A program made the position numbers and the translations under genes. A stretch of 32,039 nucleotides of DNA from a virus: IMG/VR virus record IMGVR_UViG_3300048672_001183, positions 1-32,039 of that record. The stretch is one strand, 5' to 3'. Positions 1 to 32,039 of the stretch are shown piece after piece. Position 1 is the stretch's first letter. Every line of letters starts with the position of its first letter. Under the pieces are notes generated by a model. That model saw only the letters and a list, made by a program, of their open reading frames with translations, had not been told where the DNA came from and did not search any database.

Positions 1-584
1 TTCAGCGTATCGATGCCAAGGTCGTGAATTGTGAATGTTGGCGAGACGAAGCCAGTAGCATTCAGCGTCGCTGTATTCGCAATGAACACATTCCCATTCG
101 AATTCACATCAACTTCAGCATTATATGCCGGAGAGATTCCGTTATCGGTGTATCCGCTGATCGCCTTGATGTTGTTGTAGTTCGATCCAACAAGCACGAT
201 TTGGCGAGAGAGCACATTCGGAAGGTTGTATGTCCAGATTGAATCGATCGAGCAACCATACGAATTCGTGAGCTTCACAGCGATGCCTGGGCGAGCAGCA
301 TCAATGTAGGTATTCACCTCAGATCCACCACCAACAATCGAGGTGCCGAAGCAATTCTCAAGGTGATACGAGATGTTGCAATTGTCAGCAGCGCACGACG
401 AGAGCAGTGTGTATCCGTGGGACTTGATGTAATACCCGGTGCCGAGCACATTATTTGCGTAGCACGAGTTGAATTGAGTTGAGGTGCCGCCAACATACGG
501 TGAGACACGGATATCAATGAAGAATCCGTATGCACCGCACTCTTGAGCGACCAAATTCGTGTATGTTGAGACGATCGGCAACAT
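1..584. repeat. Imperfect terminal overlap, left copy
   Basis: Bases 1-584 align without gaps to 31456-32039. I count 23 substitutions, about 96% identity. In the tailspike frame 21 fall at third codon positions and only two change the protein (Ala/Thr at base 128, Val/Ala at base 214). This indicates two naturally diverged versions of one gene segment, most simply overlapping contig ends from co-existing strains. An exact terminal repeat of a single virion would be identical. Confidence 0.9.
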
Positions 585-1325
585 CCAGTAGAATCCGGCT
601 GTTGGCCAAAGATCGGCGATCACATTCGTCATTACAACTTGGAATGAGATCCCGAGCCCTAGCCCATCAACGGTGAGCGAGACACCACGGGCAGTCACCG
701 CCGCTGCCTGACCAGGGCCAGTGATTCTGAAGTGCTCGAATCGAGCACCTTCTGGTGGATTGTTGAAGACGATCCCATCAACGGCCAGCGTTGAGCCGTT
801 GAACACGGTTGTGGTAGATGTCTCACCAACAATGCCCATACAATCTGGTGCCGAAGCATTCGACAGCGAGCCAGTAATCTTGTATGTGCCAGCTGGAGCA
901 TAGATGTATGTCTTTGCCGTAGAAGCGGCAGCCATTGCCGAGCGAATAGCCGTAGTAGAATCAAGAACGCCAAGTGGGTCTGCACCGTATCCGAGGATGT
1001 TGATTCCACCTGGTGAGCCAGCAGAGCCAGAAGTTGTTGATCCAGATGCGCCAGTGATGTTATCGACGGTGTTCAGCGTTACTCCGGCTGAGGTCTTCAC
1101 AACGAATCGATAAACCTTCGTGGAATCAAGATAGATGTCGGCTTCACCAACTGAATTCAATACAACTGGATTCGTGTTCGCCGTGATACCTGTTGTTGAG
1201 GTGTAAGTTGTTTGAAGTGTCGAAGACCCCGAGACATAGGTATAAACGAGGCCGCCACTAAGCAGGGCGCCATTCGTGTCGAATGCCTTGAATTTGATGG
1301 CTGGTGAGATCACGGCTGTCGTCAT
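1..1325 (-). CDS. Tailspike, N-terminal part (runs off the left edge)
   Basis: This is the 5' part of the receptor-binding tailspike. The ATG at 1325-1323 overlaps the TGA of the upstream 64-aa gene (ATGA). The frame stays open for 441 codons to the window edge. The protein begins MTTAVISPAIKFKAFDTNG. Residues 1 to about 95 resemble a podoviral head-binding domain (NPVVLNSVGEADIYLD, then YRFVVKTSAGVTLNTVDNI). After a Ser/Gly linker comes GYGADPLGVLDSTTAIRSAM, the usual entry motif of pectate-lyase-3 type beta-helices. Codon 248 begins at base 584, which corresponds exactly to base 32039, where the frame continues in the right-hand piece. The joined protein would be 702 aa. A glycan-cleaving role is inferred from the fold; no catalytic residues were identified. 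Confidence 0.82.
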   Translation of the reverse strand, partial: MTTAVISPAIKFKAFDTNGALLSGGLVYTYVSGSSTLQTTYTSTTGITANTNPVVLNSVGEADIYLDSTKVYRFVVKTSAGVTLNTVDNITGASGSTTSGSAGSPGGINILGYGADPLGVLDSTTAIRSAMAAASTAKTYIYAPAGTYKITGSLSNASAPDCMGIVGETSTTTVFNGSTLAVDGIVFNNPPEGARFEHFRITGPGQAAAVTARGVSLTVDGLGLGISFQVVMTNVIADLWPTAGFYWMLPIVSTYTNLVAQECGAYGFFIDIRVSPYVGGTSTQFNSCYANNVLGTGYYIKSHGYTLLSSCAADNCNISYHLENCFGTSIVGGGSEVNTYIDAARPGIAVKLTNSYGCSIDSIWTYNLPNVLSRQIVLVGSNYNNIKAISGYTDNGISPAYNAEVDVNSNGNVFIANTATLNATGFVSPTFTIHDLGIDTL

Positions 1326-1516
1326 TTAGGATCCTTCTTTGTTCGTTTCGTATTTACAGGATTCTTGACCTCTGCGAGGGCTCGAGCTTCAGCGATCTCT
1401 CGGTGCATTGCCTCAACAGCCCGAGAATACCGCTGGACATCTTGATCAAGCGAGAGATCTGGTGGATCGAGGCGATATTTTGCCACGATCTCTGCAATTT
1501 TAGCATCAATGTCCAT
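1322..1516 (-). CDS. Small hypothetical protein, 64 aa
   Basis: The protein starts MDIDAKIAEIVAKYRLDPPD and ends in a Lys-rich tail (NTKRTKKDPK). It is mostly helical and charged, with no signal peptide or membrane segment. Its ATG directly follows the TAA of the 799-aa ejection protein, and its TGA overlaps the ATG of the tailspike, so translation is probably coupled through all three. I do not recognise the family. Position suggests a small virion or assembly protein made with the tailspike, but the sequence gives no proof. Confidence 0.75.
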   Translation of the reverse strand: MDIDAKIAEIVAKYRLDPPDLSLDQDVQRYSRAVEAMHREIAEARALAEVKNPVNTKRTKKDPK

Positions 1517-3916
1517 TTACTTCTTCCAAGAGATGTTTGTTTGATCTTTGACAACAAGGCCGTTTGGCATCTTACGATATTTTTGACCGTCCTTCATAAA
1601 GACCTCACTTTGCCCTGAAGCTTCAGCTGGTGCTGGTGCCTTAGCCCGGCTCTTAAGCTCATCTTGTGCCAGAAGCTTCGCTTCTGTTAGACGATCAAGC
1701 ACTGCCTTTTTGCCGCCAGGCCCGAGAGGCGAAGACCGAGAGGCTTGGTATGCCCCAACATCACCAGCAGCGGCTGAAGAAGTGCTGATGTTATGCGCAT
1801 CCTTCATTGAGAGCGCCCTTCCGTATTGGGTTGTCTTGAAGTGCTTCAAACCACCCGAAGCAGCATCAACCACTGCCTGAAGCTCCTCTTCAGTGAGGCC
1901 CTTAAGAGCCTCAGGAGAGACCCGAAGTGAAGCTGTTTCAACCCCGCCGTCCTTGATCAACGGAAGAAGCTCCCGGATTTTGTCTGCAGATACGACTGGA
2001 CCTTTAGAGGCTTCTGGGATGTTCGAGACCTTAGCGCCCTTGGCTTCTGCTGCTTTAGCCTTCAGCATTTGAACAATCGATGAATCAGGCTTCGCTTCTT
2101 CAACTACAGATGTTGCAGCCTTTGCGGCCTTTGATGCTGCTTGTCGCTCATTGATTTGCTTCAGCAGGGCAGCGCCGGCGCTCATTGGCTCTGCTTCGAC
2201 TACAGCTGGCGATACAGAAGTAGGTGCTGCTTCAGATACAGGAGCACCAGGTGCAGCAGGACCTTGCCCTGGCTCGGCATCAAGAATGTTTTGCTTGATT
2301 TGCTGAAGACGAGATTGCACCGGTGACACAGCCGCCGAGGCAGATGGTGCTTCAATAGCCTTTGCCACGCCGGCAACACCTTCAGCGATCTGCGCTGTTG
2401 TCTTAGCCCCAGAGAGCCGGATCAATGCATCACGAGAAGCTGGTGAATTCAGAAGCCACGAGAATACCTTATCGCCGATCTTCGCTCCAATCAAGTCTGT
2501 AGCAGCCCCGATCGGATTTGACAGTGCGTGACCAACCTCACGAAGCAGAATACCGACGCCGATTACATTCAGTGTGTCTGACGGCTTCACTGTAGAAGCA
2601 AGATCTTCAAGCTTCGAGGTGCTTTGAAGAAGCTTCTCAAGGCCTTGGAGCGTCCAGGCTTGCTCACCCTTTAGGGCTTGCCCGCTGATCCCGAGCGTCT
2701 TGTGGATATCGCTAACCTTCGAGGCAAGAGCACCAAGATCGACAACTCCATTAGTTGTGGTGCTCTTGGCGGCTGTTTCAAGCATCCCAGCAAGAGCAGC
2801 ATTCTTGCCGTCAGCAGAGAGGCCGCTATAAATCGGAGACATCGCCAGTGGATTTTGAAGTGGGAGCTTCGAGACATCTACCTCTTTGCTGAGCACTGAT
2901 CCCCAGTCATCGGCACCACCCTGAAGTGCCTTTACAGCATTCCCTGGGATCGTTTGCGCAACTGCGGCTTTTTCTGGCACGGCTGTGCCAACACCTGAGA
3001 GTGATTTTACAAAAGGTGTTCTAGCAGCGAATGCTTGAATAGACGAGATCGGAGCAGAGCCGGTTGCTTCGGCCATACCAACAGCACGATCTGCGCCAAG
3101 AGCCTTTGCAGTGCCGATCACATCCCCAGCAGCCGCACCATTTGGATTTAGGCCTCTTGCCGCTGCCTTCGCACCCATACCGGCAGCCTTAAACAAGCCG
3201 CCAGTTACGGCACCAGCAACAGCACCACCTGTCATATCCTCTGGGCTGCCAATAGCACCGTAGATCGCACCTTCAACTGGAAGAGCGATAGCACCAGCAC
3301 CGACAACAGGGAGAGCAGCACCAGCCGTAATCGCAACTGGGGCAGCAGCAAGAACACCTGAGGTGAGCTTACCAGCACCACGAGAGAGTGGAGCATCGTA
3401 TCCACCATTGTATTGGCTGTTGTCTTCACCCTTCATCTGACGCTGTGTGAAGTTTGATTGGCGAAGCATCTGCTCGAATTTTGCCGCCTCTTGATCAGCA
3501 GGATTTCGCCACACCGTTGCAAGCTTATTTCCGAGCGACTGCATCTGCTCAACCATACCCTGATTGAAGTTTTGTCCAACACCAACCTTTGATAGGCCAG
3601 TATCAATCAGATCAGCATCGTAACCGAGCGGCTTCTGATTATCCTTCAGAGCAGCGTCGAAGTTGTAATTCTTCGACTGAGCGATCAGCTTTGGATCAAG
3701 GCCCCAGAGCTTTGCTGCCCGAACAAGGTCATCCTTCGTGGCATTCGGGTGGATGTATGTTTCTTCTGGTTTTACAACCTTAGGCGCTTCAGCTTGAGTT
3801 GGAGTATCCGGTGGCGTCCAAGATTGTTTTCCAAGCTTCGGCACAGAGGCAGGCACTGGATTTGGATCACCTGAAGGCAGAGCCTGCATAGGTGTGTCTG
3901 GTGGTGTCCAAGCCAT
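1517..3916 (-). CDS. Large internal virion / DNA ejection-type protein, 799 aa
   Basis: This is the third and largest of three consecutive Ala/Gln/Gly-rich proteins, placed where P22-like phages keep their ejection proteins (gp7, gp20, gp16). The N-terminus carries a duplicated WTPPDTP motif (residues 3-9 and about 33-39). Residues of roughly 200-280 form a Gly/Ala-rich hydrophobic stretch that could insert in a membrane during ejection. The C-terminal half is Ala/Lys-rich and helical. I looked for a lytic transglycosylase motif and saw none. The start ATG overlaps the TAA of the 616-aa gene (TAATG) and has an AGGGG ribosome site. The role is inferred from position and composition, not from a recognised domain. 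Confidence 0.65.
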   Translation of the reverse strand: MAWTPPDTPMQALPSGDPNPVPASVPKLGKQSWTPPDTPTQAEAPKVVKPEETYIHPNATKDDLVRAAKLWGLDPKLIAQSKNYNFDAALKDNQKPLGYDADLIDTGLSKVGVGQNFNQGMVEQMQSLGNKLATVWRNPADQEAAKFEQMLRQSNFTQRQMKGEDNSQYNGGYDAPLSRGAGKLTSGVLAAAPVAITAGAALPVVGAGAIALPVEGAIYGAIGSPEDMTGGAVAGAVTGGLFKAAGMGAKAAARGLNPNGAAAGDVIGTAKALGADRAVGMAEATGSAPISSIQAFAARTPFVKSLSGVGTAVPEKAAVAQTIPGNAVKALQGGADDWGSVLSKEVDVSKLPLQNPLAMSPIYSGLSADGKNAALAGMLETAAKSTTTNGVVDLGALASKVSDIHKTLGISGQALKGEQAWTLQGLEKLLQSTSKLEDLASTVKPSDTLNVIGVGILLREVGHALSNPIGAATDLIGAKIGDKVFSWLLNSPASRDALIRLSGAKTTAQIAEGVAGVAKAIEAPSASAAVSPVQSRLQQIKQNILDAEPGQGPAAPGAPVSEAAPTSVSPAVVEAEPMSAGAALLKQINERQAASKAAKAATSVVEEAKPDSSIVQMLKAKAAEAKGAKVSNIPEASKGPVVSADKIRELLPLIKDGGVETASLRVSPEALKGLTEEELQAVVDAASGGLKHFKTTQYGRALSMKDAHNISTSSAAAGDVGAYQASRSSPLGPGGKKAVLDRLTEAKLLAQDELKSRAKAPAPAEASGQSEVFMKDGQKYRKMPNGLVVKDQTNISWKK

Positions 3917-5766
3917 TACTGCCCCTTCGTGTAAAGTGTCTTTCCGTCGGCTCCGTAGTATTTAGCACCATTAGGCAAAGCCTTGTATGCCGCCTCAGAA
4001 GTCACAATCGGCATCGAGGCAGAAGGGCCACCTGGGACGCCAAGTTGAACACGGGCAGTGCCACCTGAAGGTGTAGGTGTTCCGGTGTTTGATGGAAGCT
4101 CACCAGAAGTTTGTGGTGTGTATGACGGCTTCAGCGGCTGATAAACACCCTTGCCAATTTCAACCAGGGCACGGTTGTTCCCATCAAGCACTTGAGTATT
4201 CCGATCACGAATAGCCTTCGCATAATCTGACGCATACTGAAGCGAATTCAGAATACCATCGATATTCCGACCAGACGAGAGATCAAGCTTCCCAGTGAGA
4301 GCATTGTGAGCAAGCTCCATTCGCTTGTCAGAAGTGCCAGCACCCTTCTGTCCAGTGATTGACAAGTTGCTAAGCTCAAGCTCAGTGAGTGAGCCCTCGA
4401 TGCGCTTCAGCAGAGTGTCAGTAATATTCGTCTTCCCTGAAGCAACATCTGCACCAAGATATTTCACCACTGCCGCCTTCGCTGACGGCGGCAGATTTTC
4501 AGCAGCAACGAAGTATGCTCCACCTGGCCCGGCCTTCAGTGCGCCATTCTTCAAGAGGGTGGTAACGATGTTGATGTCATCTCGAGCCTGATTTGTGCGA
4601 TCGATCAGCGAGACTGATGCAGCCGCCTTTTCATTCAACGCTTCAGCTTCCTTGACACGAGCAACCTGCAATGTGCCTTGTGAGACAGCAAGCTGCCCAC
4701 GAGAAGTATTCGCATTCATCATACCGATGCGTGTTTCATCAGCACGACGCTTGATTTCAGAGGCAGTATCAGCAAGCTTCCGTTGTGTTTCTTGCTGCTC
4801 TTGCATCGACTTCGACGACATAGCGTCAGATTGAAGTTGCTGTAGCCCTTCTGGCTTCGATACATCATACCCAAGAGCAGCAGCCTGTGAGAGACCAAGT
4901 GCCTGCGTTGATGGATCCTTCGACACAACCAACTTGTATGCATCAGAAGCGCTGTTTTGACGATGCTCACGAGCTGCAGCTGCAGCCTTTACTGCTGCGT
5001 CAGTAGCGTCGTATCCTTCTTTTCGAGCGTGCGCTTCTTCGTATGCCACCTTGGCGATATTTTGTGCCTGCGTCGAGCGGGCGGCAATCATTCCGGCCTT
5101 CCACTCGAGGGCCTTTTGAATTGGCACACCAGCATCAAGCTGCGCCTGAACGCCGAGATCCAGATTTTCGTCTGAGTAAAAATTCGGCATCGTGCCAGTG
5201 AGATTTGGCGAAGTAGCAAGATGCTGCTCGATGTGAGTTGGATTTGTTGGATCAGGCTCTTGCGCCGCCTTGTATTCTGTAGGTGGTGCTGGCTGTGGAG
5301 ACGGCGCAGCTTGATCTGTTGATCCTTCTGGTGCTGGGCCTGCAGCATTCTCTTGTGCGTGTTCGTATCGAGAGAAGTCGCCAGTTGTCAGTGGCTGCCC
5401 TTGTTGTGGGGTGCCTTGAGCTTGAACAGCCGGTGCCTGTGGAGCTTGTTGTGCTGGAGCTGGTTGATTAGCCTGAACACGAGCCATATTCTTTTGAACA
5501 ACAGCATTATTCCAATTTGAGAGGCCGGCCATTTGGGCTCGGTATTGATCAAGTTGGATCTGTGATGTTTGATTTACAATCTGCTGCCCTTCAGCAGCAG
5601 CCTTGTTGTGTGCTGCTGCTGAAGCAAGCTGGTCTGCAGTCGCTTGTGGAATACCTGCGGCGAGCTCTGCCTGGCGGTATTGTGCTGCGGCCTGCTGATT
5701 TGCCGCACTACCCCACTGCTCAGCAGAGGTAGATGGCATCATCGGATTGATTGACGAGATTGGCAT
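3916..5766 (-). CDS. Internal virion / DNA ejection-type protein, 616 aa
   Basis: This protein is rich in Ala, Gln and Pro. The N-terminal third has many AAAQ/QQAA runs and a Pro/Gln linker (about residues 120-170). The middle is long, charged and probably coiled coil (EEAHARKEGYDATDAAVKAA onward). The C-terminus is Gly/Pro/Thr-rich and ends GAKYYGADGKTLYTKGQ. It lies between the 522- and 799-aa proteins in the ejection cluster, which together match the count and order of the P22 ejection genes. GGAT precedes the ATG at 5766. No enzymatic motif is visible. An ejection role is inferred from order, size and low complexity. Confidence 0.62.
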   Translation of the reverse strand: MPISSINPMMPSTSAEQWGSAANQQAAAQYRQAELAAGIPQATADQLASAAAHNKAAAEGQQIVNQTSQIQLDQYRAQMAGLSNWNNAVVQKNMARVQANQPAPAQQAPQAPAVQAQGTPQQGQPLTTGDFSRYEHAQENAAGPAPEGSTDQAAPSPQPAPPTEYKAAQEPDPTNPTHIEQHLATSPNLTGTMPNFYSDENLDLGVQAQLDAGVPIQKALEWKAGMIAARSTQAQNIAKVAYEEAHARKEGYDATDAAVKAAAAAREHRQNSASDAYKLVVSKDPSTQALGLSQAAALGYDVSKPEGLQQLQSDAMSSKSMQEQQETQRKLADTASEIKRRADETRIGMMNANTSRGQLAVSQGTLQVARVKEAEALNEKAAASVSLIDRTNQARDDINIVTTLLKNGALKAGPGGAYFVAAENLPPSAKAAVVKYLGADVASGKTNITDTLLKRIEGSLTELELSNLSITGQKGAGTSDKRMELAHNALTGKLDLSSGRNIDGILNSLQYASDYAKAIRDRNTQVLDGNNRALVEIGKGVYQPLKPSYTPQTSGELPSNTGTPTPSGGTARVQLGVPGGPSASMPIVTSEAAYKALPNGAKYYGADGKTLYTKGQ

Positions 5767-5775
5767 TCTAAATCC

Positions 5776-7344
5776 TTACTTCCGTGATTTTTCAACTGCG
5801 TTCAGCCGCTTATTCAACTCTGCCACTGCGGCAAGAGCGAATGACATCGCCTTCGGCCCATCAATTTCAAGAGGACCCTGTGGTGACCGATTTACCATCG
5901 AGCCGGCAGGTGTCTTTTGAACATCCTGTGCGATCACACCGACCTGCTTTCCGGCAGGTGTTCCAAGTTGTGATTGGGCCTGTTGGGTATATTCGTATGT
6001 CTTAGCGTGCATCCCGTCAAGCGAGCGATTTATATCACTCGAAGAGAGTGCCGAGATATCTTGCTTCGTGTTTTCATCCGAGAAGATACTACCAAGGAAT
6101 GATCCAGCCGCCTTGCCGATAGCAGAGCCAATTGGGCCGCCGAAGTATGATCCAACAGCAGAGCCGACCATACCAAGATTTTTCTCAGCCTGGGCGTGTG
6201 GATCGGTTTGAGCCGCTTGCGGGGCTGGCGAGGCCGTAGTGCCTGAAGCAGTAGTGCCAGCAGGAGTTGTCCCTGCTTGTGGAGCTACATTTTGAATTGA
6301 GGTGCCCGATGAGCCCATCGGATGCACAGCAACATTCACAGCCTGCGGCCCTTGCATTCCTGCGGCGATCATCGACGAGAGATCACCTGCGTGGATCGGC
6401 TCAACCTGTGTTTTTGTCTGCTCATCGCTAAACCAATCAGAGATAGCGCCGACTGCATTCGAGATGCCTTCAGAGCCACCAACAGCATTGTAAAGCTGAG
6501 ATCCCGCTTGAATAAGCTGTCCGGCTTGTCCGATCTTGTTCGCAGTTGAATTCGCACCACCATTAGCCGTGACTGCCTGACCAGTGTAATTCGCTTGAGT
6601 TTGACCAAGGTTTTGATTTAGCTGAGCCAGATCGGATTGAGTATTCCCAGTGTTCGCCATCTGATACCCAAGCGCCTGAACACCTGCATTAGCGATAGGC
6701 GTAAGAAGCCCAGTGCCAGCAAGGCCACCTTGATACAGCTGTGAGCCGATGTTTGCCCGTTGTGATCGATCGGCGAGAGCATTCGTGACAGCATTCCCAT
6801 AATTTTGCGAAGCGAGGCCTGAAGCATACGAAGTCAGATCCTTCAAGGCCGAGCCTGACAGGACACCACCACGGGCTGCTGCGGAGCCTTGAATAGCATT
6901 CATACCCTGCTGCATCGTGAATTGCATCGACGGGTCAAGGAATGAATTTACATCAAGCGGAGCGCCTTGAAGATTTTGAAGGTTTCCAATTGCTTGCTGC
7001 CCAGCGCCAACATATGGATTTACATTCTGCTGAATTTGATTTCCAACGCCAGCCCCAGCTTGAATGAACGGCGTAGTCAGATTTGTGCCTGCTTGGTAAA
7101 GGTTATTCACCGTTCCCATAGCATTCTGAATGCCAGTTTGAGCCTGATTTGAGGCAGTGTTGATACCAGCCTGAGTGTTCGCTCCAGTCTTGTATTGTCC
7201 GTATGCGCCAAGGGCGCCCTGCAGTGCGGATCCAACACCAGCCCAGTTAGTGCCCGATGAAGTTGGATCATTTACGGCTTGGTAATCACCGTATCCTGCA
7301 GTTGGATCAGCCGGATTTGCGAGTGCGTCAATTAGTGCGCCCAT
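5776..7344 (-). CDS. Internal virion protein with C-terminal S74-like (endosialidase chaperone) domain, 522 aa
   Basis: Residues 1-290 are Gln/Asn/Gly/Ala-rich, with a stretch seen in many phage ejection-type proteins (NPYVGAGQQAIGNLQNLQ, then GSAAARGGVLSGSALKDLTS). Residues of about 415-522 resemble an intramolecular chaperone of the endosialidase/S74 type: SDENTKQDI with the expected Ser and Lys (about S422, K427), HAKTYEYTQQ, GVIAQDVQKTPAG, and a final helix AVAELNKRLNAVEKSRK. A second, degenerate copy of the opening motif (DWFSDEQTKTQV) sits near residues 304-314 without the rest of the domain. GGAG precedes the ATG at 7344. It is first in the ejection cluster. Whether the chaperone cleaves itself off cannot be told from sequence. 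Confidence 0.65.
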   Translation of the reverse strand: MGALIDALANPADPTAGYGDYQAVNDPTSSGTNWAGVGSALQGALGAYGQYKTGANTQAGINTASNQAQTGIQNAMGTVNNLYQAGTNLTTPFIQAGAGVGNQIQQNVNPYVGAGQQAIGNLQNLQGAPLDVNSFLDPSMQFTMQQGMNAIQGSAAARGGVLSGSALKDLTSYASGLASQNYGNAVTNALADRSQRANIGSQLYQGGLAGTGLLTPIANAGVQALGYQMANTGNTQSDLAQLNQNLGQTQANYTGQAVTANGGANSTANKIGQAGQLIQAGSQLYNAVGGSEGISNAVGAISDWFSDEQTKTQVEPIHAGDLSSMIAAGMQGPQAVNVAVHPMGSSGTSIQNVAPQAGTTPAGTTASGTTASPAPQAAQTDPHAQAEKNLGMVGSAVGSYFGGPIGSAIGKAAGSFLGSIFSDENTKQDISALSSSDINRSLDGMHAKTYEYTQQAQSQLGTPAGKQVGVIAQDVQKTPAGSMVNRSPQGPLEIDGPKAMSFALAAVAELNKRLNAVEKSRK

Positions 7345-7354
7345 TTAGTGCTCC

Positions 7355-7690
7355 TTAAGACAGCTCGATGCCAGATGCCTTGGCAATAACAACAGTGCCA
7401 GCATCTGCGATCATTTGAATACAGCCACTTGGTGCCAACATTGCGCCAAGCGCTTGATACGGCACCCAAGTCTCACCGGCGGCAAGCGTCTTGTTTTTGA
7501 TGATGTAGTCAGCTGTAGTCGGAGCCGCATTCGTTGGTGTCAGATAAACTGACACGATGTGATTTACCGTGTCAGTATTCGTGATCGAGAATTGCGTGAT
7601 CCGGGTGTAGGTGCCAGCAGGAGTAGCGTAATACACGGCTGCTGAAGTTGTGAGGGCAGCACCTTGGATGAGCGGTTTTGCAAGATACAT
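7355..7690 (-). CDS. Small virion-associated protein, 111 aa
   Basis: This is a compact, probably all-beta protein (YTRITQFSITNTDTVNHIVS, AAGETWVPYQALGAMLAPSG). Small proteins of this look are common among phage structural genes, near head decoration or tail genes. The ATG at 7690 has a GGAC ribosome site, and a copy of the recurrent promoter motif lies 24 nt upstream, so it probably opens a transcript that continues into the ejection genes. No catalytic motif or membrane helix is seen. The exact location in the virion is unknown. Confidence 0.7.
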   Translation of the reverse strand: MYLAKPLIQGAALTTSAAVYYATPAGTYTRITQFSITNTDTVNHIVSVYLTPTNAAPTTADYIIKNKTLAAGETWVPYQALGAMLAPSGCIQMIADAGTVVIAKASGIELS

Positions 7691-7713
7691 TCTAAATGTC
7701 CTTCAAGTAGTAG

Positions 7714-7725
7714 TGTATTTAGTGG
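7714..7725 (-). promoter_or_regulatory. Putative phage promoter motif (CCACTAAATACA)
   Basis: Read on the minus strand this is CCACTAAATACA, one base from the consensus CCGCTAAATACA. It overlaps the TAA of the S74 fiber gene and lies 24 nt before the ATG of the 111-aa gene. No hairpin follows it, as at most late sites. Confidence 0.6.
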
Positions 7726-8771
7726 TTTGAAGCGTATTGCTCCAGGGCTTCAATACGAGCAACAAGGGATTTGATAGTGACTTGTTGCTCTTGAACAGTT
7801 GCCGTTAGCAATGGCACCAGAAGCGAGACATTCATTGTCTGGAATTCTGGGCCGTCCTTTACACCAATGACTGCTTCAGGAACAACTTCTTGCACCTCGT
7901 GCGCAATAAAACCATCGACCGTCACATCAGGTGTAGTTAGGAAGTTGTATCGGACAGGGCGAAGTTGCATCAATCGTGTTGAAGGTGCCACAATCGGCAC
8001 AATGTTATCCTTCAACCGATAGTCAGACGGGCTTGAATTTGTGATCGTTACTGCGCCAGTCGATCCAGATAGTGAGATGCCAGTGCCGGCTGTCACAGAG
8101 GTGACACAAGTGCCGTTTGAGGCAGATGTGATCCGACCAGTGCTATCAACCGTGAGCGATGAATATGTGTAAGATCCTGGTGACACGGCTGTTGTTGGCA
8201 GATAAGTTGAGCCAATTGTGCCGGACGAGATGTTCGAGGCATTCAAGGAAGTAATACCAGATCCAGGCCCAGTGATTGTGCCCGTAACACCTAGCGTCGA
8301 AGCCATTGTGACGGCGCCTGCAAATGATGAAGCACCAACTTGAATACCCAGTGCTGAGATATTCCCAGAGTGCAAAACAGTATCGAGCGAAGTAGTTGCA
8401 TTCACTGCCGCAAGCACGAAACCGAGATTGAAGTCTGCTGGTGGGATCTCGACTTCTGGTGTGCCGTGGATATCGCCAAGAAGCCCAGAGACATCGAAGT
8501 TAGTCTCACGGACCATCTCGATGTATGAGAGCAGTGCGCCTTGAAGGGCTAGCTCGAGCTCTGAGCGGATAGCAAACAACTGGGCTTCTGATGCAGCCGA
8601 GGCTTGAGCCGTATCAAGGGCATCATAGATGCTATCGCCGGTTGAGGCACCCGTCCGCTGCCACATCTGTTGAAACCACTTAAACCAGGCTGGTGACATC
8701 GCCCCAGATCGATCCTGAAGTGGCTCCTTGAATGGTGGTGGTGGAAGATTTGTCACATACGCTGTTGTCAT
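7719..8771 (-). CDS. Tail fiber-like protein with C-terminal S74 chaperone domain, 350 aa
   Basis: The N-terminus (PPPPFKEPLQDRSGAMSPAW, then FKWFQQMWQRTG) resembles attachment regions of podoviral fibers. Residues of about 130-245 are fiber-type beta repeats, including SPGSYTYSSLTVDSTGRIT, shared with the 903-aa fiber. Residues of about 249-350 form a peptidase S74 intramolecular chaperone: SDYRLKDNI carries the Ser-Lys dyad (about S249, K254), then VDGFIAHEVQEVVPEAV and a terminal trimerising coiled coil ending LVARIEALEQYASNH. The domain normally assembles a trimer and then cleaves itself away. The start is at 8771 with a GGAGTGG site; two nucleotides separate it from the upstream TAA. A GTG 9 nt upstream is less likely. 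Confidence 0.8.
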   Translation of the reverse strand: MTTAYVTNLPPPPFKEPLQDRSGAMSPAWFKWFQQMWQRTGASTGDSIYDALDTAQASAASEAQLFAIRSELELALQGALLSYIEMVRETNFDVSGLLGDIHGTPEVEIPPADFNLGFVLAAVNATTSLDTVLHSGNISALGIQVGASSFAGAVTMASTLGVTGTITGPGSGITSLNASNISSGTIGSTYLPTTAVSPGSYTYSSLTVDSTGRITSASNGTCVTSVTAGTGISLSGSTGAVTITNSSPSDYRLKDNIVPIVAPSTRLMQLRPVRYNFLTTPDVTVDGFIAHEVQEVVPEAVIGVKDGPEFQTMNVSLLVPLLTATVQEQQVTIKSLVARIEALEQYASNH

Positions 8772-8773
8772 TT

Positions 8774-10252
8774 TTACCACTCCGCAGGGGTTGCATCAAG
8801 AGCGGCGCCAGAGATCGCCCAATCTACTTGATCTGTCATTGAAACTCTGAACACTCGATCTCGGGCTTGTCCGAGTTGATGGAAGATGACACGGGTGTTG
8901 TATGATCCTAGCACTCCGGCCTTACCAGCACCGACCGAAGTGATATTCGACCAAGTGTTCCCACCGTCGTTACTATAGTCGAGCATCACTGAAGGATTTG
9001 TGATGCCGATTGTGCCGATGCCAGTCTTCACATCAATAGCCAGCCAATTGTAGAATACTCGCTTCCCGTCATTTGAGATGTGCGGTGTAACACGCATTCT
9101 CGTGATGTTAGCGCCGTTATCGCTAAATCCGTCTTGATCGTAGAAGTAAAGTGCGCCGTTCGTGTAGTCAAGCACGCAGTGACGATTTAGATACAACTGA
9201 TGCCCTTCAGCAAGATGCCGTGATTGAGCACCAGTCGATGGATTTGTGTATGTCCGCTCGTGCCAAGTATTCTGCTGAAGTTGAGCCGATGTAGTCACAT
9301 CATAAACCCAAGTTGAAGCGAGGCCTGGAATGTTCAACACATAGAAGGTGTGCCCTTCTTGAGTGTAAATGTGTGCTGTCGCCGCCTTGATCTGGGCTTG
9401 AGAGAGCGATGACCATTGCTGCTCTGCAGCGAATGTTGAAATTCGCTGCGTAGCATACCCAGTGGCCATAACAACAGTCGGGCCAGAGCGATCGTCTTTG
9501 CTAAGCCAGATGATCCGGTTTTGATCAGCCTTGCAAACTGATGCCGCCGCAGCACAACCTGTCTCAATCAAAATGCCAGATCGACGAGCGAATACAACAG
9601 TGCCTTGCCCGGCGTCATACCAGAGCTCTGTCGTCTTCTCACCGAACAACCACAAATCTTCGTTGTTATTCAGCACTGCCACGATGTTGTCAGAATTCGC
9701 TTCGGCAGAAGCAAAATTCAAACCGTTGATTGTGTGTGAGTAAAGGTCTGTCCAGTAAAACTGGTTAGTGTTCGCATTGTTGAATACGACATACCCGTCA
9801 ATGAAGGTGCAAGTCGTTGGTGTTACGCCAGTGACGGTCACCATAGCATTCGTGCCAAGATTGATGGCCCGAACAATGCCGCTTGACACAACAAATAGAT
9901 CGATGCCGTTATCGGTCATCGATACTGGGCCATTCAAAGCAACTGAAGCAATCAGCGTCGATGACCAACCGGCCGTTGAGCCGTCAGTGCCAGTTACTTT
10001 ATACACACCGGCTTGAGTTGTTGTGTAAAGTGAGCCATTTGAAGCAACATACATTCCATTCCCAGGATTCGATGTTGAAGGAATAAGTTGTGTCAGCCCC
10101 GGTGTTCGCACCAACTGTGATACCTCAGCATTTTTACCAAGTTGTGTTTCATTCACCTCTGGGTAAAAATTCACGGTGCGCTGGCAATCATAACGCAGAT
10201 TTCGCAGCAGATATGATTGCCCAACAAAGCCCTTGAAGCGAGTTGAAGCCAT
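8774..10252 (-). CDS. P22 gp10-like packaged-DNA stabilisation / head-tail protein, 492 aa
   Basis: The N-terminus FKGFVGQSYLLRNLRYDCQR followed by TVNFYPEV and VRTPGLTQL is characteristic of the family containing P22 gp10, the tail-hub protein that closes the portal after packaging. The rest reads as a beta-propeller-like series of strands (DNIVAVLNNNEDLWLFGEKT, LWYDAGQGTVVFARRSGIL, NGALYFYDQDG). Length is close to the P22 protein. It directly follows the gp4-like gene, separated only by a 45-aa gene, as expected for gp4-gp10 order. Its ATG overlaps the TAA of that small gene (TAATG), so translation is probably coupled. It lacks a strong ribosome site of its own. Confidence 0.82.
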   Translation of the reverse strand: MASTRFKGFVGQSYLLRNLRYDCQRTVNFYPEVNETQLGKNAEVSQLVRTPGLTQLIPSTSNPGNGMYVASNGSLYTTTQAGVYKVTGTDGSTAGWSSTLIASVALNGPVSMTDNGIDLFVVSSGIVRAINLGTNAMVTVTGVTPTTCTFIDGYVVFNNANTNQFYWTDLYSHTINGLNFASAEANSDNIVAVLNNNEDLWLFGEKTTELWYDAGQGTVVFARRSGILIETGCAAAASVCKADQNRIIWLSKDDRSGPTVVMATGYATQRISTFAAEQQWSSLSQAQIKAATAHIYTQEGHTFYVLNIPGLASTWVYDVTTSAQLQQNTWHERTYTNPSTGAQSRHLAEGHQLYLNRHCVLDYTNGALYFYDQDGFSDNGANITRMRVTPHISNDGKRVFYNWLAIDVKTGIGTIGITNPSVMLDYSNDGGNTWSNITSVGAGKAGVLGSYNTRVIFHQLGQARDRVFRVSMTDQVDWAISGAALDATPAEW

Positions 10253-10389
10253 TACTTGCTCTCTTTCTTCTTGTCGGCCTTTGCGAATTCTTTGCCAACC
10301 TTCTGCGGGATACCGACCTTTTTAGCAAACTTTGGATTGTGAGCCACGGCCGCCATAAACAACTGTTGAGCAACTGATTTACTTGGCAT
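10252..10389 (-). CDS. Small basic protein, 45 aa (MPSKS... type)
   Basis: The sequence starts MPSKSVAQQLFMAAVAHNPK, continues with VGIPQKVGKEFAKAD and ends in a Lys-rich tail. Small proteins beginning MP(S/A)KS-QQ-F with a V-KEF-AD segment are common in phage structural modules (similar in style to DUF3008-like proteins); their role is unknown. The start at 10389 has a near-perfect AAGGAGG site. The gene sits 9 nt after the gp4-like gene and overlaps the gp10-like gene by one base. Coding is supported by the ribosome site, the overlap and the family look. Confidence 0.72.
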   Translation of the reverse strand: MPSKSVAQQLFMAAVAHNPKFAKKVGIPQKVGKEFAKADKKKESK

Positions 10390-10398
10390 ATCGCCTCC

Positions 10399-11130
10399 TT
10401 ACCGAGTTTGATCGTCGCCGATCCAGTATGATCCACCCGATGTGCCTTGAATACCAGAGTCGAATTCCAGACGGTCAATGTTTTGGTTGTTCTGTGCGAT
10501 CAAATTCTTCGACTTGTATGCTTGGGCTTGAACAGATGGAGGTGCTTCACGACCATATTCTGGGGCAAGTAGGCAAGCGAGATTGAATCGAATAGCTTGG
10601 CGGTATGCCGGTGGAAGATTTTCAGTGTCTGAAGCAAGCACAGAGGCATTCAGCGTTTGATTAAACAGAAGCACAAGTGTTGTGTTCGCTGCTGATGCTA
10701 CCGGCCACAGATAAGCCGTGGCAGTTGGCCAGTCACCATTCAGATAGATGAAGCGTGGGATCGGCGATGATACGCTCTTTGATCGCACATCACCCCACTC
10801 ACCTGGCGTGAGCACCGACATCGGCAAGTCAATTGGCTGCGATGATCCAGCATTCTGACGAATCCACGCACCTTCAATCTCTGACGGCCGGTATGGCACA
10901 TCAATCTGACCACCAGGCCCGATCGTAACAGAGGCGGTTGTGCCGGCGATGTTGTAAGTGTAGAATGAGGTTGTGTAAATCATAAGCCCGTCAGCATTCC
11001 ACTGATCAAGCATCTCATTCAAAGTAAAAAGGGCATTTGCCGTTTGATAAGAAGTAGGTGTCTCAGAATCGCCGATGATGCCAATGAGGCGAAGCGAGCC
11101 GTTGATCAAATCGTTGTATGTCTGCGCCAT
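10399..11130 (-). CDS. P22 gp4-like tail accessory factor, 243 aa
   Basis: The sequence MAQTYNDLINGSLRLIGIIG followed by TANALFTLNEMLDQWNADGL matches the start of the P22 tail accessory factor family (gp4), which adds to the portal after packaging and extends the tail channel. Further family-like segments are IDVPYRPSEIEGAWIR and LPPAYRQAIRFNLACLLAPE. P22 gp4 also has muramidase activity, but I see no convincing active site here and claim only the structural role. The gene is first after the coat terminator, has GGAG before its ATG, and carries promoter motif 11152-11163 in its leader. Confidence 0.82.
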   Translation of the reverse strand: MAQTYNDLINGSLRLIGIIGDSETPTSYQTANALFTLNEMLDQWNADGLMIYTTSFYTYNIAGTTASVTIGPGGQIDVPYRPSEIEGAWIRQNAGSSQPIDLPMSVLTPGEWGDVRSKSVSSPIPRFIYLNGDWPTATAYLWPVASAANTTLVLLFNQTLNASVLASDTENLPPAYRQAIRFNLACLLAPEYGREAPPSVQAQAYKSKNLIAQNNQNIDRLEFDSGIQGTSGGSYWIGDDQTR

Positions 11131-11151
11131 TCAGGGCTCCTTAGGATTCGA

Positions 11152-11163
11152 TGTATTTATTAG
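11152..11163 (-). promoter_or_regulatory. Putative phage promoter motif (CTAATAAATACA)
   Basis: On the minus strand this reads CTAATAAATACA, a weaker match to CCGCTAAATACA that keeps the AAATACA core. It lies 9 nt beyond the terminator stem that follows the coat gene and 22 nt before the gp4-like ATG. A promoter directly after a terminator is a sensible arrangement. Confidence 0.5.
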
Positions 11164-11171
11164 AAGCGACA

Positions 11172-11195
11172 AAGGGAGTGCCGAAGCACTCCCTT
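11172..11195 (-). terminator. Hairpin terminator after the coat gene, TTCG tetraloop
   Basis: There is a perfect 10-bp stem (AAGGGAGTGC / GCACTCCCTT) with a 4-nt loop. On the minus strand the loop is TTCG closed by C-G, the very stable UUCG tetraloop, followed by only three T. On the plus strand the stem is followed by a better T-rich run (CTTCTTTTCTT), so it may also stop antisense transcription. It sits 20 nt after the coat stop codon and probably attenuates read-through into the joining genes. Confidence 0.75.
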
Positions 11196-11215
11196 CTTTT
11201 CTTACCTAAGAGGCA

Positions 11216-12457
11216 TTAGCCTTGGATGCGAACAGCCAGAGTTGGGCGAACAACTTGCCAGCCATAGAGCACATCGAGACGGGTCACTTGTTCGTCGGTT
11301 TCAGCGTTGTATTGCTTCACCAGACGGACAGAGATACCACTTTCTGGGTCAGTAGCCACCGAAGCGTCAGCACCCGAGAGGTCTGAAGTCAGTTGGCAGA
11401 AGGCAACCATAAAGGCATTCTTGTGCCAAGCGATATTCACATCGGAGACCGTGTTTGCAGCACCGATCCAGGTGACAGTAGCGCCGTTAGCAGCCTGTGC
11501 TGACACAGTCTGGTTTGGAGCCGTCACATTGATTGCCGGCGAGATCGACAGGGTAACTGCACCACCGGCTGAAGTCGTAGCAGCAGTCAGGACAGTGAAG
11601 ACCTGAAGCTTGTTCGAAGCCAGACGAGTGAGTGGGTTGATAGCATACACACCGCCGATGGTGAATTGATCACCTTGGGAGACAGTGAGTGTGTTACCAG
11701 CGCCAGACAGGAGCAGTGACGAGCCAGTCTGAGCACCATTCACGATTGGAGTCACATTGGTGCGTGTCCCGCAAGTGAATGACGGCAGAGCCTGAGCAAC
11801 AACCCACTGGAAGCCAGCGGCGATACCCATAAGGCCACGCTTGTATTGATCAGCAATCTGATCAGCCGATTGGAACAGACCCTTGAGGCCGTCGAGCACA
11901 CCAGCCTGAGCCGATGGGGTAACAGCGACATACCGGTCATTGTCGATCGGGGCAGCCTGCTCAGTCAAACGAGCACCAGCGTCCAGGAATGGACGAAGCG
12001 TCGAGACATCAGCGCCAGTGAAGGCAGCAGGGATACCAGCCGAGTATGAGCCAGGGGTAACCAGATTCGGGATCTTGTAGAACAGAGCGAAGCCGTCTTG
12101 GTCGATGTCATTCGCAAGCTGAGCCATTGCAGGAGCAATGAAGCGGCTTGAGAAGTCGTCGATAGACAGAGTGCGGTCCTTGGACGAGAAGCCCATACCG
12201 ATGTTCCGCTGAATCAGCTGGATGTTTGTGTTCGTTTCCGTGCTGTTCTGCTTATTCACAGCAGCGCCAGTAGCAGAAGTGTAACGAACAGGCACACGGA
12301 CACGGATTGTGTCACCAGCCTTCATACCAGTCTGACCGAAGAGGTCATCAACTGGGCGAAGCGCACGGGATGCGAGCACGAATTGGTTTCGAAGGACAGC
12401 GAGGGCTTCATTCGTGATGATGTCGTCTGTCAGAAGGGTATTTGATGCGGTAGCCAT
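11216..12457 (-). CDS. P22-like major capsid (coat) protein, 413 aa
   Basis: TNEALAVLRNQFVLASRAL near the N-terminus, then VDDLFGQTGMKAGDTIRVRV, QLIQRNIGMGFSSKDRTLSI and FIAPAMAQLANDIDQDGF are typical of the P22 gp5-like coat family (HK97 fold with an inserted domain). Length is close to P22 coat (about 430 aa). It builds the icosahedral procapsid around the scaffold, encoded just upstream. The C-terminus ends YGWQVVRPTLAVRIQG, also typical. It has a GGAG ribosome site about 11 nt upstream and a strong terminator downstream. Confidence 0.88.
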   Translation of the reverse strand: MATASNTLLTDDIITNEALAVLRNQFVLASRALRPVDDLFGQTGMKAGDTIRVRVPVRYTSATGAAVNKQNSTETNTNIQLIQRNIGMGFSSKDRTLSIDDFSSRFIAPAMAQLANDIDQDGFALFYKIPNLVTPGSYSAGIPAAFTGADVSTLRPFLDAGARLTEQAAPIDNDRYVAVTPSAQAGVLDGLKGLFQSADQIADQYKRGLMGIAAGFQWVVAQALPSFTCGTRTNVTPIVNGAQTGSSLLLSGAGNTLTVSQGDQFTIGGVYAINPLTRLASNKLQVFTVLTAATTSAGGAVTLSISPAINVTAPNQTVSAQAANGATVTWIGAANTVSDVNIAWHKNAFMVAFCQLTSDLSGADASVATDPESGISVRLVKQYNAETDEQVTRLDVLYGWQVVRPTLAVRIQG

Positions 12458-12485
12458 TTGTCATTTCTCCGTGAAGGATGTGGAA

Positions 12486-13424
12486 TTACTTCCGTTTTTG
12501 TTGCTTTCGCCATTCCTGATAATCCGAGAATGAGAGCGGTCCTGTTGGGTCAATGCTCTTTATCGCAGTTGTCTTGCCCTTTGGCAACGACTTGGAAGGC
12601 GGCGGCGCCTTTGATACTTTCGTGGTCTCTTTTTCATCCACCTGCTCGAATTGGGATTCCATCTTCGCCAGGTAAGCAACTTGCTTCACTGGAGACATCG
12701 ACTTGAAGCCAGCAAGCTTAGCATCATCTTCTGCCAGATTGAACAAGAGATCAGGGCCGTTATCGCTTTCCAGGAGGAACATCATCGCTTCTTTCGAAGC
12801 AACGGTCTTCGTAAAGGCTTGAACAAAGTCTTGATCGACTAGCTGGTCATAACCTTCAACACGCTCTTTAGTTGCCTTTTCACGGGCTTCCCAAGAGCCA
12901 AGCACTTCCTTCTGCTTTTCTTGAGCTTCGGCAACTACTTGCTTCTGCTCACGATCCCATTCTCGCTTTTCAATCTTCCAATCGGCAAGAGCCTCCACAT
13001 ACTCAGCATACGAGTCGAATGAATTTACATCCGGCTTCGCTGTTTGGAATTCTTGTCCGACGAATGATACTTCTTGTGTCTCACGCTGAACATTCGAATT
13101 AGCTTCAAGCTGCTTCAAGCGCTCCTCTAGCTCCGCTGCCTTCCGACGGGCTTCATCCCGCTCAGAGGTGAGTGTGCTAAATCGCTTCTCAAGTCCGCTC
13201 TTAGACTTCTTCGGTGTTCCGTCTTCGTCTTCAGCTGATGTTCGGTCATCACCCTCTGCATCGGCGGTCGCTTCCGTTGTCTTCTTTCCAGCAGAGAGTT
13301 TCTCTACTGCAACCTTATATTCCTCACTGCCTGCTGGCAGCTTTCTGATTTCAGGATCCTTGATGATTTGGCCGACCACATCGACCTCTGCTACAGGACT
13401 GATTTCATTCACGGTATCTGACAT
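12486..13424 (-). CDS. Scaffold protein, 312 aa
   Basis: This is an acidic, highly charged, largely helical protein directly upstream of the coat gene, the classic place for P22-type scaffold (gp8). The central part is coiled coil (TLTSERDEARRKAAELEERL onward, then EWDREQKQVVAEAQEKQKEV). The C-terminus is basic (FSDYQEWRKQQKRK), matching the coat-binding positively charged helix of the P22 scaffold. I chose the ATG at 13424 (MSDTVNEISPVAEVDVV) because TAGGGA precedes it by 8 nt; the longer frame opens with GTG and lies in a leader hairpin. Expected function: template the procapsid, then exit. Confidence 0.75.
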   Translation of the reverse strand: MSDTVNEISPVAEVDVVGQIIKDPEIRKLPAGSEEYKVAVEKLSAGKKTTEATADAEGDDRTSAEDEDGTPKKSKSGLEKRFSTLTSERDEARRKAAELEERLKQLEANSNVQRETQEVSFVGQEFQTAKPDVNSFDSYAEYVEALADWKIEKREWDREQKQVVAEAQEKQKEVLGSWEAREKATKERVEGYDQLVDQDFVQAFTKTVASKEAMMFLLESDNGPDLLFNLAEDDAKLAGFKSMSPVKQVAYLAKMESQFEQVDEKETTKVSKAPPPSKSLPKGKTTAIKSIDPTGPLSFSDYQEWRKQQKRK

Positions 13425-13445
13425 AGGTTTCCCTAAGAATTTTAC

Positions 13446-13483
13446 CCGGTGTAAGACCACCGGTAGTCGTTTCTATTTAGCGA
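13446..13483 (-). promoter_or_regulatory. Scaffold-coat promoter motif plus leader hairpin
   Basis: The motif TCGCTAAATAGA (minus strand, 13483-13472) is followed by a hairpin CCGGTG-N6-CACCGG (13463-13446), then the scaffold ribosome site. This is the one late leader with an evident hairpin; its spacing from TAAATA (11 nt) is longer than in the early units. The hairpin could protect the abundant scaffold/coat mRNA. Confidence 0.55.
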
Positions 13484-13504
13484 ATTTCGCTGATCATCTA
13501 AAAA

Positions 13505-14011
13505 TTATGCGATCAACTGCCGAGGACCACCCATAATCGGCTGAATAGTTGCACGACCTGGGGCCTGTTGAGGTTGTGATACTGCCTGCTGAATGAGCTG
13601 GCCGATGCCATTCCCAGCATTCATCCACGGCGCCGAGGTATTGATCACTGTGCCTTGGGGTTGAGCTGGCTGTTGCTGCGACTGGACAGGTTGCTGATTT
13701 AGCCAGTGTTGATACCCAGGCGCAAGCGTATTGAAGCCTGACACAGAAGTTGGAGTTGCCTGAAGTGGTGCTTCACCTTGATATGCCTTGAAGCCGTATG
13801 GGTTTTGTGCCGATGCAAACATTGGCAAAGTGCTTGGGTGCGGATGTCCAGCATTAGGGTCATACGCTGCTGAGTTGTAACCGCTCATCCAAGGAGCAGA
13901 GGTATTGACAACACCTTGTTGAGCCGGTTGTGCAGATACTGGTTGATCTGGCTTTACCATACCTAGGGTAGGCCAGATTGAATTTTGAAGGACTTTACCA
14001 ATATTGAACAT
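13505..14011 (-). CDS. Pro/Gln-rich hypothetical protein, 168 aa
   Basis: Low-complexity protein rich in Gln, Pro and Ala. A nine-residue motif, V(V/I)NTSAPWM, occurs twice (near residues 34 and 122), which may mark a short linear binding motif. The N-terminus MFNIGKVLQNSIWPTLGM is mildly hydrophobic but not a clear signal. The ATG at 14011 has GGAG about 8 nt upstream and a promoter motif just before it. It lies immediately upstream of the scaffold-coat unit. I do not recognise the family. Confidence 0.7.
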   Translation of the reverse strand: MFNIGKVLQNSIWPTLGMVKPDQPVSAQPAQQGVVNTSAPWMSGYNSAAYDPNAGHPHPSTLPMFASAQNPYGFKAYQGEAPLQATPTSVSGFNTLAPGYQHWLNQQPVQSQQQPAQPQGTVINTSAPWMNAGNGIGQLIQQAVSQPQQAPGRATIQPIMGGPRQLIA

Positions 14012-14030
14012 TGCTGATCTCCGATTTTAG

Positions 14031-14042
14031 TGTATTTACGGC
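14031..14042 (-). promoter_or_regulatory. Putative phage promoter motif (GCCGTAAATACA)
   Basis: On the minus strand this reads GCCGTAAATACA. It overlaps the stop codon of the 278-aa gene and lies 20 nt before the ATG at 14011. It retains the TAAATACA core but has CCG in place of CGC. Confidence 0.5.
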
Positions 14043-14872
14043 GTTAGCACCCAAGCCGAGCCTGACCATCTTTTCAGCGGCTTAGTGACCCAAGTTGCGC
14101 CATCCCACACCTTTACTGGCTTCAACACCCAGGCGGAGCCATTCCAAGTTTTCATTTGGCCAGTGTTCGATGACACCACCGGCGTTGAATATGTGACTCG
14201 AAGTTTTACACTATCGATCTGGACAGTAGATGTTGCTGTTGATCCATATGCCACATACGCACTAAACGATGAGGTGAAGTCTGTGGTTGCCCAAGCACGA
14301 TCACGAATGTTGTCGTTGTTCGCATCAAAGTCATCCCAAGTGTTCCCCCGAGCACCATAAACAAACGGTGTGAGGACACTCGGCAAGATTTGCTGAGACG
14401 AGGATGGATTTTGTGAGGTTGTGCATCGATTCAAAAACCCAGAGCCAGTCATCACGAACGCATATGAATATCCGTTCGTGCCAACAGTGTTTTTAGCGTT
14501 CGCTCTGACTTCAATACCAAGGATTGTAGCACCAGATGGAATAGACAGCCCAGTCCAGCCAGATACCCAGCCCGAGCCTTCATTACCAGCGGCAACAACG
14601 ACCTGAGCAAAGGTGCCATCATCTACATAGATGTTCCCGGTGTTCGTCCAAGTGCCCAAGTCTGGTGTAAAAGTTGAGCCGGTAAGCCAACCAGTATCTG
14701 CAACAGCCACTGCCTGTGATGGTGGGCCGTTCCACACATACTTGTCGCCGAGGACTGCATCTGAGCCCTCGTTCTTCGTCATAAAATCGTGCGCAAATGC
14801 CTTGGCGGGCAGATTTGCCCGCCGCTTCTCAGTGGTCGAAGTGGTCGCTAGACCAAAGTGACGAAGAGCCAT
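14036..14872 (-). CDS. Virion protein with C-terminal W-N-G-S-A-W-V repeats, 278 aa
   Basis: The main body is beta-rich with a TGWLTGSTF, TNTGNIYVDDG and GWTGLSIPSGATILGIEVRA pattern, like a jelly-roll or carbohydrate-binding-like module. The C-terminus has three near-identical repeats of about 13 residues: MKTWNGSAWVLKP, VKVWDGATWVTKP and LKRWSGSAWVLTP. Such repeats occur at ends of many phage tail or adhesin-like proteins. The gene is third in the fiber/decoration block. AAGG precedes the ATG, overlapping the region just after the 268-aa gene's stop. A role in surface decoration or adhesion is inferred. Confidence 0.65.
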   Translation of the reverse strand: MALRHFGLATTSTTEKRRANLPAKAFAHDFMTKNEGSDAVLGDKYVWNGPPSQAVAVADTGWLTGSTFTPDLGTWTNTGNIYVDDGTFAQVVVAAGNEGSGWVSGWTGLSIPSGATILGIEVRANAKNTVGTNGYSYAFVMTGSGFLNRCTTSQNPSSSQQILPSVLTPFVYGARGNTWDDFDANNDNIRDRAWATTDFTSSFSAYVAYGSTATSTVQIDSVKLRVTYSTPVVSSNTGQMKTWNGSAWVLKPVKVWDGATWVTKPLKRWSGSAWVLTP

Positions 14873-14881
14873 TGCTAACCT

Positions 14882-15688
14882 TTACGCAGCAGCAATCTCA
14901 ATCTGCATCCATGGGGCGCCGATGGCAGTTGAATCGGCATACATCATCACCATTAGGGCTGAAGTAGGGAACACGATTGGCATCCCGGTCATATCGAGTC
15001 CATGAACAGCACCGTCATTTGCAACGCCGACACGACCCATCCACAGCGGACGGAGCACAAGAATGTTTGCAGTGCCTGCAGTGCCAGTAGCACCTGTGAC
15101 GCCCGTGACGCCTGACACACCTTTATCTCCGGCTGCCAACGGCAACTGCCACATACGCCCAAGTGTAGGAGCAGCAGCAGGTGAGAGACCAGTAGCGCCA
15201 GTTGTGCGGCCAGTTGTGCCCGCTTCATTCGTGTATGTCACCTTGAATGTTTGGTTACCGGTGAAGGCCGTAACAGTCTCAACCCAAATCTCCGTGCAGC
15301 CTGCAGTATCAGCAGCAGTGCCACCTGGAATTTTTGAGAGGAACGATGTCGGGGTGTTCCCTGAGGTGGCGGCATTGAAGGCATATGCGCCGCCCTTCCA
15401 AAGGATGTCATAGATCACCATTGTAGAAGCAACTGAATTCTTGAATTTGACCCCAGTGAGGTATCCGGTGCCGGTAGTGAAGTTGATACCTGGACAGCCT
15501 GGAGTGGTGTCATCTGGAACAACCCCAGTAGTTGTCGATGTTCCTGCCAACACACCGCCGTTTTGTGAGCCTGCTACCTCGAACACGCTGAATGGTGCGG
15601 CTGAGATAGTTGTGCGCAAACCTGTCTTTGCCCAGCAAATCTGCTGACGGGTAGAGGCAATGTATTGATCGACTGTGGTAATAGCCAT
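14882..15688 (-). CDS. Virion surface / fiber-associated protein, 268 aa
   Basis: The protein begins MAITTVDQYIASTRQQICWA. It is rich in Gly, Thr and Ala, with a short collagen-like segment (GVSGVTGVTGATGTAGT) around residues 185-205 and a hydrophobic beta-rich C-terminus (TSALMVMMYADSTAIGAPW). It follows the 903-aa fiber gene by 9 nt and shares its codon character. GGAC precedes the ATG. I do not recognise a specific family; position and composition suggest a decoration or fiber-tip protein. Confidence 0.62.
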   Translation of the reverse strand: MAITTVDQYIASTRQQICWAKTGLRTTISAAPFSVFEVAGSQNGGVLAGTSTTTGVVPDDTTPGCPGINFTTGTGYLTGVKFKNSVASTMVIYDILWKGGAYAFNAATSGNTPTSFLSKIPGGTAADTAGCTEIWVETVTAFTGNQTFKVTYTNEAGTTGRTTGATGLSPAAAPTLGRMWQLPLAAGDKGVSGVTGVTGATGTAGTANILVLRPLWMGRVGVANDGAVHGLDMTGMPIVFPTSALMVMMYADSTAIGAPWMQIEIAAA

Positions 15689-15697
15689 TTCGTGTCC

Positions 15698-18409
15698 TTA
15701 GTTTGTATCGACCCAGAGGTCACCAGTTGCAGGTGAGGTAGGAGCAGTGAGGCCAACTGTGATTTTGGCAGCTCCAGAAGTATTTAGCGCTGGGGCCCAA
15801 GTGCCGTCAGCCCGAAGATAGTTTGTTGTGCCACCACCTGAAGCAGGTGCAGCACCAGAGAGTGTGCTTGAGAATGTATTCACAAGCGCAGTCAATTGCG
15901 TAGTCGTCAGGTCAGATGGTGCCGCAGTTGAGCCAGAGACATTCCCCTTGACGGTGTTATTCACCATCGTGGCCATCTTAGCATTCGACACAACATTCGC
16001 ACCAAGTGTAGTCGAAACAGTGCCGGCGGTGCTTGTGATGTCTCCAGTAAGAGCAGGCATTGCTCCAGCCGGCAAAGATGTCGAAGCGGTGATCGCCGAT
16101 GAGCCATTCGCATACAACAGGCCTGTCAGCCCTGGGGTGATAATACCACCTGAGGAGTTGATTGTCAAGGCATCGGCTGAGCCTGCGCCAACCACAAAGT
16201 GGATGCCATTTGCAGTAGTCGTGCCGATAGCAAGGTCACCAGAAGCAGCAGTCAGATAGGTGTAATTCGGCTGTGAGAATACACCAGAGCCTGTTGAGCC
16301 TGAAGAGTTTATGCCAAATGCACCTTGGAAGGTAGTTGCAGTAGTGTTGTTGTTTGCGACTACGAATGCAGCCTTTGCGGAGCCACCAGCGTTCGTATTC
16401 TGCACTACCGTGCTTGCCAGTCCATTTGATGATGTTTGGAAAGACGCAAACAAGTTTGAGATGGCGTATCCGAGGGTGCCATATGAGATAGCGCCGGCGG
16501 ATACTACGGCGGCGATTGACCCGTTCGCAATGTATCCGCCTGTTGTGATCACAGTTGGCAGTGACAGTGTGACTGCGCCAGTTGAAGCCGAGGCTGTAAT
16601 CTGGTTTGCCGTGCCAGCCAGTGAAGTGACTGCCGTAACAAGGTAGTCCGTGCCGGCTGTAGCAGCAACGATTGAGCCGGCGGAGCCCTTTAGGATGCCT
16701 GAGGCAGTCGTAGAGAGGGTGATTGCCGGAGTTGAGGTGGCAGTTGCAACAGAGCCAGAGAAGCCATTTGCTGACACTACAGACACAGAGGTGACGGTGC
16801 CTGCACCGGCAGGAGTAGCCCAAGTGCCGTCGCCACGCCAGAAGGTTGATGCAGAAGCGCTTGTCCCGCTGTTAAGATTTGTAACTGGGAGATTGCCTGT
16901 CACTTCAGTTGAGAGCGATACTGCGGTGCCTGCAGACCAAGTGTTCGCAGCAGTCCGGCGGACAATACCTGTGGTCGAGAGGGCTTCAACAGCGGCAAGG
17001 TCATCAGCCAGCGCAAGTGTGATCGCACCTGAAGTTGTGATCGGGCCACCTGTGGCCGTGATGCCTGCTGCAGGAGCAGTGATATTCACAGAGGTGACTG
17101 AGCCTGAGCCTCCAGAGCCATTTGAGATTGCAGTGATGCGACCGTAGGCATCAACTGTCACAGAGGTGTTCGTGTAAGCGCCTGGAGTAAGACCGGCAAT
17201 CGTAGCCAGGTCCATTTGAATGGTGCCAGATGAAACAATCGTGCCACCAGTTGAGGTGATGCGACCAGATGTTCCATTTACAGTGACGGAAGTGACCGTG
17301 CCAACTGCAGCATTCTGCCAAGTAGGAGCACCAGCACCTCCAGAGGTAAGCACCTGACCTGAAGTGCCGGCTGCGCCATTCAGCTTCAGTGAAGATACCG
17401 CCTGAATGTCGATATTCTTGCCATTGATTGCCACATCGCCTTGAACGCCAGTTGCGCCGCCGGCCCCAGCTTGAATGGTAACAAGACCGCCATTCCCAGT
17501 GCCAGTGCCTGCGCCAGATGTGATTGTGAAAGCACCACCAGCAAAGTTTGTTGCTCCAGCGCCAGCATTCAACAGCACATTCTGACCAACTGCTCCAGAG
17601 CCGGCAGTGCCAGTCAGCGTCAGATTGGAAGTTGAGTTGCTGAACAGATCGATGATCGCCTTGCCGTATGGATCGGCGAATGAGGTGTCGAAGTTTGTGC
17701 CAGAATTCTTGGTAAGCACCTGTCCTGAAGTGCCACCTGTTGGCACAACAGCAGCATTCGAAGTTGCTGAAGTGAGACGACCGTAGGCATCAACCGTGAT
17801 GTTTGCGGCTGTATATGAGCCAGCTGTCACCGCAGTTGTATCAAGATCAAGCACTACAGAAGTTGTGCCAGTTGCCGTGATATGTCCGGCAGTGCCACCG
17901 ACTGAGGTGACTGTGCCTACACCTGGGGTGAAGCCAAGGGCAGTTGTCACATCGCCAGAAGAAAGCGTAACAGCCCCGGTGCGGGTGTTGAATGATGATA
18001 CACCTGAAGTTGAGCCATTCGACACGAGGGTAACACGACCCTTGGCATCGACCGTGATGTTCGCATTCGTGTATGAGCCTGGCGTCAAGCCAACAACAGA
18101 AGCGAGGGTAACAGCGAACGAGCCAGTGCCCGAGCCAGTTGCATCACCAGTCAGCGTGATTGTTTGATCGCCGGTGTTCGTGCCTGAAAGATTTGTGCCG
18201 GTAACAGCACCAGAAGCAGTCACATTCCCAGGTGTGATGTTACCAAGGCCAATCGCAAGTGTGCCAGATGTAGTGATTGGTGAGCCTGAAACGGTAACAC
18301 CGTTAGAGCCTGTGGCTGAGACGGCGGTGACCGTCCCTGAGCCTCCGCCGCCACCAGAAGCAGCATCTAGCCCCGCAGAGCCATTGATAAAACTTTTGCC
18401 GAAGATCAT
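15698..18409 (-). CDS. Large repetitive tail fiber-like protein, 903 aa
   Basis: A long Gly/Ser/Thr/Ala-rich fiber. Repeats of the type [18 protein letters not shown] occur several times (also [18 protein letters not shown] and [20 protein letters not shown]), each usually followed by a SVTV/TSVGG stretch; this repeat is widespread in phage fibers. The N-terminus [20 protein letters not shown] followed by [14 protein letters not shown] is short and flexible. The C-terminus ends [15 protein letters not shown], a frequent fiber-end motif. No S74 or lyase domain is seen. GGAG precedes the ATG. It sits between portal and scaffold, an unusual place for a fiber in a P22-type order. Confidence 0.75.
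15779..15790 (-). promoter_or_regulatory. Promoter-like motif inside the fiber gene (GCGCTAAATACT)
   Basis: On the minus strand this reads GCGCTAAATACT, 10 of 12 matches to the consensus. It lies inside the 3' end of the 903-aa fiber gene (codons for A-L-N-T), 90 nt before the ATG at 15688. It could be an embedded promoter for the 268-aa gene or a chance match. Confidence 0.3.
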
Positions 18410-18421
18410 TGATGCTCCTTT

Positions 18422-18447
18422 GTGGATCCTTTATTTAGCGGATCCAC
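18422..18447 (-). promoter_or_regulatory. Promoter motif enclosed in an 8-bp inverted repeat
   Basis: The motif ATCCGCTAAATAAA (minus strand) is framed by a perfect inverted repeat GTGGATCC-N10-GGATCCAC, with the TAAATA core in the 10-nt loop. It lies between the 106-aa gene and the 903-aa fiber gene, 21 nt before the fiber ATG. The repeat could be an operator over the promoter, or a hairpin ending the preceding unit. Confidence 0.5.
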
Positions 18448-18450
18448 TGA

Positions 18451-18771
18451 TTACTGCACTCCGTAGAATGCCACAGAGAGGGTAAGTGCTGCAGGAGCAT
18501 ACACCGAGAATGTCGAAATCTTATCAACATACCGGGTTGTTGGATTTAGCTCATCGCCTGTCCCGTCGGTCTTCCCACCACCCGAAGCAATGTATCCATT
18601 GAAATTCACGAAGAAATTCCCGGTGGATGAAAATGCCACAACTGACGCATCAGCCGGCACATTGATCACCTTGATGTCTGCGGGTGCGAATGCATACACA
18701 TTCACATATGATGATGGCTCAATGTGGGTTGAGCGCTGGGTCTGAATGTCTGAAAACGAAACTGGCTTCAT
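18451..18771 (-). CDS. Small virion protein, 106 aa
   Basis: Beta-rich small protein: DIKVINVPADASVVAFSSTG, then NFFVNFNGYIASGGG and STFSVYAPAALTLSVAFYG. Proteins of this appearance, with an SSTGNFFVNFNG core, are found in phage structural modules, sometimes as head decoration, but I cannot name the family firmly. It follows the portal gene by 9 nt, with GGAC before its ATG, so it is probably co-transcribed with the portal. No membrane segment or catalytic motif is seen. Confidence 0.68.
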   Translation of the reverse strand: MKPVSFSDIQTQRSTHIEPSSYVNVYAFAPADIKVINVPADASVVAFSSTGNFFVNFNGYIASGGGKTDGTGDELNPTTRYVDKISTFSVYAPAALTLSVAFYGVQ

Positions 18772-18780
18772 TTTGTGTCC

Positions 18781-21033
18781 TTAACCGAGTGAGCCCGGAT
18801 TTACGATGTCCTGAAGATGGCCTTCTTTTGCGAGCGAAGCAGCCATTTGGGTCATCTCTGCTGAGTGATCCAGGTGCGCCTTGATCAAGGTCGTCTTGTT
18901 CTCATTCTCAGCCTTCAGGGTTGCCACTTGCGCACGAGCCTGCTCGACAGCAAGGTCAGCCTGATTTTTGAGCACGATAATAGCTTTTTGCTGCTCGTGA
19001 TCAATCTGCTTCGTTGCCTTCTCGAAGTGCAGCTTTTGAAGCTCTTGCTGCATTGCCTGAAGCTCTTGCGTCAGCGACTGAATGATGTTCTGCTGCTGTG
19101 CGATAGCTGCTTGAGCCTGTGGAGGCACCGGAGCTTGCTCATCTTGTTCAAGAAGCTGCGGAGCCTTCAAGGCAAGAAGCTTCCGAAGACGCTCTTGAAT
19201 AACTGGCGCCTTGTCGAAGTCCATCTCACCAACAAGGATGTCTTGAATGAACGGCATCACAGCCGGATCGCCACCAACAAGCTTGATGATTTGCTCAAGG
19301 GCTTGTGACTTCCGAGTAGCGTAAGCAGGTCCGGCAGAAACTGCCACACCGTATTCACCAGCGCCAAGGTCGTGCATCTTCTGCTCACCGCCCTCAACGA
19401 AGATTTGATTGATCTTTACAAGCCTCTCTTGGCTATCATCGCCGATGATCCGCACAACTCGGGCAGTGTCGTAAATCTTCGGGATCAGTCGGATCAAAAG
19501 ATAACCAAGGCGTTGAATGCCGCGCTGAAGAGCATCGCTGAAGTGGTAGTTGCTGTTCTGGCCTTGCTGTGCAAGCGTCTTGATGGCTACACCCGATTGC
19601 TCATTCGGAGTAGCGCCAAGGCCAGCATCGTAGATCCCGATTGTAGCCTTCAGATCACCCTCAAACTTCGAAGCAGCGGCAAGAAGGTCATTGATCTGCC
19701 CTGTTTGGTCTGCCCGGGTTGGCGGAGTTAGCTGTCGGTTGTTGTTATCTGGATCGGTCGAATTGTATGGAAGCATCGACCAATTCTCGGTGTTCGCCGT
19801 CTTCCACTGATTTTCGTAGCCCTTGATGCTCTTGATATCGACGATCCACGGTGCCTTATTGGCGGAGCCAATTCGGCGCACGGCAGAGGATGCCATATAG
19901 TTAAGCATCTTTTGGCTATCCTTAGCGTGCCGAATGATACCACGAATGTCACGCTCACCATCAACGATCAGCGTCGGCCCGTAGATTGACACAAATGGGA
20001 ATTCGTTATCAGCCCACTCGCCGTGCTCGAGCACCTCAACACCGTTGAAGATCACCCACTTCACCTTTGTGTCAATGACGGAGCGGGTCCGGAGGACAGC
20101 TTTTTGCGACAGCTTCCCAGCCTTTTTGTCAGCATCTGGTCCTCTGGCTTCTTCCCGCTCGTCTTGATCTTCATTCGGATCATAGAAGCCGATGTTATTC
20201 ACGACAGAGCCGTCTTCCATCAGGTATTCAATGACTTCGTTCTCTTCCTTATACCAATACTTCACCACCCGAATGCCTTCGCCACCAACCCACGAAGAGA
20301 GCTTCGAGCCATAAACCTGAAGGTCAAGCGTAGCCATCTCTGAATGTGGGAAGGCCTTTTTGTAGGCATCAACCGAGTAGTCGTCGAATTCAAACCAGCA
20401 GGTAGCATCTGATGAGTCAGGCTCGACGGCATCACCATCAGGCACAATGAGGAATGGATCGTGCGGCGAGGAGATTCGAATCTCTTGATTGAAGCCACGC
20501 TGCCCAGAATACACGGTCTCAAGCTTCAAGAAGCCGAATCCTGGCACCATTGCGCCAGACTCACCGGCGGCGTGGATGTAAGCAGATTGAGCGTATGACT
20601 TCCGCTCGATGTCTCGAATGATCCCAGCGAATACTTGGGCTGTCTCTTCGGAGCCAACTTCGTCAGTAGGATACACATTCAACGAGATCGATTGATTCCG
20701 AAGCTCATTCTCGACTTGCTTCACGAATTGCGGGAATCGATTCACTGTGAGCGTCGGCTCCTTGCGGACAGCACCAACACGCTGAAGGTCTTGGCTCCAC
20801 TGATCACCACGGTAAAACTTCAGATCGGCAAGAGCGTCCATTCGATTCTTCGCCCAGGCATCCATTGCCTTGTTGAATCGCTCCTTACCTGCCTCGAGAA
20901 TGTCTTCGAGTTGATCCTTCAGGGTATCTTCTTGCTCGCTATCTGCAGACTTAGCCATCGGCGACGATTTGATTCGCATATTGACGGACTGGGCAGCCTT
21001 GACAGAGGAGGTTTGAAACTTTTGTGGCTTCAC
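18781..21033 (-). CDS. P22-like portal protein, 750 aa
   Basis: This forms the dodecameric vertex ring for DNA entry. LADLKFYRGDQWSQDLQRVG, TLTVNRFPQFVKQVENELRN, GAMVPGFGFLKLETVYSG and RISSPHDPFLIVPDGDAVEP are typical of the P22 gp1-like portal family. Length is close to P22 portal (725 aa). The last 120 residues are a Gln-rich coiled coil, matching the long internal barrel of the P22 portal. The start codon is GTG at 21033, supported by AAAGGACC 7 nt upstream; an internal ATG (MRIKSSPMAKSADSEQ) is possible but has no good site. It follows terL, with a promoter motif in the gap. Confidence 0.87.
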   Translation of the reverse strand: MKPQKFQTSSVKAAQSVNMRIKSSPMAKSADSEQEDTLKDQLEDILEAGKERFNKAMDAWAKNRMDALADLKFYRGDQWSQDLQRVGAVRKEPTLTVNRFPQFVKQVENELRNQSISLNVYPTDEVGSEETAQVFAGIIRDIERKSYAQSAYIHAAGESGAMVPGFGFLKLETVYSGQRGFNQEIRISSPHDPFLIVPDGDAVEPDSSDATCWFEFDDYSVDAYKKAFPHSEMATLDLQVYGSKLSSWVGGEGIRVVKYWYKEENEVIEYLMEDGSVVNNIGFYDPNEDQDEREEARGPDADKKAGKLSQKAVLRTRSVIDTKVKWVIFNGVEVLEHGEWADNEFPFVSIYGPTLIVDGERDIRGIIRHAKDSQKMLNYMASSAVRRIGSANKAPWIVDIKSIKGYENQWKTANTENWSMLPYNSTDPDNNNRQLTPPTRADQTGQINDLLAAASKFEGDLKATIGIYDAGLGATPNEQSGVAIKTLAQQGQNSNYHFSDALQRGIQRLGYLLIRLIPKIYDTARVVRIIGDDSQERLVKINQIFVEGGEQKMHDLGAGEYGVAVSAGPAYATRKSQALEQIIKLVGGDPAVMPFIQDILVGEMDFDKAPVIQERLRKLLALKAPQLLEQDEQAPVPPQAQAAIAQQQNIIQSLTQELQAMQQELQKLHFEKATKQIDHEQQKAIIVLKNQADLAVEQARAQVATLKAENENKTTLIKAHLDHSAEMTQMAASLAKEGHLQDIVNPGSLG

Positions 21034-21056
21034 TTTGAGGTCCTTTGTAGATGAAT

Positions 21057-21068
21057 TCTATTTAGCGG
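21057..21068 (-). promoter_or_regulatory. Putative phage promoter motif (CCGCTAAATAGA)
   Basis: On the minus strand this reads CCGCTAAATAGA, 11 of 12 matches, starting two bases after the terL stop codon and ending 24 nt before the portal GTG. This is the only gap between terL and portal, so the motif would give the portal its own transcript. Confidence 0.62.
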
Positions 21069-21069
21069 A

Positions 21070-22587
21070 TTATGACAACATCCAACTGTCTTTAGTTGTG
21101 AAGTCAATAGCGATCGGCTCTTGTGGCTTCACTGAGGCTTCGTATTCGGCTTCAGTGCGAAGAATACGGTCTCGAGTGAAAACAGCATACCGCCAAGCAT
21201 CAAGGATGTGGTCATTCGCCTTTACAACCTTCCCGTGCTTATCACGGCGGTATCCACGGAATTCCTTCAGAAGCGAGACGCAAGTGTTGAACACCTTCAG
21301 GCGGCCAGAGGTTAGAAGCTCAAGCATCTCATACAGCCCAGCTTCAACGGCTTTATCAGCGTTCTGAATGTGTAGCCCGAGATCGTGATACATTTGAAAA
21401 AGATTCTCACCGTCAGTAGCGCTTCGACCACGAGAGGCCGTGTCAATGGCTCCTCGAAGCCATTTACCACGGGCTTGAATGGCTTGTGCGTGTGATGACG
21501 GTAGGCCTTCAACTTGAAAGAAGTCGGAGTATGTGTAAAGGACGCCCGAGTCACGGTCAAGAGCGATCCAAGCAGCGCCAGTATTCCGGCCCACATCGAA
21601 TCCGTATGCCTTAGGCCAGTGCTTCGGAATCTCGAATGGATCAACAACGAATGAGGCTTCTTCAACCGGGAAGATTGCACCCTCTTCAAGAGTTGGGAAT
21701 CCATACCGACGAGCTGCCCGCTGATACGGTGGGTAGCTTGAGAGGATTGCAGTGATTCGATCCTCATCAAGGTGCTTTACATCATCCATACCAGCACCGG
21801 TCACCCATCGGCCAGCACCCATATCGCCGGTCTCTGTGAAGTCGCCGCTTGGAAACCAACCCTCGATCACCTTCGAAATGCCTTGAAGCGGCGTAAAGGT
21901 CATCATCAGGATGTTGTTCCCAGTCATCGTCCGCATCAAGCACTCGGCGTAGATGTCTTGAGGCGGCTCTTCATCAAGCAGAATCGACTTCGCCGTGCCC
22001 TGAAAGGTCTCTCGGCGCTGCTCATACGACTTGAATGAGATCGATGAGTATGTGCCGTTTTTGTGCTTCACTCGAATCGTCCCAACGGGTGTCTTCTCTT
22101 TTTTAGCGTCCTTCAATGTCTCGAAGTCGATTGAATCCTTTGGTAGCAGCCCAGTGCCGAAGGCACCAACTGCTCCGAGGAGAAGTGGTTGAAGAACATC
22201 AACGACGCTCTCTTGAGAAACACCCACGACCCACCAGTCGTTGCAGGTATCGAATCTCTTGCCTTCCCACCACTCTGGATACAGTCCGGTGGTGTGATAA
22301 ACAACCTCGATGCAGCCAGCGACGGTTTTACCAACCCGGTTACCAGCTCGGAACAGTCGTTGGTGATATTCTTTACCCTTAGCCCAGAATTCAAGGTGCA
22401 TCGGATAATCAGACCGTTTGTGGATCGTCTCGGCACCCTCCAAGAGCTTGTGCGTTGCTGGAAACTCTCCAGGGGTTAGAACGATATCTTCGGTTGGGTA
22501 GAAGTAGTCGATGATTGGAGTGTTCAGCGACCGACGCTCGAGCTCTGCCAACAGCGCTTCGATCTCAGATGTAATCATTGTGCTCAT
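21070..22587 (-). CDS. terL: Terminase large subunit, 505 aa
   Basis: ATPase and nuclease that packages DNA through the portal. The Walker A motif is AGNRVGKT (residues about 81-88). Walker B with catalytic Glu is ILLDEEPP (about 202-209). The coupling motif is MMTFTPLQG (about 228-236). The RNase H-like nuclease has acidic residues in AYGFDVGRNTGAAW (D330), GAIDTASRG (D382) and NDHILDAWRYAV (D463). Length is normal for P22-type terminases. The ATG overlaps the TGA of terS, so translation is coupled. Circularly permuted ends of the assembly fit headful (pac) packaging, which is typical of this group, but the pac site is not visible. Confidence 0.93.
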   Translation of the reverse strand: MSTMITSEIEALLAELERRSLNTPIIDYFYPTEDIVLTPGEFPATHKLLEGAETIHKRSDYPMHLEFWAKGKEYHQRLFRAGNRVGKTVAGCIEVVYHTTGLYPEWWEGKRFDTCNDWWVVGVSQESVVDVLQPLLLGAVGAFGTGLLPKDSIDFETLKDAKKEKTPVGTIRVKHKNGTYSSISFKSYEQRRETFQGTAKSILLDEEPPQDIYAECLMRTMTGNNILMMTFTPLQGISKVIEGWFPSGDFTETGDMGAGRWVTGAGMDDVKHLDEDRITAILSSYPPYQRAARRYGFPTLEEGAIFPVEEASFVVDPFEIPKHWPKAYGFDVGRNTGAAWIALDRDSGVLYTYSDFFQVEGLPSSHAQAIQARGKWLRGAIDTASRGRSATDGENLFQMYHDLGLHIQNADKAVEAGLYEMLELLTSGRLKVFNTCVSLLKEFRGYRRDKHGKVVKANDHILDAWRYAVFTRDRILRTEAEYEASVKPQEPIAIDFTTKDSWMLS

Positions 22588-22991
22588 TGCTTCTTGAGCG
22601 CCTGAAGCTGCTTCTCGAGCAGTGAGATCAGCTCAGCCTTCGAGAGCGACTTCAAATCAACTACCGGCTGATCGAGTGGTGATGTCTTTACAATGAGCTC
22701 ATCGATCTGCTTCAGCCGGTGCGCACCGAGGTGCTTCAACATTGTTTGATTCCCCTTGTAGATCGCTTCGTTGTGCTGGGCAGAGCGAATCTCGAAGTGC
22801 CCCTTTGAATATCCCTTGAGAAGGATCTCGGCGTATTCGGTTTGAAGCGTCTGAGCATCAATGCCAGTCTCAATGGCGATCTCATTCATCTCGGCACCAA
22901 CTCGGGCCATTGCGAACACCTTTGCTTCGACCCCCAGATCGTCGAATGGGATCGCTGAGAGCACCGAGTTGTAGATCGAAGTGTAATCCAT
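22584..22991 (-). CDS. terS: Terminase small subunit (putative), 135 aa
   Basis: This helical protein overlaps terL by 4 nt in the standard terS-terL arrangement. An N-terminal helix-turn-helix-like segment is visible (AKVFAMARVGAEMNEIAIET followed by GIDAQTLQTEYAEILLKGYS), as in small terminases that recognise the packaging site. It is followed by EIRSAQHNEAIYKGNQTMLK with LGAHRLKQIDELI, and a Leu-rich C-terminal coiled coil (SLSKAELISLLEKQLQALKK) that could mediate oligomerisation. The ATG at 22991 has an AGG site and a promoter motif 24 nt upstream. The assignment rests on position plus architecture. Confidence 0.78.
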   Translation of the reverse strand: MDYTSIYNSVLSAIPFDDLGVEAKVFAMARVGAEMNEIAIETGIDAQTLQTEYAEILLKGYSKGHFEIRSAQHNEAIYKGNQTMLKHLGAHRLKQIDELIVKTSPLDQPVVDLKSLSKAELISLLEKQLQALKKQ

Positions 22992-23014
22992 AGTCTTGAC
23001 CTAAGAAGAGATGT

Positions 23015-23026
23015 AGTATTTAGTGG
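23015..23026 (-). promoter_or_regulatory. Putative phage promoter motif (CCACTAAATACT)
   Basis: On the minus strand this reads CCACTAAATACT, between the 73-aa gene and terS, 24 nt before the terS ATG. A short inverted repeat GAGAT/ATCTC (23009-23013, 23027-23031) frames it, somewhat like the site at 18422-18447. Confidence 0.55.
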
Positions 23027-23029
23027 ATC

Positions 23030-23251
23030 TCACTCAGTGATCAAAAGGTAAGCTTGCTCGATAGCATCAACGATCAAAGCGTATTCAACTGGGCTGAACA
23101 CGACGGTGTGCTGAATAACACCGAGGAAGTTTGGATGCGCCTGAATCGTGTAATGCTTCTGCTGAAGCTTCAGCTTTAGATCCTCAAGGACAGCTGCGGC
23201 TAGTGCGATCCCGAATGCATCGATATCCTGACTTGGGCGGGTGCGAATCAT
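23030..23251 (-). CDS. Small hypothetical protein downstream of GIY-YIG gene, 73 aa
   Basis: The sequence starts MIRTRPSQDIDAFGIALAAA and ends VEYALIVDAIEQAYLLITE. The ATG overlaps the TGA of the GIY-YIG gene (ATGA), so the two are co-translated. It is helical and soluble, with a HTVVFSP strand in the middle. A protein in the same relative position after the plus-strand GIY-YIG paralogue (28110-28406) has a similar TVVF strand followed by an AFIVSAF helix. The resemblance is too weak to call homology. No known domain is recognised. Confidence 0.65.
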   Translation of the reverse strand: MIRTRPSQDIDAFGIALAAAVLEDLKLKLQQKHYTIQAHPNFLGVIQHTVVFSPVEYALIVDAIEQAYLLITE

Positions 23252-23808
23252 AGCTTAGCCTTTCTGGCTTGAATGTAGGCTTCTCGAGCTGCTTCAACCT
23301 CTTCAAAGGTTGGCTCGATCTTCTTCGGGCGAGGCATCTGTGCCTCATTTGTCTTTCTGAATTCTGAGGCGACTGTGCCATCATCCTTCCGACCACCAAC
23401 TCGAGTAGAGTATGAGCCTGAGGCGCTATTTTGAATGGGATGCCCTGATGAGTGCGAGAGGCTGATCCACTCCGCTTCAGTGAGGCCAGGGCCGTCTTGA
23501 AGAAGCACGATCTCAAAATTCTGCCCGATTGGACCGCCGAATTCTCGAGTGAAGTGATACACCGGGTAATCGTGTGGATCCTTAACAGGAAGCCCTTGAA
23601 GGTGCTGGACGAGCTTCTTAGCGAAGGTTTTGTGCTTGCTCCAGCGACCAGCGAGGCTCATTGTCGTCTCGCCGATGTAGAACAGCACGGCCCCATCATC
23701 AGGCACTGTCCAGGAGTGCGTGACGAAGCTCTTTGGGTTCGTGAAGGTGATCTTTTCACCGGGTGTCTGCATTGAGACGAGGGCGTAGATTAGCTTGTGA
23801 TCTTTCAT
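23248..23808 (-). CDS. GIY-YIG-like nuclease, 186 aa
   Basis: The fold's signature is split as usual: IYALVS (about residues 7-12) for GIY and LFYIGETT (about 42-49) for YIG. An Arg follows in LAGRWSKH (R55), a Glu in LTEAEWISL (about E111/E113), and an Asn in PIQNSASG (N127). These match the residues expected for GIY-YIG single-strand-cutting nucleases. The C-terminus is a charged helix (PTFEEVEAAREAYIQARKAK). It aligns well with the plus-strand protein at 27651-28100 (shared TPG, VP, YxGxT, YP-Y-F--FG), so the two are paralogues. I chose the ATG at 23808, one base after the upstream TAA; a GTG at 23823 is possible. Its position next to terS allows a packaging or homing role; neither is shown. 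Confidence 0.7.
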   Translation of the reverse strand: MKDHKLIYALVSMQTPGEKITFTNPKSFVTHSWTVPDDGAVLFYIGETTMSLAGRWSKHKTFAKKLVQHLQGLPVKDPHDYPVYHFTREFGGPIGQNFEIVLLQDGPGLTEAEWISLSHSSGHPIQNSASGSYSTRVGGRKDDGTVASEFRKTNEAQMPRPKKIEPTFEEVEAAREAYIQARKAKL

Positions 23809-23809
23809 T

Positions 23810-24391
23810 TTAGCACCGCACACGATAAGTCAAGGATGAGACGGCGAAGTGCAGACCTCCGATTGGAAGCTTCAGCGATTCAGCCAACGGAAGCAGTATT
23901 TCTTCGTAAAGGCACACCGCATCTTTGCCCAATTCACGGCTGATTTCGACAACAGGAGCGCTCAAAAGCAGCTGGATTTTATGGTCCCTGATCATCACCT
24001 GGGCGGACAGATATCGTGTATCAGCCCGAGACACAAAAATATGGCGGAGCGACGGATTCTGTGATGTCAGAGCCTCGAGAGCCGCCTGAACGATCTGAGA
24101 GGCATCGCCTAGAATCGCTTCGACGGTTTGTGGGCTCTTCGCATACACCGGGAATCCTTGAATCGCTTGATACCCAGGAGCCTCGTGGTAATACGATGCC
24201 AGAGCCTGAAGGTCAGTCTCCCAGAGCGTAAAACGGGCACCGTAGATCTCTCGGCACTGGAAGCCAGGCTCGTCAGTGCCGATGATCTCACCGAAGTCAA
24301 GGGCTTGATGAAGAAGGCTCACAAACGAATCAGGCAGAGCACCGAAGGGAGGTTGTGAGAGCGGACGATTAGGGCAGATGAAGTTTAGCAT
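23810..24391 (-). CDS. Thymidylate-synthase-fold-like protein, probably non-catalytic, 193 aa
   Basis: The C-terminal half reads like the end of a thymidylate synthase / dNMP hydroxymethylase: RHIFVSRADTRYLSAQVMIR with DHKIQLLLSA, then LYEEILLPLAESLKLPIGGL with HFAVSSLTYR, comparable to the 'FxxRDGKLHL...GSLHLY' region of that family. The N-terminal part (REIYGARFTLWETDLQALAS) could be the first strand and helix. The catalytic Cys of the R-x-P-C-H motif is not visible where expected (LSAQ instead), and the protein is shorter than the roughly 260 aa of true enzymes. AAGGATCT precedes the ATG; the gene heads a transcript from promoter 24436-24447. Similarity is by eye and needs a profile search. 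Confidence 0.45.
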   Translation of the reverse strand: MLNFICPNRPLSQPPFGALPDSFVSLLHQALDFGEIIGTDEPGFQCREIYGARFTLWETDLQALASYYHEAPGYQAIQGFPVYAKSPQTVEAILGDASQIVQAALEALTSQNPSLRHIFVSRADTRYLSAQVMIRDHKIQLLLSAPVVEISRELGKDAVCLYEEILLPLAESLKLPIGGLHFAVSSLTYRVRC

Positions 24392-24435
24392 CTTAGATCC
24401 TTAAGGTTAGAGTTTGAACGCCTTTTTGCGTCAGG

Positions 24436-24447
24436 TGTATTTAGCGG
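24436..24447 (-). promoter_or_regulatory. Strong promoter motif with upstream element and leader hairpin
   Basis: On the minus strand CCGCTAAATACA matches the consensus perfectly. An upstream AAAAAGTCCGCAC ends 18 nt before TAAATA, the same element and spacing as at 27036-27047 and 27594-27605. A short hairpin (ACGC-N6-GCGT, 24431-24418) starts 7 nt after TAAATA. It drives the TS-like, GIY-YIG and 73-aa genes. Confidence 0.7.
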
Positions 24448-24514
24448 GATCGATGATTTTCGTGCGGACTTTTTGGACATCTTTTACCCTGAAGATAGAA
24501 GGATCCGCTGTATC

Positions 24515-24600
24515 ACGATAGAAGTAGGAAGAAGAGAGAAGAAAAAAGAAGAAGAAAAGTTGAAAAAATGAGAGAAAAATGAGAGAAAAATGAGAGAAAC
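24515..24600. other. Purine tract with three 11-bp iterons, candidate replication origin
   Basis: About 85 nt of the plus strand are almost pure purine (runs of GAAGAA and GAGAAAAA). At 24564-24574, 24575-24585 and 24586-24596 the 11-mer AAAAATGAGAG occurs three times head to tail, a period close to one helical turn. The tract lies directly downstream of the polymerase-like gene, in the largest gap of the window (24392-24659). Iterons with an A-rich, strand-skewed tract next to a replication gene suggest an origin. It could instead act on the minus-strand transcript as a U-rich 3' end. Confidence 0.45.
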
Positions 24601-24601
24601 G

Positions 24602-24655
24602 ATTGCTTCTCTAATCCTGGGTTTTAGGTATTGCTTCTCTAATCCTGGGTTTTAG
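24602..24655. repeat. Tandem 26-bp direct repeat, two copies, period 28
   Basis: Identical 26-bp units at 24602-24627 and 24630-24655 begin ATTGCTTCTC and end GGGTTTTAG, with a 2-bp spacer. They lie between the iteron tract and the stop codon of the polymerase-like gene. On the minus strand each opens with CTAAAACCC. Exact duplication this short suggests protein-binding sites or a recent slippage event. Confidence 0.85.
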
Positions 24656-24659
24656 ATCT

Positions 24660-25730
24660 TCATTCTTTCCATCCGGCTTCGATTTCTACTGTAAAGTTAT
24701 ACTTCGTCAGCGCTTTGATCTGACATTGAAGTTTTTGAAGATCCACCTCTCTATCGCAAATGAAGCCATCGTGCTCACAAAAATAAAACACCCCTTGCTC
24801 ATCAAGTGACAACCTGATGACATCGAGCACCTGCCGCTCAAGTGCAAAATAAACAGCCCACTTTTCTTTAGAGGTTTTGACAGGGTATCTGCGTTCAATG
24901 TATTTCCAAACCGTCTTGATGCAATCCCGCAGGGCACTAAGCATCGGATCGGTTTTAAGCCTTTCCATTTTCTTAACATCTTCACCCAACATATCGAAGA
25001 TGCTCTTGTATGGATTCGCCGAGAGCTCCGCACCATTGAACAACGAGTTTATCACGGTCTTCGCATCATCGTAGCTTAGATCCGAGAGCGCAGCGATGTG
25101 CCGTCGGAATAGATTCTTGTTGTTCAGATAGTGATCAATACCAGCGACGAGGGGTATCGGACATTCACAATACAGTGCCAGTTGTTTCAAGAGGGTTGGC
25201 GCTGCCGCTGAGATGTCATAGTTATACGAGAATCCGTGGCCTGTCCAGAAGGTTTTCTTCGCCATTCTAGACATCATTTGCAGCGGGTGCCAGAGCCGGC
25301 TTGATTTGTCGTTATAGACGAATACCTTAGCATCAAGCTGCGCACGAACAGCTTCACGAATCTGTGACTCCTGCTTTGAAAACAGGACGAGATCATCAAG
25401 ATCAATTGCCGGCTTGATGCCATTGCTGATCAGAAGCTCAGCAATGTAGTTTATGCCGAGAGGAAGAGATTTGTAGTAGCAGTAATGCGCCTCGTAATCT
25501 CTGCCGTGCTCTTCAACGGTCATCCCAGTGCTATAGTTGAATGTCTTAACGAAAAGCATCGTCCGGAGCCAATCGGCAAGTGGATGTCCCTTCGAGCCGA
25601 ACGCTTTGTTGATTTTGTGCGCCGACACAGCATACGATACTGTCGGAGACATATTTGTGACAGTGAAAGCAAGAGCCTTCTTGATTCGTTTTCCGACACG
25701 AGCATCGCTAAAATTTGGCTGATACATCAT
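24660..25730 (-). CDS. Miniature family-A-like polymerase (putative), 356 aa
   Basis: Three motifs in order resemble the family-A polymerase palm and fingers. Motif A: NYDISAAAPTLLKQLAL (D172). Motif B: DDAKTVINSLFNGAEL (K224, G233), close to AKTINFGVLYG of bacterial Pol I; the usual Tyr before the Gly is Asn. Motif C: FYFCEHDGFICDRE (H320, D321), against HDE in Pol I. D-to-K spacing is 52, as in Taq or E. coli Pol I (53), not T7 RNA polymerase (94). K-to-D is 97, shorter than about 122. No exonuclease domain is present, and 356 aa is far below the usual 550 or more. The start at 25730 overlaps the GIY-YIG stop (ATGATG; AAGGTGG upstream). Function, DNA or RNA synthesis, is inferred. Confidence 0.58.
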   Translation of the reverse strand: MMYQPNFSDARVGKRIKKALAFTVTNMSPTVSYAVSAHKINKAFGSKGHPLADWLRTMLFVKTFNYSTGMTVEEHGRDYEAHYCYYKSLPLGINYIAELLISNGIKPAIDLDDLVLFSKQESQIREAVRAQLDAKVFVYNDKSSRLWHPLQMMSRMAKKTFWTGHGFSYNYDISAAAPTLLKQLALYCECPIPLVAGIDHYLNNKNLFRRHIAALSDLSYDDAKTVINSLFNGAELSANPYKSIFDMLGEDVKKMERLKTDPMLSALRDCIKTVWKYIERRYPVKTSKEKWAVYFALERQVLDVIRLSLDEQGVFYFCEHDGFICDREVDLQKLQCQIKALTKYNFTVEIEAGWKE

Positions 25731-26167
25731 ACCACCTTTGGCAGTGCAAGGACACATTCGTCGATGTATTCGTCAAGCTTAGCAAGCTGCTGTAGAAGAA
25801 TGTCCTTTGCGAGCCGATGTTGCTTCAGCTTTGTTTGTGCAGGATTTTCGAACAAGCTTACAACCGGGTCATTTTTGCTTCTCTTGTTCAAGCAAAAAGG
25901 ATTCGACTTCTGCAAAGCGATCTGATGTTTTTCTTCTTTGAGGGCGCCGTCGATAGTTTCGTGCTCAGACAATGAGGCTCGTGACCAACCAGTTGGTGTG
26001 ATCCCGGCTCTAAGATGGATGCCAGTGAATCCTTGGGCACGATAGCAAGCATTGATTGCGACGCCAGAGCCCCAATAGTAATCGGTGCCGAAGTCGCCGA
26101 TAAGCGAGTGCTTACCAATGTAGAAGTATCCAGAGGTGTGTGAAATACGATAGACGAAGTGTCTCAT
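25727..26167 (-). CDS. GIY-YIG endonuclease, 146 aa
   Basis: The start MRHFVYRISHTSGYFYIGKH has both halves of the signature (FVYRI and FYIGKHS, residues 4-21). YWGSGVAINACYRAQG (about 31-46) corresponds to the 'YxGSGxxL' segment of phage SegE-like GIY-YIG enzymes. A Glu in ALKEEKHQIA (about E78/E79) and Asn in FCLNKR (N94) fit the metal-binding Glu and downstream Asn. The C-terminal 45 residues are a Leu/Lys-rich helix, perhaps DNA-binding. It is not closely related to the other two GIY-YIG proteins. The start at 26167 has AAAGGGA 5 nt upstream; this site can be sequestered by the leader RNA. The stop overlaps the polymerase start. Confidence 0.75.
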   Translation of the reverse strand: MRHFVYRISHTSGYFYIGKHSLIGDFGTDYYWGSGVAINACYRAQGFTGIHLRAGITPTGWSRASLSEHETIDGALKEEKHQIALQKSNPFCLNKRSKNDPVVSLFENPAQTKLKQHRLAKDILLQQLAKLDEYIDECVLALPKVV

Positions 26168-26173
26168 AGAGTC

Positions 26174-26298
26174 CCTTTCTAGGTTAGGATTACCATCCGC
26201 CGCCACAGTGGATGGGAGACAGATTGAACGAGGGTCCTAGAAAGGTCTGACTTTGCATCAGGGGAGCGTGGCGGCTTCACCCTCGTTCAATCTGTCTC
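26174..26298 (-). ncRNA. Structured 5' leader RNA: 19-bp stem, kissing loop, anti-Shine-Dalgarno
   Basis: Read on the minus strand. Stem 1 is a perfect 19-bp pairing of 26298-26280 (GAGACAGATTGAACGAGGG) with 26234-26216, enclosing a 45-nt loop. Stem 2 follows at once: CCATCC (26215-26210) with GGATGG (26198-26193), with an 11-nt loop holding GTGGCGGC (26206-26199). Loop 1 holds GCCGCCAC (26275-26268), exactly complementary to loop 2, a possible kissing pair. Loop 1 also holds CCTTTCTAGG (26245-26236), exactly complementary to CCTAGAAAGG (26183-26174), which contains most of the Shine-Dalgarno of the GIY-YIG gene. Translation of the GIY-YIG/polymerase operon is thus likely RNA-controlled. Stem 1 begins 6 nt after the promoter's TAAATA. 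Confidence 0.75.
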
Positions 26299-26301
26299 GT
26301 G

Positions 26302-26315
26302 TCTATTTATAGCGC
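26302..26315 (-). promoter_or_regulatory. Putative promoter of the GIY-YIG/polymerase operon (GCGCTATAAATAGA)
   Basis: On the minus strand this reads GCGCTATAAATAGA, the consensus with two extra bases (AT) inserted before TAAATA. The 19-bp stem of the leader RNA starts 6 nt after TAAATA, the same spacing as the hairpins after three early promoters, so transcription probably starts at the base of that stem. Confidence 0.5.
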
Positions 26316-26323
26316 CGGGCAAG

Positions 26324-26339
26324 AAAAGCCCGGGCTTTT
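26324..26339 (-). terminator. Hairpin after the small holin-like gene
   Basis: AAAAGCCCGGGCTTTT is a perfect 16-bp palindrome 3 nt after the stop codon of the 55-aa gene, continuing as TTTTCTT on the minus strand. It can fold as AAAAGC-CCGG-GCTTTT. An alternative 6-bp stem pairs CCGGGC (26315-26320) with GCCCGG (26328-26333). It separates the holin-like gene from the next promoter. Confidence 0.45.
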
Positions 26340-26342
26340 GGG

Positions 26343-26510
26343 TTACTTTTGCGAGAGCGGTGTGTTCGTGACGAATCGAAGAAGAATGTTCCCGACGGTG
26401 CCAACCAGCACCCCAGTGCCAGGCGGCAGAAGCTGCGAGAGCTCCACAACCCCGGTGAGCACATTGAAGTAGAACACCTTCGACTTCAGCAGTCCTTTGA
26501 GCGAATCCAT
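26343..26510 (-). CDS. Small membrane protein, holin-like, 55 aa
   Basis: The protein MDSLKGLLKSKVFYFNVLTG continues with VVELSQLLPPGTGVLVGTVG and NILLRFVTNTPLSQK. Two hydrophobic stretches (about residues 12-30 and 33-47), a short basic start and the NxxLRFVTxxPL ending match small phage proteins often annotated as holins or holin-like. The start at 26510 has AAAGGAT 9 nt upstream, and a promoter motif lies 42 nt upstream. It is transcribed divergently from the early operon. No endolysin follows it, so the lysis role is uncertain. Confidence 0.65.
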   Translation of the reverse strand: MDSLKGLLKSKVFYFNVLTGVVELSQLLPPGTGVLVGTVGNILLRFVTNTPLSQK

Positions 26511-26551
26511 ATCGTATCCTTTATGCGTTATGTGTTATGGCGAAGTGCCGC

Positions 26552-26563
26552 TGTATTTACTGC
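26552..26563 (-). promoter_or_regulatory. Putative promoter motif (GCAGTAAATACA) of the holin-like gene
   Basis: On the minus strand this reads GCAGTAAATACA, followed 5 nt after TAAATA by a weak GGC-N5-GCC stem. It lies 42 nt upstream of the 55-aa gene and back to back with the plus-strand promoter at 26615, making 26511-26671 a divergent control region. Confidence 0.5.
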
Positions 26564-26614
26564 AGCAGGACAACCTTGAAGATCACCAAAATTCTTGCTG
26601 GAATTCGGGCGGAT

Positions 26615-26626
26615 CCGCTAAATACA
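26615..26626 (+). promoter_or_regulatory. Early plus-strand promoter 1 (CCGCTAAATACA) with leader hairpin
   Basis: Perfect match to the consensus, inside a local palindrome GCGGATCCGC. A hairpin GACGG-N9-CCGTC (26630-26648) begins 6 nt after TAAATA. The rest of the leader, from GTCTCTAACC to the ATG, is the same as that of the next early unit at 27067-27095. It lacks the GTCCGCAC upstream element. Confidence 0.7.
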
Positions 26627-26671
26627 CTCGACGGCGAAAGATACCGTCTCTAACCTCTGAAAGGATCTAAA

Positions 26672-26869
26672 ATGCTGATTACATACACCCCAGAAACCGC
26701 TGCCGAGCTCGAGATTCAAAAGCTTCGTCGTGTGATCCACTTGATGGCGCTCGATGTTGTTGAAGCCCGCACAATGATTCGGCAGCTTCCACTCTCGCTC
26801 GCTGCTTGCCTGAAGCTGAATGATGCGCTTCGCTTGAGCATCACTGCATTCGCCGGAGATCAAGAATGA
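26672..26869 (+). CDS. Small hypothetical early protein, 65 aa
   Basis: MLITYTPETAAELEIQKLRR and the following RVIHLMALDVVEARTMIRQL form an amphipathic helical protein that may dimerise as a coiled coil. It is first in the rightward early transcript, preceded by AAAGGATCT 6 nt from the ATG. Its TGA overlaps the ATG of the next gene (ATGA), so the two are coupled. No domain is recognised. Position suggests an early host-takeover or regulatory role, which is inference only. Confidence 0.7.
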   Translation: MLITYTPETAAELEIQKLRRVIHLMALDVVEARTMIRQLPLSLAACLKLNDALRLSITAFAGDQE

Positions 26870-27042
26870 GCGACGATCTGAAGAAAGTGCAAGAAGCCTT
26901 TGCTGAGCTGATCCGCTCACAGGCCGAAGTTGATGAAGCACTGAAGATCGTGCTTCAAATCCTCTCCGGTCGTGAGGCCGCTCTGAAGGCTGAAGCCGAA
27001 GTTGTCTCAAAAAGTCCGCACAAAAACTGCTGTTCCCGCTAA
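26866..27042 (+). CDS. Small helical early protein, 58 aa, with C-terminus encoded by a promoter repeat
   Basis: The first 43 residues (MSDDLKKVQEAFAELIRSQA, EVDEALKIVLQILSGREAAL) form a clean amphipathic coiled coil. The final residues (EVVSKSPHKNCCSR) are encoded by a 50-bp element that recurs, non-coding, at 27556-27605 and contains a promoter. The gene has thus been extended into, or joined to, a promoter cassette; the CC near the end is unlikely to be functional. The ATG overlaps the previous stop. No domain is recognised. Confidence 0.68.
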   Translation: MSDDLKKVQEAFAELIRSQAEVDEALKIVLQILSGREAALKAEAEVVSKSPHKNCCSR

Positions 27043-27047
27043 ATACA
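26997..27047 (+). repeat. 50-bp promoter cassette, copy 1
   Basis: This segment, opening CGAAGTTGTCTCAAAA and including GTCCGCACAAAAACTGCTG and CCGCTAAATACA, is repeated at 27556-27605 with one A inserted and one substitution. Here it overlaps the end of the 58-aa gene; in the second copy it starts one base after a stop codon. It carries the full upstream element plus core promoter. Confidence 0.88.
27036..27047 (+). promoter_or_regulatory. Early plus-strand promoter 2 (CCGCTAAATACA)
   Basis: Perfect core match, with GTCCGCAC ending 18 nt before TAAATA. A hairpin GAC-G-GCA-N5-TGC-A-GTC (27051-27069) begins 6 nt after TAAATA; its sequence differs from that of promoter 1 but pairing is kept. 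It drives the 58-aa membrane protein and the 84-aa gene. Confidence 0.72.
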
Positions 27048-27092
27048 TCTGACGGCACAAGATGCAGTCTCTAACCTCTGAAAGGATCTAAA

Positions 27093-27269
27093 ATGTCTAA
27101 CTTCTTCAAAACTGCCGGTGTTACAGCTCTTGATGTAGCTGAGCTTGTAATCGGCGTGATCGCTGTTCTGAATTCGCCAATCACCGGCTTCGGCTGGAAT
27201 TGCTTGATCTACTTCGGTGCTGCCTCGTGCCTCCGTGGGCTGATCAGCTTCTGCTCCACAGAATCTTAA
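27093..27269 (+). CDS. Small two-helix membrane protein, 58 aa
   Basis: The protein starts MSNFFKTAGVTALDVAELVI. Residues of about 14-30 (DVAELVIGVIAVLNSPI) and 34-53 (GFGWNCLIYFGAASCLRGLI) are hydrophobic, suggesting a hairpin in the membrane. AAAGGATCT lies 6 nt before the ATG. It is the first gene after promoter 2 and is followed by the 84-aa gene after 30 nt. The function is unknown; holin-like, superinfection exclusion or signalling-inhibitor roles are all possible. Confidence 0.68.
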   Translation: MSNFFKTAGVTALDVAELVIGVIAVLNSPITGFGWNCLIYFGAASCLRGLISFCSTES

Positions 27270-27299
27270 TCCCTTAACAACTAACCTCAGGAGTCTAAA

Positions 27300-27554
27300 A
27301 TGTCAAATCTTCACCTCACAAACTTCCAAGAAGCTATCGAGAATCTCATCGAGCTCTCTGGCGAAAAGTATCTCACTGACGCCGAGATCACCTTTACACA
27401 TTGGGCTTGGGCGAACATCGGGAACGCTCGTGCCGTGTTCAATCAGATCATCACTGCTCGTCGTGGCGGCACTTCGGTGCATCCAGCGCTCTCAATGGCG
27501 CTTTACATCGAGCGGCAGAACGCTGAAGACGAAGGATACGGTGGGATCTTCTAA
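27300..27554 (+). CDS. Hypothetical early protein, 84 aa
   Basis: MSNLHLTNFQEAIENLIELS opens an acidic, helical, soluble protein; the middle (TFTHWAWANIGNARAVFNQI) is aromatic and could pack a small domain. It ends AEDEGYGGIF. The ATG has CAGGAGT 7 nt upstream. It ends the second early unit; a promoter cassette begins one base after its stop. The similar starts MSNFFKT and MSNLHLT in adjacent genes are probably coincidental. No family is recognised. Confidence 0.7.
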   Translation: MSNLHLTNFQEAIENLIELSGEKYLTDAEITFTHWAWANIGNARAVFNQIITARRGGTSVHPALSMALYIERQNAEDEGYGGIF

Positions 27555-27555
27555 T

Positions 27556-27605
27556 CGAAGTTGTCTCAAAAGTCCGCACAAAAACTGCTGATCCCGCTAA
27601 ATACA
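27556..27605 (+). repeat. 50-bp promoter cassette, copy 2
   Basis: Second copy of the element at 26997-27047, differing by one deleted A in the A-run and one T-to-A change before CCCGC. Here it is wholly intergenic and looks like the original arrangement, with the upstream element, core promoter and hairpin leader in series. Confidence 0.88.
27594..27605 (+). promoter_or_regulatory. Early plus-strand promoter 3 (CCGCTAAATACA)
   Basis: Perfect core with GTCCGCAC ending 18 nt before TAAATA. A hairpin TGTCAG-A5-CTGACA (27608-27624) begins 5 nt after TAAATA. It drives the long early operon from 27651 to 30212. Confidence 0.75.
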
Positions 27606-27650
27606 CTTGTCAGAAAAACTGACATCTTAACCCTCTAAAGGAAACTGAAA

Positions 27651-28100
27651 ATGGCTTATCAATTCTACTCCCTCTCGTTCAACGCTACACCTGGCTCACA
27701 GATCAAGTATCGTGAGCTTACAACCGGTGAGCTCACAACATTCACTGTGCCTGAATCAGGTGTTGTGCCGATCTATGTCGGCCAGACACGCCTCACTCTG
27801 AAGCACCGCTTGATGAAGCACCAGGCAGCACTTCGTCAGCTGATTCGCAAGGAGTCTGGTGAGCGAATTCAAGCGAAGAATTATCCGTTGTATCGATTCT
27901 TGTTCGACTTCGGTGTCAGCCCAGATCAACTTCAAATCACTTCGGCTTCTGCTCCGATCTCAGACTTCAGCTCGGCTTCTGAGCGTGCTCTGATCGCCGC
28001 ATTCAAGAACGCCGGCCTTCCGTTGATGAACAAGCTCTTGACCGGGGCTACGAAGCTTCCTCGCCCAGTGTTCGCTGGGATCCTGGCATCGCTCGTCTAA
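27651..28100 (+). CDS. GIY-YIG-like nuclease paralogue, 149 aa
   Basis: The motif halves are FYSLSF (about residues 5-10) and PIYVGQTRLTLKHRLMKH (about 40-57), followed by Glu in SSASERALIAAF (E111) and Asn in PLMNKLLTG (N127). The N-terminal half matches the minus-strand protein at 23248-23808 (TPG near residue 14, TVP, G-V--Y-G-T, then YPLYRFLFDFG against YPVYHFTREFG). It lacks that protein's charged C-terminal extension. GGAA lies 8 nt before the ATG. It is first in the longest early operon, so it acts early, unlike the terS-adjacent paralogue. Host DNA breakdown or recombination are plausible but unproven roles. Confidence 0.65.
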   Translation: MAYQFYSLSFNATPGSQIKYRELTTGELTTFTVPESGVVPIYVGQTRLTLKHRLMKHQAALRQLIRKESGERIQAKNYPLYRFLFDFGVSPDQLQITSASAPISDFSSASERALIAAFKNAGLPLMNKLLTGATKLPRPVFAGILASLV

Positions 28101-28109
28101 GGATCAAAA

Positions 28110-28406
28110 ATGTTGAACAGACAATACACCTACGAGGAGCTTCTGGATAAAATTCTAGATGCTCGGGATCAGGCGAAGATCGTGATTCCTGCTCAAACTC
28201 GCCAGCGAATTCTGGCGAATAACCTCACAATCCACGAGGTATTCAAGACGATTGACTTCGGTGAGATGTTCCCGTGCCGTGAGGTTGATCGAGTGAAATT
28301 CGTCACGAATCAAACTGTGGTGTTCGTGGCTCTTGGCCTTCAAGGCACCGAAGAAAAGGCATTCATTGTCTCAGCATTCCGGCTGATTCAGAAGGATTCA
28401 GAATGA
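28110..28406 (+). CDS. Hypothetical early protein, 98 aa
   Basis: MLNRQYTYEELLDKILDARD begins a mixed alpha/beta soluble protein; TNQTVVFVALGLQG is a hydrophobic strand and KAFIVSAFRLIQ a helix. AAGGAT precedes the ATG; the TGA overlaps the next ATG. It follows the GIY-YIG gene as the 73-aa protein follows the minus-strand GIY-YIG paralogue, with a faint resemblance in the TVVF region. No known domain is recognised. Confidence 0.68.
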   Translation: MLNRQYTYEELLDKILDARDQAKIVIPAQTRQRILANNLTIHEVFKTIDFGEMFPCREVDRVKFVTNQTVVFVALGLQGTEEKAFIVSAFRLIQKDSE

Positions 28407-28528
28407 CCTTCGTTCTAATCGGCTTAGCGATTCTAACGCTCGCTTTAGCTGTTCTTTTTAGCCCACTTCTTATGTGGATCATCATCGGGTGCTACATTAG
28501 CGCCAAAATTGACAAGGATACAAAATGA
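28403..28528 (+). CDS. Tiny single-pass membrane protein, 41 aa
   Basis: The sequence MTFVLIGLAILTLALAVLFS continues PLLMWIIIGCYISAK and ends IDKDTK. Residues 3-33 are hydrophobic, enough for one long or two short membrane helices, with a charged C-terminus. Both ends are ATGA overlaps with neighbours, and a GGATT ribosome site precedes the ATG, so coding is likely despite the size. The function is unknown; spanin, holin or inhibitor roles cannot be told apart. Confidence 0.65.
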   Translation: MTFVLIGLAILTLALAVLFSPLLMWIIIGCYISAKIDKDTK

Positions 28529-29037
28529 CTGATTCGTTCAACACCATCGAAGACCAACTGTTCAATGCGCTCTCAGATGCAATTGAGACGCTGACGCTCG
28601 AAGAGCAGCAAGCCAAAGAGCCACTTGAGCAGGCATTTATCGAATACCTGAAGCCATTCGAAGATGACTTCGATTTGAAGACGGTAGTGCAGCAAAATGA
28701 AGCTCGGCAGAAGCTGATGCCTGAGAAGAAGAAGATGGATGAAAAGGTGTTCGTGATTACACGACAAGCCTCACGAAAGATCGACAAGCTCGTAAAGACA
28801 TTTACTGAATTCCAGAATGCTGTTCAAGCAGAATTCAAGAGCGATCCAACTGTGATTCAGGCGCAAGCCGAGCTTGATGAGGCAACGGCCTCGGAGCGAG
28901 AAGCTGTTCAAGCAAAGATGAAAGAGATCGCCGATCAAACAGATCTGAAAATCAAGGCTCTTCAAGCCGAATACGAGGCGAAGTGCGAAGCTCTGGGTGT
29001 TGCTGTTGAGATCACCGAAGTAAAGGATCCAGTATGA
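28525..29037 (+). CDS. Coiled-coil hypothetical protein, 170 aa
   Basis: A Glu/Lys/Gln/Ala-rich protein, almost entirely helical (TLTLEEQQAKEPLEQAFIEY; ELDEATASEREAVQAKMKEI; KIKALQAEYEAKCEALGV). Heptad-like spacing over residues 90-160 suggests an extended coiled coil. It starts in an ATGA overlap with the 41-aa gene and ends in another with the 34-aa gene. No catalytic motif is seen. It may be a nucleic-acid- or protein-binding early factor; the family is not recognised. Confidence 0.72.
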   Translation: MTDSFNTIEDQLFNALSDAIETLTLEEQQAKEPLEQAFIEYLKPFEDDFDLKTVVQQNEARQKLMPEKKKMDEKVFVITRQASRKIDKLVKTFTEFQNAVQAEFKSDPTVIQAQAELDEATASEREAVQAKMKEIADQTDLKIKALQAEYEAKCEALGVAVEITEVKDPV

Positions 29038-29138
29038 CTTATTTTGCAGCATTCGTGGCCGGATTCGCCTCGGCATACTACTTCACCGAGGCTATGTGGT
29101 GGTTTATGCGTCGGAAGTCGCAGAAGGGAGCAAAATAA
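29034..29138 (+). CDS. Tiny single-pass membrane protein, 34 aa
   Basis: The protein is MTYFAAFVAGFASAYYFTEA followed by MWWFMRRKSQKGAK: one aromatic-rich helix (residues 2-25) and a basic tail, hence an inside-positive C-terminus. The ATG overlaps the previous TGA, and the stop shares a base with the glutaredoxin ATG (TAATG). The tight fit at both ends supports real translation. The function is unknown. Confidence 0.6.
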   Translation: MTYFAAFVAGFASAYYFTEAMWWFMRRKSQKGAK

Positions 29139-29356
29139 TGCTAGTGCTTTACACAAAGGCGAATTGTGCCGCTTGCAAAGACGCAAAAAATTGGTTGAAG
29201 CACAAGGGATACGAATACGAGGAGGCTGAGCTGAATGATCCAGGCCTTCTTGCTGCCTTTAAGCTTCTTCACCCAGATGTTCGCACACTGCCGGCAATCT
29301 CTGACGAAGACGGGAACATTCTGCTCTCGTGGAAAACCGAAGCTGGCTTGATTTAA
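29138..29356 (+). CDS. Glutaredoxin-like protein, 72 aa
   Basis: MLVLYTKANCAACKDAKNWL shows the thioredoxin-fold start with a CxxC active site, C10-A-A-C13. KGYEYEEAELND and the cis-proline loop RTLPAI (P52) follow in the expected order. The size matches short phage glutaredoxins and NrdH-like proteins, which reduce ribonucleotide reductase or other disulfides in the cytoplasm. No reductase gene is in this window, so the partner would be a host enzyme. The start at 29138 has AGAAGGGAG upstream; an in-frame ATG at 29096 lies inside the membrane-protein gene and is unlikely. Confidence 0.82.
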   Translation: MLVLYTKANCAACKDAKNWLKHKGYEYEEAELNDPGLLAAFKLLHPDVRTLPAISDEDGNILLSWKTEAGLI

Positions 29357-29366
29357 GGGAGCACCA

Positions 29367-30212
29367 ATGAAACCCTTCGATCTCATCAAAGAAACGAATC
29401 TGAATCTCGGCACTGACTTCAAGTCGTCTCGTGAGCTCTGGGGCTATGCCCGCATCGCCTCGGACCGTATCAAGGCTCAGTGGCTCGATTCAGGTCGCAC
29501 CGACTACTCGATCTACAAAGATCCTGAATACATCTACGAAGGGTTGATCTGCTTCGACAAAATGTCTGGTGATGCGATCACTCGAATGGAGCGGTTGTAT
29601 CGAGCGCACAACCTGAAGAAGTCGAATCTTCTTGACATCTACAACGGCATCGGTCTGACCTCTGTGTATGCTACTCAGTGCGGATTCGAAGCGGTGGCGG
29701 TGAATGACAATCCACACCAAGTCTCGTTTATGCAGAAGACGGCGATGCGGCACCTCGGTCGTGAGATCAAGGTTTATGACACCCTTGCCGAAGTGCCAAA
29801 CAAGTCATTCGACATCGTGATGTCACTAGAGGTGATCGAGCACTTCACAGAGCCGATGGTCCATCTTCAAGAGACTCTCGACAAGATCAGCGATGGTGGA
29901 TGCCTCGCTGAATCAACTGGATTCGCCGACTGCACGCTCCCTGGTCACTTCGAGTATTACACCGTGAATGGCGAGCTCATTCGACATAGACAGGTCTCGA
30001 AGATCATGGCTGACTACCTTCGCACCGGTTACCTGAAGGGAGTCCAGTGCAAGCCACGAGTCTGGGGCAAGATCATGGTCGGATACGACAAGAAACCACG
30101 AGTGTGGCGAGAGGGTGCGCCCACTGATGCGGTGACATTCCACGGTCACTGTCGTGAGATGGATGATCTCGGGTTGGATCACTTCATAGTCCAGGGGATT
30201 TGGAAGCGATAA
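29367..30212 (+). CDS. SAM-dependent methyltransferase-like protein, 281 aa
   Basis: A class I Rossmann methyltransferase pattern: motif I LLDIYNGIGLTSVYATQCG (about residues 88-106; NGIG in place of the usual GxGxG), acidic end of strand 2 at VNDN, and FDIVMSLEVIEHF (about 148-160), typical of the methyltransferase-11/23 group. The C-terminal part (ESTGFADCTLPGHFEYYTVN; KPRVWGKIMVGYDKK) is less familiar and may bind substrate. No DNA methylase PPY/PC motif is visible, so the substrate is unknown. It is last in the early operon, with GGGAG before the ATG, and ends 8 nt from a converging gene. Confidence 0.7.
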   Translation: MKPFDLIKETNLNLGTDFKSSRELWGYARIASDRIKAQWLDSGRTDYSIYKDPEYIYEGLICFDKMSGDAITRMERLYRAHNLKKSNLLDIYNGIGLTSVYATQCGFEAVAVNDNPHQVSFMQKTAMRHLGREIKVYDTLAEVPNKSFDIVMSLEVIEHFTEPMVHLQETLDKISDGGCLAESTGFADCTLPGHFEYYTVNGELIRHRQVSKIMADYLRTGYLKGVQCKPRVWGKIMVGYDKKPRVWREGAPTDAVTFHGHCREMDDLGLDHFIVQGIWKR

Positions 30213-30220
30213 TTGTAACC

Positions 30221-30403
30221 CTAATGCAGCGTGTAAAAGGTAACAGAGGCTTCTAGCGTCTTTAGCACTTCAGTGATCCGTCGCTGAAGTGCCTTCGGGT
30301 TTTTACGGATCGAAATGTCTTGAAGAAGATCATAGCACGAAACTAGGATCTCAAGATCATCTTCAACAAGCTCATCGGCAAGTTGATCTGATCCGTCGCT
30401 CAT
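30221..30403 (-). CDS. Small acidic protein after the holin, 60 aa
   Basis: The protein starts MSDGSDQLADELVEDDLEIL and continues VSCYDLLQDISIRKNPKALQ: acidic, helical, no membrane helix. I start it at 30403, where GGGAGG sits 6 nt upstream; that site overlaps the end of the holin gene, so it is translationally linked to it. Longer in-frame starts would overlap the holin extensively. It could be a lysis accessory protein or simply a tail-end gene; no family is recognised. A plus-strand terminator lies within its sequence. Confidence 0.65.
   Translation of the reverse strand: MSDGSDQLADELVEDDLEILVSCYDLLQDISIRKNPKALQRRITEVLKTLEASVTFYTLH
30265..30304 (+). terminator. Plus-strand terminator inside the converging 60-aa gene
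   Basis: GCACTTCAG (30265-30273) pairs with CTGAAGTGC (30284-30292) around a 10-nt loop. An alternative hairpin CTGAAG-TGC-CTTCGG (30284-30298) is followed by GTTTTT. This would end the early operon 50-90 nt after the methyltransferase stop, inside the coding sequence of the opposite-strand gene. Confidence 0.5.
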
Positions 30404-30405
30404 TT

Positions 30406-30660
30406 TTACCTCCCGGTAAAGAATCGAGCTACTGCGCTCTCGCTGAACGGCTTCCCGGTAAAGGCTTCGTAAAGACGAGTTGCGGTCCAAACAATGGTGA
30501 AGAGAGCGGCAATTGCCGGTAGCCATTGGAACAGGGTGGCGACAGCTGTAGATGCCGCAGTGATGTCGCCAAGTGTCTTCATTGGGTGTCCGTGCTCCAT
30601 AGATTCTACACCCGCTCCTTGAGGTGCTCCTGTATTTAGTGTTTGACTGACTTTAGACAT
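30406..30660 (-). CDS. Putative holin, 84 aa
   Basis: The N-terminal 30 residues are soluble. From about residue 27, KTLGDITAASTAVATLFQWL and PAIAALFTIVWTATRLYEAF form two close hydrophobic segments, then a basic end (VARFFTGR). The 'GDI-AAS--VA--L-WLPAIAALF-IVW---R-YE' pattern is common in podoviral small holins. The ATG at 30660 has GAGG 8 nt upstream and follows the tailspike stop by 11 nt. Shorter starts at 30600 or 30582 are possible; a dual-start holin/antiholin arrangement cannot be excluded. Confidence 0.7.
   Translation of the reverse strand: MSKVSQTLNTGAPQGAGVESMEHGHPMKTLGDITAASTAVATLFQWLPAIAALFTIVWTATRLYEAFTGKPFSESAVARFFTGR
30631..30642 (-). promoter_or_regulatory. Promoter-like motif in the 5' end of the holin gene (ACACTAAATACA)
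   Basis: On the minus strand this reads ACACTAAATACA, 10 of 12 matches, at codons 7-10 of the holin. It could give a transcript starting at the shorter holin form (ATG at 30600), or be a chance match. Confidence 0.3.
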
Positions 30661-30671
30661 TTGAGCCTCAT

Positions 30672-32039
30672 TTAATCCTGATCAACAATCAAGTAGCTGA
30701 AGTATTGAGTGTCTGAAGTATTTGTGCTTGTTACGGTGAAAGATGTGCCGGCTGTTCGGGCTGACACATAAAGGTGACCGACAGTTGCTGCTGAGCCTGG
30801 CACGAGGGTGCTGAAATACACTCGGCTATTTGCCTTGATCTTCGTATTCGTAACAACCTTCGTCCCAGCGACAAGCGTGTCCGAGCCGTGGATTGTTGCC
30901 GAAGTGCCTGGATTCACAGCCACAAGTCGAGCGCCCGCTTCAAGGAATGCCCCATACTCCATATGGGTGTATCCTTGCTCTCCAACAGTTGTGCCTGGCG
31001 CCTTGTATGGCTCTACTGAAAGTGGCGAAGTGCCGTAGAAGCCATCATAGAAAACCACAGAGCCGCTGTTGTCATTTGAGATTCCCCAGTATCGCCCGCC
31101 GATTGAGCCGTGTGTGCCAGTATTAGCAAGCACAAGCTGCGGATTCGAGGTGCCGGTGATATTCAAGACGGAGTTGAAGCCAGGGAATGCCATACCGCCA
31201 GTAAAGGACAGCAAACCAACGCCGGATCGGTAAAGTGTCACATCAGCAGCAGCCGCCCCAGAGCTGAATGAAAGCTCGCCAGTATTCGCTGCAGAGATGA
31301 TTGGGTAGTCTGGGTATGAAGCGGCGAACACATTTACTGCACCACCACCAAGATCTGGTCCAGACACCGCAAGTGAGCCATTCGTGACTTCTAGGCTGTT
31401 ACCATAGATATTCGGCGTCTTGAATTTGATGCCCTTAACTTCGCTGTCATTGATGTTCAGCGTATCGATGCCAAGGTCGTGGATTGTGAATGTTGGCGAG
31501 ACGAAGCCAGTGGCATTCAGCGTCGCTGTATTCGCAATGAACACATTCCCATTTGAATTCACATCAACTTCAGCGTTGTATGTCGGTGAGATCCCGTTAT
31601 CGGTGTATCCGCTGATCGCCTTGATGTTGTTGTAGTTCGAGCCAACAAGCACAATTTGTCGAGAAAGCGCATTCGGAAGGTTGTATGTCCAGATTGAATC
31701 GATCGAGCAACCATACGAATTCGTGAGCTTCACAGCGATGCCTGGGCGAGCAGCATCAATGTAGGTATTCACCTCAGACCCACCACCGACAATCGAGGTG
31801 CCGAAGCAATTCTCAAGGTGATACGAGATGTTGCAATTGTCAGCGGCACACGACGAGAGCAGCGTGTATCCGTGGGACTTGATGTAATACCCAGTGCCGA
31901 GCACATTATTTGCGTAGCACGAGTTGAATTGAGTTGAGGTGCCACCAACATATGGCGAGACCCGGATATCAATGAAGAATCCGTATGCACCGCACTCTTG
32001 AGCGACCAAATTCGTGTATGTTGAGACGATCGGCAACAT
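30672..32039 (-). CDS. Tailspike, C-terminal part (runs off the right edge)
   Basis: This gives 455 residues up to the stop. The first 195 residues correspond to the copy at 1-584 and continue a right-handed beta-helix (repeated short strands with N/G turns: CYANNVLGTGYYIKSHGYT, LENCFGTSIVGGG). The final 150 residues form a separate beta domain; the end (NSRVYFSTLVPGSAATVGHL, then VSARTAGTSFTVTSTN) resembles the C-terminal trimer cap of many phage spikes. The first codon here is not a start; it is internal codon 248 of the gene beginning at 1325. The stop lies 11 nt before the holin ATG. It binds and probably processes the surface polysaccharide of the host. Confidence 0.82.
   Translation of the reverse strand: MLPIVSTYTNLVAQECGAYGFFIDIRVSPYVGGTSTQFNSCYANNVLGTGYYIKSHGYTLLSSCAADNCNISYHLENCFGTSIVGGGSEVNTYIDAARPGIAVKLTNSYGCSIDSIWTYNLPNALSRQIVLVGSNYNNIKAISGYTDNGISPTYNAEVDVNSNGNVFIANTATLNATGFVSPTFTIHDLGIDTLNINDSEVKGIKFKTPNIYGNSLEVTNGSLAVSGPDLGGGAVNVFAASYPDYPIISAANTGELSFSSGAAAADVTLYRSGVGLLSFTGGMAFPGFNSVLNITGTSNPQLVLANTGTHGSIGGRYWGISNDNSGSVVFYDGFYGTSPLSVEPYKAPGTTVGEQGYTHMEYGAFLEAGARLVAVNPGTSATIHGSDTLVAGTKVVTNTKIKANSRVYFSTLVPGSAATVGHLYVSARTAGTSFTVTSTNTSDTQYFSYLIVDQD
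31456..32039. repeat. Imperfect terminal overlap, right copy
   Basis: Counterpart of 1-584, same orientation, no gaps, 23 differences. Base 32039 corresponds to 584, and base 31456 to base 1. Removing one copy gives a circle of 31455 bp. Confidence 0.9.

Follow-up and report, generated by a model that had tools for sequence, protein, structure and literature searches.

The window analysed here is the whole of a virus record of 32,039 b, the two ends of which (1-584 and 31456-32039) overlap by 584 bp with 96% identity. The genome is therefore probably ~31.45 kb in length and nearly complete, with the overlap reflecting either terminal redundancy or a mixed population; a tail-fibre-like gene appears to run across the junction of the two ends. 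The portal, coat and terminase of this phage are P22-like or related. A leader element ahead of a gene for a Seg-type homing endonuclease lies with a minus-strand gene block, continuous with the structural genes, on one side and a divergent plus-strand block on the other. The features of the locus, identified from sequence unless another basis is given in brackets, are the following:

26315-26339, plus strand (opposite to the element): intrinsic-terminator-like hairpin
26304-26311, minus strand: T4-late-type promoter box TATAAATA (also belongs to a genome-wide motif set)
26279-26298, minus strand: stem arm A, GAGACAGATTGAACGAGGGT (20-nt perfect inverted repeat)
26268-26275, minus strand: segment B, GCCGCCAC, complement of B'
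26236-26245, minus strand: segment C, CCTTTCTAGG, anti-Shine-Dalgarno (anti-SD), directly abutting A' (sequence and shuffles)
26216-26235, minus strand: stem arm A', ACCCTCGTTCAATCTGTCTC (inverted repeat with A)
26193-26215, minus strand: 6-bp hairpin CCATCC/GGATGG (26215-26210/26198-26193), right after A' (-8.1 kcal/mol)
26199-26206, minus strand: segment B', GTGGCGGC, within the 11-nt loop of the 6-bp hairpin
26174-26183, minus strand: segment C', CCTAGAAAGG, which includes the Shine-Dalgarno (SD) and lies 6 nt 5' of the ATG at 26167
25727-26167, minus strand: GIY-YIG (Seg-type) homing endonuclease gene, 146 aa, ATG at 26167 (phrog_314 and XZ1 homology)
24660-25730, minus strand: gene downstream of GIY-YIG, with SD AAAGGTGG (start within the GIY-YIG stop, ATGA)

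On the minus strand the segments follow one another in the order A, B, C, A', B' and C', and the three matching pairs form 20, 8 and 10 perfect Watson-Crick pairs, respectively. The stem had originally been predicted as 19 bp with a 45-nt loop; it is present, its size being 20 bp (26298-26279 with 26235-26216) enclosing 43 nt. The remaining pairings of that prediction were found as described, namely the 6-bp hairpin directly after the stem, the 8-nt complement between the two loops (B with B') and the 10-nt complement of the SD-containing segment (C with C'). None of the 44 bp in the element is a G-U pair, which is unusual for a constraint on RNA only. The last ~20 nt of the leader, C' included, have similar counterparts elsewhere among the leaders of the phage (CTAACCT..AAAGGA; best 6/2000 shuffles). 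No plus-strand gene lies ahead of the terminator-like hairpin at 26315-26339.

The protein of the downstream gene is ~356 aa in length and its start overlaps the stop of the GIY-YIG gene (ATGA, 25730-25727), making translational coupling between the two plausible. No homologue of this protein was identified among phages, plasmids, and viral and genome contigs, nor was any family match; the label 'polymerase' given to it earlier came from motifs read by eye and, having neither a family nor a sequence match, should not be used. AlphaFold prediction of the protein without an alignment returned a pLDDT of 35.

Late-type promoter box and predicted transcript start

The box TATAAATA (26311-26304) ends exactly 5 nt ahead of stem A, the spacer being GACAC. 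It has been described that the late box TATAAATA of phage T4 occupies positions -13 to -6 (PMC1524935), and the same placement here gives 26298, the first nucleotide of stem A, as the predicted +1. The transcript would thus start with stem A. Most other boxes of the phage are GCTAAATA, and they precede many genes, both structural and others. Late promoters of phage Aeh1 carry CTAAATA from -12 and are of the type GCTAAATA (PMC1524935, PMC2988020). Hexamers of TAAATA are positioned 15-150 nt ahead of a gene in 16 of 17 cases, against a background of 7% (P about 6e-18). Examples of GCTAAATA(C) boxes that resemble the Aeh1/T4 late promoters occur at 26619(+), 27040(+), 27598(+), 24443(-), 21064(-) and 18437(-). 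As with T4-type late promoters, the box lies about one turn upstream of the predicted start and is repeated before genes. The likeness to the T4 and Aeh1 promoters is in the box itself, whereas here it precedes many genes of a P22-like phage; a gp55-type sigma factor was not recognised among the non-structural phage proteins scanned.

Distances from box to ATG fall mostly into two groups, one of ~27-31 nt (mainly structural genes) and one of ~48-54 nt (mainly non-structural genes), and several leaders of the latter group carry a small stem exactly where transcription is predicted to begin. Several mRNAs of the phage may therefore begin with a 5'-terminal hairpin. At 142 nt, the distance for the GIY-YIG gene is the largest outlier of the phage. 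No late promoter was found inside the element (best internal score -4.0), so the on-switch known from T4 is missing here.

Complementarity and predicted folding of the leader

The matches within the leader were compared with chance using dinucleotide-preserving shuffles of the loop and flank. A match of at least 10 nt arose in 26 of 20,000 shuffles and one of at least 8 nt in 441 of 20,000, while both jointly arose in none (0/20,000); a stepwise scan of both strands of the whole window likewise placed the two matches jointly at the element only. Hairpins in which the end of the loop adjoins the 3' arm and pairs with at least 9 nt downstream were absent among 376 hairpins from 20 Markov genomes, and the same abutting topology with downstream pairing of at least 8 nt was absent among 294 hairpins from a 933-kb set of other phage DNA that is almost entirely TerL-related. 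The anti-SD match of the GIY-YIG leader is the longest among the phage leaders tested and was reached in 2/1000 shuffles; the anti-SD matches of the other leaders were reached in 88-998/1000. The original reading, in which the loop of a minus-strand 5' leader is the complement of the SD region of a GIY-YIG gene, is supported.

Relatives of the element were sought by exact matching of arm A in viral contigs, by blastn against phages and among the gene neighbours of 80 TerL relatives, and none was found; the element therefore has no covariation or conservation to support it. Two contigs that arose from a promoter-pattern search were considered as relatives and proved unrelated, as did an inverted repeat in L086, which is a GTTTAC-rich array.

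Nested folding of the leader region is far more stable than that of shuffles (z -5.7) and by itself leaves the SD partly open. The C:C' helix can stack on A with 0 nt between the helices, and the pseudoknot loops are 33 and 32 nt, where simple A-form geometry asks for about 5 and 9.4 nt; the modelled geometry of the leader thus fits an H-type pseudoknot. Stacking of C:C' on A would gain about -21 kcal/mol (a rough value). The pseudoknot state, in which the SD is hidden, comes out ahead by ~6-12 kcal/mol, an energy that rests on assumed loop penalties of 11-5 kcal/mol.

The B:B' contact is less clear. Its pairing is worth -16.0 kcal/mol and displaces ~15 kcal/mol of hairpins, so that gain and cost are about equal and B:B' is marginal. 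With stem A formed, the 6-bp hairpin sits at the base of a helix of ~55 Å and B is tethered 3 nt from the helix top, so that an intramolecular kissing loop would be strained, with B held at the top of the 20-bp stem and the hairpin at its bottom. The kissing loop originally envisaged is not supported as a stable intramolecular contact, being both strained and near-isoenergetic with its rivals. On this model, B:B' might pair once the small hairpin has opened, or might join two separate molecules.

The GIY-YIG gene and related leaders

A match to phrog_314 (homing endonuclease, E 4.5e-5) was obtained for the GIY-YIG protein, and none to the Pfam GIY-YIG model; AlphaFold without an alignment returned a pLDDT of 40. 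Two further ORFs, 23808-23248 (-) and 27651-28100 (+), have no HMM match and are GIY-YIG-like by eye (FYIGETTMSLAGRWSKH and IYVGQTRLTLKHRLMKH, respectively). Using tblastn among phage records, the sole relatives of the protein were Seg-like proteins of Vibrio phages XZ1 and phi-ST2. Identity to the SegE/GIY-YIG ORF of XZ1, the nearest database homologue, which matches Pfam SegE_GIY-YIG and adjoins uvsW, is 30% in the aligned part, and the DNA around the start codon is also similar between the two genes. The XZ1 leader carries TATAAATA at -49 within CCTCTAT...ATAGAGG, a hairpin that covers the SD; its nested fold is not above shuffles (z -0.8), and its 7-nt anti-SD match is weak (65/1000 shuffles). 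A Seg-type gene of Vibrio phage 1.081 (L097, 356-400) has its SD under a 14-bp stem, G-U allowed, around TATAAATA. Judged from sequence, phage 1.081 adds another clear instance of the T4 arrangement, and the XZ1 and 1.081 leaders are both of the kind described for I-TevI, segB and mobE. In the homologues of ValKK3, D479 and PVA23 the box is present and the exact anti-SD match is not beyond chance.

Leaders that sequester the SD have been described for a number of phage homing endonucleases, namely I-TevI, I-TevII, I-TevIII, T4 segB and Aeh1 mobE (PMC2988022, PMC3014915). The present leader resembles these in having a homing endonuclease gene (GIY-YIG or other), a nearby TATAAATA and an upstream sequence that pairs with the SD (PMC2988022, PMC3014915). 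In the described cases, however, the SD is covered by a simple hairpin, and late RNAs lack the 5' strand of that hairpin owing to where their promoter is situated (PMC2988022, PMC3014915). Here, by contrast, the promoter precedes the entire element, and the anti-SD is part of the loop closed by a 20-bp stem, as in a pseudoknot. Of the features of the class, a downstream endonuclease and an anti-SD match beyond chance are present. Two features that define the T4 version are absent, namely a late promoter yielding RNA without the inhibitory 5' strand and a plain hairpin covering the SD, so the element is better regarded as a functional analogue and possible descendant than as a plain member. The seg43(25) leader of Aeromonas phage 25, which also belongs to a Seg-type gene, likewise has a very stable hairpin just 5' of the site where ribosomes bind (PMC2988022), but that hairpin leaves the ribosome site uncovered and pairing of its loop with the SD is not reported. 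Leader pseudoknots control translation of gene 32 of phages T4/T2 and of rpsO of E. coli (PMC3014915); both differ in being bound by their own gene product, and the gene 32 knot is located upstream of the ribosome site, not over it.

The original prediction knew of no described element with such a layout. None was found here either, within a partial coverage of the literature, although SD-sequestering leaders of homing endonucleases as such are well described. The best reading is that the pseudoknot layout with the promoter outside is new and the SD-sequestering leader of a phage homing endonuclease is known. According to a 2010 review, the gene 32 pseudoknot of T4-type phages might still be the only viral one that autoregulates translation (PMC3014915). 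A second phage leader pseudoknot controlling translation, if real, would be a useful test case, and the element is small.

Candidate mechanism and alternative explanations

It is considered reasonably probable that the leader keeps translation off by default through an H-type pseudoknot over the SD of the Seg-type gene. The element would be the 131-nt 5' leader of a mobile GIY-YIG homing endonuclease gene, with the T4-late-type promoter TATAAATA setting the RNA start exactly at stem A. Pairing of A with A' during transcription would give a 20-bp 5'-terminal hairpin, and C, the last 10 nt of its loop, would pair with C' and the SD within it and stack on A to give the pseudoknot. As the ribosome site would be buried, translation of the endonuclease would be low by default, and that of the next gene perhaps likewise via the ATGA overlap. 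Repression might be relieved by RNase III cleaving the helix of 20-30 bp (the first candidate), by a protein that binds the leader, or by folding that lags behind the polymerase. B:B' may serve as an auxiliary contact that exchanges with the small hairpin. If the pseudoknot represses, a non-T4 phage would have a separate RNA solution for keeping a mobile endonuclease quiet. A full two-contact switch, where C:C' hides the SD and B:B' exchanges with the small hairpin (at near-equal energy) under a phage signal, is tentative and rather unlikely; if true, it would let the phage time the expression of both the homing endonuclease and its partner gene with no need for the choice between promoters on which T4 relies.

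The 20-bp stem might instead act mainly as a 5'-terminal mRNA stabiliser or RNase III site, with C:C' and B:B' minor or accidental. A short stem does follow the box at 26619(+), 24443(-) and 30638(-), at a distance of 5 nt, and at 27598(+), at 4-5 nt, and the leaders at 26619-26672(+), 27598-27651(+) and 24443-24391(-) have no anti-SD beyond chance; with a background of 7.7% for a stem at a given position, these small hairpins are only modest evidence. The joint absence of the B and C matches from 20,000 shuffles, and the position of C exactly against A' and exactly over the SD, make this explanation unlikely. Lower still is the probability that the repeats constitute a DNA element (operator, replication origin or nuclease site) and not an RNA device, which we regard as highly improbable: the repeats are perfect, lack G-U pairs and lie near divergent promoters, and the I-TevI promoter has an operator to which I-TevI itself is known to bind (PMC2988022), but cumulative GC skew over the whole window (minimum 5154, maximum 31941) has no extreme at the element, and C' is the SD itself with C as its exact partner, which matters for RNA only.

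The original prediction also envisaged a riboswitch-like or antisense-sensitive switch. A riboswitch is not borne out by Rfam, where covariance models for riboswitches, group I introns and ribozymes gave no match. Antisense control would involve a plus-strand RNA that ends at the hairpin 26315-26339 and acts on the leader by loop contacts, in the manner of IncB/IncI-alpha or ColE2-type plasmids. In the rep leaders of IncB/IncI-alpha plasmids, a loop pairs with the leader near the translation start; the pseudoknot so formed activates translation, and the system requires both a leader peptide and an antisense RNA, neither of which was found here. The terminator-like hairpin is on the appropriate strand and, as there are no G-U pairs, the same structure is possible in a plus-strand RNA (z -4.6). 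Against this, no phage-type promoter was identified on the plus strand within 25900-26330 (best 3.0 bits versus at least 12.9 for motif sites) and no sigma-70-like site within 25900-26300, sigma-70 rules being possibly not those of the host. An ORF of 22 codons (26258-26190) runs across the leader and, as read from its letters, has no recognisable SD, so that a leader-peptide gene with an SD is not apparent, and the downstream gene, for which no family or homologue was found, is not recognisable as a Rep. With no promoter found, antisense control is disfavoured and seems very unlikely.

By analogy with T4 gene 32 and 43 mRNA, the leader could also be a translational operator bound by a phage protein, be it the endonuclease or the protein encoded by the gene after it, which we consider quite unlikely. 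The downstream protein has no recognised family, which weighs against it; in its favour, the operon encodes at least one nucleic-acid enzyme, and T4 gp32 and gp43 are known to bind a leader pseudoknot and a leader hairpin, respectively (PMC3014915). Such an operator is compatible with repression by the pseudoknot, for which it would supply the missing switch.
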